Assembly: GCF_000203915.1 (NCBI RefSeq)
Contig: NC_008391.1
Span: forward strand, 1,984,001-2,048,000
DNA from: Burkholderia ambifaria AMMD
Lineage (GTDB): Bacteria > Pseudomonadota > Gammaproteobacteria > Burkholderiales > Burkholderiaceae
Reading direction: 5' to 3'
DNA: 64,000 bases
Shown here: positions 1-64,000 of the stretch, piece after piece
Numbering within the stretch: position 1 is the stretch's first letter
Layout of the letters: the number at the start of each line of letters is the position of its first letter
The notes under the pieces: generated by a model
What the model was told of the DNA's origin: nothing
Databases searched by the model: none
Seen by the model: the letters and a program-made list of their open reading frames with translations, nothing else
Made by a program: the position numbers and the translations under genes

Positions 1-438
1 AGAGCGGGAGACCGCGATTTCCTCCGTGATCCGGAAATCCGCGCCAAAAAGGCGCTCTGCCGCGTCGATCCCAGCCGTTTCGCAGGCCCGGGCGCGCATT
101 GTACAGCGCACAGAAACCGTTCGGTCCCGAAAATTCTCACCTCACCGGCTCGGAATTCTGTGACCGGGATGCCGAGGAATCCCCGACACACGTGGGATCA
201 GCCGCCAGGACCTCCCGAAAAGCCTCACCTTATTGAAAAAAGCGGCGCTCCAACGGATGCGAAAGCCGCTCCCGAAAAACCTCACCGTAACCGCCGCGGT
301 ATCAAAAATGTCAATGGCATCCGATACTTATGTGCGGCAGGCGTTCGGGTGGGCCCGGCGATCATCCCCCGAAAAACCTCACCTTTCCGGCATCCGGCCG
401 AATGCGACAGCTGCCTGTCGGCTCCTGAAAATTCTCAC

Positions 439-459
439 CTGTGCCAAAAGGTGGCACAG
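439..459. repeat. 8-bp inverted repeat inside the origin array
   Basis: CTGTGCCA at 439-446 pairs with TGGCACAG at 452-459 around a 5-base loop. It begins in the last bases of the iteron at 422. Similar but different hairpins lie at 704-718 (GCACC/GGTGC), 795-813 (CTGCCCA/TGGGCAG) and 849-862 (CTGTG/CACAG). Their role is unknown; they may extrude or bind a dimeric protein. Confidence 0.6.
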
Positions 460-794
460 CGAAAATCAGATTTCGGTCAGTCCGGGCGGGCTTTTCAGCG
501 AATTTTCCCTGCGACGCCCCCTGAAAAGCCTCACCTTTGACTAATTTTTAGGCAAACGCAGCTCCCGAAAATACTCACCCATATGGCGCATGGCCGCCCT
601 GTGATTGATGCCCCGAAAAAGCTCACCTCAAGGGATCCGGCCAGGAAAACCCGGGTTTCGCTCCCGAAAAACCTCACCTTTGGAGCTTCACAGTCCCCAC
701 ATGGCACCTTTGCGGTGCAAAATGACGCTCGTTTCCCGGAAACCCTCACAGCAAAACCCTGTGGCGTCCCGTGAAACCTCACCTTTCACGAAAA

Positions 795-813
795 CTGCCC
801 AAAAGATGGGCAG
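795..813. repeat. 7-bp inverted repeat inside the origin array
   Basis: CTGCCCA at 795-801 pairs with TGGGCAG at 807-813 around the loop AAAGA. It follows the iteron copy at 766-785. Its shape (7-8 bp stem, 5-base A-rich loop) matches the hairpin at 439-459, but the stem bases differ, which suggests the structure may matter more than the letters. Confidence 0.55.
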
Positions 814-1168
814 AATGAGGGCGCGAAGAAGGTCCTGCAAATTCTCACCTGTGTCTGCACAGGCAGAAAACTGTGCGCTCAGGAACAGCGCGGGTTCCGC
901 GGCTGTGTGGCCCCGAAAAACCTCACCTTTGGGAAATCTCGTGTTTCACTGTGATCCCGAATCCGCTCACGACCTTTCCTGCATCGGCTCACGCAGCTCC
1001 CCGAACCCCATCACTTCAGCTCCCGCAGAACATCACCTTGGCTCCCGTAAAACTTCACCTTGTCGGCCGGAAAGCCTTGGTACATAAGGCTGTGCCGTGG
1101 CGTTAACGTTTTTAACTAAGGGTTCAAGGGTGTTTACTTCTAATACTCTCAAGACATCTGTCGTCGAG

Positions 1169-1177
1169 TTTTCCACA
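1169..1177 (+). promoter_or_regulatory. DnaA-box-like nonamer
   Basis: TTTTCCACA fits the relaxed DnaA-box consensus TTWTNCACA. It lies about 110 bp after the last iteron. A nearby DnaA box is common in iteron-driven origins where the initiator and DnaA act together. A single 9-mer can occur by chance, so support comes mainly from its position. Confidence 0.5.
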
Positions 1178-1393
1178 GAGACCCCAAACCCTGAACACCG
1201 ACAGGCTACGATGACGCTCGGCATGTGAAACAAATGCACTTTTTCGGGATCTGCTCCAAAACGCTTTCAGTACAAGCACTTGGCTCGTTTTCTTCGCTTT
1301 GTTTCACGGCTGCTTCGACCGAATCGGCTCACAGCCCCGGTTTCTGTGCACAGCGACGTAAATTCGCCACGGCCGATCAAAATAAGTATCAAA

Positions 1394-1405
1394 AAATACG
1401 TATTT
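1394..1405. promoter_or_regulatory. Perfect 12-bp palindrome ahead of the kfrA-like gene (candidate autoregulatory operator)
   Basis: AAATACGTATTT is a perfect palindrome in an AT-rich patch 38 bp before the ATG of the KfrA-like gene. Plasmid KfrA proteins are known to repress their own promoter. A palindrome at this position is a reasonable operator candidate, but this is inference from position. Confidence 0.5.
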
Positions 1406-1443
1406 CGTTATGATCGCAACATCTCAATGTCTGTGAGGCTGTC

Positions 1444-2625
1444 ATGACGCTGGATGAAATGCGTGAAGCCATTCGGGAAGAACTGGAATCGCTGCGCGCG
1501 AGCGGCGCACGCCGCCAGGAGTTGTCGCTGCATGCGTGCAAGCGCCTGTTCTTCGATCTCGGCATCCGGCCGTCGGCCGCCAACGTCCGTGATCTGACCC
1601 AGACTGGCAGTGCCAGCGACATTCCGAAGGACATCGACCATTTCTGGGAACGGATCCGTACCGCGTCGAAAGTCCGGCTCGACGGCGCGGCGATTCCGAA
1701 AGCGGTCGAGGAAAAGGCCGGCGCCTTGCTCGGCGCACTATATGAAGAAGCATTAAAGGCGGCGAGGGAAAGTCTCGACGTCGACCGCGAACAGATTCGC
1801 GCCGGCGTGAGCGATGCGGAACAGCGGCTGCGCGACGCAGCTGTTCGCCAGGAAACACTCGAAGGCGCGCTGACGCGCAGTGAAACCCGCAACGACCAGC
1901 TGCAGGCGCGCGTGACCGAGCTCGAAGTGCAGCTGGCCTCGCAATCGACGCACGGTTCGGCAAATGAAGCGACGCTGCTCACCACGATCGCCCGCCTCGA
2001 AAAGGAACTGGCCGCGATGGCCGCCCGCGTCGACGCCGAGCAGACGCAGAACGCCGCGCTGCGCGACCGCATCGATACGCTGCAAGCGGAATTGCAGCAG
2101 CGCACCGAACACTATGCGCAGCAGATCAAGGATGCGGTGGCCGAAGCCGAGCGTCGCGTCAAACCGATGCTGGTCGAGCTGGACTCGTTGCGCAGCATGG
2201 CGGCGACCTACCAGAGCGGTTTGCGCGACGTGCAGCGCAAGGAATTCGATTTCCTTCAGCAATTGAGTTCGGCCAAGGCGCGTGCGGACCGGCTCGAGGA
2301 ACAGTTGCGCAGCCAGGGCGATGAACTGGAACGCGCGACGCGCGACGCGAATAGGCTGCGCGCGAGCCAAGGGATGAATCCGGAAATCGCCGCGCTGATC
2401 CGGCGCCTGGCCAATGCGGGTCAACTGGATGCGGACGCGTATGCTGCGATCGGTACGTCGCTGGACCACGAAGTTCCGGTGCCGAGCCAGTGCCCGCGTT
2501 GCGACGGTGAACCGGAACTGGCGCAAGGCGATGACGGGTTCGAAGTTTCGTGCCCCGAATGCGAACATGCGTCGGGGCCGTGGCCTTCCCGATTTGAAGC
2601 GATCGCGCGTTTTGCACGCGACTGA
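1444..2625 (+). CDS. KfrA-type coiled-coil DNA-binding protein
   Basis: A 393-residue protein. The N-terminal ~110 residues look like the KfrA N-terminal DNA-binding domain, with helix-rich segments and conserved DIPKDIDHFWERIR. Residues ~115-330 are a long, charged, Ala/Glu/Arg-rich coiled coil. The C-terminus carries a CPRC...CPEC zinc-ribbon-like motif at residues 350-353 and 370-373, not typical of plasmid KfrA. KfrA proteins bind DNA, autoregulate, and support plasmid partition. The ATG follows GAGG by 6 bases. Its place next to the iterons fits a role in maintaining the replicon. Family assignment is solid; the chromosomal role is inferred. Confidence 0.8.
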   Translation: MTLDEMREAIREELESLRASGARRQELSLHACKRLFFDLGIRPSAANVRDLTQTGSASDIPKDIDHFWERIRTASKVRLDGAAIPKAVEEKAGALLGALYEEALKAARESLDVDREQIRAGVSDAEQRLRDAAVRQETLEGALTRSETRNDQLQARVTELEVQLASQSTHGSANEATLLTTIARLEKELAAMAARVDAEQTQNAALRDRIDTLQAELQQRTEHYAQQIKDAVAEAERRVKPMLVELDSLRSMAATYQSGLRDVQRKEFDFLQQLSSAKARADRLEEQLRSQGDELERATRDANRLRASQGMNPEIAALIRRLANAGQLDADAYAAIGTSLDHEVPVPSQCPRCDGEPELAQGDDGFEVSCPECEHASGPWPSRFEAIARFARD

Positions 2626-2650
2626 CGCGCCAGCCGGCACAGCAATCGCA

Positions 2651-2694
2651 CAGGTGAGGTAATGCGGGATGCGTGAGGTGAGGTTTTTCGGGAG
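2651..2694 (-). repeat. Two outlying iteron-like repeats, reverse orientation
   Basis: Two copies of the origin repeat lie on the opposite strand at 2651-2670 and 2675-2694, starting 24 bp apart. The second reads GAGGTGAGGTTTTTCGGGAG, near the exact reverse complement of the origin consensus. They sit between the converging ends of the KfrA-like and recombinase-like genes. Confidence 0.8.
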
Positions 2695-2765
2695 CTGTGA
2701 AACGGTGAGGCTAGGCCACGCAAGGCTGCTCACGGATCATGTCGCGTGAGCAGCCGTGCTTGGCA

Positions 2766-3779
2766 TCAGTGAGTTTCGTCGGGGACGAGCGCGTCACCGT
2801 TGGCGAGACCGTCGCGCCAGTTTTTCCATGCGCGATGCAGGCGGTTCGACGAGATCGGCCGCATGAAGCCGAGCCATTTGCCGACCCGCTCGGGCGGCAC
2901 GTCGTGTTCGAACAGTTCGGCCGCATACGTGTTGCGCAGCGTTTGCGGGCTCGCGCGCGCGCTGCGCGACGACGTGAGCCCCGCCGATTCGACGATCGCA
3001 TCGATCGCGCGCAGCATCGTCGCCTTGTGCATCGGCCGTCCGGTGTGCGACGCCGGAAACACGAGTTCGCCGGGAATCTCCTGACGCTTGCGCTCCACGA
3101 GCCACGCCTCGAGCAACGCGATCGCGAACGACGCCAGATGGGTTTCGCGTGCGAAATCCGGATGCGTCGACGGGATCTGGAGCGACGTTCCGCTCGTGTT
3201 GATGCAACTAATAGTAAGCGCCCGTGCTTCGCCGGTCTTCACGCCGGCGCCGAGAAACGCAGCGACGAGCGCGCGGTCGCGCCGCTCTTTCCAGTACGCG
3301 GAGCCCGATACGCCGATCGGCGAAAACAGGTAAGCCAGCAGCTTCGCGCGTTCGGCCGGTGTGAGGAAACCGGTCGGCTCGTTGTCGCGTGCCTGGCGCC
3401 AGTTCGCTTCGCCATCCTGAGCAATGAAGCGGGCCGGATTGGTGGACGCGAGCTCGGTGCGCCGGATGTGGTCGAGCACGCGCTCGATCAGCCGAAGATA
3501 GCGCATGCGCTGCGTTTTCCGGATAGGCAGCTCGCCGACGAAGTTCGCGATCGATGCGGTATCGACTGTCGCCAGGTTTTTCTGGTGGGCCCGCAGCCAC
3601 GTGAGAAACGCACCCCATTGGGCGCGATAGACGTCGGCTGACGAACGGCGGTAGTCCTGCATGGCAAGCCACGCGTCGAATGCGGTTTCGGGCGACACGA
3701 TCCAGTCGGATGCGCCGCGGTCGAACAGATCCTTTTCTTCCGGGCGTGCAGGGGTGTCGGAGGGCGTGGGAAGGGACAT
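2766..3779 (-). CDS. Tyrosine-recombinase-fold protein, probably catalytically inactive
   Basis: A 337-residue protein with the tyrosine recombinase layout: N-terminal SAM-like core-binding domain (~30-115) and C-terminal catalytic-fold domain (~135-320). My motif alignment puts Lys181 (GVKTGEA) where the first catalytic Arg (GLRxSEL) should be. Gln279 replaces the His of HxLR while Arg282 is kept, Phe305 replaces the LGH His, and His315 replaces the nucleophilic Tyr. Arg186 is nearby and could confuse the first assignment. No attachment sites or phage genes are near, so it is probably a resident DNA-binding protein of the origin region. It ends 140 bp from the KfrA-like gene, convergent. Confidence 0.75.
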   Translation of the reverse strand: MSLPTPSDTPARPEEKDLFDRGASDWIVSPETAFDAWLAMQDYRRSSADVYRAQWGAFLTWLRAHQKNLATVDTASIANFVGELPIRKTQRMRYLRLIERVLDHIRRTELASTNPARFIAQDGEANWRQARDNEPTGFLTPAERAKLLAYLFSPIGVSGSAYWKERRDRALVAAFLGAGVKTGEARALTISCINTSGTSLQIPSTHPDFARETHLASFAIALLEAWLVERKRQEIPGELVFPASHTGRPMHKATMLRAIDAIVESAGLTSSRSARASPQTLRNTYAAELFEHDVPPERVGKWLGFMRPISSNRLHRAWKNWRDGLANGDALVPDETH

Positions 3780-3881
3780 ATTATTTATTCCGTTAGTTGC
3801 GTATATGGTAGCCCTTTGCGCAACATCGCGGGCAGCAGGATGCGGGAGCCGGCCGCCGTGTCGGACGATCCGGGCGGGGCA

Positions 3882-4259
3882 TCAGTTGCCCCATGCCTTG
3901 GACGGACGTTGAACGCGCTCGCGGTGCGCGGCTTCCTGCGACCGCGCCGCGGCTTCATACGCGAGAACCGCGAACGAGAAGACGGCGGGCAGCGCGTTCG
4001 ACCGGCCGAAGTCGATCGGATCGTCTGTTTCGGGAAAGGTCATGTCCGACGGCCGTTCGAACAGTTGACGCATGCCGGCGTCGTGCCGGCTGGCAAAGCC
4101 GAGATCGGCGAGCGCCTCGGCTTCGATGGCGTGCAGCAGACGCCACGACAGCGGGACGCGCTGACGGATGTAGCGCTCGGCTATATGGCGGACGATCAGC
4201 TCGAGGTCGTGCGCGGCAGCCTTGAAGCTGAGCGCGGCCAAATCTTGTTCTTCTGTCAT
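3882..4259 (-). CDS. Conserved-looking protein of unknown function, predicted SOS-regulated
   Basis: A 125-residue soluble protein beginning MTEEQDLAALSFKAAAHDLELIVRHIAERYI. I do not recognise a family. It is acidic to neutral, helix-rich, has no signal peptide or membrane span and no metal motif. An ATG at 4259 preceded by AGGAG with a 6-base gap is preferred over the upstream in-frame ATG at 4313. A canonical LexA box lies 70-90 bp upstream, so it is probably induced by DNA damage. The recombinase-like gene follows 102 bp downstream on the same strand and could be co-transcribed. Confidence 0.65.
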   Translation of the reverse strand: MTEEQDLAALSFKAAAHDLELIVRHIAERYIRQRVPLSWRLLHAIEAEALADLGFASRHDAGMRQLFERPSDMTFPETDDPIDFGRSNALPAVFSFAVLAYEAAARSQEAAHRERVQRPSKAWGN

Positions 4260-4328
4260 CGCAGGCTCCTGTCGACCGGAGCGGCGCCTCGGTGCGCCGA
4301 CCCGGCCATGCATGGCGGAATGTCCCTA

Positions 4329-4348
4329 TACTGTACAAACATACAGTA
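4329..4348. promoter_or_regulatory. LexA (SOS) box
   Basis: The 20-mer TACTGTACAAACATACAGTA matches the LexA core CTGT-N8-ACAG and the flanking TA bases of the enterobacterial consensus. It lies upstream of the unknown gene starting at 4259 on the minus strand. The other flanking gene, the XRE regulator at 4387, points away, so the box most likely serves the unknown gene. Confidence 0.75.
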
Positions 4349-4386
4349 TTTTCCGCAACTGGCCGTTCGGCCAGCTATCCGCATTT

Positions 4387-4998
4387 TCAGCGATGGATCA
4401 CGATCAGTAATGCGCGCGCTTCGGCCTTGCCGGGGTTGCGGATCGCATGCGGCGTGTCGGCCGCGTAGCGGGCGGTGTCGCCCGCCTTCAGGCGCCGGCT
4501 CGCGGCCGCGGCATCGATTTCCATCGCGCCGTGCAGCACGGTGAGGTGCTCGCGCGTGCCGGGTTCGTGCGCGTTCGATACGAGCGCGCCGCCGCCCGGC
4601 AGCGTCAGTTCGTACCACTCGAATTTGCCGGCCAGGTCGATCGGGCCCCACACGCGCAACTGATAGCGGCCGTCGTGACCGGCGAGCGTCGGAATGTCGT
4701 GCGGGCCGTCCACGCGGATCGTCTCCGCCGCCTTCGGTTGCGAGAACAGTTCGTCGAGCGTGATGCCGAGCGCATTGGTGAGCCGCCACGCAACCGCGAT
4801 CGTCGGATTGGCCTTGTCGCGCTCGATCTCGGAGAGCATCGACTTCGATACGCCGGCCGCGCGCGACAGGTCGTCGAGCGTCAGCTTGCGCTCGTTGCGC
4901 AGGCGCTGGATTTGCTCGCCGACCCGCGGCGGCGTCACGCCCGACGGTTGCGGTGCGGCGGCGGCAGGCGTGCGCCGCGACGCGGAGGAACTTGCCAT
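4387..4998 (-). CDS. XRE-cupin transcriptional regulator
   Basis: A 203-residue regulator with an N-terminal XRE helix-turn-helix (~25-85, LDDLSRAAGVSKSMLSEIERDKANPT) and a C-terminal cupin sensor domain (~120-200, with PGTREHLTVLHG and DTPHAIRNPG). Such proteins usually sense a small molecule, often an amino acid or amine. It is divergent from kbl-tdh across a 161-bp gap containing two direct repeats, so it probably controls threonine catabolism. The link to kbl-tdh is inferred from position. Confidence 0.85.
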   Translation of the reverse strand: MASSSASRRTPAAAAPQPSGVTPPRVGEQIQRLRNERKLTLDDLSRAAGVSKSMLSEIERDKANPTIAVAWRLTNALGITLDELFSQPKAAETIRVDGPHDIPTLAGHDGRYQLRVWGPIDLAGKFEWYELTLPGGGALVSNAHEPGTREHLTVLHGAMEIDAAAASRRLKAGDTARYAADTPHAIRNPGKAEARALLIVIHR

Positions 4999-5021
4999 TT
5001 GGTTTCCGTTCGCTTAGAGTT

Positions 5022-5053
5022 GTTCGGTATTTCGAATTCTAGTTCGGAATATT
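5022..5053. promoter_or_regulatory. Direct repeats in the XRE regulator-kbl divergent promoter
   Basis: GTTCGGTATTT begins at 5022 and GTTCGGAATAT at 5042, two helical turns apart, in the gap between the divergent XRE regulator and kbl. The spacing suits a dimeric regulator bound to one DNA face. Candidate operator for the XRE protein; not proven. Confidence 0.45.
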
Positions 5054-5159
5054 GGATAAATGCGGTCAACCGAACGACCGACTATAACAGTAGCAGGCCG
5101 TTGCGCCGCCGCCACGAGCGGGGCGCTGCGGAATGCGAATCCCTGTCAGGAGCTTTGCG

Positions 5160-6359
5160 ATGCGTGATGCCTTTCTCGCCCAGGTGCGCGGGACGCTCGA
5201 CCAGATCCGCGCGGACGGTTTTTACAAGACCGAGCGCGAGATCGCGAGTCCCCAGGCGGCGGCCGTGCGGCTGGCCGGCGGTGCCGGCGTGCTGAATTTC
5301 TGCGCGAACAACTATCTGGGCCTGGCGAACGATCCGCGCCTGGTCGCCGCGGCGCAGGCCGGTCTCGAGCAGGACGGCTTCGGCATGGCATCGGTGCGCT
5401 TCATCTGCGGCACGCAAACCGTGCACAAGCAGCTCGAAAGCGCGCTGGCGTCGTTTCTCGGCACCGAGGACAGCATCCTCTATTCGAGTTGCTTCGATGC
5501 GAACGGCGGCCTGTTCGAGACGCTGCTCGACGAGAACGACGCGGTGATCAGCGACGAGCTGAACCACGCGAGCATCATCGACGGCGTCCGCCTCTGCAAG
5601 GCGAAGCGTTTCCGTTACAAGAACAACGACCTGTCGGACCTCGAGGCGAAGCTGAAGGAAGCCGACGCCGCGGGCGCGCGCCACAAGCTGATCGCGACCG
5701 ACGGCGTGTTCTCGATGGACGGCATCATCGCCGACCTGAAAGGCATCTGCGACCTCGCCGATCGTTATGGCGCACTCGTGATGGTCGACGATTCGCACGC
5801 GGTCGGCTTCATCGGCGCGCATGGCCGCGGCACGCCCGAGCACTGCGGCGTCGACGGGCGCGTCGACATCATCACCGGCACGCTCGGCAAGGCGCTGGGC
5901 GGCGCATCGGGCGGCTATGTCGCCGCGCGTCGCGAGGTGATCGAGCTGCTGCGCCAGCGTTCGCGCCCGTACCTGTTCTCGAACACGCTGACGCCGAGCA
6001 TCGCCGCGGCATCGCTGAAGGTGCTGGAGCTGCTCGGCAGCGACGAAGGCGCGAAGTTGCGCGAACGTGTGCGCGAGAACGGCGTGCGGTTCCGCGAGCA
6101 GATGACCGCCGCGGGCTTCACGCTCGTGCCGGGCGCCCATCCGATCATCCCGGTGATGCTCGGCGACGCGCAGCTCGCGACGAACATGGCCGACAAGTTG
6201 CTCGCCGAAGGCGTCTACGTGATCGGCTTCTCGTTCCCGGTCGTGCCGCGTGGCCGCGCGCGCATCCGCACGCAGATGAGCGCCGCGCATACCCCCGAAC
6301 AGATCGATCAGACGGTCGCCGCGTTCGTGCGCGTCGGCAAGTCGCTCGGCATCATCTGA
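5160..6359 (+). CDS. kbl: 2-amino-3-ketobutyrate CoA ligase (glycine C-acetyltransferase)
   Basis: A 399-residue PLP enzyme that cleaves 2-amino-3-ketobutyrate with CoA to glycine and acetyl-CoA, the second step of threonine degradation. Length matches E. coli Kbl (398). The PLP lysine falls at residue 244 in [14 protein letters not shown], as in E. coli, and DDSHAVGF provides the PLP-ring aspartate. The ATG at 5160 follows AGGAG and gives the family N-terminus; a longer start at 5133 is unlikely. The tdh gene follows after 13 bp as an operon. Confidence 0.97.
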
Positions 6360-6372
6360 CGGAGGCGTGACC

Positions 6373-7401
6373 ATGAAAGCACTGGCAAAGCTCGAACGCG
6401 GCCCGGGCCTCACGCTCACGCGCGTGAAGCGCCCCGAAGTCGGACACAACGACGTGCTGATCAAGATTCACCGCACGGCGATCTGCGGCACCGACATCCA
6501 TATCTGGAAGTGGGACGACTGGGCGCAGAAAACGATTCCCGTGCCGATGCACGTCGGTCACGAATACGTCGGCGAGATCGTCGAGATGGGGCAGGAAGTG
6601 CGCGGCTTCGCGATCGGCGATCGTGTGTCCGGCGAAGGCCACATCACGTGCGGCTTCTGTCGCAACTGTCGCGCGGGGCGCCGGCATCTGTGCCGCAACA
6701 CCGTCGGCGTCGGCGTGAACCGCGAGGGCGCGTTCGCCGAGTATCTGGCGATTCCCGCGTTCAACGCGTTCAAGATCCCGCCCGAGATTTCCGACGATCT
6801 CGCGTCGATCTTCGATCCGTTCGGCAACGCGACGCACACGGCGCTGTCGTTCAATCTCGTCGGCGAGGACGTGCTGATCACCGGCGCGGGCCCGATCGGC
6901 GTCATGGCCGCCGCGATCGCGAAGCATGTCGGCGCACGCAACGTCGTGATCACCGACATCAACGACTACCGGCTCGAACTCGCGCGCAAGATGGGTGCGA
7001 CGCGCGCGGTCAACGTGTCGCGCGAGTCGCTGCGCGACGTGATGGCCGACCTGCACATGACGGAAGGCTTCGACGTCGGCCTCGAGATGTCGGGCGTGCC
7101 GAGCGCGTTCACCAGCATGCTCGAGGCGATGAATCACGGCGGCAAGATTGCGCTGCTCGGCATTCCGCCCGCGCAGACGGCGATCGACTGGAACCAGGTG
7201 ATCTTCAAGGGGCTCGAGATCAAGGGCATCTACGGTCGCGAGATGTTCGAGACCTGGTACAAGATGGTCGCGATGCTGCAAAGCGGCCTCGATCTGTCGC
7301 CGATCATCACGCATCGCTTTGCGGCCGACGATTACGAGAAAGGCTTCGCCGCTATGCTGTCCGGTGAAAGCGGCAAGGTGATTCTCGACTGGACGGTCTG
7401 A
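6373..7401 (+). CDS. tdh: L-threonine 3-dehydrogenase
   Basis: A 342-residue zinc-dependent medium-chain dehydrogenase that oxidises L-threonine to 2-amino-3-ketobutyrate with NAD+. Catalytic zinc ligands Cys38 (ICGTDIH) and His63 (GHEYVGE) are present, with a structural zinc set in [15 protein letters not shown] and a Rossmann motif [10 protein letters not shown]. The GGAGG ribosome site at the kbl stop and the 13-bp gap show coupling with kbl. An ATG at 6373 is chosen over a GTG two codons upstream. Confidence 0.97.
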
Positions 7402-7491
7402 GTGCCGAGGGGGCAGCGCGGCGCGTTTGCCGACTGCCCGGCGCGTGCCGGCGCGAGCGTTTGTCGGGCCGATCGGCTTCGACGAGCGCGT

Positions 7492-7511
7492 AAGGTGAGA
7501 TTATTCGGGAG
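7492..7511 (-). repeat. Outlying iteron-like repeat
   Basis: AAGGTGAGATTATTCGGGAG, reverse-oriented copy of the origin repeat (17 of 20 bases match the reverse consensus by eye), about 90 bp after the tdh stop. Confidence 0.75.
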
Positions 7512-8102
7512 CTGTGCTCGCGTGCTGTATGGCGGTTCGATCGCGCTTTCATGACGCGTTTGGGGCGCGCAATGCAGCGGTTGCGCGTTGCGCAACGCCT
7601 GCTGGCACACCCCTTCTCGTTTGCGGAACGACGGCGATCACGCTGCGATTCCGCCGGATGCATCGGTGACATGCAATCGCGCATGCACCTCACCCATCAA
7701 GCCCCCGCGCACCAGTCCATTCTTTGTCGCGTCGCCCGACGCGTGTTTTTCTTCCCGCCCTTCCGCTTTCTCTTGCCGTGCTTGAGTAGCGAGCCCTCTC
7801 CGCATCATCCGCTGACGGCGGCTTTGCTCTGTTCCCGCGGCGGCACATTGGCAGCACCTCACCGCACAGCGCAATCACGCTGCAGCCTCGATGCGTGAGG
7901 CGATCAATGACGTGCGAATTCACCCTTCAGCAGCCGATCGACGTCGATCGGTGCGCTGCCCGCTATTCGATTCCTTCACCGTTCGACCATCGCGGTTCGA
8001 ACTACAGACTCGACACGACGAACCACCGCCGCCCGCCATCGGCACCAGCCCACGTTCACCCCTCCCACCGCCAGGGCCATACCACACGGTTGTTGACGAG
8101 GG

Positions 8103-8116
8103 AGAACGATCGTTCT
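8103..8116. promoter_or_regulatory. Perfect 14-bp palindrome, probable TetR operator
   Basis: AGAACGATCGTTCT is a perfect palindrome ending 11 bp before the tetR ATG. TetR-family repressors commonly bind such palindromes over their own promoter. This gene is the only nearby candidate target. Confidence 0.65.
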
Positions 8117-8127
8117 ACCGTAAACCC

Positions 8128-8742
8128 ATGAACACACATGATGACCTCTCCGGCGAACCGGCCGTTCGCGACCGGCTGCTCGACGCGGCCGAAGCGCTGA
8201 TCTACTCGGGCGGCATCCACGCCACGGGTGTCGATGCGATCGTGAAGCGGTCCGGCGCCGCGCGAAAGAGCTTTTATTCGCATTTCGAATCGAAGGAGGC
8301 GCTGGTCGTCGCCGCGCTCGAGCGCCGTGACGAACGCTGGATGCGCTGGTTCGTCGATGCAACGCTCTCGCGCGGCAAGTCGCCGCGCGCGCACTTGCTC
8401 GGCATGTTCGATGCGCTGCGCGACTGGTTTGCGCAACCTGATTTTCACGGCTGCGCGTTCCTGAACGCATCCGGCGAGATTGCCGACGCCGACGATCCCG
8501 TGCGCGTCGTCGCGCGTATGCACAAGGCGCGTCTGTTGGCGTTCGTGCGCGAGCGGTTCGACGCGTATGCCGACGACGCCGGGGTCGAGCGTCGCGGGCT
8601 GGCCCGTCTCGCGCGTCAATGGCTGGTGCTGATCGACGGCGCGATCGGCGTGGCGCTCGTCAGCGGCGATGTAACCGCCGCGCGCGATGCGCGCGCAACG
8701 GCAGAACTCTTGCTCGATACGGTGTCTCGAGCGGCGAAGTAG
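8128..8742 (+). CDS. TetR-family transcriptional regulator
   Basis: A 204-residue regulator. The N-terminal TetR helix-turn-helix spans ~14-60 ([43 protein letters not shown]), with a variable ligand-binding C-terminal domain. It resembles repressors of small oxidoreductase or efflux genes. The next gene, 55 bp downstream on the same strand, is a DUF1348-like protein, probably co-regulated. The palindrome upstream suggests autoregulation. The ligand is unknown. Confidence 0.88.
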
Positions 8743-8797
8743 TGCGTCCCAACCGGCTGCGTTCGTGCGCAGCCAGAACCTTGAACAGGAGCATTCC

Positions 8798-9277
8798 ATG
8801 TCCGCTTCCCCGGAAGTTCGTCCCCCCGTTCCGCCGTTCACGCTCGACACGGCGCGCCAGAAAGTGCGCGCCGCCGAAGATGCGTGGAACACGCGCGACC
8901 CGCAGCGCGTCTCGCTCGCCTATACGCCGCAGAGCCAGTGGCGCAATCGCGCGGAGTTCGTGACGGGCCGCGACGAGATCGTCGGTCTGCTGCAGCGGAA
9001 ATGGACGCGCGAGCTCGACTACCGATTGATCAAGGAGCTGTGGGCGTTCGGGGGAAATCGCATCGCGGTGCGATTCGCATACGAATGGCATGACGACGCG
9101 GGCAACTGGTTCCGCTCATACGGGAACGAGAACTGGGAGTTCGACGAAAACGGATTGATGGCGCATCGCCACGCGAGCATCAACGACCTGCCGATTCGCG
9201 AAGCGGATCGCCTGTACCACTGGCCGCTCGGGCGTCGTCCGGACGATCATCCGAGCCTGTCCGATCTCGGGCTGTGA
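8798..9277 (+). CDS. DUF1348 / SnoaL-like (NTF2-fold) protein
   Basis: A 159-residue NTF2-fold protein of the DUF1348 type. Typical features are [36 protein letters not shown] and the aromatic-rich [27 protein letters not shown]. The biochemical role of the family is not established. The ATG at 8798 is preceded by AGGAG; a longer frame upstream would overlap the tetR end. Likely in one transcript with the TetR gene. Confidence 0.88.
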
Positions 9278-9775
9278 CGCAGCACGATGACGACACGTGA
9301 ACGCGCTCGATCGTGCATCGAGCGCGTCTCCTGTGCTCAATGGTGAGGAAATACGGGAGCTGCGTGTTGAGGTGAGTGTTTACGGGAGATGGAGCATTCC
9401 GTGCGGAACGGTGTGACTCTTCACGCGCTGCGTCTCACCGATCAATCGTCGCAGGAAACGGCGCGAATGTGCTGACGGACGCAGTACCGCGCGCATCAAC
9501 GTGCGTGATCGGTTGCCGATCGCACGCGAAGCGCACGTGATTCGAACGCGGTATCCGCGGCACCTTCGCAAAACGCACGGTGAGATGCAATCGGTGTGCA
9601 TCGATGCGCGATGCAACTCACCGATTTGAAATCGACAACGACACACACGCATGCGCGTACGCATGAATGCAAACGCGCACATCGAAATAGACGAAGGTGC
9701 GCGGCAGTCAGTCGTGTTGCTCACCCTCGAACACGACATCCATCGACCACCTCGCGCCCCCTTCACATCATTCCG
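9278..9775. other. 498-bp intergenic region with two reverse iteron copies
   Basis: Lies between convergent genes. Apart from the repeats at 9340-9388, it holds repeated tgcgtgcatcgatgcg-like low-complexity sequence and no credible gene or terminator with a T-run. Confidence 0.5.
9340..9388 (-). repeat. Pair of outlying iteron-like repeats
   Basis: ATGGTGAGGAAATACGGGAG at 9340-9359 and GAGGTGAGTGTTTACGGGAG at 9369-9388, 29 bp apart, reverse-oriented relative to the origin array. Both carry the TACGGGAG variant that dominates the outlying copies. Confidence 0.75.
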
Positions 9776-10861
9776 TCAGCCGGCGATGCGCGCCGCGATC
9801 GCCTCACCGACTTCCTGCGTTCCTGCCTGGCCGCCCAGATCGCGCGTGCGCGGCCCGGCGCGCAGCACGTCCTCGATCGCCGCGACGATCGCGTCATGCG
9901 CTTCGCGCTCGCGTCCGGCGCCGTTGCCGAGGAAGTCGAGCATCAGCGCCGCCGACCAGATCATGGCAATCGGGTTCGCGATGAACTGGCCGGTGATGTC
10001 CGGCGCGGAGCCGTGCACCGGTTCGAACAGCGACGGAAAGGTTCGATCGGGGTTGAGGTTCGCCGACGGCGCGATGCCGATCGTCCCCGTGCAGGCCGGC
10101 CCGAGGTCGGAAAGGATGTCGCCGAACAGGTTCGACGCGACGACGACGTCGAAGCGGTCGGGCTGCAGCACGAAGCGCGCGCACAGGATGTCGATGTGCT
10201 GCTTGTCCACGGCGATCTCGGGATAACGCTCGCCCATTTCGGCTGCGCGCGCGTCCCACCACGGCATGCTGATTGCGATGCCGTTGCTCTTCGTCGCGAC
10301 GGTCAGCCGCTTCGCGCGGCGCTGGGCGAGCTCGAACGCGAATTTCAGCACGCGCTCGGTGCCGTGGCGCGTGAAGATCGACTGCTGAATGACCACTTCG
10401 CGCTCGGTGCCTTCGAACATCGTGCCGCCGACGGACGAATATTCGCCCTCGGTGTTCTCGCGCACGATCATGAAGTCGATGTCGCCCGCCTTGCGGCCGG
10501 CCAGCGGCGACGGCACGCCGTCGAACAGGCGCGCGGGCCGCAGGTTGATGTACTGGTCGAACTCGCGGCGGAACTTCAGCAGCGAACCCCACAGCGAAAT
10601 GTGATCCGGCACCGTCGCGGGCCAGCCGACCGCGCCGAACAGGATCGCGTCCATGCCCGACAGCTGCGTCTTCCAGTCGTCCGGCATCATCTTGCCGTGC
10701 TGCGCGTAGTAATCGCAGCTCGCCCATTCGATCTGCTCGAACTGAAAGCGGATGCCGAAGCGCGCGGTCACGGCGTCGAGCGCGCGGAGGCCCTCGGGCA
10801 TCACTTCACGGCCGATGCCGTCACCGGGGATGACGGCAATCCTGTACGTCCTGTCGCTCAT
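9776..10861 (-). CDS. dmlA: D-malate / tartrate dehydrogenase (isopropylmalate dehydrogenase superfamily)
   Basis: A 361-residue NAD- and metal-dependent decarboxylating dehydrogenase, the same length as E. coli DmlA. Superfamily motifs are VIPGDGIGREVMPEG, the substrate Arg region FRREFDQYINLRPAR, the catalytic-Tyr stretch ENTEGEYSSVGG, catalytic Lys in ATKSNGI, the metal-binding NLFGDILSDLG, and EPVHGSAPDI. Substrate could be D-malate, L-tartrate or both; the sequence alone does not settle this. It is divergent from a LysR gene, the arrangement of dmlA-dmlR. Confidence 0.88.
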   Translation of the reverse strand: MSDRTYRIAVIPGDGIGREVMPEGLRALDAVTARFGIRFQFEQIEWASCDYYAQHGKMMPDDWKTQLSGMDAILFGAVGWPATVPDHISLWGSLLKFRREFDQYINLRPARLFDGVPSPLAGRKAGDIDFMIVRENTEGEYSSVGGTMFEGTEREVVIQQSIFTRHGTERVLKFAFELAQRRAKRLTVATKSNGIAISMPWWDARAAEMGERYPEIAVDKQHIDILCARFVLQPDRFDVVVASNLFGDILSDLGPACTGTIGIAPSANLNPDRTFPSLFEPVHGSAPDITGQFIANPIAMIWSAALMLDFLGNGAGREREAHDAIVAAIEDVLRAGPRTRDLGGQAGTQEVGEAIAARIAG

Positions 10862-10978
10862 GCAAGCCTCCTTGGCTGGTCGGGCCGCCGGCAGCGTGCG
10901 CGGCGGAACATGACGCCATTTTATTTATTTCCAATCAGATTAGAATCACGTGAAAGGTTAATCGACTTTACACGAATC

Positions 10979-11902
10979 GTGAACAAATCGCCGAATCTCG
11001 ACGACCTGCGCGTATTCAGCCTGGTCGTCCGCCTGACGAGCTTCAGCGCGGCCGCCGAGCAGCTCGCGGTGTCGCCCGCGTATGTGAGCAAGCGCATCGC
11101 GCTGCTCGAGGCGCAGCTGGGCACGCGCCTGCTGCATCGCTCGACGCGCCGCGTGACGGTCACGGAAGCCGGCGAGCGCGTGTTCGCGCGTGCCGAGAAG
11201 ATTCTCGACGACGTCGATCATCTCGTCGAGGATGTGTCGACCACGCGCACGGTGCCGCGCGGCACGCTGCGTATCTCGAGCAGCTTCGGCTTCGGCCGCC
11301 ATGTCGTCGCGCCGGCGCTGCTCGACTTCTCCGCGCGCTATCCGCAGCTCAACGTGCGGCTCGATCTGTTCGACCGGCTCGTCGACGTCGCGGGCGAAGG
11401 CTACGACCTCGACGTGCGTATCGGCGACGAGATCGCCGACCACCTGATCGCGCGCCGCCTCGCCACCAACCATCGCGTGCTGTGCGCGTCGCCCGACTAT
11501 CTCGCTCGGCGCGGCACGCCGCGCACGCTCGCGGATCTCGCGTCGCACGACTGTCTCGCAATCAAGGAGCGCGACCATCCGTTCGGCGTCTGGCGGTTGA
11601 ACGTGCGCGGGGAAACGGCCACGGTGAAGGTCGGCGGCGCGCTGTCGACGAACCACGGCGAGGTGGCCGTGCAATGGGCGCTGGCCGGACGCGGGATCGT
11701 GCTGCGTTCGATCTGGGAAGCGGCGCCGCTGATCGAGCGCGGCGAGCTCTGTCGCGTGCTGCCGGACGCGATTCAGCCGGCGAACATCTGGGCCGTGTAT
11801 CCGGAACGCGTCGCGGCGTCGGCGAAGGTGCGCGTGTGCGTCGATTTTCTGGTGGAGGCGCTCGCCGGGTTGAACGCCGCGGCGAGCGACGATGCGGGCT
11901 GA
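10979..11902 (+). CDS. LysR-family regulator (DmlR-like)
   Basis: A 307-residue LysR regulator. The N-terminal winged helix (LDDLRVFSLVVRLTSFSAAAEQLAVSPAYVSKRIALLEAQLGTRLLHRSTRRV) and a periplasmic-binding-like effector domain (from ~90) are complete. GTG at 10979 gives the usual N-terminus (VNKSPNLDDL). Divergent from the malate/tartrate dehydrogenase, which it probably activates. An outlying iteron copy begins 10 bp after its stop. Confidence 0.88.
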   Translation: MNKSPNLDDLRVFSLVVRLTSFSAAAEQLAVSPAYVSKRIALLEAQLGTRLLHRSTRRVTVTEAGERVFARAEKILDDVDHLVEDVSTTRTVPRGTLRISSSFGFGRHVVAPALLDFSARYPQLNVRLDLFDRLVDVAGEGYDLDVRIGDEIADHLIARRLATNHRVLCASPDYLARRGTPRTLADLASHDCLAIKERDHPFGVWRLNVRGETATVKVGGALSTNHGEVAVQWALAGRGIVLRSIWEAAPLIERGELCRVLPDAIQPANIWAVYPERVAASAKVRVCVDFLVEALAGLNAAASDDAG

Positions 11903-11911
11903 AATCGGCCA

Positions 11912-11931
11912 AAGGTGAGCTTTTACGGGGG
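11912..11931 (-). repeat. Outlying iteron-like repeat
   Basis: AAGGTGAGCTTTTACGGGGG, reverse-oriented copy of the origin repeat, immediately after the LysR stop codon in the gap before argC. Confidence 0.7.
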
Positions 11932-12061
11932 CATGTGCGGCGCATCGGCAGGCGCCTATTTACGGCATGCAGACGCGTCGCGCGCCGCTGTGTCTAGTAG
12001 GCACTGACGCATCGGCGCCCGCGATGCGCCGGGCCGACCGACGATGGTGCCCGCGCGCGGC

Positions 12062-13009
12062 TTATGCCGCTTTCACCGCGCTCGCCACACCGAGCATCAA
12101 GTCGAGATTCTGCACGGCCGCGCCGGACGCCCCTTTACCGAGATTGTCGAACACGGCGGCCAGCAGCACCTGACCGTGCTCGGCATTGACGAACACGCTG
12201 AGCCGCAGGTCGTTCGACCCGTTCAGCGCTTGCGGATCGAGATGCGTGATCGCGCGCGTGTCTGCGAGCGGCGTGACCTCGACGCGGCGCGCGCCGGCGT
12301 AATGGTGCGCGAGACACGCATGCAGCGCCTCACCGGTCACGCCGGCCGGGAGCAGGCGCAGCTCGATCGGCACGGTCAGCACGATGCCCTGCCGATACGC
12401 GCCGTATGCCGGCACGAACAGCGGACGGTGCGCGAGCCCCGCGTGCAGCTGGATCTCGGGCACATGCTTGTGCGCGAGCGCGAGGCCGTAGACCTGAAGC
12501 GGTTGCGCGCGTGCGGCGCCGTTCGATTCGAACGCGTCGACGGCGGCACGCCCGCCGCCCGAGTAACCGGACACCGCATGGATGCATACCGGGTAATCGC
12601 GCGGCAGCAGGCCCGCCTGTTGCAGCGGCCGAAGCAGGCCGACCGCGCCGGTCGGATAGCAGCCCGGATTGGTGACGCGCCGCGCGTGCGCGATTGTCTG
12701 TGCATGTCCGTCGACCATCTCGGGAAAACCGTAGACCCAATCGGGTTCGGTGCGATGGGCCGAACTCGCGTCGATCACGCGTACCGCCGGATTCCGGATG
12801 AAGCCGACCGCTTCGCGCGCCGCGGCGTCGGGCAGGCACAGAATCGCGATATCGGATGCGTTGATGGCTTCGGCGCGCCGTGCCGGGTCCTTGCGCTCGG
12901 CATCCGGCAGCGTGACGAGCCGCAGGTCGGTGCGATCCCGCAGGCGCTCGTGGATCTGCAATCCGGTCGTACCTTGGTCGCCGTCGATGTAGACAATGGG
13001 GAGGCTCAT
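12062..13009 (-). CDS. argC: N-acetyl-gamma-glutamyl-phosphate reductase (type 2 ArgC)
   Basis: A 315-residue NADPH-dependent reductase of arginine biosynthesis that forms N-acetylglutamate semialdehyde. The nucleotide-binding start IDGDQGTTG, catalytic Cys117 in [11 protein letters not shown], and [11 protein letters not shown] are typical of the shorter type 2 enzymes. ATG at 13009 gives the expected [16 protein letters not shown] start. It stands alone, divergent from a LysR gene, away from other arg genes, so it may be a second, conditionally regulated copy (inference). Confidence 0.92.
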
Positions 13010-13071
13010 GATGGTCGCGTTCCTCGTTTCGGGCATCGGGAAAGCCGTATCGTCCACCGAACGCCTAGAAT

Positions 13072-13112
13072 AGGAAAAGTTGAATTTCCTGATTGCCGGA
13101 TTCAGTTTTCCT
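13072..13112. promoter_or_regulatory. Inverted repeat in the argC-lysR divergent promoter
   Basis: AGGAAA at 13072-13077 and TTTCCT at 13085-13090 form an inverted repeat with 7-bp spacing; a third half, TTTCCT, lies at 13107-13112. The arrangement suits a LysR-type regulator binding between the two promoters. Confidence 0.5.
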
Positions 13113-13128
13113 GAACGAGAGGTGACGC

Positions 13129-14013
13129 ATGCGCGAGATCAGTCTGGACCGATTGCGTACGCTGGTCGCGATCGCCGACCAGGGATCGTTCGTGGCCGCC
13201 GCGCAACTGCTTCATCTGGCGCCGCCGACGGTCAGTCTTCATGTCGCCGAACTCGAAAGCCGCATCGGCGCGCCGTTGCTGTCGCGCACGCGCGGCAACG
13301 TGCGGCCGTCGACCATCGGTGCGGTGCTGGTGGAGCGGGCGCGCCGCTTGCTGGCCGAGGTCGAATCGACACTCGACGACGTGGAGCGGCAAGTGCAGGG
13401 GCTCACCGGTCGCGTGCGCCTCGGCGCGTCGACTGGCGCGATCGCCCACCTGTTGCCGCAGGCGGTGGCTCGGTTGCGCGAGCGGCATCCGGATATCGAC
13501 GTGCAGATCGCGGTGCTCACGTCGCAAGACACGCTGGCGCGCATCGCGCAGGGCACGCTCGATGTCGGGCTGGTCGCGCTGCCGCAGCCGGCGGTCGCGG
13601 GGTTGTCGATCCGCGCGTGGCGGCGCGATCCGGTGCTGGCCTTCCTGCCCGCGGACTGGCGGCTTCCGGCGCGTGTGACGCCGGCCTATCTGGCCGCGCG
13701 TCCGCTGATTCTCAACGATGCGACCACCCGCCTGTCGCGGCTCACGACGGAATGGTTCGCGCTCGGCGGCCATCGGCCCGAGCCACGCATCGAACTCAAC
13801 TACAACGATGCGATCAAGAGCCTGGTCGCCGCGGGTTACGGCGCGACGCTGCTGCCGCACGAGGCGGGCGCCCCGCCGCCCGACGCACGCATCGTCATGC
13901 GGCCGCTGCGTCCGGCGTTGTGGCGTGAACTGGGTATCGCGCATCGGGTCGGCCCGGTCGAGCGCTCGACACAGCACGTGCTCGACGCGTTGTGGGCGCT
14001 CGGCGCGCGGTAG
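13129..14013 (+). CDS. LysR-family regulator next to argC
   Basis: A 294-residue LysR regulator with a clear winged helix ([56 protein letters not shown]) and effector domain (~90-290, [36 protein letters not shown]). The ATG follows GAGGTG. Divergent from argC with an inverted repeat between them, so argC is the likely target. The effector is unknown. Confidence 0.87.
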
Positions 14014-14181
14014 GGAATCGCGCTGCCGTTCAGGACGCATGCCGCGGTGGCGACTCGACCGGACGCGGCATGCGCGAGGTCGAACGCTTCTGCCTGTCGC
14101 CGGGCGCGGCCACATGCGGGCCAGCTGGTGCCAACGCCCACGCCAGGGCCGGCACCAGCACCAGCACCCGGCGCCGCCCCG

Positions 14182-14646
14182 TTACAGCCGGTTGTCCCTA
14201 GCGAGCATCAGCACGCGCGCCCAGCGCCGTGCATCGCGCTTGTCCATCATCGGCAGCTTCCATTCGCCGCGCACCGCGTCGCGCACGCGCACGACCAGAT
14301 GCCAGCGGCCGTCGATCGGCGCGGCCTCGCAGCCGTCGAGCTGCGATAGCGTATAGCGGCCGTCCGCGCCGTCTTGCGACAGCCACAGCAGCCCCTGCGA
14401 CGCGGACACGCGCACCTCGCCCCATGCGCGATGCACGATATGGGTCCAGCCTTGCTCTTTCGTGTTCGGCGCGATGTCGCGGCGGCGTTTGATCCACCAC
14501 GCGATTAACGCGATCAGGATGGCGCCGGCGAGCACGGCGGCCGCGATCGCGACCGGCTGGCCGAACTGCGCGGCGATGACGTGAAACAGGTGAACCGCGC
14601 CCCATCCAATGGCGATGAGCGCGAACAGCGCAAGGAAAATCGGCAT
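14182..14646 (-). CDS. Small inner-membrane protein of unknown function
   Basis: A 154-residue protein starting MPIFLALFALIAIGW. Two membrane helices are evident at ~2-25 and ~33-55, followed by WWIKRRR, which predicts a cytoplasmic C-terminal domain of ~95 residues with GWTHIVHRAWGEVRVSASQGLLWLSQDG. I do not recognise the family. The patatin gene lies 60 bp upstream on the same strand, so the two are probably one transcript. A start 18 codons earlier is possible but reads poorly. Confidence 0.65.
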   Translation of the reverse strand: MPIFLALFALIAIGWGAVHLFHVIAAQFGQPVAIAAAVLAGAILIALIAWWIKRRRDIAPNTKEQGWTHIVHRAWGEVRVSASQGLLWLSQDGADGRYTLSQLDGCEAAPIDGRWHLVVRVRDAVRGEWKLPMMDKRDARRWARVLMLARDNRL

Positions 14647-14706
14647 GTCGAATCGGAATAGAGGACGGACCGGCGCAGGCAGCGCGCCGGTCCGCCGCAC
14701 AGGGCA

Positions 14707-15924
14707 TTACCGGCGGCGGTGAATGTCGTGCGTGACGAAGCCCGCGTCGTTGACGGGCAGCGCGAGGCCGTCCTTCACCGCGAGCGTCTTGCGGATGTCG
14801 TCGAGACCCGCGGACCAGTGGTCGCGCATCGTCGACAGACCGAACTGATAGTCCTTGTAGTGGTGCTCGTACGCCTTCTGCTGATAGATCAGGTGCTGGA
14901 TGTTGTACTTCTTCCCGCTCGACATCGCTTCAGCCTCGACGCACCACGGATCGTTCTTGCGCTGCTCCTCCGGCACCTGCTCGAGCACGTGGCGCAGCAC
15001 GTTGCGGTAGCGCTGTTCGCGCTGCAGCGTGTCGGTGACGAAACGCGTGCGGCTCGAATACTGCACGTCCTTCGTGCGTTCCGCGACGTCGGCCATCGTG
15101 CGCGGCAACGGCCCGCGCGCGCTCCACAGATCGACCTGGAACGCGAGCGTGTCGCGGCGCGGGCGCGCGCGCAGCACTTCCATCAGCGGCGTGTTCGACA
15201 CGACGCCGCCGTCCCAGTAGTACTCGCCGTCGATCTCGACGGGCGGGAACGCGGGCGGCAGCGCGCCGGATGCCATGAAGTGCTCGGGCGTGAGGCGAAT
15301 GCGCGAGTTGTCGAAGTACACGAAGTTGCCGGTGCCGACGTTGACCGCGCCGACCGACACGCGCGTCTCGCCCGAGTTGATCCGGTCGAAATCGCACAGC
15401 TTCAGCAGCGTCGCGCGCAGCGCCGACGTGTCGTACCAGCTGATCTTTTCCGGATGATCGGACACGCCCGGCAGCGGCGGCGGGAAGCGCGGCACGAAGA
15501 ATCCCTGCTGGCCCTGCATCATCGCGCTCGCGGCCTGCGACGCGGTGAAGAACGTGCGGATCTGGTCGATGCTGTTGAACAGCGCGAATTCGAACGCGGC
15601 CGGCATCGCGGGAAAGAACGCCGGCTGGCAGATCGTTTCCCAGAATTCGCGCAGCCGCTCGACGCGATGTTCGGGCGCATTGCCGGCGATCAGCGCGGTG
15701 TTCAGCGCGCCGATCGAGATGCCTGCGATCCAGTCGAGCGGAACGTTCGCTTCGTGCAGCCCTTCGAACACGCCGGCCTGATACGCGCCGAGCGCGCCGC
15801 CGCCTTGCAGGACGAGCGCGATCGTTTCGTACGGCAGCGACCGCGCAGCGGCCGGTGCGCCGGCCTCGTGTTGCAGGTCCGCCGCATCGACGGCCTGCTT
15901 TTCTGTACGCGCGTGCGGTTTCAT
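14707..15924 (-). CDS. Patatin-like phospholipase
   Basis: A 405-residue patatin-family acyl hydrolase. The oxyanion hole is GGGALG (41-46), the nucleophile is Ser70 in GISIG, and the DGG dyad aspartate is in YYWDGGVVSN (~223). No signal peptide is seen, so it probably acts in the cytoplasm. It lies downstream of bdhA and adc on the same strand. In this genus such a trio suggests handling of polyhydroxybutyrate or ketone bodies, but the patatin substrate is unproven. Confidence 0.9.
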   Translation of the reverse strand: MKPHARTEKQAVDAADLQHEAGAPAAARSLPYETIALVLQGGGALGAYQAGVFEGLHEANVPLDWIAGISIGALNTALIAGNAPEHRVERLREFWETICQPAFFPAMPAAFEFALFNSIDQIRTFFTASQAASAMMQGQQGFFVPRFPPPLPGVSDHPEKISWYDTSALRATLLKLCDFDRINSGETRVSVGAVNVGTGNFVYFDNSRIRLTPEHFMASGALPPAFPPVEIDGEYYWDGGVVSNTPLMEVLRARPRRDTLAFQVDLWSARGPLPRTMADVAERTKDVQYSSRTRFVTDTLQREQRYRNVLRHVLEQVPEEQRKNDPWCVEAEAMSSGKKYNIQHLIYQQKAYEHHYKDYQFGLSTMRDHWSAGLDDIRKTLAVKDGLALPVNDAGFVTHDIHRRR

Positions 15925-16054
15925 CAGTTGCTCCGAGAAATGCCGCCGTGGATGGCGGACACGGAAGGCGTGACGTCGATCGACGGCACGCCATCGTGAG
16001 TCTTGAGAATGGGCGGTGGTGCGGGCATCGCCCCCCGTCAGGGAGGCGAAGACA

Positions 16055-16840
16055 TTACTGCATGAACCAGCCGTGGCTGACGATGAACGACTGCCCCGTG
16101 AGCGCGGCGCTCGGGAACGCCGACAGGAACAGCACCGTCTGCGCGACGTCCTGCACCGTCGTGAACACGCCGTCGACCGTGTTGCCGAGCATCACCTTCT
16201 TGATCACGTCCTCTTCGCTGATTCCGAGCTCCTTCGCCTGCTCCGGAATCTGCTTGTCGACCAGCGGCGTGCGCACGAAGCCCGGACACACGACGTGCGA
16301 GCGCACGTTGTGCTTCGCGCCTTCCTTCGCCAGCACGCGCGCGAGGCCGAGCAGACCGTGCTTGGCCGTCACGTAGGCCGACTTCAGCGGCGACGCTTCG
16401 TGCGAGTGCACCGAGCCCATGTAGATCACGACGCCGCCGCGATCATCCTTGTACATGTGCTTGAGCGCCGCCTTCGTCGTCAGGAATGCGCCGTCGACAT
16501 GGATCGCCTGCATCTTCTTCCAGTCGGAGAACGCGTAGTTCTCGATCGGATTGACGATCTGGATGCCGGCGTTCGACACGAGGATGTCGACCGAGCCGAA
16601 CGCTTCGGCGACCTTGTCGATGCCGCTGTTCACGGCCTCCTCGTTGGTCACGTCCATCGCGACGCCGATCGCCTTGCCGCCTGCCTTGTTGATCTCGTCG
16701 GCCACCGCGTTCGCGCCGTCCTGGTTCAGGTCGGCGATCGCGACGGCCGCACCCGCCTTGGCCAGCTCCAGTGCGATTTCCTTGCCGATGCCGCTTGCGG
16801 CGCCCGTGACGACTGCGGTCTTGCCATTCAGGTTGCTCAT
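16055..16840 (-). CDS. bdhA: D-3-hydroxybutyrate dehydrogenase
   Basis: A 261-residue short-chain dehydrogenase converting 3-hydroxybutyrate to acetoacetate with NAD+. Cofactor motif TGAASGIGK (12-20), NAG (90-92), catalytic Ser143, Tyr156 and Lys160 (SAYVTAKHG), and the family's C-terminal [11 protein letters not shown] are present. Lies 51 bp after the acetoacetate decarboxylase gene. Together they would take 3-hydroxybutyrate to acetone and CO2 or supply acetoacetate to CoA transfer. Confidence 0.93.
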
Positions 16841-16891
16841 TTCGAATTCCCGTGGTGAAAGGATTGACAGGGAGAAAGGACTGCGGACGTG

Positions 16892-17632
16892 TTATTGAGC
16901 CAGGTAATCGTAGACGACTTCGCCGAGGCCGAGCGTCAAATCCGCGACGATGTGGCGCGCTTCGACGATCTCGAGCACCGGCAGGTCGGCCACCGGCGCA
17001 AGTGCGTGCGGTGCCAGCTCGAGCGACGCGGGGCCCGTCCATGCGCCCTTCATCTTGATGTCCTGCATGTAGTAGCGCACCAGTTCGCACACGCGGGCGG
17101 TGCCGTCGACGTGCGGGATGATCTTCAACAGGAAGTTCGGGCCGGCGAGGCGTTTCGCCTGCTCTTCGATGTCGAGGTCCTTGTGCTTGTAGCCCATCGT
17201 GCCGGTCGCGACGCGCACCTTGCCGTAGTCGAGCGTGCCCAGGATGTGATCGGTGTTCACGTGCAGCGTGGGCGACGCGAGCTTCTTCGGGAAGCCCCAC
17301 AGCTCGCGGCCGCCGGCGATCGGCGGGTGATCGTCGAGATACATCGCGAGCGTGTAGCCGCCGGCCTGGCCGTTGTATTCGACGGGGATCACCTGACCGC
17401 TTTCGGTGTAGTCGCCGAAGCCGGTCGAATCGGCCATGCGAATGAATTCGTAATGTACGAGCGGCTCGGTGATCTGCAGCGGCTCGGGGACAATCTCACG
17501 CAGGCGGTCCGGATCGGTGCGATACGTGATGATCAGAAACTCACGATCGACGAAACGGTACGGCCCCATCGGGAAAGCAGGGCTCGTCAACGGCATCGCA
17601 AACGCTTTCGATCGGACATCGCTGATTTTCAT
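16892..17632 (-). CDS. adc: Acetoacetate decarboxylase
   Basis: A 246-residue enzyme that decarboxylates acetoacetate to acetone through a Schiff-base lysine. The active-site stretch [12 protein letters not shown] carries Lys116/117, where the family has an adjacent lysine pair. The ATG at 17632 gives [27 protein letters not shown]. First gene of the adc-bdhA-(patatin) minus-strand group. Confidence 0.93.
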
Positions 17633-18078
17633 GCGGACTCCTTGTTGTTGATCGCTTCGTGGATGATTGGTCGTAATCGTATGCCTGTGCGTCGCCGTTG
17701 TGCGATGCCGCATATGGAATTAATTGTTGCCGATTTCGATTCATTTGCCGCCTAAATATTGAGACAAGCGGCACAAACAGCGCGGACGGCGCCCGGTGAC
17801 CCGATATTCATGCGCATCAATGAAGCCACGATACGAAAAAGGTGAGGTTTTACGGGAGAGTTGGTGAGCTTCTACGGGAGACGGTCGCGCGGCGATGTGA
17901 CAATTGTGTGAACTTGTGTTGCAGCGCGGGCTCTAAGTGCGTTCGCGCGCGGCGCACTGGCCGGTCCTGATCACCGATGGGCCGACGGATTAAGCAACGC
18001 TTAAGCGGGTGCGCCCTAGCATCGTTTGCCTCCGACCGGTACGGCCGGTCACTCATTACGCCCCACGCAACCGGATTC
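17633..18078. other. 446-bp divergent intergenic region
   Basis: Carries the promoters of adc (minus) and the PAP2 gene (plus). The adc-proximal part is relatively AT-rich. Two reverse iteron-like copies lie at 17839-17880. No gene, RNA or terminator is seen. Confidence 0.5.
17839..17880 (-). repeat. Last pair of outlying iteron-like repeats
   Basis: AAGGTGAGGTTTTACGGGAG at 17839-17858 and TTGGTGAGCTTCTACGGGAG at 17861-17880, 22 bp apart, the same spacing as the terminal pair of the origin array (1020 and 1042). I found no convincing copies further right. Confidence 0.78.
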
Positions 18079-18660
18079 ATGCAGAACCTCAATCTCACCC
18101 TGTTTTCCGCCATCAATGCCGGCGCCGCGCCGCACCCCGGCGTTGCCCGCCTCGCGATCTTCGCCGCCGACTGGCTCGTCTATGCGCTGCCTGCGATGCT
18201 GCTGCTGACCTGGATCTTCGGCGAGCGTGCGACGCGGCGCCAGGCGATCGAAGCCGGCGTCGGCACGTGCGTGGCGCTGGCGCTCGCGCAGGTGCTCGGG
18301 CATTTCTGGTTCTCGCCGCGGCCGTTCATGGCCGGCGTCGGCACGCAACTGATTCCGCATGTGCCGGATAGCTCGTTTCCGAGCGATCACATGACGTTCG
18401 CGTGGAGTCTCGCCGTCGGCATGATGCTCGCCGGCACCACGCGGCTGACCGGGTTCGTGATGGCCGCGATGGCCGTCGCGATTGCATGGGGTCGCGTGTA
18501 TGCGGGCGTGCACTGGCCGTTCGACATGGCCGGCGGCGTGCTGGTCGGCACGGCCGGCGCGCTGGCCGCGCACCTGTACGGGCAACGCGTGGTCGAGCTG
18601 CTCGAACGGATCGGCGACGTGGTGCACGCGGTGATGATGGGGCGCGAGCGCGCGCCCTGA
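18079..18660 (+). CDS. PAP2-family membrane phosphatase (undecaprenyl-diphosphatase, BcrC type)
   Basis: A 193-residue integral membrane protein with about five helices and the acid-phosphatase signature: RPF (~80), PSDHMTFAW (~115), and GRVYAGVHWPFDMAGG (~140). BcrC-type members dephosphorylate undecaprenyl pyrophosphate on the outer face of the inner membrane, recycling the cell-wall lipid carrier. ATG at 18079 (MQNLNLTLFSAINAG) gives the expected start. Substrate assignment is by family. Confidence 0.85.
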   Translation: MQNLNLTLFSAINAGAAPHPGVARLAIFAADWLVYALPAMLLLTWIFGERATRRQAIEAGVGTCVALALAQVLGHFWFSPRPFMAGVGTQLIPHVPDSSFPSDHMTFAWSLAVGMMLAGTTRLTGFVMAAMAVAIAWGRVYAGVHWPFDMAGGVLVGTAGALAAHLYGQRVVELLERIGDVVHAVMMGRERAP

Positions 18661-18698
18661 GCGGGAGAATCAAGCGGAGAAGTGCGGGCCGGGCTCCG

Positions 18699-18923
18699 TC
18701 AACCGGGCGTCTTGGTCGATTCGGTCGATGCCGACGTGCTGTCGCCTGCTTCATGCAGTTCGGGCGTTTCGCCCGGGTGCCGGACGGCGTCGCGTTCGAG
18801 AGAACTTTCCTTCAGGATCGCGCACATCGCGACGAACAGCGCGAGCACGACGGCCGCCAGGCCGCAATAGCCGGCGATCTTCAGGTTGCGAAGGAAAGGC
18901 GAAGCGTGGCTTTCTCTTGTCAT
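18699..18923 (-). CDS. Small single-span membrane protein
   Basis: A 74-residue protein: MTRESHASPFLRNLK, one strong membrane helix (IAGYCGLAAVVLALFVAMCAIL), then a polar acidic tail. AGGAG stands 10 bases before the ATG. No family is recognised. It ends 38 bp from the convergent PAP2 gene. Confidence 0.55.
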   Translation of the reverse strand: MTRESHASPFLRNLKIAGYCGLAAVVLALFVAMCAILKESSLERDAVRHPGETPELHEAGDSTSASTESTKTPG

Positions 18924-19042
18924 GACCGGGCGCTCCTGGGCGGGCTGCGGCGGCTGTCGCCCGACAGCGGCGTCGCAGGCATACATATATACCAGCCGCC
19001 CCGCCGATGCCAAGCCCGCCGATGCGCGGGCGCCCGTTCGCG

Positions 19043-19864
19043 TCAGTCTTCCAGCGTTTCGTGCACGGCCGCCGCGCCGCGCTTCCAGTACGCCGCCGCG
19101 CGGATGCGTGACTTGTCGATGCCGCGCTCGCCGGTCAGGTGCAGGCGCACGGCGCGCATCGACTGCGCTTCACCCGCCGCCCACACATAACCGTCGCCGG
19201 AGGACGGCAGCGGCAGGTCGCGCACTGCATTCAGCAGCGCGTCGCCGTGCGCCGCGTCGGCTTCGGCGCGAAAGCGCCAGATTTCATGCACGTCGGCGCG
19301 CGTATCGAACGCGATCTGCGCGGTCCGATCCGCGACTTCCAGCACGACCGCCGCCCGGGCGCCGGCCGGCAGCTGCTCGAGACGCCGTGCGATCGCCGGC
19401 AGCGCCGTATCGTCGCCGATCAGCAGATGCCAGTCGAAATCGATCGGGACCACGAACGAACCACGCGGGCCGCCGATGCCGAGCCATTGGCCGACGCGAG
19501 CTTGCGCCGCCCACTGCGATGCGGGGCCCGGATGGTTCAGCACGAATTCGAGATCGAGTTCGCAGGCGGCGCGGTCGAAGCGGCGCGGCGTGAAGTCGCG
19601 CGCAATCGGCTTCGGTTCGCCTTCGGGAAACTCGGGGCCGTTCGCGCCGAGCGTCGGCACCGCGGGCCGCTCGGCGCCGGGCGGCGGGAAAAACACCTTC
19701 ACGTGGTCGTCGAACGACGACGATTCGAAATCAGCGAGGTCGGGGCCGCCGAGCGTGACGCGCAGCAGATGCGGCGTCACCGCGTGCACGCGCACGACCT
19801 GCAGCAGGCGGAACTTGAGGGTATGGCGCACGCGGGTCACGGTGCGCTCGGATGTGTTCTGCAT
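19043..19864 (-). CDS. Siderophore-interacting protein (flavin-dependent ferric reductase)
   Basis: A 273-residue cytoplasmic ViuB/SIP-family protein. The N-terminal FAD-binding barrel includes RDFTPRRFD and GPASQWAAQARVGQWLGIGGPRGSF; the C-terminal domain includes LLIGDDTALPAIARRLEQLP and YVWAAGEAQSMRAVRLHL. It releases iron from ferric siderophores using NAD(P)H. The ATG at 19864 is preceded by AAGGAG. It follows the PadR gene by 37 bp and is probably co-transcribed with it, an arrangement seen with PadR-controlled SIP genes. Confidence 0.92.
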   Translation of the reverse strand: MQNTSERTVTRVRHTLKFRLLQVVRVHAVTPHLLRVTLGGPDLADFESSSFDDHVKVFFPPPGAERPAVPTLGANGPEFPEGEPKPIARDFTPRRFDRAACELDLEFVLNHPGPASQWAAQARVGQWLGIGGPRGSFVVPIDFDWHLLIGDDTALPAIARRLEQLPAGARAAVVLEVADRTAQIAFDTRADVHEIWRFRAEADAAHGDALLNAVRDLPLPSSGDGYVWAAGEAQSMRAVRLHLTGERGIDKSRIRAAAYWKRGAAAVHETLED

Positions 19865-19901
19865 CAATCCGTTCTCCTTAGGTTTGGCGGGACGGCGCGG
19901 A

Positions 19902-20615
19902 TTACGCGCCGGTGCCGCCTTCGATTTCGGCCGTCGCGCGGCGCATGATCGCCGCGATGCGCCGTTGTTCGTCGGCGTCGGCGGCGCTCTTGTGCAGCAG
20001 CGCCCGTTTGAGCGCGAGACGCGCTTCGACGAACTCCGGAAGCCAGCCGGGCTGTGCGTCGTCCGGTGCTTCGCTGCCCGCCGATTCGCCGGCGAACGCG
20101 CGGCGCATGAATTCCATCTTGCGCGCGAGGTGCGTGAGGCGCGCGAACAGCGTGTCGACGCGTTCGCGCTGCGCATCGAGATGCGCGCGACCGGCATCAG
20201 TCAGCGCATAGCGCTTGCGATTGCCTTCGGCCTGCGACGCGACGAAGCCGACTTCCTCGAGATACGTGAGCGCCGGATACACCATGCCGGGGCTCGGGCT
20301 GTAGAAGCCGTTCGAGCGCGTGTCGAGCGCCTTGATCAGCTCGTAGCCATGGCTCGGCTGCTCGGCGACCAGCGCGAGCAGCAGCAACTGGAGATCGTCG
20401 GAACTGAACTGGCGGCCGCGCGGCATGCCGTCGTCGCCGAAATCGCCAAAGCCGCCGCGTCCGCCACGGCCGCCGAACGGACCGCCGCCGCCAAAGGGGT
20501 CGTGGCCGCGGCGATGGCGGCCGATTGCGTGCCAGAGGCCGGCGAACCAGTCAGGGGCGGCATGCGGACCATGACCGTCGCATCGGGCATGGCCGCGGGA
20601 GGGGTTGTGTCGCAT
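19902..20615 (-). CDS. PadR-family transcriptional regulator
   Basis: A 237-residue regulator. Residues 1-70 are low-complexity, His/Gly/Arg-rich (GGGGPFGGRGGRGGFGDFGDDG) and could bind metal. The PadR winged helix follows (~70-150: LLLLALVAEQPSHGYELIKALDTRSNGFYSPSPGMVYPALTYLEEVGFV), then a helical dimerisation arm. First gene of the PadR-SIP operon; a palindrome sits directly upstream. Iron or siderophore control is inferred from the partner. Confidence 0.9.
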   Translation of the reverse strand: MRHNPSRGHARCDGHGPHAAPDWFAGLWHAIGRHRRGHDPFGGGGPFGGRGGRGGFGDFGDDGMPRGRQFSSDDLQLLLLALVAEQPSHGYELIKALDTRSNGFYSPSPGMVYPALTYLEEVGFVASQAEGNRKRYALTDAGRAHLDAQRERVDTLFARLTHLARKMEFMRRAFAGESAGSEAPDDAQPGWLPEFVEARLALKRALLHKSAADADEQRRIAAIMRRATAEIEGGTGA

Positions 20616-21425
20616 GATCGTGTCCTATATGTCGGAAAACATATCTAAAGATATATATCGAAAGATAGGGTGTCAAGGACGGATTATTGGGGTTGGATGG
20701 GGGCGTGCGGCTGTGCCGAGCGGCCTGCGGCGCGGATTCCTGTCGGCGCGTTCCGTCGATGTCGTCGTCGGCCCGCTCGCGGCGACCGGACGGCCGGTGC
20801 CGGATCCGGTGTTGCGGTCATTCAATTAATTGATCGCGGCGCACGCGCTTGCCGATGATTTCCCGAAACATTCCGAGTGGCACAGCCGGATTTATGAATA
20901 AATTAATCAATATCAATTATAAAAACACCGGCAACTATTGTTTAAATTCCAGAAATTACTTAATTTAATTATCGCCCGATCAAACAAATTGTCCGCGACA
21001 GCAAAGGCCGTCAAATCCGCCTCGTCATTCAATGACGCATACCGTTGCAGCGCTTGTCTGACGGTCATTTCCGAGGCGATGAAGAATTTCGACCCTTTAT
21101 CCACGACTCTGAAAATTCGTCGAAATGTGAAGCATTGCAATATAAAGCCCCCACGCCGGGTATTCCGGTTGCGATGCGTGATTTAATTTGGCAGGATTTT
21201 CATCAGGTTGTCCGATTTTAAAACAACAAACCGCTCGACAATTCAATTTACCGAAATAACGCGCGGCGCGCCGAGCAACGATTGGAAAGGAAGCTGACCA
21301 GAAAAATGGGGTAAAGAGGCGGCGAACGGCCCACACCGTTCGCGATCATTGAATCAATCGCTTGTCCGGTGGCGTCGATGCGTCACGCGAGCGAGCGATC
21401 CGGGCGAATCCGACACGGGGCGGCC
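20616..21425. other. 810-bp AT-rich intergenic region before the TOMM locus
   Basis: From ~20830 to ~21290 the base composition drops sharply toward A/T, unlike everything around it. Short open frames on both strands near 20913-21186 lack convincing ribosome sites or family features. A perfect 8-bp inverted repeat, GCGAACGG at 21322-21329 with CCGTTCGC at 21336-21343, lies 83 bp before the FHA gene. The region looks like an island border or a silenced promoter region; no RNA or mobile element is recognisable. Confidence 0.55.
20641..20654. promoter_or_regulatory. PadR-type palindromic operator
   Basis: ATATCT-AA-AGATAT, 26 bp upstream of the PadR start, followed by further ATATATCG/AGATA half-sites to ~20668. 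PadR proteins typically bind AT-rich dyads of this shape over their own promoter. Confidence 0.6.
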
Positions 21426-22427
21426 ATGGCGATACTCAAGAATGATTCTTCCGGAGAAGCATGCTTGCTCCGCGCGTATCACGTGTTCGGCCGCGACGAC
21501 GCGCGCTGCGACACGGTCATCCGGGATGGGTCGGTGTCGCGTGTCCATGCCCATATCCGCTGGGTCGGCGGCCTCTGGGAGCTCTACGATCACAGCAGCA
21601 ACGGCACGTCGGTATCGGGCGTCGCGCTGCGCGACGGCGAGCACGCGGTGCTGCACCGCGGCGACGTGATCCGGTTCGGCAGGGCCGGCATTGCACCGTG
21701 GCGTGTCGATACGCTCGACGATCCGGCCGATACGCTATGGCCGATACGAGGCGCCGCGGCCCCGATCGTGCTCGCACCGCGCCAGATCCTGCCTGCCCCG
21801 GCCGCGCAGCCGGTCACGATCGTCCGTTCGCCGGCCGGCGAATGGCTGTGCGACGACACGTTGCCGCCGCGCGCGCTCCACGACGGCGATGAAGTGTCGA
21901 CCGGCGACTTCGCGTGGCGCCTCGCACTCGTGCGCCACGGCTCGACGGTGATGCTCGCCGCACCCGCCGATCCGGCCGCGCCGACGCAATTGCTCGAATT
22001 CTTCGTCAGCCGGAACGAGGAGCACGTGCGCATGCTGCTGCACGTCCGCGGCGGCGTGGTCGACCTCGGCGAGCGCGCCCATCACTACAGCCTCGTCACG
22101 CTCGCCCGCGCACGCGCGGCCGACATGCAGGCCGGCTACGACGCCGCCACGCAAGGATGGATCGAACTTGACCGGCTGGCACGCATGCTCGGCACCGATA
22201 CGTCCCATGTCAACGTGCAGATTCACCGCGCACGGAGCCAGTTCGCGGCGTTGCCGGGGCTGGGCGCGCGCCAGCTCGTCGAGCGCCGGCGCGGCAGCGT
22301 CCGTTTCGGCGATTTTGCATTCCGCGTCATGCGCGGTGACCACCTCGAATGCCAGTCGGTGCCGGCCGTCGGGCCGCGTATCGACGTGCAGCGTGCGGCG
22401 CCGGCCCCGGTTGTCCATTGCCCGTGA
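21426..22427 (+). CDS. FHA-domain protein of the TOMM locus
   Basis: A 333-residue protein. A phosphothreonine-binding FHA domain (~12-90) is clear from FGRDD, SVSRVHAHI and SSNGTSVSG. The middle resembles a second beta-rich or degenerate FHA-like segment (~125-190). Near the C-terminus, GWIELDRLARMLGTDTSHVNVQIHRARSQFAAL (~235-270) looks like a helix-turn-helix. The stop overlaps the GTG start of the kinase gene, so they are translationally coupled. FHA domains often read out kinase phosphorylation, so this is probably a partner or substrate of the kinase. Confidence 0.8.
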   Translation: MAILKNDSSGEACLLRAYHVFGRDDARCDTVIRDGSVSRVHAHIRWVGGLWELYDHSSNGTSVSGVALRDGEHAVLHRGDVIRFGRAGIAPWRVDTLDDPADTLWPIRGAAAPIVLAPRQILPAPAAQPVTIVRSPAGEWLCDDTLPPRALHDGDEVSTGDFAWRLALVRHGSTVMLAAPADPAAPTQLLEFFVSRNEEHVRMLLHVRGGVVDLGERAHHYSLVTLARARAADMQAGYDAATQGWIELDRLARMLGTDTSHVNVQIHRARSQFAALPGLGARQLVERRRGSVRFGDFAFRVMRGDHLECQSVPAVGPRIDVQRAAPAPVVHCP

Positions 22428-25400
22428 ACGCGCGAGAACCGGCCGTATTGCCGACCGCATCTCGTCCGCCGACCGGGCCGGACGCTGCTGCGCCGCGCGA
22501 GCATGCCGCGCCTTTCGCGGCGCTTGCCGGCAAATGGCATTACCGGCTCGGCGCGCTGCTCGGCGAAGGCGGCAACGGCGTGGTGTTTCGCGCGATCTGC
22601 GACGAGACGGGGCAAGATGTCGCGATCAAGCTGATGCGAGACGATGCCGCGCTCAGCGCGGCGGAGCGCGCGCGCCGGCGTGCGCGCTTCCGGCGCGAGA
22701 CGAGCCTGTGCGAGGCGCTGCGGCATCCGAACATCGTGGCCCTGCTCGACCAAGGGCAAGCGCCCGACGGGCGGCTGTTCGCCGTATTCGAACTGGTGCA
22801 GGGCAGGACCGTGCGCGACCGGCTCGCGGCGCAAGGGCCGCTGTCGGCCGTCGACACGGGGCGGCTGATGACGGAGGTGCTCGACGCGCTCGCGGCCGCC
22901 CATCGGCGCGGCATCGTGCATCGGGATCTGAAGCCGCAGAACATCGTGATCACGATGGCCGATGACGGGCCGCACGCGAAGCTCCTTGATTTCGGCATCG
23001 GTGCGTTGCTGCCCGGTACCGACGACGTCGCGCGCGACACCGCGACGCTGGCGACCGAGGTGCTCGGCTCGCCGCCCTATTGCGCGCCGGAGCAATTGCG
23101 CAACGAGCCGCCGACACCCGCCAGCGATCTTTATGCGTGGGGCCTGATCGTAATCGAATGCCTGACGGGCGATGTCGTCATGCAAGGCGCGAGCGTGGCC
23201 GACATCCTCTATCAGCAGCTGAGCCCGGTGGACGTCGCGCTCCCGCCATCGATCGCGTCGCATCCGCTCGGCGCGGTACTGCGCCACGCACTGAACAAGA
23301 ATCCGCAGCAGCGCGCCGCGTCGGCCGACGCGCTCGCGGCGCAGTTTCGCGCGCTCAACTTCGCTGCGCTCGTCGGCCAGTTCGATGCCGGTCGCGCGGG
23401 CCGGCCGATGCCTCCGCGCCCGCTTGCGCACGGCGAGACGATGGCCGCGCTCGGCGAATTCCGACAGATCACCACGCTGTGCTGTTGCGTGGCGATCGCC
23501 GGAGAGGGGCGGCAACGCCATGCCGGCACCGAGCACGGCAATGCGATCGACGGCTACGAGGAACAGTGGCTGACGAAGTGCGCCGATATCGCCGTCGGTT
23601 ACGGCGCGCACGCAGGCGGAAGGCTCGGCGACACGCTGCTGTTCCATTTCGGCCTGCAAGGCGATATCGACCGGCCCGAGCGCCGGGCGGTGCGTGCGGC
23701 GCTCGACATCGTGCGGGTGGCCGGGCGCGCGCGGCTGCCGGTGCCGACGGCGGCCGGCGGCCGCGTTGCCGGGGCAGGAGATAGCTGGCGGGTCGAAGTG
23801 GCGGCCGCGATCCACGTTGGGCAGGCGCTCGCGCATGCGTCGCACATGTCGGGCGGCTCGACGCCCGCCGCGGCGTCGCGGCTGCTGCGGCTCGCCGGGC
23901 CCGGACAGATTCTGATCAGCGACGATGCGCGGCTCGCGCTCGAACGGCATGCCGATTTCCGGCCGACCGCATTGCAGCTGGCGCGGGCGGGCCTCGCGCC
24001 GCAGCCGGTTCACGAGTTGCTCGGCGAGCGGCACGCCGATACGCCGTTCGATTCGCTCGACGCCGGCATGCGTGCACCGATGGTCGGCCGCGCGCGCGAG
24101 CTCGACGCGCTGCTGCACGCGTGGCGGGAAACGCAAGGGCGCCATCGTCGCGCGATGCGCGGCGAGCCGGCGCCGCACGGTGTGCCGCGGCTCGTCGTCG
24201 GCGAGGCTGGGCTCGGCAAGTCGCGGCTCGTGCACGCGTTGTGCGAAGCCGTTCGGGACCGGGGCCACGCGTTCGCGCATTGCGGGTGCCTGCCCGAGCG
24301 GGAGAACCACGCGCTGTTTCCGGTCCTGCGGTTCATCGGCGCGCATTGGCATATCGATGCCGATAGCCCGCCCGGCATCGCGCTCGCGGCGATCGATGCG
24401 ATGATCGCGCCGCTCGATTGCGATCATGCGGCCGCCCGGCTCGCGCTCGCGACCTGGCTGGGGCTGCCCTGCGATGCGAAGGGGCTCCTGTGGTCGAGCG
24501 TGCGCGAGCAGCACGCGTTGTTCGATGTCCTCGAGCAACTGATCGTGTCGCTCGGCAACGGCGCGCCGGTCTTGCTCGTGATCGAGGACGTTCAATGGCT
24601 CGATCGCTCGACCGAGGACTTTCTCGCGTATCTGCAGCGCTCGCCGCGCGCGGCGGCCCTGGGCATCGTGCTCACGTCGCGCCCCGACAAGCTCGCGCGC
24701 TGGCGCGGCGCGACCGACCGCGTGGTGCTGCGCCGCCTGCCGCGCGACGACGCGCAGCGCCTGCTGTCGGCGCATCTGGGCGAGGGCGCGTTCGATCCGG
24801 CGTGGCTCGACCGGCTTGCCGATCGCACGGCAGGTATCCCGCTGTTTATCGAGGCCGTCGCGCGCGAATTGACGATGAGCGGCGCGGACGGCTCGCCCGC
24901 GGCCCCGGGGGCAACGGACCCTTATCCGCTTCCGCTCAGTCTCGGCGGCATGCTCGGTCTTGCATTCGACCGGATCGACGGCGCGCGCGACACCGCGCAG
25001 CTCGCCGCGACCATCGGGCTCGAGGTGGATGCGCAACTGCTCGCCGACGCATCGCCGCACGATCGGGGCACGCTCGACGCGCATCTGCGGCTGCTGCTCG
25101 AAGAGCGGATCGTGTATGCGCAGCATCGGCGCGATCGCGTGTTCTATTCGTTCCGCCATGCGCTGATTCGCGATGCCGCGTATGAATCGATGCCGCCGGC
25201 CGTGCGGCGCGGCAATCACGCGCGCGTCGGCCGTACGCTCGTCGCGCAAGCCGATCGCGGCGCCGGTGCGCATGCGTTCGGCGTCGCCGGGCACTTCGCG
25301 CGCGCAGGCGCTTGGGCGGAGGCGATCACCCACGGCATCGACGCGGCGCGCCGCGCACTCGAACGTTCCCGGTACGACGACGCGATCCGCTACGGGCAGA

Positions 25401-26470
25401 CCGTGTTCGAATGGCTCGGCACGGCCGACTACGCGCAGCGCGAGCACGACAGTGCGCGTATCCGCGCCACGTTGACGCACGCGACGATGGCGCGGTTCGG
25501 CTGGGCGGATCCGCAGGTGCGCGAGCATGCGGAGCAGTTGCTGCGGCAAATGCAGACGCTCGACGATCCGGAACTCGAGATCAGCGCGTTATGGACGCTG
25601 TCGACCTACTACCACGTCGCGGGCGATCGTCCCACCGTGCGCGGGATCGGCCTGCGGCTCGACGCGCTCGCGACCGAGCGCGGCGATGCCGGCGTTCAGG
25701 TCGCGGCGGACGCGATGCGCGGCATGAGCCTGTGGGTCGACGGCCACTATGCGCGCGCCCGCGCCGCGTTCGACGCGGTGCTGGCCGGCTATGACGTGCG
25801 GCGCGACGCGGGCCACCGGCGCATCCTGGGGCTCGATACGCGCGCATGGACGATGGCATCGCTCGCGAGCGTGCGCTGGTGCATGGACGACGACCCGCAG
25901 GCCTCGCTCGCGATGGCGCGCGAAGCCGTGTATTGCGCGACCTGCCTCGACCATTTGCCGACGCTCGGCGTCACGATGCTGTACCTCGCACGCACGTACC
26001 AGCTCGCGGGCGATCGCGACGCGGCGCGATCGTTGTCGGTAGCGCTGCTTCGGCTGTCCGAGGCGCACCGGCTGCGCGCGGTCGGGCACTACGCCGCGAT
26101 CATCCATGCGTGGACGCAAGAGGATCGCGCGGGCGTTGTCGCGCATCTCGATGCGCAGCGGCAGTCGGGCGGCCTGCTCGGGCTGACCTACTACGCGTCG
26201 CTGCTTGCCGAGCTGGATGCCGCGCGCGGCGACTACGGCGCCGCGCTCGCGCAGATCCGGCAATGCCTCGCATGGTGCGAGTCGACCGGGGAACGATATT
26301 ACGAAGCCCAGCTGTTGCTGAAGGAGTGCGAGTACCTGCGCCGGGCCGATCCGCGCTGCGGCGGCGTGGCCGCGCTGGACGCGTGCCGGCGCGCAGTCGA
26401 AATTGCAACGACGGCGGGCATGGGCCGGATCGCCAGGCTCGCCGAAGCCACGTTGCAGTCGTTGCCGTAA
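22424..26470 (+). CDS. TOMM-system kinase/cyclase-like/ATPase/TPR fusion protein
   Basis: A 1348-residue fusion. Residues ~38-310 form a Ser/Thr kinase with an intact P-loop (GEGGNGVVF), VAIK, HRDLKPQN (~166), DFG and APEQ. Residues ~345-540 align with class III nucleotidyl cyclases (GRLGDTLLFHFG, AAIHVGQALAHAS, PGQILISDDAR), but the first metal-binding Asp is absent (LCCCVAIAGEG), so activity is doubtful. From 553 comes a STAND/AAA ATPase: VGRARELDALL, Walker A GEAGLGKSR (593), Walker B LLVIEDVQWLD (~720). The last ~450 residues are TPR-like. I recall a family named for TOMM systems with this layout. GTG start overlaps the FHA stop. Confidence 0.85.
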   Translation: MNAREPAVLPTASRPPTGPDAAAPREHAAPFAALAGKWHYRLGALLGEGGNGVVFRAICDETGQDVAIKLMRDDAALSAAERARRRARFRRETSLCEALRHPNIVALLDQGQAPDGRLFAVFELVQGRTVRDRLAAQGPLSAVDTGRLMTEVLDALAAAHRRGIVHRDLKPQNIVITMADDGPHAKLLDFGIGALLPGTDDVARDTATLATEVLGSPPYCAPEQLRNEPPTPASDLYAWGLIVIECLTGDVVMQGASVADILYQQLSPVDVALPPSIASHPLGAVLRHALNKNPQQRAASADALAAQFRALNFAALVGQFDAGRAGRPMPPRPLAHGETMAALGEFRQITTLCCCVAIAGEGRQRHAGTEHGNAIDGYEEQWLTKCADIAVGYGAHAGGRLGDTLLFHFGLQGDIDRPERRAVRAALDIVRVAGRARLPVPTAAGGRVAGAGDSWRVEVAAAIHVGQALAHASHMSGGSTPAAASRLLRLAGPGQILISDDARLALERHADFRPTALQLARAGLAPQPVHELLGERHADTPFDSLDAGMRAPMVGRARELDALLHAWRETQGRHRRAMRGEPAPHGVPRLVVGEAGLGKSRLVHALCEAVRDRGHAFAHCGCLPERENHALFPVLRFIGAHWHIDADSPPGIALAAIDAMIAPLDCDHAAARLALATWLGLPCDAKGLLWSSVREQHALFDVLEQLIVSLGNGAPVLLVIEDVQWLDRSTEDFLAYLQRSPRAAALGIVLTSRPDKLARWRGATDRVVLRRLPRDDAQRLLSAHLGEGAFDPAWLDRLADRTAGIPLFIEAVARELTMSGADGSPAAPGATDPYPLPLSLGGMLGLAFDRIDGARDTAQLAATIGLEVDAQLLADASPHDRGTLDAHLRLLLEERIVYAQHRRDRVFYSFRHALIRDAAYESMPPAVRRGNHARVGRTLVAQADRGAGAHAFGVAGHFARAGAWAEAITHGIDAARRALERSRYDDAIRYGQTVFEWLGTADYAQREHDSARIRATLTHATMARFGWADPQVREHAEQLLRQMQTLDDPELEISALWTLSTYYHVAGDRPTVRGIGLRLDALATERGDAGVQVAADAMRGMSLWVDGHYARARAAFDAVLAGYDVRRDAGHRRILGLDTRAWTMASLASVRWCMDDDPQASLAMAREAVYCATCLDHLPTLGVTMLYLARTYQLAGDRDAARSLSVALLRLSEAHRLRAVGHYAAIIHAWTQEDRAGVVAHLDAQRQSGGLLGLTYYASLLAELDAARGDYGAALAQIRQCLAWCESTGERYYEAQLLLKECEYLRRADPRCGGVAALDACRRAVEIATTAGMGRIARLAEATLQSLP

Positions 26471-26503
26471 GCAGTCCCATTCGTCATTCAGGAGAGCAGA
26501 CCG

Positions 26504-26848
26504 ATGAGCAAGGATCTTCGATTACCGACGTACGATCAGTTTCTCGAATACCGCGCGACCGTCATCCGGGCGATCGCGCTCGCATGGCATTCCCCGGCAT
26601 TTCTCGACGAACTCGAGAACGATCCGGTCAACGCATTGCGCGAGCATTTCGACTATCACTTTCCATTCAAGCTCGACCTGAAGGTGCAGATCAAATCGTC
26701 GGCGTGGACGCCGACCGTCAACGGCGACTGGACCGCCGGCCACAAAAACAAGCTGACGCTGTATTTGCCGCCCGCGCCGGCGGACGAGGCGCAATTCGCG
26801 CAGGCGCTGGCCGCGTACAACGCGAACCACATCACCATCATGGAATGA
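26504..26848 (+). CDS. TOMM precursor-like protein 1 (nitrile-hydratase-leader type)
   Basis: A 114-residue protein of the nitrile hydratase alpha-subunit-like leader class (FLEYRATVIRAIALAWHSPAFLDELENDPVNALREHFDYHFPF). It is the same length class as the next gene and shares its layout. It has no cysteine at all and ends AAYNANHITIME, so it has little for a cyclodehydratase to modify. It may be a degenerate precursor, a leader-only partner, or a precursor modified on Thr/Ser. Strong AGGAG 10 bases before ATG. Resembles the BMA_0021/BMA_0022 TOMM family as I remember it. Confidence 0.75.
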   Translation: MSKDLRLPTYDQFLEYRATVIRAIALAWHSPAFLDELENDPVNALREHFDYHFPFKLDLKVQIKSSAWTPTVNGDWTAGHKNKLTLYLPPAPADEAQFAQALAAYNANHITIME

Positions 26849-26864
26849 CTTCGGGGAAACCGAC

Positions 26865-27227
26865 ATGGCAAAGGACAACGCTAATCCGACGCTCGAATCG
26901 ATGCTGGAGTTTCAGAAGGTCTATCTGCGTGCGATCGCGCTTTCATGGCGGGACCCGGCATTCAAGCGCGAACTGCTGGACAAGCCGCTGGATACACTCG
27001 CGAAATACTTCGGCTACCAGTGTCCGTGGATCCTCGACATCGAGATCGAGAAGACGCACGGCGATCATGGCTGGACGAGCGACGGGAAAGGCGGCGGGAG
27101 CTGGAACCTGCCGCGCAACGTGATGACGGTCGGCATACCGGAGCAACCGACGAATCTTGACGAGGAGGCCGTTGCGCTCGCGGCGTACTGCGACGCGGGG
27201 CCGTGTTACCTGTTCACCTGCTGCTGA
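26865..27227 (+). CDS. TOMM precursor peptide 2 with Cys-rich core
   Basis: A 120-residue NHLP-type precursor paralogous to the preceding gene (LEFQKVYLRAIALSWRDPAFKRELLDKPLDTLAKYFGYQCPW). The last 13 residues, YCDAGPCYLFTCC, hold four Cys and one Thr and are the likely core converted to thiazolines/oxazolines. The leader/core boundary is not marked by a clear GG site. The gene ends just before an intrinsic terminator, as expected for a precursor expressed more strongly than its enzymes. Confidence 0.85.
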   Translation: MAKDNANPTLESMLEFQKVYLRAIALSWRDPAFKRELLDKPLDTLAKYFGYQCPWILDIEIEKTHGDHGWTSDGKGGGSWNLPRNVMTVGIPEQPTNLDEEAVALAAYCDAGPCYLFTCC

Positions 27228-27254
27228 TCCGGCGCGGCCGAGCCGCGTACCCCA

Positions 27255-27296
27255 CGCGCGGCCCCGGGGCGGTTGCCCGGGCCGCGCGACGTTTTT
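27255..27296 (+). terminator. Intrinsic terminator/attenuator between precursor and cyclodehydratase genes
   Basis: A perfect 10-bp stem, CGCGCGGCCC (27255-27264) with GGGCCGCGCG (27279-27288), is followed by ACG and TTTTT at 27292-27296. It lies 27 bp after the precursor stop and 26 bp before the cyclodehydratase ATG. Partial read-through would give more precursor than enzyme mRNA. Confidence 0.8.
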
Positions 27297-27321
27297 CCGA
27301 CCCGCCGCACGGAACCAGACG

Positions 27322-29559
27322 ATGCTCGATGACCTTTCGCGCGTGTTGCGCTTCAAGCCGCATTTGCTCGTGCTCGATGCGGGGCCCGAGACCCTGTTCG
27401 TCGTCGACGAGTTCAAGCGCACGATGCTGTCCGGTGCGATCTTCGTGCGGATCGCCGCGTGCCTGCGGGCGCGCATGACGACCGCCGAGATCGTGACGAC
27501 GCTTGCCGGCACGTTCGGCGAATGGGACGTGCTCGCGCGGCTCGACCACCTGGTGCGCCGCGGCTACGTGCGCGCCGATCCGCCGCACGACGACGATGCC
27601 GCGCGCGGCTTCTTCGAGCGCGCCGGGCTCGACGGTGACGCGGCTTGCGCGCGCGTCGTTCAACTGCGCGTCGCGGTCGAGGCGTTCGGTGCCGACGATG
27701 CGGCGCTCCGGCGCGCGCTCGACACGGCCGGCATCGATGTCGTGCCGGACGCCGAACTGACCGTCGCGATCGCCGATACGCACGATCGCGACGATCTCGC
27801 CGCGTGCGCCGAGCGCGTGGCGGCGCGCGGCGGGGCATTGCTCCTTGTGGCGGCCGGTGGCGTGCAGACGCTGATCGGGCCGTTGCTGGCCGGCGGCGGC
27901 GCGCTGGCCGATGCGCCGTGCATCGAATGCGTGCGCTACTGGATTCGCATCAACCGGCCGGTCGAGACACTGCTTGCGCGCCATCACGGCAGCGCGGCAA
28001 CGCGTCTGCCGCCGGCCGCGTCGCGTGCCGGCGCCGCTGCCGCCGCGGCGTTCGTGGCGGCGACGGTCGAGCAGATCGCGGTCAACCGCACGATAGCGGA
28101 ACGTTCGCAAACGCATATCGTGGCGCAGCGCATCGATACGTTGACCGTCGAACGGCACCGCGTGATCAGGCGTCCGCAATGCCCGTGCTGCGGCAAACCC
28201 GCATGGATGCGCGAGCAGGCGGCGCGTGCGCCGCGGCTCGCCGATCATGCGCCGTTGACGCGCGCCGACGGCGGCTACCGTACCGCCGACCCGCAACAGG
28301 TGTTCGAGCGTTATGCCCATCTGATCTCGCCGGTCAGTGGCGCGATCGCGTATCTGCACCCGATGCCGAAGCGGCACGCGGGCCTGCGCAAGGTCTATGC
28401 GTCGGGCTTTCTCGTGTGCCCGGCCGCCGTACCGGGCAGCAACCGGTTCGACAGGATTTGCTCCGGCAAGGGCCGCACCGACGAGCAAGCCCGCGTGAGC
28501 GCGCTATGCGAAGCGCTCGAACGATTCAGCAGCGTGTATCAGGGCGACGAGGCGAGGCTGACCGGCAGCATGGAAAGCCTGCTCGCCGATCAGGCTTGCG
28601 ACGCCGAGCCCATCCACGTGAATGAGCTTCAGCAGTTCAGCGAACGGCAATTCGCGGCGCGCGACGCGATCAACGCATTGACCCGCGATGTCCGCAAGCA
28701 GGTGCCGCCGCGCTTCACGTCGCGCGACGTGATCGACTGGACGCCTGCATGGTCGCTCGTGAGCGGCCGGCGCCGCCTCGTGCCGCTGAGTTACTGCTAT
28801 GCGGAAACGCCGGACAGTGCACAGGCGCCGGCCGCGTGCGTGCACAACCCCAACGGCTGCGCGGCGGGTTCGAGCATCGACGAGGCGATTCTGCAAGGCA
28901 TGCTCGAGTTGATCGAGCGCGATGCGGTCGCGATCTGGTGGTACAACCGGCTTGCACGCCCCGGCATCGATCTCGCGAGCTTCGATGATTCGTATTTCGA
29001 TGCGCTCGTGCGCGAATACGCGACGCTCGGGTGGCGTTTGTGGGCGCTCGACATCACCACCGATCTCGAGGTGCCGACCGTGGCCGCGCTCGCGGAAAAT
29101 CCGCAAGACGGGCGCTTCTCGATCGGTTTCGGCTGCCATCCGGACGGTCGGATCGCGGTGCAGCGGGCACTGACCGAAGTCAACCAGTTGCTCGATGTCG
29201 CCGCGGATGCGCCGCATCCGTGGGACCGCGACAAGCTCCCGGCAACCGGATTTTTGTATCCGGCGGCCGGCGCGCGTGCAACGACGCGTTCGACTTGGGA
29301 ACCGGTCGAGGCCGCGTCGCTACCGGCAGCGCTCGCGCATTGCATCGGGCGCATCGCGGCGGCCGGCATGGACGTGCTCGTCGTCGACAAGACGCGGCCC
29401 GACATCGGCTTGTCCGTGGTGCAGGTCATCGCGCCGGGGCTGTGTCATTTCTGGCCGCGGTTCGGCGCGCGACGGTTGTATTCGGTGCCGGTCGAACGCG
29501 GTTGGCGTGCGCAGCCGTGCGACGAGATGGAGCTGAATCCGGCGCTGCTGTTTCTGTGA
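27322..29559 (+). CDS. Fused TOMM cyclodehydratase (E1-like/leader-binding + YcaO)
   Basis: A 745-residue fusion. The N-terminal ~330 residues form the leader-binding, ThiF/E1-like partner with a probable zinc tetrad (CIEC at 200-203, CPCC at 287-290). The rest is a YcaO domain: SGKGRTDEQARVSALCEALERFSS (~381-404) and SSIDEAILQGMLELIERDAVAIWWYNR (~520-545) supply ATP/Mg residues. It ends LNPALLFL rather than the PxPxP seen in many YcaO cyclodehydratases. It would use ATP to convert Cys/Thr of the precursor to azolines. ATG at 27322 is preferred over upstream in-frame starts because it falls after the terminator. Confidence 0.9.
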   Translation: MLDDLSRVLRFKPHLLVLDAGPETLFVVDEFKRTMLSGAIFVRIAACLRARMTTAEIVTTLAGTFGEWDVLARLDHLVRRGYVRADPPHDDDAARGFFERAGLDGDAACARVVQLRVAVEAFGADDAALRRALDTAGIDVVPDAELTVAIADTHDRDDLAACAERVAARGGALLLVAAGGVQTLIGPLLAGGGALADAPCIECVRYWIRINRPVETLLARHHGSAATRLPPAASRAGAAAAAAFVAATVEQIAVNRTIAERSQTHIVAQRIDTLTVERHRVIRRPQCPCCGKPAWMREQAARAPRLADHAPLTRADGGYRTADPQQVFERYAHLISPVSGAIAYLHPMPKRHAGLRKVYASGFLVCPAAVPGSNRFDRICSGKGRTDEQARVSALCEALERFSSVYQGDEARLTGSMESLLADQACDAEPIHVNELQQFSERQFAARDAINALTRDVRKQVPPRFTSRDVIDWTPAWSLVSGRRRLVPLSYCYAETPDSAQAPAACVHNPNGCAAGSSIDEAILQGMLELIERDAVAIWWYNRLARPGIDLASFDDSYFDALVREYATLGWRLWALDITTDLEVPTVAALAENPQDGRFSIGFGCHPDGRIAVQRALTEVNQLLDVAADAPHPWDRDKLPATGFLYPAAGARATTRSTWEPVEAASLPAALAHCIGRIAAAGMDVLVVDKTRPDIGLSVVQVIAPGLCHFWPRFGARRLYSVPVERGWRAQPCDEMELNPALLFL

Positions 29560-29602
29560 CATGACCGCGGGCGCGTCGGCGTCGGCGGCGGCGGAACGCG
29601 CC

Positions 29603-29641
29603 GGGCGGACCGATTCGGCCCGCCCGGTGCCGCCGGGCACC
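29603..29641. terminator. Double hairpin between convergent TOMM and aidA genes
   Basis: GGGCGG (29603-29608) pairs with CCGCCC (29620-29625), followed directly by GGTGCC (29626-29631) pairing with GGCACC (29636-29641). There is no strong T-run on either side. Probably ends the cyclodehydratase transcript or separates the convergent genes. Confidence 0.45.
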
Positions 29642-29685
29642 GCGTGCGGATCATGCCCCGGCCATGTCGAGGTGCCCGTTCGGCA

Positions 29686-30261
29686 TTACTGGCTGATGAT
29701 GGTGAGGTACGCATCCCAGGTGACGTAGCCCTTCAGTTGCGCGTGCCGGTCGTAAATGGCGGCGACGAACGCATACGTTTCGTTGTTGCCGGGGCAGAGC
29801 ACGGTCGCTTTCGCGTAGTAGTCCGCGCGTGCTTCCTCGTTCACGGTGTTGTTATCGGGCCAGCCCCGCGCCGGATAGGGCTCCGTGCTGTTGTCGGTGA
29901 GGTACGAAACGTAGCCGAGCAGATTGGCGGTCTTCGGAACGAAGTTATACAAGAAGCACTTGTATTCGGCCGTGCCGGTCAGCGACACGGTACGCCAGCG
30001 GATCACGTCGTCGACCTGGGCCTTGATCCGCAGATTGCTGCCGCCTTCGCCCTCGTTCTGTCCCGACGTCGTGCCCTGGCCGAAGCCGTACGCCGCATTC
30101 GCCAGCGTGGTGATCATGTACACGGTATCGGGATTGTTGCCGAGCGACGTTGGCTGGTCCGGATGCTGGCTGAGCGAGTTGTTGTTGCTCTTCAGGATCT
30201 CGTCGACATCGAACGCGATCAGCACATCGACGATTTTGAAGGTATCCAAGATCTTGGGCAT
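29686..30261 (-). CDS. aidA: AidA/PixA inclusion-body family protein
   Basis: A 191-residue soluble protein starting MPKILDTFKIVDVLIAFDVDEIL, with NPDTVYMITTLANAAYGFGQGTTSGQNEGEGGSNLRIKAQVDDVIRWRT and a C-terminal AAIYDRHAQLKGYVTWDAYLTIIS, the PixA/AidA family pattern. In B. cenocepacia, AidA-family proteins are quorum-sensing-regulated and linked to nematode killing (established for named members, not shown here). Two in-frame paralogue genes often sit together, but only one is seen here. Convergent with the TOMM locus. Confidence 0.85.
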   Translation of the reverse strand: MPKILDTFKIVDVLIAFDVDEILKSNNNSLSQHPDQPTSLGNNPDTVYMITTLANAAYGFGQGTTSGQNEGEGGSNLRIKAQVDDVIRWRTVSLTGTAEYKCFLYNFVPKTANLLGYVSYLTDNSTEPYPARGWPDNNTVNEEARADYYAKATVLCPGNNETYAFVAAIYDRHAQLKGYVTWDAYLTIISQ

Positions 30262-30859
30262 GGCAGTTCCTTTCACGCTTTCTCGTTGAAAAACACTCTG
30301 CTGAGTGACGACGCCCGTGGCATCTGCATCTCTCCCATCCTGCGAAGCGGCGCTTGCGGAGAAGGCGGCGCGCGGAAGAGTATCGACAGCGTACGAAGGA
30401 TCGATCCGCGAATCGATTACACACGCTTACAGCACGCGTGCAGGTGAATCCTGCATCCGGTGCGCGGATGTCCCGGCGTCGCGGGAACCCGTGTCCTGCA
30501 GAGGGCGGATATGTCGATGCTTCGTACTCCGGGATCTGCCGATGTCGATCGACACGCTGAGCGATTTCGCCGGCTGGGCGGACAAGCTCGAAAGCCGGCA
30601 GATTCCGACCGGCTGCTTCATGGGGCGCCCGACGGTCAACTACACCGTCGCAGTGCCGCGATACGGGACATGAGGGGAGCAGAGGCGCGGTAGTCGCCGT
30701 CGAGCGAGATGAAAGCCGCGACCCGAACCGGCGCGGCGCCTTCGTCGTCGGGCAATCCGGATTCGCGCAACATTGGGCTCGTGGAGGCCGCGAAAAGCCT
30801 TGCAGCAGGACGCTGCGATCCGCCCGACACGTCAGCGCAATCGCACCATACGGATTACA
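30262..30859. other. 598-bp intergenic region upstream of aidA
   Basis: Contains the aidA promoter region. I could not pick out a convincing LuxR-type (cep) box by eye. A 43-codon frame at 30542-30673 is listed separately. No RNA or mobile element is seen. Confidence 0.45.
30542..30673 (+). CDS. Possible 43-residue peptide or gene remnant
   Basis: ATG at 30542 opens MSIDTLSDFAGWADKL and closes after ...PTVNYTVAVPRYGT. The amino-acid make-up is protein-like, but there is no good ribosome site and no recognised family. It may be the end of a decayed gene or chance. Confidence 0.25.
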   Translation: MSIDTLSDFAGWADKLESRQIPTGCFMGRPTVNYTVAVPRYGT

Positions 30860-31810
30860 TCACTCGCTCGAAGCACTCCGACACGCATCCCGATACACCC
30901 CGGGACTACACCCGAACCTCGCCTTGAACGCCCGCCCGAAATGCGTGATGTCCGAAAACCCGCACGCGATCGCGAGTTCCAGCAGCGTGCGATTGGTATC
31001 GGCCGGATCTTCCAGCGCGCGCCGGCTCGCTTGCAGCCGATACTCCTGGATCAGGCTCTGCGGTGTCCGCTCGGATGCGGCCAGCGCGCTATACAGCGTG
31101 CGCCGCGACACGTTCAGCGCGCTCGCCAGCTTGTCCGGCGACAAGTCGGGATCGCTGTAGTGATGCGACAGGTAGATTTCCGCGTTCATGCGCAGCGCAG
31201 CGCTGCGCGCATCCGTGCCGGTCAGCGAATCGCTCGCCTCGCGTCGAATCACCGAATCGAGCAGCATCAGCGTCGACTGCTCGAAACCGAACAGGCTTTC
31301 CGGATCGTTCGGCACCTGCCCGTCCATCAGGTAATGGATCGATTGAAGGGCCAATTGCGCATTGCCGACGGTCCGGCGCACCTGCACGCCCGCACGCTCG
31401 ACGAACCAGCGCCACATCGTGCCGCTTCTCGGCGGCGTCAGCGCGGCGACGAAGCGCGACGCGTTCGTCGATTCGATCATGTACGGCTGCGTCGCATCGT
31501 AGATCACCCATTCGCCCGGATTGACGGTCGACGTCGCGTTGCGCTGCGTTACGCGGCTTTGTCCGGCGATCTGGAACAGGATCTTGTAGCAATCGCTGTC
31601 CGCGCGCGACGCGAGCGAGCGGTCGCGATCGACGCGGATCGCGGTGGTGTCGACCTCCGCCATCCGCAGGCCGCCCACCGTCGCGACCCGCACCGACATC
31701 CGGAACTGCGGGCCGGTGTCGTGAAAGACCAGCGGCAGGAAGCTGTCCGCGATCAGGTCGCGCAGATTCGTGCTGCTGTTGCTGGCGTCGACGACGAGTG
31801 CGTGTGCCAT
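30860..31810 (-). CDS. AraC-family regulator
   Basis: A 316-residue regulator. The N-terminal AraC-binding-like sensor domain (~30-180) precedes a double helix-turn-helix AraC domain (~215-310: LSPDKLASALNVSRRTLYSALAASERTPQSLIQEYRLQASRRALED...IACGFSDITHFGRAFKARFGCSPGVYR). ATG at 31810 (MAHALVVDASNSSTNLRDLI) is chosen; the open frame extends further but with poor composition. Divergent from the GMC oxidoreductase-aldehyde dehydrogenase operon, its likely target. Resembles FeaR/AraC-binding-2 type activators. Confidence 0.88.
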   Translation of the reverse strand: MAHALVVDASNSSTNLRDLIADSFLPLVFHDTGPQFRMSVRVATVGGLRMAEVDTTAIRVDRDRSLASRADSDCYKILFQIAGQSRVTQRNATSTVNPGEWVIYDATQPYMIESTNASRFVAALTPPRSGTMWRWFVERAGVQVRRTVGNAQLALQSIHYLMDGQVPNDPESLFGFEQSTLMLLDSVIRREASDSLTGTDARSAALRMNAEIYLSHHYSDPDLSPDKLASALNVSRRTLYSALAASERTPQSLIQEYRLQASRRALEDPADTNRTLLELAIACGFSDITHFGRAFKARFGCSPGVYRDACRSASSE

Positions 31811-32195
31811 TGCCGGAAGAGGGTGAGGGCCGGGGAACGCGTCAAGGTTAATGCAAACGGCCCGGACGCGCGTTGAGACGCCGCCATTGTCGGCAGCGCT
31901 GCCACGCGGCGTCAATCGTGGTTTCTCCACGTTCTCCCCGGCCGCCGCCGCGCGACGCCATCGATCTGCACGCTGAAGCCAAAAGTGTGCACGCAACGCC
32001 GAACGGCGCCGGCGGCGCATCCATAGAATCGGAAAGCGGTCGGCAAGCTGTCCTGTCGAATCGCACGGGCTGGCTCGCGCCATGAAAAACAACCACCGAT
32101 TTCAAGGAGATGCCGCCGAAGGCCGGGCGACAGACGCATGCGGCGGCAGCGCGCGCCGGTGAACGTCGCGCGCACGACAGCGGGCGCATACCAGG
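31811..32195. other. 385-bp divergent promoter region
   Basis: Separates the AraC gene from the GMC oxidoreductase gene. It must carry both promoters. I see no clear palindrome, riboswitch or terminator. An AAGGAG directly touching an ATG near 32110 opens a frame that would overlap the GMC gene and is probably not used. Confidence 0.4.
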
Positions 32196-33794
32196 ATGTC
32201 CGATAGAACTTTCGATTACATCGTCATTGGGGCCGGCTCGGCGGGCTGCACGATCGCGACCCATCTCGTCGAGCGCGGTCTGGGCACCGTGCTGCTGCTG
32301 GAAGCGGGCGGCCACGACAAGGATCTGTTCATCCACATGCCGGGCGGGCTGGCGAAGGCGATTCCGCGCTACACGTGGCCGTATGCGGCCGAGCCGTCGG
32401 ACGACGTGAAGGGCCGCTCGATCGCGGTGCCGCAGGGGCGCGTGCTCGGAGGCTCCAGCTCGGTCAACGGAATGCTGTACGTGCGCGGGCACCGCAACGA
32501 CTACGACCGCTGGGAGACCGAGTTCGGCTGCAAGGGCTGGGGCGCGGACGACATGCTGCGCTACTTCGCGAAGGCCGAGAACAACGAATCGCTGACGGCG
32601 CCCTATCACGGCAACAACGGGCATCTGCAGGTCACCGAGATCCGCTATCGCCATCCGCTGTCGCAGGCGTTCGTGCGGGCGGGCCAGCAGATGGGGCTCG
32701 ACTACCTGGTCGACTACAACGGCGAGCGGCAGCAGGGCGTCGGGTTCTATCAGGCGACGATCTTCAACGGCGAGCGCGGCTCCACGGCGGCGACCTACCT
32801 GAGCGCGATCCGCAACCGTCCGGAACTCAGCCTCGAAGTCGATGCGCTGGTCGAGCGCGTGGAAATCGAAGGCGGCCGCGCGACCGGCGTCACGTATCGG
32901 CAGGGCAACCGTCGCGTGACGGCGCGCGCGCGGGCCGAAATCATCGTGTCGGCCGGCGCGATCGGCTCGCCGAAGATCCTGCAGTTGTCCGGCATCGGGC
33001 CGCGAAAGGTGCTCGAGGATGCCGGCGTGCAAGTCAGGCACGTGCTGCCGGTGGGCGAGAACTTCCACGATCACATGCACATGTCGGTCAATGCGACGAT
33101 CCGCACGCCGGTGTCGCTCTACGGTCAGGACAAGGGATGGCGCGCGCTGAAGCACGGCATCCAGTGGAAGTGGTTCCGCTCGGGCATCCTGACGTCGCCG
33201 GTGCTCGAAGGGTTCGCGTTCGTCGATACCTGCGGGCAGGGGCAGCCGGACGTCCAGTTCCACTTCCTGCCGACGATCGACTCGTTCGACGATCCGATCG
33301 GCGTGACGGCGGGGCGCACGCACGGCATCACGATCAAGACCGGCCATCTGCAACCGTATTCGCGCGGCCGCGTGACGATCCGATCGTCGAACCCGCAGGA
33401 GCTGCCGCGCATCGACGGCCGCTATCTGGCCGACCGCCGCGACGTCGACGGCCAGATCCGGGCGGCGAAGCTCGCGCTGAAAATCCTGCGCCAGCCGGCG
33501 CTCGCGGAGCATGTCGACGAGATCTTCTCGCCGGACTGCCCGCCCGACGACGACGCGGCGATCGAGGACTGGGTGCGCGGCGCGGCGAAGACGGTCTATC
33601 ACCCTGTCGGCACCTGTCGGATGGGCACGGATGCGGCGTCGTCCGTCGTCGATCCGCAACTGCGCGTGCACGGTATCGCGGGGCTGCGCGTGGCCGACAG
33701 CTCGACGATGCCGAGCATCCCGAGCGGCAACACGAACGCGCCGACCATCGCACTCGCCGAAAAGGCGTCGGACCTGATCGCCAACGCGGCCTGA
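32196..33794 (+). CDS. GMC-family FAD oxidoreductase (alcohol/choline dehydrogenase-like)
   Basis: A 532-residue FAD-dependent alcohol oxidase/dehydrogenase. N-terminal FAD motif IVIGAGSAGC with LLLEAGG; GMC signature 1 GRVLGGSSSVNGMLYVRG (~86-103); signature 2 GAIGSPKILQLSGIGP (~255-270); the C-terminal catalytic His in YHPVGTCRMG and the FAD-binding PSIPSGNTNAPTIALAEKAS. No signal peptide, so cytoplasmic or membrane-associated. It would oxidise an alcohol to an aldehyde passed to the aldehyde dehydrogenase 41 bp downstream. Substrate unknown. Confidence 0.92.
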   Translation: MSDRTFDYIVIGAGSAGCTIATHLVERGLGTVLLLEAGGHDKDLFIHMPGGLAKAIPRYTWPYAAEPSDDVKGRSIAVPQGRVLGGSSSVNGMLYVRGHRNDYDRWETEFGCKGWGADDMLRYFAKAENNESLTAPYHGNNGHLQVTEIRYRHPLSQAFVRAGQQMGLDYLVDYNGERQQGVGFYQATIFNGERGSTAATYLSAIRNRPELSLEVDALVERVEIEGGRATGVTYRQGNRRVTARARAEIIVSAGAIGSPKILQLSGIGPRKVLEDAGVQVRHVLPVGENFHDHMHMSVNATIRTPVSLYGQDKGWRALKHGIQWKWFRSGILTSPVLEGFAFVDTCGQGQPDVQFHFLPTIDSFDDPIGVTAGRTHGITIKTGHLQPYSRGRVTIRSSNPQELPRIDGRYLADRRDVDGQIRAAKLALKILRQPALAEHVDEIFSPDCPPDDDAAIEDWVRGAAKTVYHPVGTCRMGTDAASSVVDPQLRVHGIAGLRVADSSTMPSIPSGNTNAPTIALAEKASDLIANAA

Positions 33795-33835
33795 TCGGGC
33801 CTTTCACACTCAATGGGATTTCCGGAGGAATACAG

Positions 33836-35323
33836 ATGGCACTGGTTCGGATGCTGGACGAAGTCAGGGCGTTTCTCGCGCGCGAACACGGTCATTACAT
33901 CGACGGCCGCGCGGTAGCCGGCCGCGGCGAACGGATCGACGTGCGCGATCCGGCCACGCGCGCGGTGATCGGCTCGGTCGCGCAGGCGACCGACGACGAC
34001 GTCGAAGCCGCGCTCGCGTCGTCGCATCGCGCGTTTCGCGGCGAGTGGGCCAACCTGACGCCGGCCGATCGCGAGCGGATCCTGCTGCGCTTCGCGGACC
34101 TGATCGAAGCCCATGGCGAAGAGATCGCGCAGATCGAGACCGCGCAGTCGGGCAAGCTGATCGGGCTGTCGCGCGTGATCGAGGTCGGCTGGTCTGCGCG
34201 CTGGCTGCGCTATTACGCGGGCTGGGCCACGAAGATCGCGGGCGAAACGCTCGCCCCGTCGTTTCCCAGCATGAACGGCGAGCGCTACACGTCGTTTACG
34301 CTGCGCGAACCGCTGGGCGTCGTGTTCGGGATCATTCCGTGGAATTTCCCGGTGATGATCCCCGTGTGGAAATTCGGCGCGGCGCTCGCGACCGGCAACA
34401 CGGTGCTCATCAAGTCGTCGGAGTTCACGCCGCTCACGATGCTGCGCATCGCCGAGCTGGCGACCGAAGCCGGCTTGCCCGCCGGCACGCTGAACGTGAT
34501 CAACGGCACCGGCCAGGTCGGCGCGAAGGTGATCGGCGATCCGCGCGTGGCGAAGGTGTCGTTCACGGGTTCGGTGCCGACCGGTCGCATCATCGGCGAG
34601 CAAGCCGTCAACGCAAACTTCACGCGCTTCACGCTCGAGCTGGGCGGCAAGAACGCGGCGGCATTCCTGGCCGATACACCGGTCGACAAGATTCTCGATG
34701 GCATCGTCGAAGCGGGGTTCCTGCATAGCGGGCAAGTGTGCGCGTCGGCCGAACGCTTCTTCGTGCATCGTTCGAAGTTCGACGAGGTGGTCGAAAAGAT
34801 GAAGGCGCGCTTGGACGGCTTCCAGCCGGCCGATCCGATGGACGACGCGGGGATGATCGGCCCTGTCTGCAACGAACCGCAGTTCCGCAAGTGCGTCGAC
34901 GCGTTCGACGTTGCGCGCGCGGAAGGCGACACGATCGTCACCGGCGGCGGCGCGTACGCGCGCGACGGCTTCTACGTGAAGCCGACGATCGTGCTGCCGC
35001 GTTCGCTGGAATCGGCTTCGTACCGCAAGGAGATTTTCGGGCCGGTCGGCGCGTTCGTGCCGTTCGACGACGAGGAAGAGCTGATCGCGATGATGAACGA
35101 CACGCCGTTCGGGCTGACCGCGAGCCTGTGGACGAACGATCTGTCGAAGGCGCTGCGCTACGTGCCGCGCATCGAAGCCGGCACCGTGTGGGTGAACATG
35201 CATACGCTGGTCGACCCGGCCGTTCCGTTCGGCGGCGCGAAGGGGTCCGGCATCGGCCGCGAATATGGTTCGTCGTTCATCGATGCCTATACCGAGCCGA
35301 AAGCGGTGACCATTCGCTTCTGA
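33836..35323 (+). CDS. NAD(P)-dependent aldehyde dehydrogenase
   Basis: A 495-residue aldehyde dehydrogenase. Key motifs are GIIPWNFPVMIPVWKFGAALATGNTVLIKSSE (cofactor), FTGSVPTGR, catalytic Glu in FTLELGGKN, catalytic Cys in SGQVCASAERFFV, and EIFGPVGAFVPFDDEEE. Preceded by GGAGGAA and coupled to the GMC gene. It resembles betaine/aryl-aldehyde dehydrogenases. It would oxidise the aldehyde made by the GMC enzyme to a carboxylate. Confidence 0.93.
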   Translation: MALVRMLDEVRAFLAREHGHYIDGRAVAGRGERIDVRDPATRAVIGSVAQATDDDVEAALASSHRAFRGEWANLTPADRERILLRFADLIEAHGEEIAQIETAQSGKLIGLSRVIEVGWSARWLRYYAGWATKIAGETLAPSFPSMNGERYTSFTLREPLGVVFGIIPWNFPVMIPVWKFGAALATGNTVLIKSSEFTPLTMLRIAELATEAGLPAGTLNVINGTGQVGAKVIGDPRVAKVSFTGSVPTGRIIGEQAVNANFTRFTLELGGKNAAAFLADTPVDKILDGIVEAGFLHSGQVCASAERFFVHRSKFDEVVEKMKARLDGFQPADPMDDAGMIGPVCNEPQFRKCVDAFDVARAEGDTIVTGGGAYARDGFYVKPTIVLPRSLESASYRKEIFGPVGAFVPFDDEEELIAMMNDTPFGLTASLWTNDLSKALRYVPRIEAGTVWVNMHTLVDPAVPFGGAKGSGIGREYGSSFIDAYTEPKAVTIRF

Positions 35324-35343
35324 CGAAGCCGCCTCTCGCGCAA

Positions 35344-35372
35344 CCCGCCCGGGCAGAACCGGGCGGGCGTTT
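35344..35372. terminator. Bidirectional intrinsic terminator
   Basis: CCCGCCCGG (35344-35352) and CCGGGCGGG (35359-35367) form a perfect 9-bp stem with a 6-base loop, followed by CGTTT. It sits between the ends of the convergent aldehyde dehydrogenase and porin genes. Confidence 0.8.
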
Positions 35373-35392
35373 CAGTCACAAGCGGCTGCCGC

Positions 35393-36484
35393 TCAGAACC
35401 GCGTACTGAACCCGATCCGCGCGACCGACTGCAGCGCGCCGCTCGACGCGCCGTTCGCGTCCATCACGCCGTTGATCTGCGCGTGGCTGCCGCGGCTCGC
35501 GCGCTGATGCACGCCCGCGACGTACACCATCGTGCGTTTCGACAGCCAGTACTGGACGGCGGCCAGGAGCTGGTGCGCATGCGCGTTATCGAGCGTATCG
35601 TTGCCCTTCATGTACGTGTAGCTCGCCCCGATCACCCAGACCGGCGACGGATGCCAAGCGGCGCCGGTCTCTGCAGACCACGCGCCCGCACCATTCCACG
35701 CGTTGTGCACGGTCGTGAACAGTGCCTTCGCCGTGACCGTGCCGAGCATGTAGTGCGCGCCCGCGCTCCAGTTGCGCACGGTGGTGGCCGGCCGCCCGTC
35801 CGCCGCGCCGTACTTCTGGTTCGTATAGGCCGCGCCCGCGCCGAACGGGCCGTTGTCGTAGCTCGCACCGACGCTGACCGTGTTGTTCGCGCCGACCGAC
35901 CCCGCGACGTTCCCGAAGCCGTACAGCGCGCCGAAGGTCAGGCCCGAGATCGACGCGCTCGTGTACTTGACCGAATTCGCGACGCGATTGCTGCCCGCGA
36001 CGCGGTCCCAGTCGAATGCGCCGGTCGGGTTGTTCGACAGCGCGAGCTTGTCGAACGGCCCGTTGCGAAAGCCGTACAGCCCGACGAGATCCTGCGCGAT
36101 CTCGTTGCCGCTCGCGGCCAGCGAATCGACCATGAACTCGTACTGGTTGCCGAGCGTCAGCGTGCCGTAGCGGTCGTTCTGCAGCCCGACATAGGCCGTG
36201 CGCGCGAACAACCCGCCGCCGATCATCGAGCCGTTCGCGAGCGAGAATTGATTGACGAGCCGGAAGATCGCGCGCGTGCCGGCGCCGAGATCCTCCTTGC
36301 CTTCGAAGCCGAGCAGGTTCGGGAAGAAGATGTTGTCGTCGAATTTCGCGTTGCCGTGACCGCCTTCGTTGCTGACATAGCTGATGCCGGCATCCAGCAG
36401 CCCGAACATCGTCACGCTGCTCTGCGCGAAGGCCGCGGCGGGGATCGTGCAGGCCGCGAGGGCCAGCAGGGTCTTTTTCGTCAT
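35393..36484 (-). CDS. General outer-membrane porin
   Basis: A 363-residue beta-barrel porin of the Burkholderia OpcP/Omp38 type. It begins with a Sec signal peptide (MTKKTLLALAACTIPAAAFA, cleavage near AFA-QS), then QSSVTMFGLLDAGISYVSNEG, an alternating amphipathic strand pattern, and the terminal aromatic residue Phe (IGFSTRF) required for outer-membrane insertion. Start at the ATG 36484 is preferred over a TTG two codons earlier. It lies downstream of the dehydrogenase/MFS operon and probably admits its substrate. Confidence 0.92.
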   Translation of the reverse strand: MTKKTLLALAACTIPAAAFAQSSVTMFGLLDAGISYVSNEGGHGNAKFDDNIFFPNLLGFEGKEDLGAGTRAIFRLVNQFSLANGSMIGGGLFARTAYVGLQNDRYGTLTLGNQYEFMVDSLAASGNEIAQDLVGLYGFRNGPFDKLALSNNPTGAFDWDRVAGSNRVANSVKYTSASISGLTFGALYGFGNVAGSVGANNTVSVGASYDNGPFGAGAAYTNQKYGAADGRPATTVRNWSAGAHYMLGTVTAKALFTTVHNAWNGAGAWSAETGAAWHPSPVWVIGASYTYMKGNDTLDNAHAHQLLAAVQYWLSKRTMVYVAGVHQRASRGSHAQINGVMDANGASSGALQSVARIGFSTRF

Positions 36485-36695
36485 CTCCAAATGCTCCTCA
36501 CATGTTTCCGGTCTTGCCGGAATATTTTTGATGGGACTACTGATTGATATGAAGGTAGTGAATCGTTCGGCTGCCGATTCGGTCGTGCTGGGAACGGGAA
36601 CGCGATCGATCGGAATCGGAACCGGATCGGAGCTGGATCGCGCACGCGGGCACCGGCGCGTGGCGCATGCGCCGATGCCCGCGTGCGTGGGGCCG

Positions 36696-37417
36696 CTATA
36701 CCGTCGAATACCCGCCGTCCACCGGCACGATCGCGCCGGTGACGAAAGACGCGCCGGGCGAGCACAGGAACAGGATCACTTCCGCCACCTCGTCGGCCGT
36801 GCCCCAGCGCGCGAGCGGCGTGCGCTCGAGAATCCGCCGCGACGCGTGCGTGTCGGCCATCAGCCCGCTGCTGAGCGGCGTGTCGATCCAGCCGGGCGCC
36901 ACTGCATTCACGCGGATGCCGCGCTCGGCCCACGCCTGCGCGAGCGAGCGCGTGAGCTGCGCGATGCCGCCCTTGCTCGCGCTGTAGGCCGGGCGGTCCT
37001 TGCTGCCGAAGTACGTGTACATCGACGCGACATTGACGATGCTGCCGCCGCTCGCCGACAGCGCCGGCAGGCGGCGTCGGATGCCCGCATCACCGACGTC
37101 AGGTTCACGTTCAGCACGAGCTCGAACTGGTCCAGCCTGTACTCGTCGGCGTGCCGGCTGATGCCGACGCCGTTGACGAGCGCGTCGACGCGCGGCAGCG
37201 CGCGGATCCTGCGCGTCAACGCTTCGCCATCGGTCACGTCGAGTTCCACGCAGCGGATCCCGGGATGCACCGGCGCATGCGGGCCGGCGGCCTCGAGCCC
37301 GAGCGCGACGACCGACGCGCCCGCTTCCGCGAAACGCCACGCGGTGCGCGCGCCGATGCCCGACGTGCCGCCCGTCACGACGACGGTCTTGCCGTCAAAC
37401 GACCAGGGTCGGCTCAT
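36696..37417 (-). pseudogene. Short-chain dehydrogenase with a frameshift
   Basis: Two frames together make one SDR. The first encodes [33 protein letters not shown]...[35 protein letters not shown] and the second continues [45 protein letters not shown]...PVDGGYSTV. The break falls near 37065-37085, where adding one C to a GCC-G-CC run would restore a complete ~240-residue protein with [10 protein letters not shown], Ser and YSASK motifs. It overlaps the upstream alcohol dehydrogenase gene by 23 bp. It is either a real recent pseudogene or a sequencing error. Confidence 0.85.
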
Positions 37418-38516
37418 GCTCGATGCTCCCGACGGTGTGAGGACGGCGCGCATGACGGCGCGGCGGCGCAACCAGGATCTTGATCTGCGCGCGATCGGCG
37501 AGCAGCGCGTCGAAGCCGTCGGCGACGGCATCGTCGAGCGCGACCGTGCGCGTGACGATCGACGTGAGATCGAGCGCGCCCGACCCGATCAGCCGCAGCA
37601 GGTCTTCGTACACGTGCCGGTAGCCGACGCTCGCCGTGAAGGTCAGCTCGTCGTTGACCGCGCGGAACGCATCGAAACCCGCATGCGGCATCAGGCCGAC
37701 CATCACGAGGCGGCCGCCCTTGCGCAGCCCCTGCATCGCGGCCTCGAACGTGGCCGGCAGGCCGGCCGCCTCGAAGCTCACGTCGACGCCGAGCCCGCCC
37801 GCCGCCTCGCGAATCGCGTCGCGCAGCACCGGCGCGTCGAGCGAGCGCGCGTCGAACGCGTGCGTCGCGCCGAAGCGCGCGGCCGCGGCGAGCCGCTCCG
37901 GCGACACGTCGACCGCGACGATGGTCGTCGCGCCCTGCAGCTTCGCGAGCATGATCAGCAGCAGGCCAATCGGCCCGAGGCCGAACACCGCGCAGGTGTC
38001 GCCGAGCCGCAGCTCGCCGCGCCGCAGCGCATGCAGCGCGACGGCCGCCGGTTCCATCACCGCGGCCTGTTCGAGACTGATGTCGTCAGGGAGCCGATGC
38101 AGCATGTAGGCCGGCACGACCGCGAAGTCGGCCATCCCGCCATCGCCCATCAGGCCGGCGAAGCCCATCGATACGCACAGGTTGTACGAGCCCGAGCGGC
38201 AGTACGCGCACTGGTGGCAGTGATACTCGGGCTCGACCGCGACGCGGTCGCCCGGGGTCAGCGTCGTCACGCCCGCGCCGACTTCGACGACGGTGCCGCA
38301 GAACTCGTGACCGAGCGTGAGCGGTGCGGTGCGGCCGGACAGCGGATGCGGCGTGTCGACCGGAATCGCGTGCGGGCCGTCCGCATATTCGTGCAGGTCG
38401 CTGCCGCAGATGCCGCAATACGCGACCGCGATGCGGACCTCGCCGGGCCCCGCGCGTGGCGTGTCGAGATCGACCACGCGGAGGTCGCGTGGGCCGTGCC
38501 ATTGAAGTGCACGCAT
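37395..38516 (-). CDS. Zinc-dependent alcohol dehydrogenase (2,3-butanediol/sorbitol dehydrogenase-like)
   Basis: A 373-residue medium-chain dehydrogenase. Catalytic zinc ligands are CGICGSDLHEY (Cys ~36) and GHEFCGTVVEVG (His ~68, Glu). The structural zinc lobe is CHQCAYCRSGSYNLC. The Rossmann motif is GLGPIGLLLIMLAKLQGATTIVAVD. The last ~25 residues (PPRRHARRPHTVGSIEHEPTLVV) are an unusual extension overlapping the SDR start. Its ATG lies one base after the MFS stop, so it is coupled to the transporter gene. Substrate unknown. Confidence 0.9.
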   Translation of the reverse strand: MRALQWHGPRDLRVVDLDTPRAGPGEVRIAVAYCGICGSDLHEYADGPHAIPVDTPHPLSGRTAPLTLGHEFCGTVVEVGAGVTTLTPGDRVAVEPEYHCHQCAYCRSGSYNLCVSMGFAGLMGDGGMADFAVVPAYMLHRLPDDISLEQAAVMEPAAVALHALRRGELRLGDTCAVFGLGPIGLLLIMLAKLQGATTIVAVDVSPERLAAAARFGATHAFDARSLDAPVLRDAIREAAGGLGVDVSFEAAGLPATFEAAMQGLRKGGRLVMVGLMPHAGFDAFRAVNDELTFTASVGYRHVYEDLLRLIGSGALDLTSIVTRTVALDDAVADGFDALLADRAQIKILVAPPRRHARRPHTVGSIEHEPTLVV

Positions 38517-38517
38517 G

Positions 38518-39819
38518 TCAGCGTCCTCCGAGGTTCTGGGTATCGAGACGGGTGGTGGCGCCGGCGAGCGCGCGCTTGCGCAGCACGGCGGGCGCGGTTT
38601 CGACGAGGCCGAACGACAGCACGCACGCGAGAATCGCGCCCGCGGCCGACGTCCACATCGCGAACTGCAGGCCGTACCTGTCGGCCGTGAAGCCCGCGAC
38701 GGTCGGCGCGATGAAGCCGCCGATCAACTCGCCCGCGCCCATGATCAGGCCGAGCGCGCCGGCGATCGCGCGGGGCGGCACGGTTTCGGCCGGGATCGTC
38801 GCCATGAACAGCGTGAAGCAGCCGAGGCCTGTGTACGTGGCGAACACGAGTGCGCCGAGCGCCCAGACCGAGCCGACATGGATCATCACGACCGGGCACA
38901 CGGCCGCGACCAGCGCGAACGCGATCATCGTCGGCTTGCGGCCGATGCGGTCGGAGATCGCCGGCACCGCGAAGCCCCAGAACACCCATGCGGCGCCGAG
39001 GCAGGTCATCACGATGCCCATGTCGGCCGGCGACAGATGGCGGCTTTCCACGAGGAAGACCGGCGCGAACGAGATGATCACGACGAACCACGTGAGGAAG
39101 AAGCAGCTGATCAGCACGCAGAGCAGGATGTTGCGTTCCTTCAACAGCGCCCAGCGGTTGATCGCCGCGCCGCTCGCGGCCGGCGCGCCGGCGCCGACGG
39201 CCTGTGCATGCCGTACGCCGCCGGGCGGCACTTCACGCACCCAGCGCCAGATGCAGAACGCGATCAGGAAGCCCGGAATGCACGAGACGTAGAACGCCTC
39301 GCGCCAGCCGTAGGCGGTCGCGATGCCGATCACGACCGGCGGGCCGATCATCGCGCCGAGCAGGCCGGCGGCCGAGCCCTGCAGCAGACCCATGTTCAGT
39401 CCGCGGCGGCTCGGCGTCGAGCTCTCGATCATCAGCGATTGCGACAGCGGCAGCACGGGCCCTTCGGCGATGCCCATCAGCGCGCGGAACGCGATCAGGC
39501 TCGCGAAGCCGCCGACGAGCCCCGACAGCGCCGAGCACACGGAGAAGCCGAGCACCGCGGCGATCAGCAGCGGCTTGCGCGTGCCGCGCGCATCGGACCA
39601 TGCGCCGGTCGCGGCACCCGACAGCGCCCACGTGAGCGCGAGCGCGGACGACACCATGCCGAGCTGCGTATTCGACAGATGCAGCTCGGCCGACATGAAC
39701 GGGAACAGGAACGACAGCGCGAGGCGGTCGAAGAACACGAAGCCGAACGTCATGAACAGGATCAGCAGCAGCCTGTTCTCATACGTCCATGCCGGTCTGG
39801 AGGAGGGGTGGGATGTCAT
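38518..39819 (-). CDS. MFS transporter (anion:cation symporter/aromatic acid type)
   Basis: A 433-residue carrier with twelve hydrophobic segments and the MFS loop motif GAWSDARGTRKPLLIAA between helices 2 and 3, with a counterpart DRIGRKPTMIAFALV after helix 8. The N-terminus TYENRLLLILFMTFGFVFFDRLALSFLFPFM matches the D-galactonate/phthalate-type symporter subgroup. Co-transcribed with the cupin (18 bp upstream) and the alcohol dehydrogenase. Probably imports the substrate of this locus. Confidence 0.9.
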   Translation of the reverse strand: MTSHPSSRPAWTYENRLLLILFMTFGFVFFDRLALSFLFPFMSAELHLSNTQLGMVSSALALTWALSGAATGAWSDARGTRKPLLIAAVLGFSVCSALSGLVGGFASLIAFRALMGIAEGPVLPLSQSLMIESSTPSRRGLNMGLLQGSAAGLLGAMIGPPVVIGIATAYGWREAFYVSCIPGFLIAFCIWRWVREVPPGGVRHAQAVGAGAPAASGAAINRWALLKERNILLCVLISCFFLTWFVVIISFAPVFLVESRHLSPADMGIVMTCLGAAWVFWGFAVPAISDRIGRKPTMIAFALVAAVCPVVMIHVGSVWALGALVFATYTGLGCFTLFMATIPAETVPPRAIAGALGLIMGAGELIGGFIAPTVAGFTADRYGLQFAMWTSAAGAILACVLSFGLVETAPAVLRKRALAGATTRLDTQNLGGR

Positions 39820-39837
39820 GAGCGGCCTCGTCGCGCG

Positions 39838-40371
39838 TCAGCGAAACAGCTTCTCGATCGCTTGCGCGCCGAGGCCGACCTTCTCGTAATGGGCCTTGCA
39901 CATCGCGATGTACGAATGCACGTCGAAGTAGCCGTCGGGGTTGCCTTCGTCGTCGAGCCAGATCAGCGGGCCCTTGACGATGAAGAACGCGCGCATCGGC
40001 TCCGGATGATCGAACGCGACGAGCGTATGGCCTTCGCCGGGCGTTTCATACACGAAATCGCCGCGCGTCGCGGTCCATTCGTGCTCCAGGTATCCCCACT
40101 TGCCCGACAGCGTGTACGCGAACACCTCGTGCGGGTGATAGTGGCGGTTCACGAGCCCGGCTTCCTTCGCCATCAGGATGTCGCACCACTTGTTCTGCGA
40201 CGGCGAGATCCATAGCGGCCGCGATGAAACCGTTTCGGTGAACGGAACGTAAAGGCGCTCGTCGTCGCTGGCCGCGTTCGGGATGTAAGCTTCCGGCAGC
40301 GCATCGGGCTTGAACGGATTGGCAATCGGCGCGATGTTTTGCCAGAATTCGGATACGGCTTTGTCGACCAC
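39838..40371 (-). CDS. 2,4'-dihydroxyacetophenone dioxygenase-like cupin
   Basis: A 177-residue cupin. The metal site is suggested by NRHYHPHEVFAYTLSGKWGYLEHEWTATRGDFVYETPGEGHTL: two His and a Glu in cupin motif 1 and a His in motif 2. The overall pattern matches the dihydroxyacetophenone dioxygenase family, non-heme iron enzymes that cleave a C-C bond next to a ketone. A GTG start at 40371 with AGGAG seven bases ahead is chosen. First gene of the minus-strand operon; divergent from an AraC regulator. Exact substrate is unknown. Confidence 0.82.
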   Translation of the reverse strand: MVDKAVSEFWQNIAPIANPFKPDALPEAYIPNAASDDERLYVPFTETVSSRPLWISPSQNKWCDILMAKEAGLVNRHYHPHEVFAYTLSGKWGYLEHEWTATRGDFVYETPGEGHTLVAFDHPEPMRAFFIVKGPLIWLDDEGNPDGYFDVHSYIAMCKAHYEKVGLGAQAIEKLFR

Positions 40372-40558
40372 GGTGTGTCTCCTTGTCGTTGGATGTCGTG
40401 GGGTCGACTTTAGCCAGCCGGTGCGCGGCGCTCTTGACTGGGCTGGACGAATTGCTTGATCGGGCCGGACATCGCGCCGCACCGCACTGCATCAATACCC
40501 ATACGCACCATCCCCCAATCCGTGCCGCTCCGCACGACAGGCGATTCCAGGAGGCGAC

Positions 40559-41524
40559 GTGACGAATTCGACCGTTCTTTCATGCACGCGAGGCTCGACG
40601 GCCGACGTGCCGGCGCGCGACCGGATGGCGTACTGGGATGCGTTCAACGCCGCGACGCTGGTCGGCCTGCGCTGCTCGTCGCTGTCGCCGGCGGGGCTCG
40701 AGGTCGAGAAAACCGATCTCGCGCTGCCGGGGCTCGGCGTCGCCGACATCAGCGGCCGCGATCACGTGATCGAGCGCAGCCCCGCGCTGGTGCGTCAGCT
40801 GCCGAAGGAGTCGCTGTTCGCGTGCCCGATCCTGAGCGGTCGCGCGTATTTCATCCAGCGCGACCGGTGCCTGCTCGCGGAAGCCGGCGACGTCGTCGTG
40901 TACGACACGCGCGTGCCCTATCTGTTCGGATTCCTGACGCCGATGCGGCAGCTGCTGGTGGACATTCCGATCACCACGTTCGACGACCGCTTCGACGCGG
41001 AGCTGGCGGCGCTGCCGCTGCGGATCGCGCCGAAACCGGGCGCGGGCGCGATGCTCGGCGCGACGCTGCGCGCGAGCGTCGAGCGGTTCATGCGGGATCC
41101 GGTCGAAGAGGACGCCGCGCGCTTCGTCGAACATACGCGCACGCTGGTCGCGGAGCTCATCGACGCGGAAGTGAACGGCGCGGGCGCATCGCGCGCGTCG
41201 CTGTCGTACCTGCTGACCGCGAAGCAATACATCGCGACGCATCTCGGCGACCCGGAGCTCGGGCCGCAGGCGGTCGCCGATGCGGTCGGGCTGTCGTTGC
41301 GGCACCTGAGCCGGCTTTTTGCTGGCGAAGGAGACTCGATCACGCAGCACATCTGGTCCGAGCGGCTGTCGCATGCGCATCGCGAACTGGTCGATGCGCG
41401 CCTGCGCAAGACGAGCATCGGCGAGATCGCGTTTCGCTGGGGGTTCTCCAGCCAGGCGCACTTCAGCCGCGCGATTCGCGAACGCTACGGTGCGTCGCCG
41501 ATGGCGCTGCGCAGCGCCTGTTGA
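40559..41524 (+). CDS. AraC-family regulator
   Basis: A 321-residue regulator. N-terminal AraC-binding-like domain (~20-190) and C-terminal double helix-turn-helix (~215-315: LGPQAVADAVGLSLRHLSRLFAGEGDSITQHIWSERLSHAHRELVD...IGEIAFRWGFSSQAHFSRAIRERYGASPMAL). GTG start at 40559 preceded by GGAGG. Divergent from the cupin-MFS-dehydrogenase operon and probably its activator. Sequence-wise it is a distant relative of the AraC gene at 30860. Confidence 0.9.
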   Translation: MTNSTVLSCTRGSTADVPARDRMAYWDAFNAATLVGLRCSSLSPAGLEVEKTDLALPGLGVADISGRDHVIERSPALVRQLPKESLFACPILSGRAYFIQRDRCLLAEAGDVVVYDTRVPYLFGFLTPMRQLLVDIPITTFDDRFDAELAALPLRIAPKPGAGAMLGATLRASVERFMRDPVEEDAARFVEHTRTLVAELIDAEVNGAGASRASLSYLLTAKQYIATHLGDPELGPQAVADAVGLSLRHLSRLFAGEGDSITQHIWSERLSHAHRELVDARLRKTSIGEIAFRWGFSSQAHFSRAIRERYGASPMALRSAC

Positions 41525-41693
41525 AACAGCGGAACCGGTGTTGAAGCGGCGCGTGGTTCATGCGCCGTTTTCGTTTTCGTTGTGGTTTCGTTGTGGCGGA
41601 GGGGCGTCAGTGTGTTCGTGTTGCCGGTTGCTGGTTGCCTGTTGCCCGACACGATGCGCGGCAGGCCGACGGATCGCAGATCCGCCGTCCGCC

Positions 41694-41749
41694 GAACCGT
41701 TGAACCGTTGAACCGTTGAACCGTTGAACCGTTGAACCGTTGAACCGCG
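41694..41749. repeat. 8-bp tandem repeat (VNTR candidate)
   Basis: Six exact head-to-tail copies of GAACCGTT at 41694-41741 plus a seventh imperfect copy (GAACCGCG). It lies in the gap between the AraC gene and the aldo/keto reductase. The preceding 120 bp is G/T-rich low-complexity sequence with repeated TTTCG, GTTGTGG and GTTGC words. Slippage is likely, so copy number may vary between strains. Confidence 0.9.
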
Positions 41750-41786
41750 AACCCGCGGTCCCAAGCCGTCCCCCCGGCCCCGGCTC

Positions 41787-42734
41787 TCACACCGCGCTGG
41801 CCTCGTCGATCTTGCGAATATCTTCGTCATCGAGCTTCACGCGGATCGCTTCGCCGAGCAGCGCGAGCTGCGACAGCGACGTCGCGCTCGCGATCGGCGC
41901 GGTGATCGTCGGCCGCGCGATCTGCCACGCGAGTGCGATCGCGGCCGGTTGCGTGCCGTGCTTCGCCGACACGTCGTCGAGCGCCGCGAGAATGCGCAGG
42001 CCGCGCGCATCGAGATAGCCGGCGACGCGATCGCCGCGCACGCTCTTCTTCAGGTCGGCCTCGCTGCGGTACTTGCCCGACAGGAAGCCGCTCGCGAGTG
42101 CGTAGTAGTTGACGACGCCGAGTTTCAGGTCGCGCACGACCGGTTCGAGATCGTGCTCGTATTCGGCACGGTCGATCAGGTTGTATTCCGGCTGGATCAC
42201 CTGGTAAGCCGGCAGGCCGTCGCGCTTGCTGATGTCGGCGGCTTCGCGCAGGCGCGCGCCGCTGTAGTTCGACGCGCCGATGATGCGCACCTTGCCCGCG
42301 TCGATCAGCGTCTGGTAGGCGGCGAGCGTTTCCTCGAGCGGGGCCGTGTCGGCGAGATCGCGGTGCGAGAAATACAGGTCGATGTAGTCGGTCTGCAGGC
42401 GGCGCAGCGAATCGTCGGCGGCCTTCAGGATGTTGTCCTTCGACAGGCCCGCGCGCGCCTCGAGCAGGCCGACCTTGGTCGCGATCACGACCTGGTCGCG
42501 CTTGCCGGAGCGCTTGAGCCACTTGCCGATGATCGTTTCGGATTCGCCGCCGCTGTTGCCGGGCGCCCAGGCCGAATAGACGTCGGCCGTGTCGATGAAG
42601 TTGATGCCGGTGTCGGCGAGCGCGTCGAGCAGCGCAAACGATGCGTTCTCGTCGACGGTCCAGCCGAAGACGTTGCCGCCGAAGGCGAGCGGGGAAACCT
42701 GGATGTCCGACGTGCCGAGGGTGCGTAGTGCCAT
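41787..42734 (-). CDS. Aldo/keto reductase
   Basis: A 315-residue NADPH-dependent (beta/alpha)8-barrel reductase. The catalytic tetrad is visible: Asp in NFIDTADVYS, Tyr in the same stretch, Lys in VVIATKVGL, His in YFSHRDL. The cofactor-binding C-terminal region TITAPIASATSLSQL is present. It belongs to the YajO/YghZ-like subgroup. The physiological substrate is unknown. Monocistronic. Confidence 0.92.
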   Translation of the reverse strand: MALRTLGTSDIQVSPLAFGGNVFGWTVDENASFALLDALADTGINFIDTADVYSAWAPGNSGGESETIIGKWLKRSGKRDQVVIATKVGLLEARAGLSKDNILKAADDSLRRLQTDYIDLYFSHRDLADTAPLEETLAAYQTLIDAGKVRIIGASNYSGARLREAADISKRDGLPAYQVIQPEYNLIDRAEYEHDLEPVVRDLKLGVVNYYALASGFLSGKYRSEADLKKSVRGDRVAGYLDARGLRILAALDDVSAKHGTQPAAIALAWQIARPTITAPIASATSLSQLALLGEAIRVKLDDEDIRKIDEASAV

Positions 42735-43108
42735 GTTGCTCTCCTGATGCTGCGGGGTGAACGGGATTGAACGGCGGGACCGGTCGAGTTGAATGCGACG
42801 GGATGGCGGAGGGGCGACGCGCTTTCGCCGTTGTCGCGGGATGCTCGAATATTCTCGCGCATCGACCGGGATCGTGCAGCGATCACGCGGCCGCGGTGAC
42901 GGAGGACTTGCGGCGGATGACGGACGAATCGTCCGCTATGTGCACCATCCGTGCGACTGCGTTCGATCGGGAACCGAATTTTGCCGTGGTTGGGCGCGGC
43001 AGCGGACGGTCGAGAGGCGGGTGGAAACCGGCGTTCTGTGACGCAGCATCGGAGCGGAACGAAACACGGGCGGCTAGTGGCCGCCCGCGATCGGTCAATC
43101 ATCAAGCG
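42735..43108. other. 374-bp intergenic region
   Basis: Lies upstream of the aldo/keto reductase and downstream of the LysE/ArgO gene, both on the minus strand. It should carry the reductase promoter. I see no convincing gene, repeat or strong hairpin in it. Confidence 0.4.
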
Positions 43109-43729
43109 TCACCGCAACTGCACCGCCGCGAGAAACAGCACCATGCTGCCGATCGCGCCATCCAGCACGCGCCACGCAACGGCCTTGCGGAACCACGGCG
43201 CGAGCAGTCGCGCCCCGTATCCGAGCCCGAGGAACCACACGACGCTGACCGCCATCGCGCCGATCGCGAATGCGAGGCGCGCGCCTTCCGGCTCGCGCGC
43301 ACCGGCCGTGCCAATCAGCAGGAACGTATCGAGATACACGTGCGGGTTGAGCCACGTGAACGCGAGCGTCATCAGCACGATCGCGACCGTGCTCTGCGGC
43401 GGCGGCGCGACGGCGTCGCCGCGCACGTCGAGCGTTTCGTGTCCAGGCTTGAACGCCCGGCGCAGCGCGTTGAAGCCGAACCATGCGAGATACGCGAGGC
43501 CGACGTACAGCACCACGTGGACGAAGGTCGGATAACGTTCGACGAGCACCGACGCGCCGCCGACGCCCGCGCCGATCAGGATCATGTCGGACAGCGCGCA
43601 CAGCAGCACGATCTTGCCGACATGCGAGCGCATGATGCCTTGCCGGAGCACGAATGCATTCTGCGCGCCGATGGTGACGATGAGCGACCCGCACAGGGCG
43701 GCGCCGTGGGAAAAAGCGATCCAGTTCAT
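43109..43729 (-). CDS. argO: LysE/ArgO-family arginine/lysine exporter
   Basis: A 206-residue inner-membrane exporter with about six helices and the LysE motif GAQNAFVLRQGI (~22-33), TFTWLNPHVYLDTFLL (~120-135). It exports basic amino acids when they accumulate. Divergent from an ArgP/LysG-type LysR gene 106 bp away, the classic pairing for feedback-induced export. Confidence 0.92.
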   Translation of the reverse strand: MNWIAFSHGAALCGSLIVTIGAQNAFVLRQGIMRSHVGKIVLLCALSDMILIGAGVGGASVLVERYPTFVHVVLYVGLAYLAWFGFNALRRAFKPGHETLDVRGDAVAPPPQSTVAIVLMTLAFTWLNPHVYLDTFLLIGTAGAREPEGARLAFAIGAMAVSVVWFLGLGYGARLLAPWFRKAVAWRVLDGAIGSMVLFLAAVQLR

Positions 43730-43835
43730 GATGGGGAAAGGTGAAGCCGTAGACGGGGGAATCAGTTGGCGCTAGTCTGCGGTCAGCCGCAACATAAGAG
43801 AAGCTAATTCACCTAATGCTGATTAAGGAAATCTA

Positions 43836-44729
43836 ATGCTCGACTACGCGTTGCTCGACGCCCTGGCCGCGGTGATCCGGCACGGTTCATTCGAACGGGC
43901 GGCCAAGGAGCTGAACGTCACGCCGTCGGCGGTATCGCAGCGCGTGAAGCTCCTGGAGGAGCGCGTCGGCAGCGTGCTCGTCAAGCGCGGGCAGCCGTGC
44001 GTCGCGACGACGTCCGGCGCGCTTCTATGCCGGCATACGGAACGCGTGCAGTTGCTCGAGGCCGAACTGGGCGGCCGGATGCCCGCGTTGCCGGGCCAGA
44101 TCGCGAGCGCGTGGCCGACATTGCGCGTGGCCGTCAACGACGACAGCGTCGCGACCTGGTTCATCGACGCGGTCGGGCCCTTCTGTACCGAGCGCGAGAC
44201 CTTGCTCGACCTCGTGATCGACGACCAGGACCATACAGCCGCGCGCATTCGCGACGGCAGCGTGCAGGGCGCGGTGACCGCGCAGGCCGAGCCGATCCAG
44301 GGATGCCGGTCGACGCGGCTCGGGCGCATCCGCTATCGCGCGGTGTGTTCGCCGGCGTTTTACGACCGCTATTTCGGCGCCGGCATCACGCGCGATGCGC
44401 TGCGCCGCGCGCCGTGCGTGATGTTCAATCCGAAGGACGGCCTGCAGGCGCGCTTCATCCGGCGCGTGACGCGTGCGGATCTCGATCCGCCGCAACACTG
44501 GATCCCGCATGTCGCGGGCTATCTGCGCGCATGCGAAACGGGGCTCGGATGGGGAATGTGCCCGGACCGGATGGTCGATCGCCAGTTGGCGGCGGGCGAA
44601 CTGGTCGACATGTCGCGCGGGCGGACCGTCGATATCGAGCTGTACTGGCAGAGCTGGCGCCTGTCGATCGGCTGGCTCGACGACTTCAGCGCGGCGCTCA
44701 AGACGCGTGCCGCGCTGTTTCTCGACTGA
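43836..44729 (+). CDS. argP: LysR-family regulator ArgP/LysG
   Basis: A 297-residue LysR protein of the ArgP/LysG subgroup: winged helix LDALAAVIRHGSFERAAKELNVTPSAVSQRVKLLEERVGSVLVKR, and the subgroup-specific linker VATTSGALLCRHTERVQLLEAEL. It would activate the divergent argO in response to arginine or lysine. The gap contains AT-rich half-sites near 43795-43830. Confidence 0.9.
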   Translation: MLDYALLDALAAVIRHGSFERAAKELNVTPSAVSQRVKLLEERVGSVLVKRGQPCVATTSGALLCRHTERVQLLEAELGGRMPALPGQIASAWPTLRVAVNDDSVATWFIDAVGPFCTERETLLDLVIDDQDHTAARIRDGSVQGAVTAQAEPIQGCRSTRLGRIRYRAVCSPAFYDRYFGAGITRDALRRAPCVMFNPKDGLQARFIRRVTRADLDPPQHWIPHVAGYLRACETGLGWGMCPDRMVDRQLAAGELVDMSRGRTVDIELYWQSWRLSIGWLDDFSAALKTRAALFLD

Positions 44730-44798
44730 TCGTAGCGGGAGGAGGTGAGAGAGCCGCGAGAAGCGGGCGGCGGCGCGCAGGTCGCGCGCCGCGCGGGG

Positions 44799-45548
44799 TC
44801 AGAGGTGATGGAGGCCGTCGAAATCGACGATCTGCACGAGGCGGCCCTGCATTTCGATCAGGCCGCGCTTCTGGAACTTCGACAGCGTGCGGCTGACCGT
44901 TTCGAGAGTCATGCCGAGATAGCTGCCGATGTCTTCGCGCGTCATCCGCAGGTTGAATTCCGACGGCGAATAGCCGCGCTTCAGGTAGCGTGCCGACACG
45001 TCGAGCAGGAACGCGGCGACGCGCTCTTCTGCGTTCAGCGAACCGAGCAGCATGGTTTGCGACGTCTCGCGCACGATCTGCTCGCTCATCAGCTTGTGCA
45101 TGCGCAGCTGCATCGTGCCGGCCTCCGAGCAGAGCGACTTGAGCGCGCTGTACGGAATCACGCAGACCGAGCTGTCTTCCAGCGCGACCGCGGTGCGCGG
45201 GTGGGTATCGTCGCAGATGCCGTCGAGGCCGAGCGCTTCGCCCGCGAGGTGCAGGCCGGTGACCTGTTCGCGGCCGTCGTGGCGCGTGGCGACGGTTTTC
45301 AGCGAACCCGAGCGCACGGCGTACAGGTTGTCGAACGTGTCGCCTTCGCGGAACAGCGCTTCGCCGCGCTTGACCGGACGCGCCGCGCAGATGACCGACT
45401 CGAGGCGGCTGAGCGCTTCGGGTGCGAGGCCCTGCGGCATGCACAGATGCCGCATGGCGCACGACGAGCAGTGCGGGGCCTGGCGGGGAGCCGGCCGGCT
45501 GCCTGCATGGAACGGGGCCGCGGGGCGTGTGGCGACGGGCGTCAGCAT
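44799..45548 (-). CDS. fnr: FNR/ANR-type oxygen-sensing regulator
   Basis: A 249-residue CRP/FNR-family regulator. Iron-sulfur cluster ligands typical of FNR are Cys27, Cys30 and Cys36 (HCSSCAMRHLC), with a fourth at Cys129 (SSVCVIP), aligning with E. coli Cys122. The effector beta-roll is at ~50-160. The DNA-recognition helix contains E--SR in MTLETVSRTLSKFQ, which specifies TTGAT-N4-ATCAA sites. It would switch genes under low oxygen. The neighbouring universal stress gene is a frequent FNR target, but I see no clear FNR box. Confidence 0.93.
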   Translation of the reverse strand: MLTPVATRPAAPFHAGSRPAPRQAPHCSSCAMRHLCMPQGLAPEALSRLESVICAARPVKRGEALFREGDTFDNLYAVRSGSLKTVATRHDGREQVTGLHLAGEALGLDGICDDTHPRTAVALEDSSVCVIPYSALKSLCSEAGTMQLRMHKLMSEQIVRETSQTMLLGSLNAEERVAAFLLDVSARYLKRGYSPSEFNLRMTREDIGSYLGMTLETVSRTLSKFQKRGLIEMQGRLVQIVDFDGLHHL

Positions 45549-45695
45549 AATCGTTTACTCCGGCGTTGAATCGACGAAATCATTGTCCCACCGCAAGTTG
45601 CCGCTGTCGGGTGACAAAACGTCGCGACCGCGCGCGCATGCCGCAGGCATCGTAGCGGCATGCACGGTGCACGTGCGCGCTGCGTACGCTGCCGC

Positions 45696-46166
45696 TCAGA
45701 GATCCTGATCGGCGTCGGTATGCGCGGCGGCCGGGATCAGCAACACGGGCAGCGTCGCGTGCCGCACGCACTGTTCGGCGATGCTGCCGAGCACGAGGCG
45801 ACGGAACCCGCGGCGGCCGTGCGTGCCGAGCACCAGGAGATCGGCGCCGAACGCTTTCGCCCCATCGAGGATCAGCGTCGACACGTCGTTGATCGACGAC
45901 GCCTCGCTCATCACCGTCGCGCCCTTCACGCCGGCCGCCTGCATCAGCTTCGTGAAATCCGCCGCGAGCGCATTGCCTTGCGCGACGAGCTGGTCGCGCA
46001 GCACGGACGGGTCGTAGCCCGGCACGTTGTAGTAGATCGCGGCGTTCTCGACGACGTAGAACGGTTGCAGTTCGGCACCGTGCTCCTTCGCGAGCGCGAG
46101 CGCGGCATCGAACGCGTGGCGGGACGTGTCGCTGCCGTCGATGGCAACCAGAATGCGCTTGTACAT
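45696..46166 (-). CDS. Universal stress protein (UspA family)
   Basis: A 156-residue Usp-domain protein: MYKRILVAIDGSDTSRHAFDAALALAKEHGAEL at the N-terminus and the ATP-binding signature GTHGRRGFRRLVLGSIAEQCVRHATLPVLLI (G2xG9GS). ATG at 46166 follows GGAG. It lies 147 bp upstream of the FNR-type gene on the same strand; low-oxygen or stress induction is plausible. Confidence 0.93.
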   Translation of the reverse strand: MYKRILVAIDGSDTSRHAFDAALALAKEHGAELQPFYVVENAAIYYNVPGYDPSVLRDQLVAQGNALAADFTKLMQAAGVKGATVMSEASSINDVSTLILDGAKAFGADLLVLGTHGRRGFRRLVLGSIAEQCVRHATLPVLLIPAAAHTDADQDL

Positions 46167-46769
46167 AGTGTCTCCGAGTGGCGGGTTGGACGAAAGTCGG
46201 CCGAACGGCCGAGTGGGCCCTGCGTTGCTGCGAGGCAGAGTAAACCAACGGCTGGGACTCTGCAGCGACGTGCCGGTCGTCGCGATCGCGAGCCATGCGC
46301 GCGCTGCATGCCGCGTTTCGCGATGAGCGTAACGCGCGCGACGGTTGGCTGCGCGCAATGACAGCGCGCGACCGTCGAGCGAATACGAGCTCGCCCAACC
46401 GGTCACGGCTGCCCGGCATCGTGCGGCGGCGCGGCGCGGCGCGGCGCGCGAGCGCGTCCGGCCCGCACGCCGGCGTCATCGACGTATGCCGACGACCACC
46501 TGACGAACCGCTAGCCTCGCCCTCCATTGGACCGCATCCGCGTCGCGACGGCGTGACTTCGATCAACGCCCGTGCATCGGCGTTGCTGAGGATTCGACGC
46601 CCGATATCGCGAAACCGAGAATGCCGAATCCCGCGCCGATATCGATACCACAGCCGATCCGAACGATCGCGCTATCGACGACACATCGACCGCAAAACCG
46701 GCACGCATCCGCCACCGACCTCGCCGCGCCAACGGGCCCCTCGAACGACCGATTCAAACGCTGCACGCA
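46167..46769. other. 603-bp intergenic region with GCGGC repeats
   Basis: Separates the usp gene from an unknown gene. At 46423-46448 there is a run of GCGGC pentamers. Open frames on both strands are Arg/Ser-rich shadows without ribosome sites. No RNA gene is seen. Confidence 0.45.
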
Positions 46770-47180
46770 CTACTCCGGCACCGTCGTGATTTCGATCACC
46801 CGTTCCGGCCGGCGTCCGTGGCCGGGCCAGTACGCGCTGCCGTACATCCGATGAATCGGGCCGTACGGCGCGTCGGCTGGGTGCGACGGCGCGTCGAACC
46901 CCTTCTCGATCACCATGTAGCCGGCACGCAGCGCGAACGCCGGATGATTGCCGCCGGGCCGGCTGTCGAAGCCGGCGAAGCCGTCGGTGCCTTCGGGCAC
47001 CGCGTTGACGAGCGACGCGTTGCTGCCCGTGATCTGGTCGGGCGAGAACGCGAGACCGCTCGCGAGACGGGCGGCCTCGCGATTCTTGCCGTCGGTGTCG
47101 ACGGTGCTGTCGTGCGTATCGTCGTTGTCGAGTTCGATGCTGCGCGGGTGCACGGCGCGCCCTTGAGCTGACGTTTCCAT
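46770..47180 (-). CDS. Protein of unknown function
   Basis: A 136-residue soluble protein beginning METSAQGRAVHPRSIELDNDDTHDSTVDTDGKNREAARL and ending RPERVIEITTVPE. Asp/Gly-rich, no cysteine, no signal peptide or membrane span. AGGAG lies 7 bases before the ATG at 47180. I do not recognise a family. Well separated from its neighbours. Confidence 0.6.
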   Translation of the reverse strand: METSAQGRAVHPRSIELDNDDTHDSTVDTDGKNREAARLASGLAFSPDQITGSNASLVNAVPEGTDGFAGFDSRPGGNHPAFALRAGYMVIEKGFDAPSHPADAPYGPIHRMYGSAYWPGHGRRPERVIEITTVPE

Positions 47181-47458
47181 CGCGGCTCTCCTGGCGGCGA
47201 AGCGCTCCGGATCGAAGCAAGTCCCGTTCCGGGCAAGACGGGAAAACGGCGCGCGGGCGATCGCCACGATCGCCGGGCGCGCGCTGATTTGTCATGATTT
47301 ATTTCAGCTAGAACCGCCGTTTTCTACAGAGTATGATTCTTTTCCTGCGAAGCGGCGACAGGGGATGCAGTCTCGCCGCCTCTGCCCGCACGGGGACGTC
47401 GCAGCACCCTTAAAGACGGGTAGCGAACAACAAACAAGGGACTAGAGGTGGCGGATTC

Positions 47459-47692
47459 ATGCAAGCGACTACTGCTTTCACGCACCGCGGTTATCTGTTG
47501 AACTGCGCGCCCGCGCGCGCCAGTGACGGGTCGTTCAAGCCCTACGTCGTGATCTCCCGATCGAGCGACGGGGAGCTCGTCGCCAACCGCTTTTTCCCGA
47601 CCGAGCTCCAGTTCAACGACGAAGGCGACGCGATCGCGCACGCGCGCGACTGGGCCGTGCGCTGGATCGACGCGAGCAGCATCACGATCTGA
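47459..47692 (+). CDS. Small protein of unknown function
   Basis: A 77-residue protein, MQATTAFTHRGYLLNCAPARASDGSFKPYVVISRSSDGELVANRFFPTELQFNDEGDAIAHARDWAVRWIDASSITI. The alternating beta-strand then amphipathic helix pattern suggests a small folded domain, and codon use is like neighbouring genes. No family recalled with confidence. An AGAGGTGG ribosome site precedes the ATG. Confidence 0.7.
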   Translation: MQATTAFTHRGYLLNCAPARASDGSFKPYVVISRSSDGELVANRFFPTELQFNDEGDAIAHARDWAVRWIDASSITI

Positions 47693-47835
47693 CGCCGTCG
47701 CGCGGCGTCGGCATCCACGTTGGCCGTCCGGCCGATCCCCCGGCGTGCCGCTGCCGGACGAAAACGCGGTAATCTTGCGGAACCCGTTACTTTATTAGCG
47801 GCCGTGCGATCGAGCGCGGCTGCCTGCATTGGCAT

Positions 47836-48756
47836 ATGTCGACATCACCCGTCCGTCAGTGGGGCCTCGAAGAAATCGTCGCCGGCTTGCGCGAGTCGCG
47901 CGAGGAACTCCATCGCACGCGTCATCCGCGCGGCATCCGCGAGCTGCCGTCGCGCGACGCGATCTGCAAGATTGTCACCGGCCTGCGCGCGTCGATGTTT
48001 CCGACGCACTACGGCGCGCCGGATCTGACCGACGAAAGCGTCGACTACTACGTCGGCCATACGCTCGAAAGCACGCTGCGGGTGCTGTCCGAGCAGGTTC
48101 GCCGCGCGCTGCCGTTCCTGCCCGAGCATGCGGACACGCCGTTCGCCGAGCTCGACGAACGCGCGTTCGAGATCGCGCGCGAGTTCGGCCGGCAGTTGCC
48201 GTCGATTCGTGCGCTGCTCGTCAGCGACATCCAGGCCGCGTATGCGGGCGATCCGGCCGCGCAGCACATCACCGAGATCCTGCTGTGCTATCCCGGCGTG
48301 CTCGCGATGATGCACCATCGGCTCGCGCATGCGTTGCACCGGCTTGGCGTGCCGCTGCTCGCGCGATTCATCAATGAAATCGCGCACTCGGCCACCGGCA
48401 TCGACATTCACCCGGGCGCGCAGATCGGCCCGAGCTTCTTCATCGATCACGGCACCGGTGTCGTGATCGGCGAAACCGCGATCATCGGCGAGCGCGTGCG
48501 CGTGTATCAGGCCGTCACGCTCGGCGCGAAGAGCTTCCCGGCCGATGGCGAAGGCGCGCTGGTCAAGGGCAATGCGCGCCATCCGATCGTCGAGGACGAC
48601 GTGGTGATCTACGCGGGCGCAACGATTCTCGGCCGCGTGACGATCGGGCGCGGCTCGGTGATCGGCGGCAATGTGTGGCTCACGCACAGCGTGCCGCCCG
48701 GCACGAGCGTCGCACAGGGCAAGGTTCGCGAAGGCGGCAGCGCCGACAAGCCGTAA
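47836..48756 (+). CDS. cysE: Serine O-acetyltransferase
   Basis: A 306-residue acetyltransferase that makes O-acetylserine for cysteine synthesis. The helical N-terminal domain (~1-175) leads into left-handed hexapeptide repeats (~185-290: IDIHPGAQIGPSFFIDHGTGVVIGETAIIGERVRVYQAVTLGAKSF...IVEDDVVIYAGATILGRVTIGRGSVIGGNVWLTHSVPPG). Catalytic His is in FIDHGTGVVIGET. It belongs to the longer EpsC/SrpH-like subgroup. Stands alone, convergent with the SDR gene. Confidence 0.93.
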   Translation: MSTSPVRQWGLEEIVAGLRESREELHRTRHPRGIRELPSRDAICKIVTGLRASMFPTHYGAPDLTDESVDYYVGHTLESTLRVLSEQVRRALPFLPEHADTPFAELDERAFEIAREFGRQLPSIRALLVSDIQAAYAGDPAAQHITEILLCYPGVLAMMHHRLAHALHRLGVPLLARFINEIAHSATGIDIHPGAQIGPSFFIDHGTGVVIGETAIIGERVRVYQAVTLGAKSFPADGEGALVKGNARHPIVEDDVVIYAGATILGRVTIGRGSVIGGNVWLTHSVPPGTSVAQGKVREGGSADKP

Positions 48757-48788
48757 CGCAGCGCGCGAACGGCGCCGCTCGTCGGAGG

Positions 48789-49592
48789 TCAGTGCTTGCC
48801 GGCCGGCGAGCGATGCTTGTACAGCACGTCCTGGTCGACGCGAATCAGGTTCTGCCCCGCGTCGACGACGAAATCCACGCCGTTGTAGGCGCTGCCCGTC
48901 AGCAGCAGGATCGCGCTCGCGACGTCGTCGGGGCCGGCGATGCGCGCGAGCGGCGTCGACGCGCGGCTCGCGTGTTCGAAGTCGGCTTGCGTCTGGTCGT
49001 CGCTCGGCAGCATCAGCCCGGGGAACACCGCGTTCACGCGCAGCACCGGCGACGACGACAGCGCGAGCATCTGCGTGAGGTTGCCGAGCGCGGCCTTCGC
49101 GACCGTGTAGCTGAAATGGTCGCGGTGGAAGTTTTCCTTGATCTTCTGGTCGACCACGTTCACGACGACGCCCTGCGTGCCGGCCGCACGGGCCCGTTCG
49201 TAGAACGCGCGCGTGAGCAGGATCGGCGCGCGACAGTTGACGGCCCACGCCTGGTCGAACGCCGCGAGGTCGAAGCTCGGGAAATGGTCCTGCCAGAACA
49301 CCGACGCGTTGTTGACCAGCACGTCGAGGCGGCCGAAGCGCGCATACACCTGGTCGATCAACGCGGTGATCTGTGCAGCATCCGACAGGTCGGCCTGCAG
49401 CGCGACGGAGTCGTGCCCGCGTTCGGCGATCGTGCGGGCCGCCGCATGCGCGGCATCGGCCGAGCGGTCGTAGTGAACCGCGGTGCGATAGCCGTGCGCG
49501 GAGAAATACTCGGCGAACGCGCGCCCGGCCCGGCGCGCGGCGCCGGTCACGAGTACGACCGGCGCATTCGCCGCTTGCTTCGTGGACTGCAT
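48789..49592 (-). CDS. folM: FolM/pteridine-reductase-like short-chain dehydrogenase
   Basis: A 267-residue SDR. The cofactor motif TGAARRAGRAFAEYFSAHGY carries the TGxxRRxG form typical of pteridine reductases and FolM, rather than TGxxxGxG. NNASVF and the catalytic FSYTVAKAAL (Tyr/Lys) are present. The ATG shares one base with the folE stop codon (TAATG), so it is translationally coupled to GTP cyclohydrolase I. Likely reduces dihydromonapterin or dihydropterin to the tetrahydro form. Confidence 0.85.
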   Translation of the reverse strand: MQSTKQAANAPVVLVTGAARRAGRAFAEYFSAHGYRTAVHYDRSADAAHAAARTIAERGHDSVALQADLSDAAQITALIDQVYARFGRLDVLVNNASVFWQDHFPSFDLAAFDQAWAVNCRAPILLTRAFYERARAAGTQGVVVNVVDQKIKENFHRDHFSYTVAKAALGNLTQMLALSSSPVLRVNAVFPGLMLPSDDQTQADFEHASRASTPLARIAGPDDVASAILLLTGSAYNGVDFVVDAGQNLIRVDQDVLYKHRSPAGKH

Positions 49593-50221
49593 TACGTATT
49601 CGTCAGGTTGACTGAAGAAGGATTCGCGACGATCGACAGGAATTCGCGCCGCGTCGACGGGTCGGTGCGGAACGTGCCGAGCATGCGCGACGTGACCATC
49701 TCGACCCCCGGCTTGTGGATGCCGCGCGTCGAGATGCACTGGTGCGCGGCTTCGAGGATCACGCCGACACCTTTCGGCTGCAGCACGTCGAACAGCGTAT
49801 CGGCGATCTGCACGGTCATTTTTTCCTGGATCTGCAGACGCTTCGCGAACGCATCGACCAGACGCGCGAGCTTCGAGATGCCGACGACGCGATGGTTCGG
49901 CAGATACGCGACGTGCGCACGGCCGATGATCGGCACCATGTGGTGTTCGCAGTAGCTCTCGAAGCGGATGTCCTTCAGCACGATCATCTCGTCGTAGCCG
50001 TCGACTTCGCTGAACGTGCGCGCGAGGATCTCGCGCGGCTCCAACGCATAGCCGGCGAAGAACTCCTCGTACGCGCGCACCACGCGTGCGGGCGTGTCGA
50101 GCAGGCCTTCGCGGGCGGGATCGTCGCCGGCCCAGCGCAGCAGCACGCGAACGGCTTCCTCGGCTTCTTTCCGGCTCGGGCGGGATGCGACCGGCTCGGG
50201 GCGCGCGGTTTTTTTACCCAT
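49592..50221 (-). CDS. folE: GTP cyclohydrolase I
   Basis: A 209-residue enzyme that converts GTP to dihydroneopterin triphosphate, the first pterin step. Zinc ligands Cys91 and His94 in [20 protein letters not shown] and Cys in [10 protein letters not shown] are present, as are [14 protein letters not shown] and the C-terminal RREFL. Coupled with the FolM-like gene, which points to a dedicated tetrahydropterin cofactor supply. Whether this is the only folE in the genome cannot be told here. Confidence 0.94.
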
Positions 50222-50322
50222 CTAGTGGCTCCATCGAATGCGGCCGCCTGCGGCGGCGCGAATATCCGGTCATTGTTTCATGCTTTCGCGGCGCGTGTGT
50301 GCGGGCCGCCGCTCGCCTGGCT

Positions 50323-51249
50323 TCACTTCGGCCACTCGTCCTGCTCGTCGTTGAACAGCGACGCGACCACTCCACGCAGCCACGCGGTGCGCGGATCGTT
50401 GTGGAACTTGCGGTGCCAGTGCTGCTTCAGGTCGAAGCGTGGCAGCGGCAGCGGCGGCTCGACCGGCACGATGAACGCGTGCTCGGCCGCGTACGCATAG
50501 CCGATCGCGTGCGGCACCGTCGCGATCAGGTCGGTGCGGCTGAGGATGAACGGCAGGCTCATGAAGTGCGGCGTCTCGAGCACCGCGCGCCGGTGCATGC
50601 GCTGCTTCGCGAGGTATTTCTCGAGCACCTCCTGGCTGCGGCCTTCGGCGCGCACGACCGCGTGCCCGCAACCGAGAAACTGCTCGACCGTGAACGGCGG
50701 CGCCTGTTCGAACGGATGGCCGCGTCGCATCAGGCAGACGAACCGGTGCGTGAACAGCCGCTGCTGGAAGAAGTTGTTGCCGTCGAGATCGGGGAAGTAG
50801 CCGACCGCCAGATCGATCGAGCCGGCTTCGAGGCCGCGGCCGACTTCGTCGTGCGCGGGCGAGACCGAGCGCAGGTTCGCATGCGGCGCGCGCGTCGCGA
50901 ACGCCTGCAGCAGCTTCGGCAGGAACACGATCTCGCCGACGTCCGACAGCGCGATCGAGAACGTATGCGTGCTCGCCGCCGGATCGAAGTCGTGCGGCGC
51001 GACGAGGCCGCGCTCGATCTGCGCGAGCGCGTCGCGCGCGGCCGGCAGCAGCGCGAGCGCGCGCGGCGTCGGCTCCATTCCGCGCGACGTGCGCACGAAC
51101 AGCGGATCGCCGAAATACGCGCGCAGCCGGCCGAGCGCCGTGCTCACGCGCGGCTGGCTCACGCCGAGCAGGTCGCCGGCGCGGCTGACGTTGCGCGTGT
51201 CGTCGAGCGCGACGAGGTAGGGAATGAGGTTCAGATCGAGCGTGTCCAT
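50323..51249 (-). CDS. LysR-family regulator divergent from pobA
   Basis: A 308-residue LysR regulator of the NahR/NodD-like subgroup: DLNLIPYLVALDDTRNVSRAGDLLGVSQPRVSTALGRLRAYFGDPLFVRTSRGMEPTPRAL and an effector domain from ~90. Divergent from pobA across 116 bp. It probably activates pobA with 4-hydroxybenzoate. In other bacteria pobA is controlled by AraC- or IclR-type PobR, so a LysR here is a lineage difference. Confidence 0.88.
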   Translation of the reverse strand: MDTLDLNLIPYLVALDDTRNVSRAGDLLGVSQPRVSTALGRLRAYFGDPLFVRTSRGMEPTPRALALLPAARDALAQIERGLVAPHDFDPAASTHTFSIALSDVGEIVFLPKLLQAFATRAPHANLRSVSPAHDEVGRGLEAGSIDLAVGYFPDLDGNNFFQQRLFTHRFVCLMRRGHPFEQAPPFTVEQFLGCGHAVVRAEGRSQEVLEKYLAKQRMHRRAVLETPHFMSLPFILSRTDLIATVPHAIGYAYAAEHAFIVPVEPPLPLPRFDLKQHWHRKFHNDPRTAWLRGVVASLFNDEQDEWPK

Positions 51250-51365
51250 CGTCAGGCCGGTATCTAGAAAGCGTATACAACATATCTCCTGAATCGCATT
51301 GCTGCATAGTCGGGAAAGCGCTCAAATGTGTTCGACGATTCGAATTAATGTTCAGGAGACGAACA

Positions 51366-52598
51366 ATGCGCACCCAGGTCGCCATCATCGGCGCCGGTCC
51401 GTCCGGCCTTTTGCTTTCCCATCTGCTGCGCCTGCAGGGCGTGGATACCATCCTCGTCGAAGCGCGTTCGCGCGAATATTGCGAGAACCGCATTCGTGCC
51501 GGCGTGCTGGAACAGGGCACCGTCGACACGCTGAACGAAGCCGGCGTCGGCGAGCGGATGCGCCGCGAAGGGCTCGAGCATCACGGCATCGAGCTGCTGT
51601 TCTCCGGCCAGCGCCATCGCATCGATTTGAGCGCGCTCACCGGCGGGCGCGCGATCACCGTCTACAGCCAGCACGAAGTCGTGCGCGACCTGATCGCGGC
51701 CGGCGACGCGCATGGCCACGCGATGCACTTTGAAGTCACCGACGTCGCGCTGCACGATGTCGAGAGCGAGCACCCGTTCGTCACGTTCAAGCACGCGGAC
51801 GGCCGCGCGGACCGCATCGACTGCGACTACATCGCCGGCTGCGACGGCTTCCACGGCATCGCGCGCCAGACGATTCCCGCCGAGCGGCTGAACACGTTCG
51901 AGCGCGTGTATCCGTTCGCATGGCTCGGCATCCTCGCCGACGCGGCGCCGTCGCTCGACGAACTCGTCTACGCGCATCACGAGAACGGCTTCGCGCTGTT
52001 CTCGATGCGCTCGCCGACGGTCACGCGCCTCTATCTGCAATGCAAGCCCGACGAAAACCTCGCCGAATGGTCCGATGCGCGGATCTGGGACGAACTGCAC
52101 ACGCGCTTCTCGAACGACACCGGCTGGACGCCGACCGAGGGCCGGATCACGCAGAAGAGCGTGACGCCGATGCGCAGCTTCGTCTCGGAGACGATGCAGC
52201 ACGGCCGCCTGTTCCTCGCCGGCGACGCCGCGCACATCGTGCCGCCGACCGGCGCGAAGGGGATGAACCTCGCGGTGGCCGACGTCCGCGCGCTGTCCCG
52301 GGCGCTCGGCGCCCGCTACCGCGACGGCGACGCGACGCCGCTCGAGCGCTATTCGGCGACCTGTCTCGAACGCGTGTGGCGCGCCGAGCATTTCTCGTAC
52401 TTCATGACGAACATGCTGCATGCGTCGCCGGACGACTCGCCGTTCGTCAATCGCCTGAAGTTTGCCGAACTGAAATACGTGACGCGCTCGCGGGCCGCCG
52501 CGCAGTCGCTGGCCGAAAACTACGTCGGCCTGCCGTTCGACGACCAGCCGACCCCCGAGGGATCCCGCCTTGACAACGCGCTGTGCGCGACTCTATGA
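51366..52598 (+). CDS. pobA: 4-hydroxybenzoate 3-monooxygenase
   Basis: A 410-residue FAD monooxygenase that hydroxylates 4-hydroxybenzoate to protocatechuate with NADPH and O2. FAD motifs are IIGAGPSGLLLSHLL, the DG motif CDYIAGCDGFHGIARQ, and GDAAHIVPPTGAKGMNLAVADV. Substrate-site region includes RIRAGVLEQGTV. ATG at 51366 follows AGGAG. Entry enzyme to the pca genes downstream. Confidence 0.96.
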   Translation: MRTQVAIIGAGPSGLLLSHLLRLQGVDTILVEARSREYCENRIRAGVLEQGTVDTLNEAGVGERMRREGLEHHGIELLFSGQRHRIDLSALTGGRAITVYSQHEVVRDLIAAGDAHGHAMHFEVTDVALHDVESEHPFVTFKHADGRADRIDCDYIAGCDGFHGIARQTIPAERLNTFERVYPFAWLGILADAAPSLDELVYAHHENGFALFSMRSPTVTRLYLQCKPDENLAEWSDARIWDELHTRFSNDTGWTPTEGRITQKSVTPMRSFVSETMQHGRLFLAGDAAHIVPPTGAKGMNLAVADVRALSRALGARYRDGDATPLERYSATCLERVWRAEHFSYFMTNMLHASPDDSPFVNRLKFAELKYVTRSRAAAQSLAENYVGLPFDDQPTPEGSRLDNALCATL

Positions 52599-52607
52599 TC
52601 GGCCATC

Positions 52608-52641
52608 GTTCGCTAATCGAATCTAGGTTCGAATATCGAAC
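52608..52641. promoter_or_regulatory. Tandem PcaR-type (IclR) operators ahead of pcaI
   Basis: Two 15-bp sites, GTTCGCTAATCGAAT (52608-52622) and GTTCGAATATCGAAC (52627-52641), start 19 bp apart. The second is a near-perfect dyad. Both resemble the PcaR recognition sequence of Pseudomonas as I recall it (GTTCGATAATCGCAC). They lie 101 bp before pcaI. No IclR-type gene is in the window, so the regulator must be elsewhere. Confidence 0.7.
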
Positions 52642-52742
52642 AAATACCGAAGGTCGACAACGGCCTCCGGCGCGGCACGCGGCACGCGCGTGTCCCCTCG
52701 ACAGGCCGCGCATCGTGCCGCGGGTTCGTATCAGGAAGAGAC

Positions 52743-53459
52743 ATGGTCAACAAGATTTTCGAATCGCTTCAATCGGCGGTCGCGGACGTCCACGACGGCG
52801 CGACCATCATGATCGGCGGCTTCGGCACGGCAGGCATGCCGTCCGAGCTGATCGACGCGCTGATCGAGCAGGGCGCGCGCGGCCTGACGATCGTCAACAA
52901 CAACGCGGGCAACGGCGAGACGGGCCTCGCGGCGCTGCTCAAGGCGAAGCGGGTGCGCAAGATCATCTGCTCGTTCCCGCGCCAGAGCGACTCGCAGGTG
53001 TTCGACGCGTTGTACCGCGCGGGCGAGATCGAACTCGAGCTCGTGCCGCAGGGCAACCTCGCGGAGCGGATCCGCGCGGCGGGCGCCGGCATCGGCGGCT
53101 TCTTCACGCCGACGGGCTTCGGCACGAAGCTCGCGGAAGGCAAGGAAACGCGCGTGATCGACGGCAAGTCGTATGTGTTCGAGACGCCGATCCACGCCGA
53201 TTTCGCGCTGGTGAAGGCGTACAAGGGCGACCGCTGGGGCAATCTCGTGTATCGCAAGACCGCGCGCAACTTCGGGCCGATCATGGCGAGCGCCGCGAAG
53301 GTCGCGATCGTGCAGGTGTCGGAAGTCGTGCCGCTCGGCGGGCTGAACCCGGAACACATCGTGACGCCTGGCATTTTCGTGCAGCGTGTCGTCGAAGTGC
53401 CGCAGGCCGCACATGCGGCCGAGCTGGCTGCCGAACGTGCTGCATCCCAAGCCGCCTGA
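52743..53459 (+). CDS. pcaI: 3-oxoadipate CoA-transferase subunit A
   Basis: A 238-residue CoA-transferase alpha subunit. Family motifs are GATIMIGGFGTAGMPSELIDAL (glycine-rich) and FFTPTGFGTKLAEGKE. With PcaJ it moves CoA from succinyl-CoA to 3-oxoadipate in the beta-ketoadipate pathway. Length and motifs equally fit acetoacetate transferases, but pca neighbours favour 3-oxoadipate. The ATG at 52743 follows GGAAGAGAC. Confidence 0.93.
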   Translation: MVNKIFESLQSAVADVHDGATIMIGGFGTAGMPSELIDALIEQGARGLTIVNNNAGNGETGLAALLKAKRVRKIICSFPRQSDSQVFDALYRAGEIELELVPQGNLAERIRAAGAGIGGFFTPTGFGTKLAEGKETRVIDGKSYVFETPIHADFALVKAYKGDRWGNLVYRKTARNFGPIMASAAKVAIVQVSEVVPLGGLNPEHIVTPGIFVQRVVEVPQAAHAAELAAERAASQAA

Positions 53460-53478
53460 CTGCCCCGAGGAATTCGAA

Positions 53479-54135
53479 ATGAAACGACTGACCCGCGATG
53501 AAATGGCCAAGCGCGTCGCCCAGGACATCCCCGAAGGCGCTTATGTGAACCTCGGCATCGGCGTGCCGACGCTGGTGGCCAACCACCTCGATCCGAGCAA
53601 GGAGATCTTCCTGCACAGCGAGAACGGCCTGCTCGGCATGGGCCCGGCGCCCGCGCCCGGCGAGGAAGACGACGAGCTGATCAACGCCGGCAAGCAGCAC
53701 GTGACGCTGCTCACCGGCGGCGCCTATTTCCACCACTCGGATTCGTTCGCGATGATGCGCGGCGGCCATCTCGACTACTGCGTGCTCGGCGCGTTCCAGG
53801 TGTCGGCGAACGGCGATCTCGCGAACTGGCATACCGGCGCGCCCGATGCGATTCCGGCCGTCGGCGGCGCGATGGACCTCGCGATCGGCGCGAAGCAGGT
53901 GTTCGTGATGATGGAACATCTGACCAAACAGGGCGAGAGCAAGATCGTCGCGCAATGCTCGTATCCGGTCACCGGCGTGCAGTGCGTGAGCCGCATCTAT
54001 ACCGATCTCGCCGTGCTCGACGTGACGAGCGACGGCCTCGCGGTGAGCGAGATCTTCACCGACCTGTCGTTCGACGAACTGCAGAAGCTGACCGGCGTGC
54101 CGCTGATCGACGCGACGCGCAAGGCCGCGGCCTGA
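53479..54135 (+). CDS. pcaJ: 3-oxoadipate CoA-transferase subunit B
   Basis: A 218-residue beta subunit. The catalytic glutamate is in FLHSENGLLGMG (family S-E-N-G motif), with YVNLGIGVPTLVANHL and GGHLDYCVLGAFQVSANGDLANW. ATG at 53479 follows GAGGAAT, 19 bp after pcaI. A strong terminator follows it, ending the pcaIJ transcript. Confidence 0.94.
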   Translation: MKRLTRDEMAKRVAQDIPEGAYVNLGIGVPTLVANHLDPSKEIFLHSENGLLGMGPAPAPGEEDDELINAGKQHVTLLTGGAYFHHSDSFAMMRGGHLDYCVLGAFQVSANGDLANWHTGAPDAIPAVGGAMDLAIGAKQVFVMMEHLTKQGESKIVAQCSYPVTGVQCVSRIYTDLAVLDVTSDGLAVSEIFTDLSFDELQKLTGVPLIDATRKAAA

Positions 54136-54140
54136 ACGGC

Positions 54141-54182
54141 AAGCGTGCCGGCGCGCGCGATGCTGCGCACGCCGGCACGCTT
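54141..54182 (+). terminator. Strong hairpin between pcaJ and pcaB
   Basis: AAGCGTGCCGGCG (54141-54153) pairs perfectly with CGCCGGCACGCTT (54170-54182), a 13-bp stem with a 16-base loop, starting 5 bp after the pcaJ stop. No long T-run follows, but the stem is strong. It separates pcaIJ from pcaBDC. Confidence 0.75.
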
Positions 54183-54223
54183 GGGTAGACAATAGGCGCA
54201 CGCCGTTTCCCCAATCTGATGCC

Positions 54224-55606
54224 ATGCTCGAAGACAGCGCCCGCCTGACCTCCCTCATCTGCGGCACCGAGCCGCTCAACCGGATCTGGTCGCCCCGCGC
54301 GACGATCCAGCGGATGCTCGACGTCGAAGCCGCGCTCGCGCGCGCGCTCGCCGCGCAGCAGGTGATTCCCGCCACCGCGGTCGCGCCCATCGAACGCGCG
54401 TGCGATGCCGATCGGCTCGACGCCGACGCGCTCGCGCATGGCGCGGCGCTCGGCGGCAATCTCGCGATTCCGCTCGTCAAGCAGCTCACCGCGCAAGTGA
54501 AGGCCGACGACCCCGAGGCCGCGAAGTTCGTGCACTGGGGCGCGACGAGCCAGGACATCATCGATACCGCGACCGTGCTGCAGCTGCGCGACACGCTCGA
54601 CGTGCTCGAGCCGCTGCTCGACGAAGCGTGCGCGTCGCTCGCGACGCTCGCGCGCACGCATCGCGCGACACCGATGATCGGCCGCACGTGGCTGCAGCAG
54701 GCGCTGCCGATCACGCTCGGCCTGAAATTCGCGCAATGGCTCGATGCGCTGCTGCGCCATCGCGCGCGCTTCGCCGAATTGCGCGAGCGCGCGCTGGTGC
54801 TGCAGTTCGGCGGCGCGGCCGGCACGCTGGCGAGCCTGCGCGAGCATGCGGCCGGCGTGAGCGCCGCGCTCGCGGCCGACCTGAAGCTCGCGCTGCCGGC
54901 CGTGCCGTGGCATACGCAGCGCGACCGCATCGCGGAAGCCGCGTCGTGCTTCGGGATGCTGATCGGCACGCTCGGCAAGATTGCGCGTGACGTGTCGCTG
55001 CAGATGCAGACCGAAGTCGGTGAGCTCGGCGAACCGGCGGCCGCCGGCAAGGGCGGCTCGTCGACGATGCCGCACAAGCGCAACCCGGTCGGTTGCGCGG
55101 CCGTGCTGACGGCCGCGGTGCGCGCGCCGAACCTCGTCGCGACCGTGTTCGCGGGGATGGTCCAGGAGCACGAGCGCGCGCTCGGCGGCTGGCAGGCCGA
55201 ATGGGACGCGCTGCCCGACCTCGCGCGCCTGACCGGCGGCGCGCTCGCGCAGATCGCGCAGATCGTCGCGGGCCTCGACGTGAACACCGAACGCCTCGCC
55301 GCGAACCTCGACCTGACGCACGGGCTGATCCTCGGCGAAGCCGTGATGCTCGCGCTCGGCGACCGGATCGGCCGGCTCGATGCGCACCATGTCGTCGAGC
55401 ATGCGTCGAAGGAGGCCGTGCGCACCGGCGCGACGCTGTTCGACGTGCTCGCCGCCGACGCGACCGTATCGGCCCACCTGTCGCGCGACGCGCTCGCGCG
55501 GCTGCTCGATCCCGCACATTACGTCGGCGAGGCGCAGGCCTACGTCGACGCCGTGCTCGCGCTGCACGCCCAGCACGCGAGCCCGAAACAACCAGGAGAA
55601 CACTGA
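54224..55606 (+). CDS. pcaB: 3-carboxy-cis,cis-muconate cycloisomerase
   Basis: A 460-residue fumarase/aspartase-superfamily enzyme that lactonises carboxymuconate. The superfamily signature GKGGSSTMPHKRNPVGC (~278-294) and HWGATSQDIIDTA (~104-116) are present. The pcaD start overlaps its stop (TGATG), so they are coupled. Slightly longer than the ~450 usual. Confidence 0.95.
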   Translation: MLEDSARLTSLICGTEPLNRIWSPRATIQRMLDVEAALARALAAQQVIPATAVAPIERACDADRLDADALAHGAALGGNLAIPLVKQLTAQVKADDPEAAKFVHWGATSQDIIDTATVLQLRDTLDVLEPLLDEACASLATLARTHRATPMIGRTWLQQALPITLGLKFAQWLDALLRHRARFAELRERALVLQFGGAAGTLASLREHAAGVSAALAADLKLALPAVPWHTQRDRIAEAASCFGMLIGTLGKIARDVSLQMQTEVGELGEPAAAGKGGSSTMPHKRNPVGCAAVLTAAVRAPNLVATVFAGMVQEHERALGGWQAEWDALPDLARLTGGALAQIAQIVAGLDVNTERLAANLDLTHGLILGEAVMLALGDRIGRLDAHHVVEHASKEAVRTGATLFDVLAADATVSAHLSRDALARLLDPAHYVGEAQAYVDAVLALHAQHASPKQPGEH

Positions 55607-56391
55607 TGCCCTTCGCCACTGTCAACGGCGTGAAACTGCATTACCGGATCGACCGTGCCGCGCGCGACGACGCGCCGTGGCTCGTCTTCTCGAACTCGCT
55701 CGGTGCCGACCTGCAGATGTGGGCGCCGCAGATTCGCCCGCTCACGCAGCACTTCAACATCCTGCGCTACGACACGCGCGGTCACGGCCATTCCGATGCA
55801 CCGGCCGGCTCGTACACGGTCGACCAGCTCGCGGGCGACGTGATCGGCCTGCTCGACCACGTCGGCATCGATCGCGCGCACTTCTGCGGCATCTCGATGG
55901 GCGGCCTGACCGGCGCCGCGCTCGCCGCGCGCTTCCCGTCGCGCATCGTGCGCGCCGTGCTGGCGAACACCGCCGCGAAGATCGGTTCGCCGGAAGTGTG
56001 GGCGCCGCGTGCGCAGAAGGCGCGTACCGAAGGGATGGCCGCGCTCGCCGACGCCGTGCTGCCGCGCTGGTTCACCGACGCGTTCGTCGAGCGCGAGCCG
56101 CGCCTGTTCGATGCGATCCGCGACACCTTCGTGCATACCGACAAGGACGGTTACGCGGCGAACTGCGACGCGCTCAACGCGGCCGACCTGCGCGAGGAAG
56201 TGAAGGGCATTGCGCTGCCGGTGCTCGTCGTGACCGGTGCGAAGGACATGTCGACGCCGCCGGACCAGGGCCGTGCGCTGGCTGCCGCGATTCCCGGCGC
56301 GCGCCACGTCGAATTCGACGCCGCGCATATTTCGAACATCGAGTGCACCGACGGTTTCAACCGCGCGCTGCTCGACTTCCTGACCGCGTGA
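55606..56391 (+). CDS. pcaD: 3-oxoadipate enol-lactonase
   Basis: A 261-residue alpha/beta hydrolase that opens 3-oxoadipate enol-lactone. Nucleophile Ser97 in CGISMGG, RYDTRGHGHSDAPAG, acid Asp in VVTGAKDMSTPP, and catalytic His in FDAAHISNIE. Start overlaps pcaB by one base. PcaC follows after 10 bp as a separate gene, not a PcaL fusion. Confidence 0.95.
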   Translation: MPFATVNGVKLHYRIDRAARDDAPWLVFSNSLGADLQMWAPQIRPLTQHFNILRYDTRGHGHSDAPAGSYTVDQLAGDVIGLLDHVGIDRAHFCGISMGGLTGAALAARFPSRIVRAVLANTAAKIGSPEVWAPRAQKARTEGMAALADAVLPRWFTDAFVEREPRLFDAIRDTFVHTDKDGYAANCDALNAADLREEVKGIALPVLVVTGAKDMSTPPDQGRALAAAIPGARHVEFDAAHISNIECTDGFNRALLDFLTA

Positions 56392-56401
56392 GGCACTGAC
56401 G

Positions 56402-56788
56402 ATGGACGATCAGCAACGTTATGAAGCAGGGATGAAGGTGCGCCGCGCGGTGCTCGGCGACGCGCACGTCGACCGTTCGATCGAGAACCGCACCGAGGTG
56501 ACCGACGAATTCCAGAACCTGATCACGCGCTATGCGTGGGGCGAGATCTGGACGCGCGACGGCCTGCCGCGCCATACGCGCAGCCTGTTGACCATCGCGA
56601 TGATGGTCGCGCTGAACCGCGGCGAGGAACTCGCGCTGCATCTGCGCGCCGCGCGCAACAACGGCGTGACGCGCGACGAGATCAAGGAAGTGCTGCTGCA
56701 GACCGCGATCTACTGCGGCGTGCCGGCGGCGAACTCCGCGTTCCATCTCGCGGACAAGATCTTCAAGGAACAGGATGGGGCCGCCTAG
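56402..56788 (+). CDS. pcaC: 4-carboxymuconolactone decarboxylase
   Basis: A 128-residue decarboxylase forming 3-oxoadipate enol-lactone. The AhpD-like core with the proton-relay region RHTRSLLTIAMMVALNRGEELALHLRAARNNGVTRDEIKEVLLQTAIYCGVPAANSAFHLA is complete. Last gene of the pcaBDC operon. Confidence 0.95.
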   Translation: MDDQQRYEAGMKVRRAVLGDAHVDRSIENRTEVTDEFQNLITRYAWGEIWTRDGLPRHTRSLLTIAMMVALNRGEELALHLRAARNNGVTRDEIKEVLLQTAIYCGVPAANSAFHLADKIFKEQDGAA

Positions 56789-56985
56789 GCGGGGCCGGCA
56801 GTGATCCGGTCGCACGGCGTGCCGATGCTGGCGAGCCGTGACGATCGACAAGCGCGCCGGCGGCGAATCGGTGCGTGAACGAAGGCAAGGCGCGGCCACG
56901 AGGCCGCGCTTGTTGCATATATCAATGTTGGATGGGACCGAAGCGAGCGCTTAAGCGCCAGTTTCGGCCGACAAGGAGACTAGCG

Positions 56986-58344
56986 ATGAATCGCACAACC
57001 GTGGTCGATGTCCAGACCTTCATCAACGAGCAGCCGTTCGGCGGCTTTCAGTGGCTCGTATTCCTGATGTGTTTCGTGATCGTGCTGCTCGACGGCTTCG
57101 ATACGGCCGCGATCGGCTTCATCGCGCCGTCGCTGCTCGGCGAATGGAACCTCACCAAACCCGATCTCGCGCCCGTGCTGAGCGCCGCGCTGTTCGGCCT
57201 CGCGTGCGGCGCGCTCGTGTCGGGCCCGTTGTCCGACCGTCTCGGGCGCCGCTCGCTGCTGCTCGGCTCGGTATTCCTGTTCGGCGTCGCGTGCCTGATG
57301 TCTGCGTTCTCGAACACGATCGGACACCTGACGATCCTGCGTTTCATTACCGGCGTCGGGCTCGGCGCCGCGATGCCGAACGCGGTCACGATGATGGGCG
57401 AGTTCTGCCCGGACAAGCGCCGTGCGACCGTGATCAACCTGATGTTTTGCGGCTTCCCGCTCGGCGCGGCGTTCGGCGGCTTCCTTGCCGCGTGGATGAT
57501 TCCGCATTTCGGCTGGCGCAGCGTGCTGGTGCTCGGCGGTGTGACGCCGCTGCTGCTCGGCGTGCTGTTGCTGCTGAAGATGCCGGAATCGGTGCGCTTC
57601 ATGGTCGCGCACGGCCGGAGCGTCGACCGGATCCGCACGACGCTCTCACGGATTTCGCGCGACGCGCTGAACGCCGGCTCGTTCGTGATGACCGAAACCG
57701 CGCCGCAGACGGGCAGCAAGGGGCTCGGCGTCGTGCTGTCGCGCTCGTACATCGTCGGTTCGGTGATGCTGTGGCTCGCGTACTTCATGGGCCTTGTGAT
57801 CTTCTACGCGTCGATCAACTGGATGCCGATCCTGCTGAAGGACGCCGGCCTCACGCCGAAGAGCGCGACGCTGATCTCCGCGCTGTTCCCGCTCGGCGGT
57901 GTCGGCGCGGTGCTGTGCGGCGTGCTGATGGACCGCTTCAACGCGAACCGTGTGATCGCCGTGTGCTACGCGCTGACCGCGATCAGCGTCTATGCGATCG
58001 GGCAGGCGGCGGGGAATGTGGGGCTGCTCGTGCTGGTCGTATTCATCGCCGGCGTGCTGATGAACACCGCGCAATCGTCGATGCCGGCGCTCGCCGCCGC
58101 GTTCTACCCGACCGAAGGGCGCGGCACGGGCGTGGCATGGATGCTCGGTGTTGGCCGCTTCGGCGGGATTGCCGGGTCGTTCCTCGTGGCGGAGCTGACG
58201 CGCCGGCACTTTTCGTTCGCGGGCGTGTTCGGGACGATCGCGGTCGCGGGCCTGCTCGCATGCCTCGCGTTGCTGATCAAGCAGATGGCGCGGCCGCATG
58301 GCGTCGCGCAGCCGGGCGGCAAGATCGAGTCGCTCGGGCATTGA
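56986..58344 (+). CDS. pcaK: 4-hydroxybenzoate/protocatechuate MFS transporter
   Basis: A 452-residue carrier with twelve membrane helices, of the aromatic acid:H+ symporter family. Diagnostic features are the helix-1 motif LLDGFDTAAIGFIAPSL (D-G-F-D), the loop 2-3 motif GPLSDRLGRRSLLLGS, and RRATVINLMFCGFPLGAAFGG. ATG at 56986 follows AAGGAG. Supplies substrate to PobA; a PcaK-type chemotaxis role is known in Pseudomonas but not shown here. Confidence 0.93.
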   Translation: MNRTTVVDVQTFINEQPFGGFQWLVFLMCFVIVLLDGFDTAAIGFIAPSLLGEWNLTKPDLAPVLSAALFGLACGALVSGPLSDRLGRRSLLLGSVFLFGVACLMSAFSNTIGHLTILRFITGVGLGAAMPNAVTMMGEFCPDKRRATVINLMFCGFPLGAAFGGFLAAWMIPHFGWRSVLVLGGVTPLLLGVLLLLKMPESVRFMVAHGRSVDRIRTTLSRISRDALNAGSFVMTETAPQTGSKGLGVVLSRSYIVGSVMLWLAYFMGLVIFYASINWMPILLKDAGLTPKSATLISALFPLGGVGAVLCGVLMDRFNANRVIAVCYALTAISVYAIGQAAGNVGLLVLVVFIAGVLMNTAQSSMPALAAAFYPTEGRGTGVAWMLGVGRFGGIAGSFLVAELTRRHFSFAGVFGTIAVAGLLACLALLIKQMARPHGVAQPGGKIESLGH

Positions 58345-58425
58345 GCGCAATCGGGGCCGGGGCGATGCGCCGGCTCCGCGTGGGTTGCGGTGGGTCGGAA
58401 GACGGCCGACGCGTAACAGCAGACC

Positions 58426-58443
58426 GGGCCGCGTCAGCGGCCC
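58426..58443. terminator. Hairpin after pcaK
   Basis: GGGCCGC (58426-58432) and GCGGCCC (58437-58443) form a 7-bp stem with a 4-base loop, followed by GTTGATTT. Located between the convergent pcaK and the 86-residue unknown gene. Confidence 0.6.
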
Positions 58444-58467
58444 GTTGATTTCACGGCCGCGGCGCCG

Positions 58468-58728
58468 TTACTCCTCCGCGTCGTGTTCCTTGACGAAGTT
58501 GCGCAGATACGCGCGCAGCGCGGCCTCCCGGCTGCGATGATCGGCGAGGTTCGCGGCGCCCATGTCTTCCTCTTCACCGAACATCGTCGGCGGCGCGCAG
58601 TAGACGCCGATCTCGATGTCTTCGCGCAGCACACGGATCTCGTGCGTCAGCGGATGGTACTCGGCAATCCAGTGCATGCCCTCGATGTGCTCGCCGGCTT
58701 TCAGCATTGGCTTCACGGCAATCTCCAT
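58468..58728 (-). CDS. Small acidic protein of unknown function
   Basis: An 86-residue protein, MEIAVKPMLKAGEHIEGMHWIAEYHPLTHEIRVLREDIEIGVYCAPPTMFGEEEDMGAANLADHRSREAALRAYLRNFVKEHDAEE. Beta-strand-rich then a C-terminal amphipathic helix. No family is recognised. The ATG at 58728 is chosen; an upstream ATG at 58761 adds an unlikely Arg-rich leader. Codon use is ordinary. Confidence 0.65.
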   Translation of the reverse strand: MEIAVKPMLKAGEHIEGMHWIAEYHPLTHEIRVLREDIEIGVYCAPPTMFGEEEDMGAANLADHRSREAALRAYLRNFVKEHDAEE

Positions 58729-58823
58729 GCAGTGGCGGCGCAACCGCCGAAGCGGTTGCACGCGCCCGTACCAAAAGGGTACGCCTGCATGACGGGAAGC
58801 TCAACGGGTGCGCTGGTGCGCGT

Positions 58824-59441
58824 TTACTGCGGCAGCAGATGTGCGATGAGCGGATACAGCGACAGGATCAGCAGCACGGCCATCGTCACGTTGAAGATGC
58901 GCAACGCGCGGCGGTTCGACAGGAAGCGGCGCAGGCCGAGGCCGAACGCGGCCCACAGGCAGATGCACGGAAAGCCGATCAGGATGAACACGACGGCCAT
59001 CCACGCGGCGTTCATCCCGTAGTCGGCGGACAGGCGGATCGTCGTCGCGGCGGTCAGCACCATCATCCACGCCTTCGGATTGACCCACTGGAACGCGGCG
59101 GCTTCGAGGAGCGTCATCGGGCGCGGCTTCGCGCCTTGCGCCTTCACCTCGCCGGACGTGCCGATCCGCCATGCGAGGTACAGCAGGTAGGCGACGCTCG
59201 CGATTTCGAGGATCGTGTACAGGACCGGCATGCGGCGGAACGCTTCGCCGAGACCGAAGCCCACGCACAACATCAGGATCGCGACGCCGATGCTGATGCC
59301 GAACAGGTGCGGCATCGTGCGGCGGAAACCGAAGTTGACGCCGGAGGCGAGCAGCATCGTGTTGTTGGGGCCGGGCGTGATCGACGTGACGAGCGCGAAC
59401 AGCATGCCGGCGGGCAACGCGCTCAGGGTGAGGAATTCCAT
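58824..59441 (-). CDS. LysE/RhtB-family amino-acid exporter
   Basis: A 205-residue membrane protein of the LysE superfamily. The motif SITPGPNNTMLLASGVNFG (~20-38) and LEAAAFQWVNPKAWMMVLTA (~110-130) are typical of the RhtB/CmaU branch, which exports neutral amino acids or derivatives. About six helices. Direct repeats lie 60 bp upstream. Confidence 0.9.
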   Translation of the reverse strand: MEFLTLSALPAGMLFALVTSITPGPNNTMLLASGVNFGFRRTMPHLFGISIGVAILMLCVGFGLGEAFRRMPVLYTILEIASVAYLLYLAWRIGTSGEVKAQGAKPRPMTLLEAAAFQWVNPKAWMMVLTAATTIRLSADYGMNAAWMAVVFILIGFPCICLWAAFGLGLRRFLSNRRALRIFNVTMAVLLILSLYPLIAHLLPQ

Positions 59442-59499
59442 CGCGGATTCTCCATTGGGGTTCGAGACTGGGATGGAGTCAGTTTAGCGACGGTTTTAT

Positions 59500-59517
59500 G
59501 TACAGTACCGGTACAGT
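59500..59517. promoter_or_regulatory. Direct GTACAGT repeats upstream of the LysE-type exporter
   Basis: GTACAGT at 59500-59506 and again at 59511-59517, one helical turn apart, with a central GTACCGGTAC dyad. Repeats of this kind are used by MocR/GntR-type regulators. No such regulator gene is in the window. Confidence 0.45.
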
Positions 59518-59585
59518 TATGTTGACGGATGCCGGTACGGGGAGGGAGGGGTGTGCGCGGCGGTGGTCGAAGGAGTGGTTGGTTC

Positions 59586-60119
59586 TCAGAAAAGATGTCC
59601 GCGGTCCTGCCAGACGAATGCAACCAGATCCACTTCGACCGCAGCGTATCGAGGCAGCCGGAATGCGCTGAGTGACGTTCTGGCGTGTACGCCCGCTTCG
59701 CCGAACACGGAATACACCACCTCCGATGCGCCATCGGCGACGGCACTGTGTTCTTCGAATGCAGGGTCGCTTTGCATGTAGACGCCGATGCGCGGAACTG
59801 CCCGGACCCGATCGAGGGTGCCGAGTGATCGTTGTAATAGCGCGATGCAGCGTGCGGCACAGATCATCGCGCCGCGCCGACCACTGTCCACCGACACTTC
59901 CGATCCGATCAAACCGCGAATGGTGATTTCACCGTTAAGCTTCGGAATCTGTCCACTGACGAAGATCTGGTTGTCACAGCGCATGAGCGGAGCGTACCGC
60001 CCGGCCGCACCAAAGTCCTCGTCGACGGCGAGTCCCAGCGCATCGGCAATTCCGCGGAATATCGCGTCCCGGTTCATGTCGATCGTCTCCGTTTCGTCGT
60101 CCGGCGCCGCGGTATTCAT
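59586..60119 (-). CDS. RidA (YjgF)-family protein
   Basis: A 177-residue member of the RidA superfamily, longer than housekeeping RidA (~130) because of an N-terminal helical extension. Core features are IFVSGQIPKLNGE, SVDSGRRGAMICAARCIALLQRSLGTLDRVRAV, and the active-site Arg in ARTSLSAFRLPRYAAVEVDLVAFV. The ATG overlaps the monooxygenase stop by 4 bases (ATGA). In biosynthetic operons RidA-like proteins hydrolyse imines/enamines or catalyse tailoring steps. Specific role unknown. Confidence 0.85.
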   Translation of the reverse strand: MNTAAPDDETETIDMNRDAIFRGIADALGLAVDEDFGAAGRYAPLMRCDNQIFVSGQIPKLNGEITIRGLIGSEVSVDSGRRGAMICAARCIALLQRSLGTLDRVRAVPRIGVYMQSDPAFEEHSAVADGASEVVYSVFGEAGVHARTSLSAFRLPRYAAVEVDLVAFVWQDRGHLF

Positions 60120-61348
60120 TGATACACCGGCGGGGAATCGCGGGACGTGTCCGTCGAATGCGCGATCGCGTGGCCGCCATACGCAACAGCCGCCGCGTCC
60201 CAGCCGACGTCGATGTGCGATGCCATGACCTGCAGGTCGCGCCAGTGACGTTGTGCAGGATGGGCGTCGAATGCCACGGCGGTGCCCATGCTGCCGATCA
60301 GTCGTCGGATCGCGTCGACGCAAAGCTGCGCGATGAATGCGCGATCACGCCTGATGCGGACCGTCTCGGCGGGCGACACCGCGCGCCGCGCGATGCCGGC
60401 CGTGTGCAAGGTGCGGACCAGCGTGTCGTAGAGACGACCCGCGCAGGTGAGCTCCGCGTCGCTTTTCGCGATGTGCCCGCAAAGCATCGCGTCGCAGCTT
60501 CTACCGCGGCTGCGGAGCGTATTGATGCAGTGCCGGTACGCGCCCTGTGCGCAGCCTAGAATCGGTCCGATGATCCACGTCGTGCTGTACGGGATGAGCG
60601 CCACGTCGTACAGATACGCGTCGGGATGCAGGTCGGCGCCGGCGGGATGCGGGCCAAAATAGTTCGAACGAGCGAAGATCCACTCGTCCGATACGTACAG
60701 ATTGTCGAATGCAATATCCCTGGAACCTGTCGCGCGCATGCCGGATACGTGCCATGTGTCGAGCGCACGGACGTCTTCGCGTCGAACCACGACCTTGAAG
60801 ATCTCCTGGGCCTCCGGTGCGTCCGTCCCGCTGAGTCGTGCCGAGACGATCACCCAGGTTGCGTGATCGATGCCCGAGCTGTAGCGCCAGATGCCGTTCA
60901 ACCGGAATCCGCTGCCGTCCCTGACGAACGTGCCGTTCTGAACCGTGGCCGTCGCGAACAGCTGTCGCGGCCCGTTCGCGAAGATGATGTCCTGACAGGC
61001 GGCGGGCAGGCGCGCCGCAGTCGTCACATGTCCGCCGACGACACTTAACATCCAGGCCGTGGACGCGCACGCGGTGGCTGCGAGCCGCGCAGCTTCGACG
61101 AGTGTCGGAAAGTCCTGTTGCAATCCGCCGTAGCGGCGCGGTGTCAGCAGGTGGAGGAGCCCGGCGTCGTGCAGTTCGGCCATTGTCTCGGGCGACAGGC
61201 GCGCGAACTGATCGGCCGCCTGTGCGCGAGCCTGCCAGCGCGGGAGCAGTTGTTCGATGCGTCGGCCGATCTGTGTGCGCTCGAGTTCGAGCCCGTCCAC
61301 GCATGACCGGATCGTATCCATTGACGGGAGGTCATCATGCAGCTGCAT
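60116..61348 (-). CDS. Group D (acyl-CoA dehydrogenase-fold) flavin monooxygenase
   Basis: A 410-residue protein with the acyl-CoA dehydrogenase fold as used by two-component FMNH2/FADH2-dependent monooxygenases (HpaB/HsaA/DszC type). Seen are LLHLLTPRRYGGLQ, ACASTAWMLSVVGGH, GIWRYSSGIDHATWVIVSA and DTWHVSGMRATGSRDIAFDNLYV; it lacks the ACAD catalytic Glu context. It would need a separate flavin reductase, not seen here. An ATG at 61348 shares one base with the methyltransferase stop. Could perform N- or aromatic hydroxylation. Confidence 0.82.
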   Translation of the reverse strand: MQLHDDLPSMDTIRSCVDGLELERTQIGRRIEQLLPRWQARAQAADQFARLSPETMAELHDAGLLHLLTPRRYGGLQQDFPTLVEAARLAATACASTAWMLSVVGGHVTTAARLPAACQDIIFANGPRQLFATATVQNGTFVRDGSGFRLNGIWRYSSGIDHATWVIVSARLSGTDAPEAQEIFKVVVRREDVRALDTWHVSGMRATGSRDIAFDNLYVSDEWIFARSNYFGPHPAGADLHPDAYLYDVALIPYSTTWIIGPILGCAQGAYRHCINTLRSRGRSCDAMLCGHIAKSDAELTCAGRLYDTLVRTLHTAGIARRAVSPAETVRIRRDRAFIAQLCVDAIRRLIGSMGTAVAFDAHPAQRHWRDLQVMASHIDVGWDAAAVAYGGHAIAHSTDTSRDSPPVYQ

Positions 61349-62358
61349 CACGTCGCGTCTCCTCGCGGCCCGGCCACTCTGCGCGGTACGGGGTGATCGA
61401 AGCAGAACACGGGCTCGATGCAGGGTTCGCCCAGCAGCGAGACGAATTCCTCGATCGATCGTGCGTCGTTGGAGGCGACGAACTCGTGAAAATTCGTCCC
61501 GTTCCAGAGCAGATAGACATGTTCGAACTGCTCGTGGATCGACGCGACGAGCGTATCGAACGTCACCTGTCCGTTTTGCATCTGCGAAAGCATCTGGTTG
61601 CGCTTCCAGTCGATTTCCTCGCGGCTGAAGTAACGACTCTTGTGCAGTTCGTCCTTGACGCTCTCGCGCTTGTCGTACTCGTCGAGCGAATCGCAGTTGA
61701 GCTTCTCGAGGAAGAAGATCAATCCGTTCGGCTTGAGCAGACGCGCGACATGACGAATCTGGTCCGCGCGATCCACGCCATAGAACTGAAATGCGGCAGT
61801 CTCGTAGATGTAGTCGAACGTGCCGGAGAAGCGGTCGAGGCGCGCATGCTCCCGGAACAGCCGAGGGGTGACGTGGGCGAATGCCTGCGGGTGGAACGTC
61901 GAGAAGTCGTGATTGGCGAACTGGTTGAACGCCGTTTCGTTGGCCGGATTGGGCGAGTTCGTGAAAGTGCGGATCAGGCCATTCGATCGTTTTGCCAGCG
62001 TTCTGCCGTTGGTGCCGTCGAAGGCATCCACTTCGTAAAACTCGAAGTGCTGATCCGCGTGCTGCCTGCGACGTTCGGAATACCGCGTGAGCGCGACGCC
62101 GACGCGCGACATTTCCTCCAGTATGGCCGGCACGCTGGCAAGAAAATGCGTGAACAGCGGCCCGGCTTCGGCGACCATCAGGTCGTGATACGCAAGCACG
62201 TCCGGATCGCGCAGCAAATGGCGGATGCGGCTCGCGACCGATTGCTTCGGCACCTGCGTCGCGCCCGTCGCAAGGCTGTGAAAATAACTTGCCATCCGGA
62301 TCATCGGCGCGCTTTCCAGGTATTGCTCCGCGCCGTCCTCGATTCCGCTTGACGTCAT
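61348..62358 (-). CDS. Putative class I SAM-dependent methyltransferase
   Basis: A 336-residue protein. The central part resembles the Rossmann-fold methyltransferase core: FSGTFDYIYETAAFQFYGVDRADQIRHVARLLKPNGLIFFLEKL (motifs post-I to III). The usual glycine-rich SAM motif I is not obvious; EVDAFDGTNGRTLAK may substitute. ATG at 62358 opens MTSSGIEDGAEQYLES. Sits between the AMP-ligase (23 bp away) and the monooxygenase (1-base overlap). Function as a methyltransferase is likely but not certain. Confidence 0.65.
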   Translation of the reverse strand: MTSSGIEDGAEQYLESAPMIRMASYFHSLATGATQVPKQSVASRIRHLLRDPDVLAYHDLMVAEAGPLFTHFLASVPAILEEMSRVGVALTRYSERRRQHADQHFEFYEVDAFDGTNGRTLAKRSNGLIRTFTNSPNPANETAFNQFANHDFSTFHPQAFAHVTPRLFREHARLDRFSGTFDYIYETAAFQFYGVDRADQIRHVARLLKPNGLIFFLEKLNCDSLDEYDKRESVKDELHKSRYFSREEIDWKRNQMLSQMQNGQVTFDTLVASIHEQFEHVYLLWNGTNFHEFVASNDARSIEEFVSLLGEPCIEPVFCFDHPVPRRVAGPRGDAT

Positions 62359-62381
62359 GGTTGACCTCTTCGCATGTGGTA

Positions 62382-63905
62382 TCAGTTCAAACCCTGGGCG
62401 GACACCTTGCCGCCGAACGTTCTTGGCAGCGCCCGGAGGAAGTCGATGCTTGCCGGAACCGCGGCGGAATCCAGATGGCGGCGACAATGATCGAGCAGCT
62501 CGATTGCATTGGCCGCAGATGTCGCAGCCGGAACGACATAGGCTTTGGGGACGCGTGCGCCGTCTGACCGGGAAACCGGTACGACGAGCGCTTCCGCAAC
62601 GGATTCGTGGTCGAGCAGTACCCGCTCGACGGCGCGCGGATTCACCGGCACGCCGTCTCGATCGAACAGGTCGCCCTTCCTGCATTGAAAGAACAGGAAT
62701 CCGTCCTCGTCCATCGCGAACAGATCACCGGTCATGAACACGCGCGATTCACCGAAACATCCTTCGCGAATGACGCGGGCGGTATCGCTTTCGCGCCCCC
62801 AGTATTTCTCCATCAGCAGATCGCCGGCTACCGCCAGTTCACCGACCTCCCATGGCCGGACCACGAGTGCATTGTCGTTGCCGACGAGGTAGGTTCTGAT
62901 GCCCGGAATGGCTTTGCCGACCGAGCCGATACGTCGGTCGAGTTCGGCGGGCGGCAGGTAGGCGATGCGTTTGCACTCGGTCGAACCGTAGTTGCAGTAG
63001 ATCAGGACAGCCGGTAGCGCACGCCTGAGCAGGCGAATGTACTTGCCGGGAAACGCCTGTCCGCTGGTCGAGACATACCGCAGCGATTGCAGTCTCGAGG
63101 CAGGCAGGTCGCCCGATTCGCACAGACGGAAAAGCGCCGGCGGAAAGACGTGCAGGCCGGTTATGCCGTGCCGCTCGATGATGTCGACGATGGCGGCGGC
63201 CGAAGCGGGCAACGCCGTCTCGACCACGGCACGGCCCCCGAACAGCAGCGGCATGACCGTGTTGTAAAAGCCGTAGTCCGAGCTCAAGCCCGGGGAGAAA
63301 CTGAGCACGATGTCGCGTTCGCTATTGGCGAGATAGCCGGAGACCGAGCGGAACGCGGCAATCATGATCCGGTGCGTGACGAGCACGCCCTTCGAATCGC
63401 CCGTCGAGCCGGATGTGTAGAAGATCGTTGCTGCGTCATCCGTGGAGGGATTGCCCGCTTCGGATGCGCCGTCGGCCGCGAAGCAGACGACATATTCCGA
63501 CAGGTCGCCGCGGGTTGCGTCGATCGTGACCGCGCGATGACGGGACGCGATGCGGGGCGAGGTCGATCGCGATGCCACGAGCGCGCTGGCGCCGCAATCC
63601 GCGATTTGCTGCTCCAGTTCGGCGGTGTCGATCGTGTGCCTGATGCATGCCAGTACGCATCCGGCCTTCAGGATGCCGAATGCGGCCGCCACCGCATGCA
63701 CGGACATCTCCGAATAGATCGCGACGCGCGCGCCGGCGGGAATGCCGAGACGCTGAAGCGTATCGGCTATCGTCAACATCACGTCCAGCAATTCGCCGTA
63801 GGTTGCCGAACGTCCGTCGACCACCAGCGCGACTTTGTCTCGCCGGCTGCTCGCGCTGCGCTCGAAGTATTGCGGGAATCGTTCAATCATGGCATCAGCC
63901 TTCAT
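62382..63905 (-). CDS. AMP-forming acyl/amino-acid ligase (adenylation enzyme)
   Basis: A 507-residue ANL-superfamily enzyme. The ATP loop FYTSGSTGDSKGVLVTH (~160-176), a YGSTE motif (CNYGSTECKR), TGDLFAMDEDGFLFFQCRKGD (A7/A8) and the C-terminal catalytic Lys in PRTFGGKVSAQ are present. It activates a carboxylic acid as acyl-AMP. Whether it loads CoA or a carrier protein is unclear; no carrier domain is fused. The ATG at 63905 overlaps the upstream gene; an ATG at 63890 is an alternative. Confidence 0.87.
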   Translation of the reverse strand: MKADAMIERFPQYFERSASSRRDKVALVVDGRSATYGELLDVMLTIADTLQRLGIPAGARVAIYSEMSVHAVAAAFGILKAGCVLACIRHTIDTAELEQQIADCGASALVASRSTSPRIASRHRAVTIDATRGDLSEYVVCFAADGASEAGNPSTDDAATIFYTSGSTGDSKGVLVTHRIMIAAFRSVSGYLANSERDIVLSFSPGLSSDYGFYNTVMPLLFGGRAVVETALPASAAAIVDIIERHGITGLHVFPPALFRLCESGDLPASRLQSLRYVSTSGQAFPGKYIRLLRRALPAVLIYCNYGSTECKRIAYLPPAELDRRIGSVGKAIPGIRTYLVGNDNALVVRPWEVGELAVAGDLLMEKYWGRESDTARVIREGCFGESRVFMTGDLFAMDEDGFLFFQCRKGDLFDRDGVPVNPRAVERVLLDHESVAEALVVPVSRSDGARVPKAYVVPAATSAANAIELLDHCRRHLDSAAVPASIDFLRALPRTFGGKVSAQGLN

Positions 63906-64000
63906 GTGAGGACACCGAGGCCGACGAGGGGCTGTGGCCTTTTCGAATGCGGGGCGCGAGCGAGACCAGCAACCCGAGGCAACCCATGCACACGGACAGC
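63895..64000 (-). CDS. C-terminal end of a membrane protein, probably a transporter (cut by window edge)
   Basis: The visible end encodes LSVCMGCLGLLVSLAPRIRKG followed by a Ser-rich tail SPSSASVSSHEG and a TGA at 63895-63897. One hydrophobic helix followed by a positively charged stop fits the last helix of an MFS-type efflux carrier. The reading frame overlaps the AMP-ligase start, so it is the upstream gene of the same operon. Identity is a guess from ~34 residues. Confidence 0.5.
   Translation of the reverse strand, partial: LSVCMGCLGLLVSLAPRIRKGHSPSSASVSSHEG

What the first reader, a model, noticed from the sequence alone, without database searches (positions are those of the whole stretch)
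21426..29559. Signalling-coupled TOMM (azole/azoline peptide) system
FHA protein, kinase/cyclase-like/ATPase/TPR giant, two nitrile-hydratase-leader precursors and a fused cyclodehydratase are consecutive on one strand with coupled starts. Placing a phospho-signalling module upstream of a peptide maturation enzyme suggests that maturation or export is gated by phosphorylation. Families resembling these have been predicted bioinformatically, but to my knowledge the product and the role of the kinase are undescribed.
Basis: partly seen in the sequence, partly recalled or inferred. Interest (0 to 1): 0.85.

Follow-up and report, generated by a model that had tools for sequence, protein, structure and literature searches.

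The report
Kinase-regulated azoline peptide gene cluster
This Burkholderia gene cluster, predicted in 2010 and with no laboratory test that I could find, should make a small modified peptide beside its own protein-kinase switch, and related bacteria that lost the peptide genes but kept the switch suggest that the switch does more than control peptide making.

Summary
Window 21426-29559 encodes, on one strand, an FHA protein, a kinase/cyclase-like/ATPase/TPR giant (TIGR03903, 1957.6 bits, cut-off 705.75), two nitrile-hydratase-leader precursors (TIGR03795) and a fused leader-binding/YcaO cyclodehydratase (TIGR03882+TIGR03604). This is the 'NHLP-Burk' TOMM cluster of Haft, Basu and Mitchell 2010, who name B. 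ambifaria and the large kinase: a known kind, with no product or kinase role found in print.

Added here: (1) FHA accompanies the cluster in 63 of 70 loci, six misses at contig ends; (2) the cyclase-like domain lost its first metal Asp in 65 of 66; (3) precursor 2's end (..YLFTCC) is its most conserved part, not a hypervariable core; (4) loci whose precursor ends in one Cys carry a carboxyl-methyltransferase-family gene (22 of 22; 0 of 48 with CC; one clade split); (5) precursors and YcaO were lost about five times while FHA and kinase stayed, in one clade with undiminished purifying selection on both.

Point 5 speaks against a kinase that only gates maturation; no exporter gene was recognised. 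I favour a kinase-FHA regulatory pair with a probable DNA-binding output, the peptide being one output.

The parts
21125..21201 (+). Two conserved upstream elements, 21125-21143 and 21186-21201; the second holds a 13-bp stretch identical in 16 of 16 aligned loci
   Evidence: Alignment of 16 genus loci, 6 of them peptide-less; in the own genome the first has no second site within 3 mismatches, the second only 11 further sites, all at 3 mismatches, with 6 for the backward control
21322..21343 (+). Conserved inverted repeat GCGAAC-N10-GTTCGC before the FHA gene; operator or RNA leader hairpin (inferred)
   Evidence: 18 of 100 shuffles of the window hold at least one such site, so its weight comes from conservation
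21426..22427 (+). FHA protein, 333 aa: N-terminal FHA domain, second beta-rich part, C-terminal 188-311 with winged-helix-like topology
22424..26470 (+). Giant: Ser/Thr kinase (about 22541-23344), degenerate cyclase-like part, AAA_16 ATPase (about 24083-24652), C-terminal region read as TPR; start GTG 22424 or ATG 22349
26504..26848 (+). Precursor P1, 114 aa, NHLP-type, no Cys at the C-terminus
   Evidence: TIGR03795 148.2 bits
26865..27227 (+). Precursor P2, 120 aa, NHLP-type leader; predicted core at 27174-27224 ending Phe-Thr-Cys-Cys
   Evidence: TIGR03795 161.3 bits; nitrile hydratase alpha and MprE7 relatives; tail conservation
27255..27288 (+). GC-rich hairpin between P2 and the enzyme gene, tail ACGTTTTTCC; possible attenuator or stabilising hairpin (inferred)
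   Evidence: 23 of 35 loci beat shuffles at p<=0.02, window p 0.03; 9 of 21 pairs with changes on both sides in 11 sequences; window alone z -1.28
27322..29559 (+). Fused leader-binding domain (TIGR03882, about 27838-28347) and YcaO cyclodehydratase (PF02624, about 28462-29442)
   Evidence: four Cys invariant in 65 of 65

Best explanation
It is an NHLP-Burk type TOMM (linear azoline peptide) operon with its own phospho-signalling pair. Likely working: the giant kinase, held in check by its STAND-like ATPase and C-terminal part, is released by an unknown signal and phosphorylates itself at an activation-loop threonine (Thr208 counted from GTG 22424). The FHA protein docks on a phosphothreonine of the kinase and through its C-terminal winged-helix-like domain acts on transcription, at least of its own operon. 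P1 and P2 are folded leader proteins. The YcaO enzyme binds P2, perhaps as a P1-P2 pair, and cyclodehydrates the C-terminal Cys-Cys to thiazolines (up to -36 Da). The hairpin behind P2 keeps precursor output above enzyme output. The kinase-FHA pair also has a role that does not need the peptides. Shown by sequence: gene content, catalytic residues, conservation, losses, constraint. Inferred: autophosphorylation, docking, DNA binding, ring formation, hairpin effect, the signal.
For: Family matches over cut-off. Components recur together in 70 loci. Kinase and ATPase residues 66 of 66, cyclase metal Asp lost in 65 of 66; activation-loop Thr208 in 65 of 66, one gap. FHA domain closest to EmbR FHA, C-terminal topology winged-helix-like, weak HTH hits. 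Conserved upstream elements, kept in 6 of 6 peptide-less loci aligned. P2 tail mean identity 0.89 against 0.64 for the rest; FTCC or FTC-type end in 70 of 70 loci (two species with FSCC). YcaO-NHLP ring formation is an established reaction (PMC12455567, first of three parts). Peptide-less FHA-kinase loci. A two-chain TOMM protein rises in stationary phase in B. thailandensis (PMC12322963, passages).
Against: No biochemistry. The FHA C-terminal domain has no sequence match in the PDB and its Pfam HTH hits are weak; its fold was not searched alone. Upstream elements are not shared with other places in the own genome, so no regulon is visible. In peptide-less loci the ATPase and cyclase-like parts relax (dN/dS 0.32 and 0.31 against 0.22 and 0.21) and three of them have longer tips than their sisters, which partly fits slow decay. 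No FHA gene was found in L111. B. singularis keeps precursors and enzyme with a giant that lost its middle.
Confidence: 0.5

Rival explanations
1. One reading: the kinase directly gates peptide maturation or export by phosphorylating the cyclodehydratase or the precursors, with FHA as docking adaptor.
For: Tight linkage of kinase, FHA, precursors and enzyme in two gene orders; FHA domain and active kinase residues.
Against: FHA and kinase stay constrained after precursors and enzyme are gone; B. singularis keeps the peptide genes with a broken giant; no exporter recognised.
Confidence: 0.2
2. The peptide is the input, not the output: the modified P2 tail is an intracellular ligand sensed by the ATPase/C-terminal part of the giant, which then signals through FHA.
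For: The nearly invariant tail from Burkholderia to Desulfobacterota fits one receptor better than a diversifying toxin; in the clade L141-L145 the C-terminal part of the giant is gone together with the peptide, and the ATPase part relaxes.
Against: L137 and L138 lack the peptide but keep a full-length giant. The loss of the C-terminal part is explained by the same deletion.
Confidence: 0.15
3. The kinase is a biosynthetic enzyme that phosphorylates Ser/Thr of the core, as in class III/IV lanthipeptide synthetases.
For: Weak kinase-domain similarity to LanL and LanKC models.
Against: 89.1 and 47 bits against cut-offs 650 and 575; no lyase recognised; kinase kept without precursors.
Confidence: 0.05
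4. The signalling pair and the peptide genes are merely neighbours with unrelated functions.
For: FHA-kinase survives without the peptide genes.
Against: 26 of 26 genus genomes with precursors have FHA and the association holds over distant lineages and two gene orders.
Confidence: 0.07

Closest known systems
NHLP-Burk TOMM clusters (Haft, Basu, Mitchell 2010, PMC2887384; NCBIfam TIGR03795, TIGR03903, TIGR03882)
   Same: Tandem precursors, one ending Cys-Cys, cyclodehydratase fusion, large Ser/Thr kinase; B. ambifaria named (passages).
   Different: FHA is not mentioned there. The methyltransferase variant and the peptide-less loci are not in the passages that I saw.
NHLP-YcaO systems such as MprE/MprC (PMC12455567, first of three parts)
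   Same: Folded nitrile-hydratase-like leader, RRE-YcaO enzyme making azolines; P1/P2 profile matches the MprE7 leader 8tb1, E 0.0018.
   Different: Mpr has ten precursors and a flavin oxidase MprD; here two precursors, a short fixed tail, and no oxidase recognised in the annotated ORFs.
EmbR-type FHA regulators with a Ser/Thr kinase (PknH-EmbR, recalled)
   Different: FHA is N-terminal here, and only PF00498 and a sub-cut-off PF16697 are found by Pfam at E<=0.001.
AfsK-AfsR (AfsR: listing and start of abstract of PMC10936776 only; rest recalled)
   Same: Kinase, ATPase-TPR module and a DNA-binding output near secondary metabolism.
   Different: Here the ATPase part is fused to the kinase, and the putative DNA-binding part to FHA.

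Membership tests
NHLP-Burk TOMM cluster | Tandem TIGR03795 precursors | tested here: met
   148.2 and 161.3 bits, cut-off 41
NHLP-Burk TOMM cluster | One precursor ending in Cys-Cys or Cys | tested here: met
   P2 ends FTCC
NHLP-Burk TOMM cluster | Leader-binding/YcaO fusion | tested here: met
   TIGR03882 and TIGR03604 over cut-off
NHLP-Burk TOMM cluster | Large kinase (TIGR03903) | tested here: met
   1957.6 bits, cut-off 705.75
NHLP-Burk TOMM cluster | Azoline rings in the product | not testable with these tools
   Needs mass spectrometry
EmbR-like FHA transcription regulator | FHA domain | tested here: met
   PF00498 60.8 bits
EmbR-like FHA transcription regulator | DNA-binding winged helix | tested here: inconclusive
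   Topology in the model, weak HTH hits in 7 of 14 members, no PDB sequence match
EmbR-like FHA transcription regulator | Bacterial transcriptional activation domain (recalled as part of EmbR) | tested here: not met
   No such Pfam hit at E<=0.001; so not filed as an EmbR family member
Class III nucleotide cyclase | Both metal-binding Asp (positions recalled) | tested here: not met
   First lost in 65 of 66, second Asp in 56 of 66
Class III/IV lanthipeptide synthetase | Score over the LanL/LanKC model cut-offs | tested here: not met
   89.1 of 650 and 47 of 575 bits

The most novel reading that the evidence does not exclude
The heart of this locus is an autonomous kinase-FHA switch. The peptide is not a bacteriocin but a conserved intracellular azoline signal or cofactor-like product: a C-terminal bis-thiazoline in Burkholderiaceae and Desulfobacterota, and a thiazoline methyl ester, made with a leucine-carboxyl-methyltransferase-like enzyme, in the Variovorax-Delftia group. 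It feeds back on the ATPase and C-terminal part of the kinase and can be dispensed with once the switch is rewired.
Probability: 0.17. Interest if true: 0.8.

Novelty: already known. Interest (0 to 1): 0.5.

Why it matters
The cluster has been a named prediction since 2010, and my ten searches of an open-licence paper library found no product and no kinase role. Two facts make it directly testable. The predicted core is nearly invariant, so one mass shift settles the chemistry (-36 or -18 Da on P2; -18 then +14 Da in the Variovorax-Delftia group). And natural relatives keep the kinase-FHA pair without the peptide genes, so the pair's own targets can be sought in peptide-free backgrounds. If right, it is a phospho-signalling switch attached to a RiPP pathway in Proteobacteria.

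Tried and rejected
Bacteriocin with a hypervariable core: PMC4603692 (passages) calls NHLP and Nif11 cores hypervariable, but here the P2 end is the most conserved part.

Nucleotide-cyclase signalling by the giant: the first metal Asp is lost in 65 of 66.

A regulon sharing the upstream motifs: own-genome scans gave no convincing second site. Other genomes were not scanned.

Anti-phage system: the 25 PADLOC hits shown of 33 for the giant lie in its kinase part; none for the other four proteins.

Exporter beside the genes: of ten flanking ORFs of L071 two had Pfam hits, EAL/GGDEF and polysaccharide synthesis; window flanks gave PixA, AraC-type regulator, aldehyde dehydrogenase, siderophore-interacting protein and PadR. 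Flanks of most loci were only compared with each other, not annotated.

Fold of P2: Foldseek gave no match better than E 1.5, top rows a proteusin RiPP and nitrile hydratases; the sequence profile was more informative. Fold of the FHA C-terminal part: the list is filled by FHA domains, so this part is untested.

Energy of the window hairpin alone is not unusual (z -1.28); a consensus scan found no terminator there. Only the comparison of loci supports it.
Full report
WHAT IS THERE. The window is G000:C3:1984001-2048000 of a 7,528,567-base genome in 4 contigs. From recall this fits Burkholderia ambifaria AMMD; no call verified the strain. On the + strand lie FHA (21426-22427), a kinase giant (22424-26470, or from ATG 22349), precursor P1 (26504-26848), precursor P2 (26865-27227) and a fused cyclodehydratase (27322-29559). 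NCBIfam puts the giant, both precursors and the enzyme over curated cut-offs. One SagD-family match is found in the genome.

PRIOR KNOWLEDGE. PMC2887384 (passages) describes TIGR03795 precursors as tandem pairs in Burkholderia including B. ambifaria, one member ending Cys-Cys or Cys, fused in Delftia and Acidovorax, near a cyclodehydratase fusion and with 'a large, Ser/Thr kinase'; FHA does not occur in its text. PMC4603692 (passages) repeats this and calls NHLP/Nif11 cores hypervariable. PMC4513790 (one passage) names NHLP-Burk in a tree legend. PMC12455567 (first of three parts) shows that NHLP leaders are folded and that a YcaO enzyme acts on them. PMC12322963 (passages) lists B. thailandensis BTH_I0516, 'Ribosomal natural product, two-chain TOMM family', up 2.21 log2 in the stationary-phase proteome, and BTH_I0515, 'ABC transporter ATPase', up 2.08; that the latter is the giant is only my guess from gene order. 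Ten full-text searches found no experimental work on the product or the kinase; the library holds open-licence papers only.

DISTRIBUTION. A precursor profile found 42 named loci in Burkholderia, Paraburkholderia, Trinickia, Variovorax, Delftia, Curvibacter, Acidovorax, Paracidovorax and two Desulfobacterota. FHA was found in 63 of 70: six misses (L084, L102, L119, L122, L126, L132) run off a contig, the seventh (L111, Desulfoluna) has none in 20 kb. Order is FHA-kinase-P1-P2-YcaO in Burkholderiaceae and Desulfatitalea, and kinase-precursors-methyltransferase-YcaO-FHA in the Variovorax-Delftia group. The giant is over cut-off in 4 of 300 genomes of the order, own one included. The precursor family matches 3 of 398 genomes of the phylum sample, 2 over cut-off, own one included.

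CATALYTIC STATE. Five of 70 loci (L084, L085, L102, L108, L126) had no giant piece over 1000 bits and were dropped; 65 plus the window remain. VAIK Lys, HRD Asp, DFG Asp, Walker A Lys and Walker B Asp are present in 66 of 66. The first cyclase metal Asp is replaced in 65 of 66 (kept in L089); the second is Asp in 56 of 66 (motif roles recalled). Activation-loop Thr208 is Thr in 65, gap in 1. The giant of L080 (G308) is split by a stop. The enzyme keeps four Cys in 65 of 65, and ends LN..LLFL or LNP..LYV; the PxPxP tail of other cyclodehydratases (recalled) is not seen.

PRECURSORS. The P1/P2 profile matches nitrile hydratase alpha chains (best E 6.4e-10) and the MprE7 leader 8tb1 (E 0.0018). 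The P2 model (pLDDT 78) is helical with a low-confidence tail 114-120. Over 17 P2 sequences mean column identity is 0.89 for residues 104-120 and 0.64 for 1-103; Tyr115, Phe117 and Cys119 are invariant. Of nine P1 sequences aligned, eight have no Cys in the tail; L104 has one four residues before its end.

METHYLTRANSFERASE VARIANT. Between precursor and YcaO the Variovorax-Delftia group carries a PF04072 gene (leucine carboxyl methyltransferase family), E 4e-8 to 2e-15 in five tested, and below the cut-off of TIGR00027 in three tested. A profile of seven of these genes matches in 22 of 22 loci whose precursor ends in one Cys and in 0 of 48 ending Cys-Cys. It is one clade split, not many independent events. 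A C-terminal methyl ester is inference.

PEPTIDE-LESS LOCI. Over the same 65 genus genomes, precursors occur in 26, the giant over cut-off in 34 and FHA in 36 (G355 is cut by a contig end, G336 has a broken giant). All 26 and all 34 have FHA. Nine have FHA and giant but no precursor match: two full-length (L137, L138) and seven whose giant ends behind the ATPase part (L139-L145). YcaO remnants remain in L138 and L140. L141, L142, L143 and L145 share one junction, window about 25304 to 30436. On a FastTree of FHA plus giant from 33 loci the nine fall in five places; L141-L145 form a clade with support 1.000, while several deeper nodes are weak (0.31-0.60). Kinase and ATPase residues are kept in 9 of 9. 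Median pairwise dN/dS (NG86), four same-junction loci (6 pairs) against 15 intact loci (105 pairs): FHA 0.139 and 0.184; kinase 0.217 and 0.234 (intact range 0.109-0.652); cyclase-like 0.306 and 0.210; ATPase 0.323 and 0.215. No stop lies in the compared codons; the one stop that one search counts in each of G306 and G328 lies in a read-through match that goes beyond the open frame used here. So FHA and kinase stay constrained after the loss, while the ATPase and cyclase-like parts relax, and the tips of L137, L138 and L140 are longer than those of their sisters. In B. singularis (L108; L085 is the same record) precursors and enzyme stay while the giant lost its middle, with kinase and C-terminal pieces in different frames.

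REGULATORY DNA. Upstream of FHA 16 loci, 6 of them peptide-less, share elements at 21125-21143, 21186-21201 and 21322-21343. The P2-YcaO hairpin beats shuffles at p<=0.02 in 23 of 35 loci; the window has p 0.03; L103, L106 and L112 show none. In 11 aligned sequences 9 of 21 pairs, 8 of them in the main stem, have changes on both sides.

MECHANISM. I read giant plus FHA as a kinase-FHA regulatory pair with a probable DNA-binding output, and P1/P2/YcaO as one thing it controls. The peptide-less genomes show that the pair is kept without the peptide, not what it does there. Direct gating of maturation stays possible where both exist.

SCORES. The cluster is known as a prediction and the recalled species is named in it, hence 'already known'. 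The retained kinase-FHA pair, the invariant core and the methyltransferase variant bring the interest to 0.5.

Noticed in passing
window 29686-30276 (-): PixA/AidA-type inclusion body protein (PF12306) convergent behind the enzyme gene; also beside the cluster in 9 of the 25 other genus loci with precursors and in L106 Paraburkholderia.
   Followed up: partly
L121 10260-11192, L113 10263-11204, L129 10349-11206, L087 6197-7078 (-), L123 9769-10821: Leucine carboxyl methyltransferase family gene between precursor and YcaO, only where the precursor ends in one Cys.
   Followed up: yes
L137-L145: Burkholderia genomes with FHA and kinase giant but without precursors and enzyme, about five independent losses.
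   Followed up: yes
G000:C4:307321-310359 (L090): A second relative of the giant in the own genome, matching positions 279-1266 of TIGR03903 without the kinase part.
   Followed up: no
L113 15199-15789; L116 14354-15097: Downstream of FHA in Variovorax: a phage-tail-collar-domain protein and a protein without Pfam match.
   Followed up: no
L071 2624-5011 (-), L062 2678-5059 (-): EAL/GGDEF protein near the enzyme gene in these two loci.
   Followed up: no
L108 and L085 (B. singularis): Giant lost its middle part while precursors and enzyme remain.
   Followed up: partly
window 19043-20615 (-): Siderophore-interacting protein and PadR-type regulator upstream of the cluster.
   Followed up: no
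L111, L112: Kinase, precursor and YcaO set in two Desulfobacterota contigs with the same YLFTCC end; origin not examined.
   Followed up: partly
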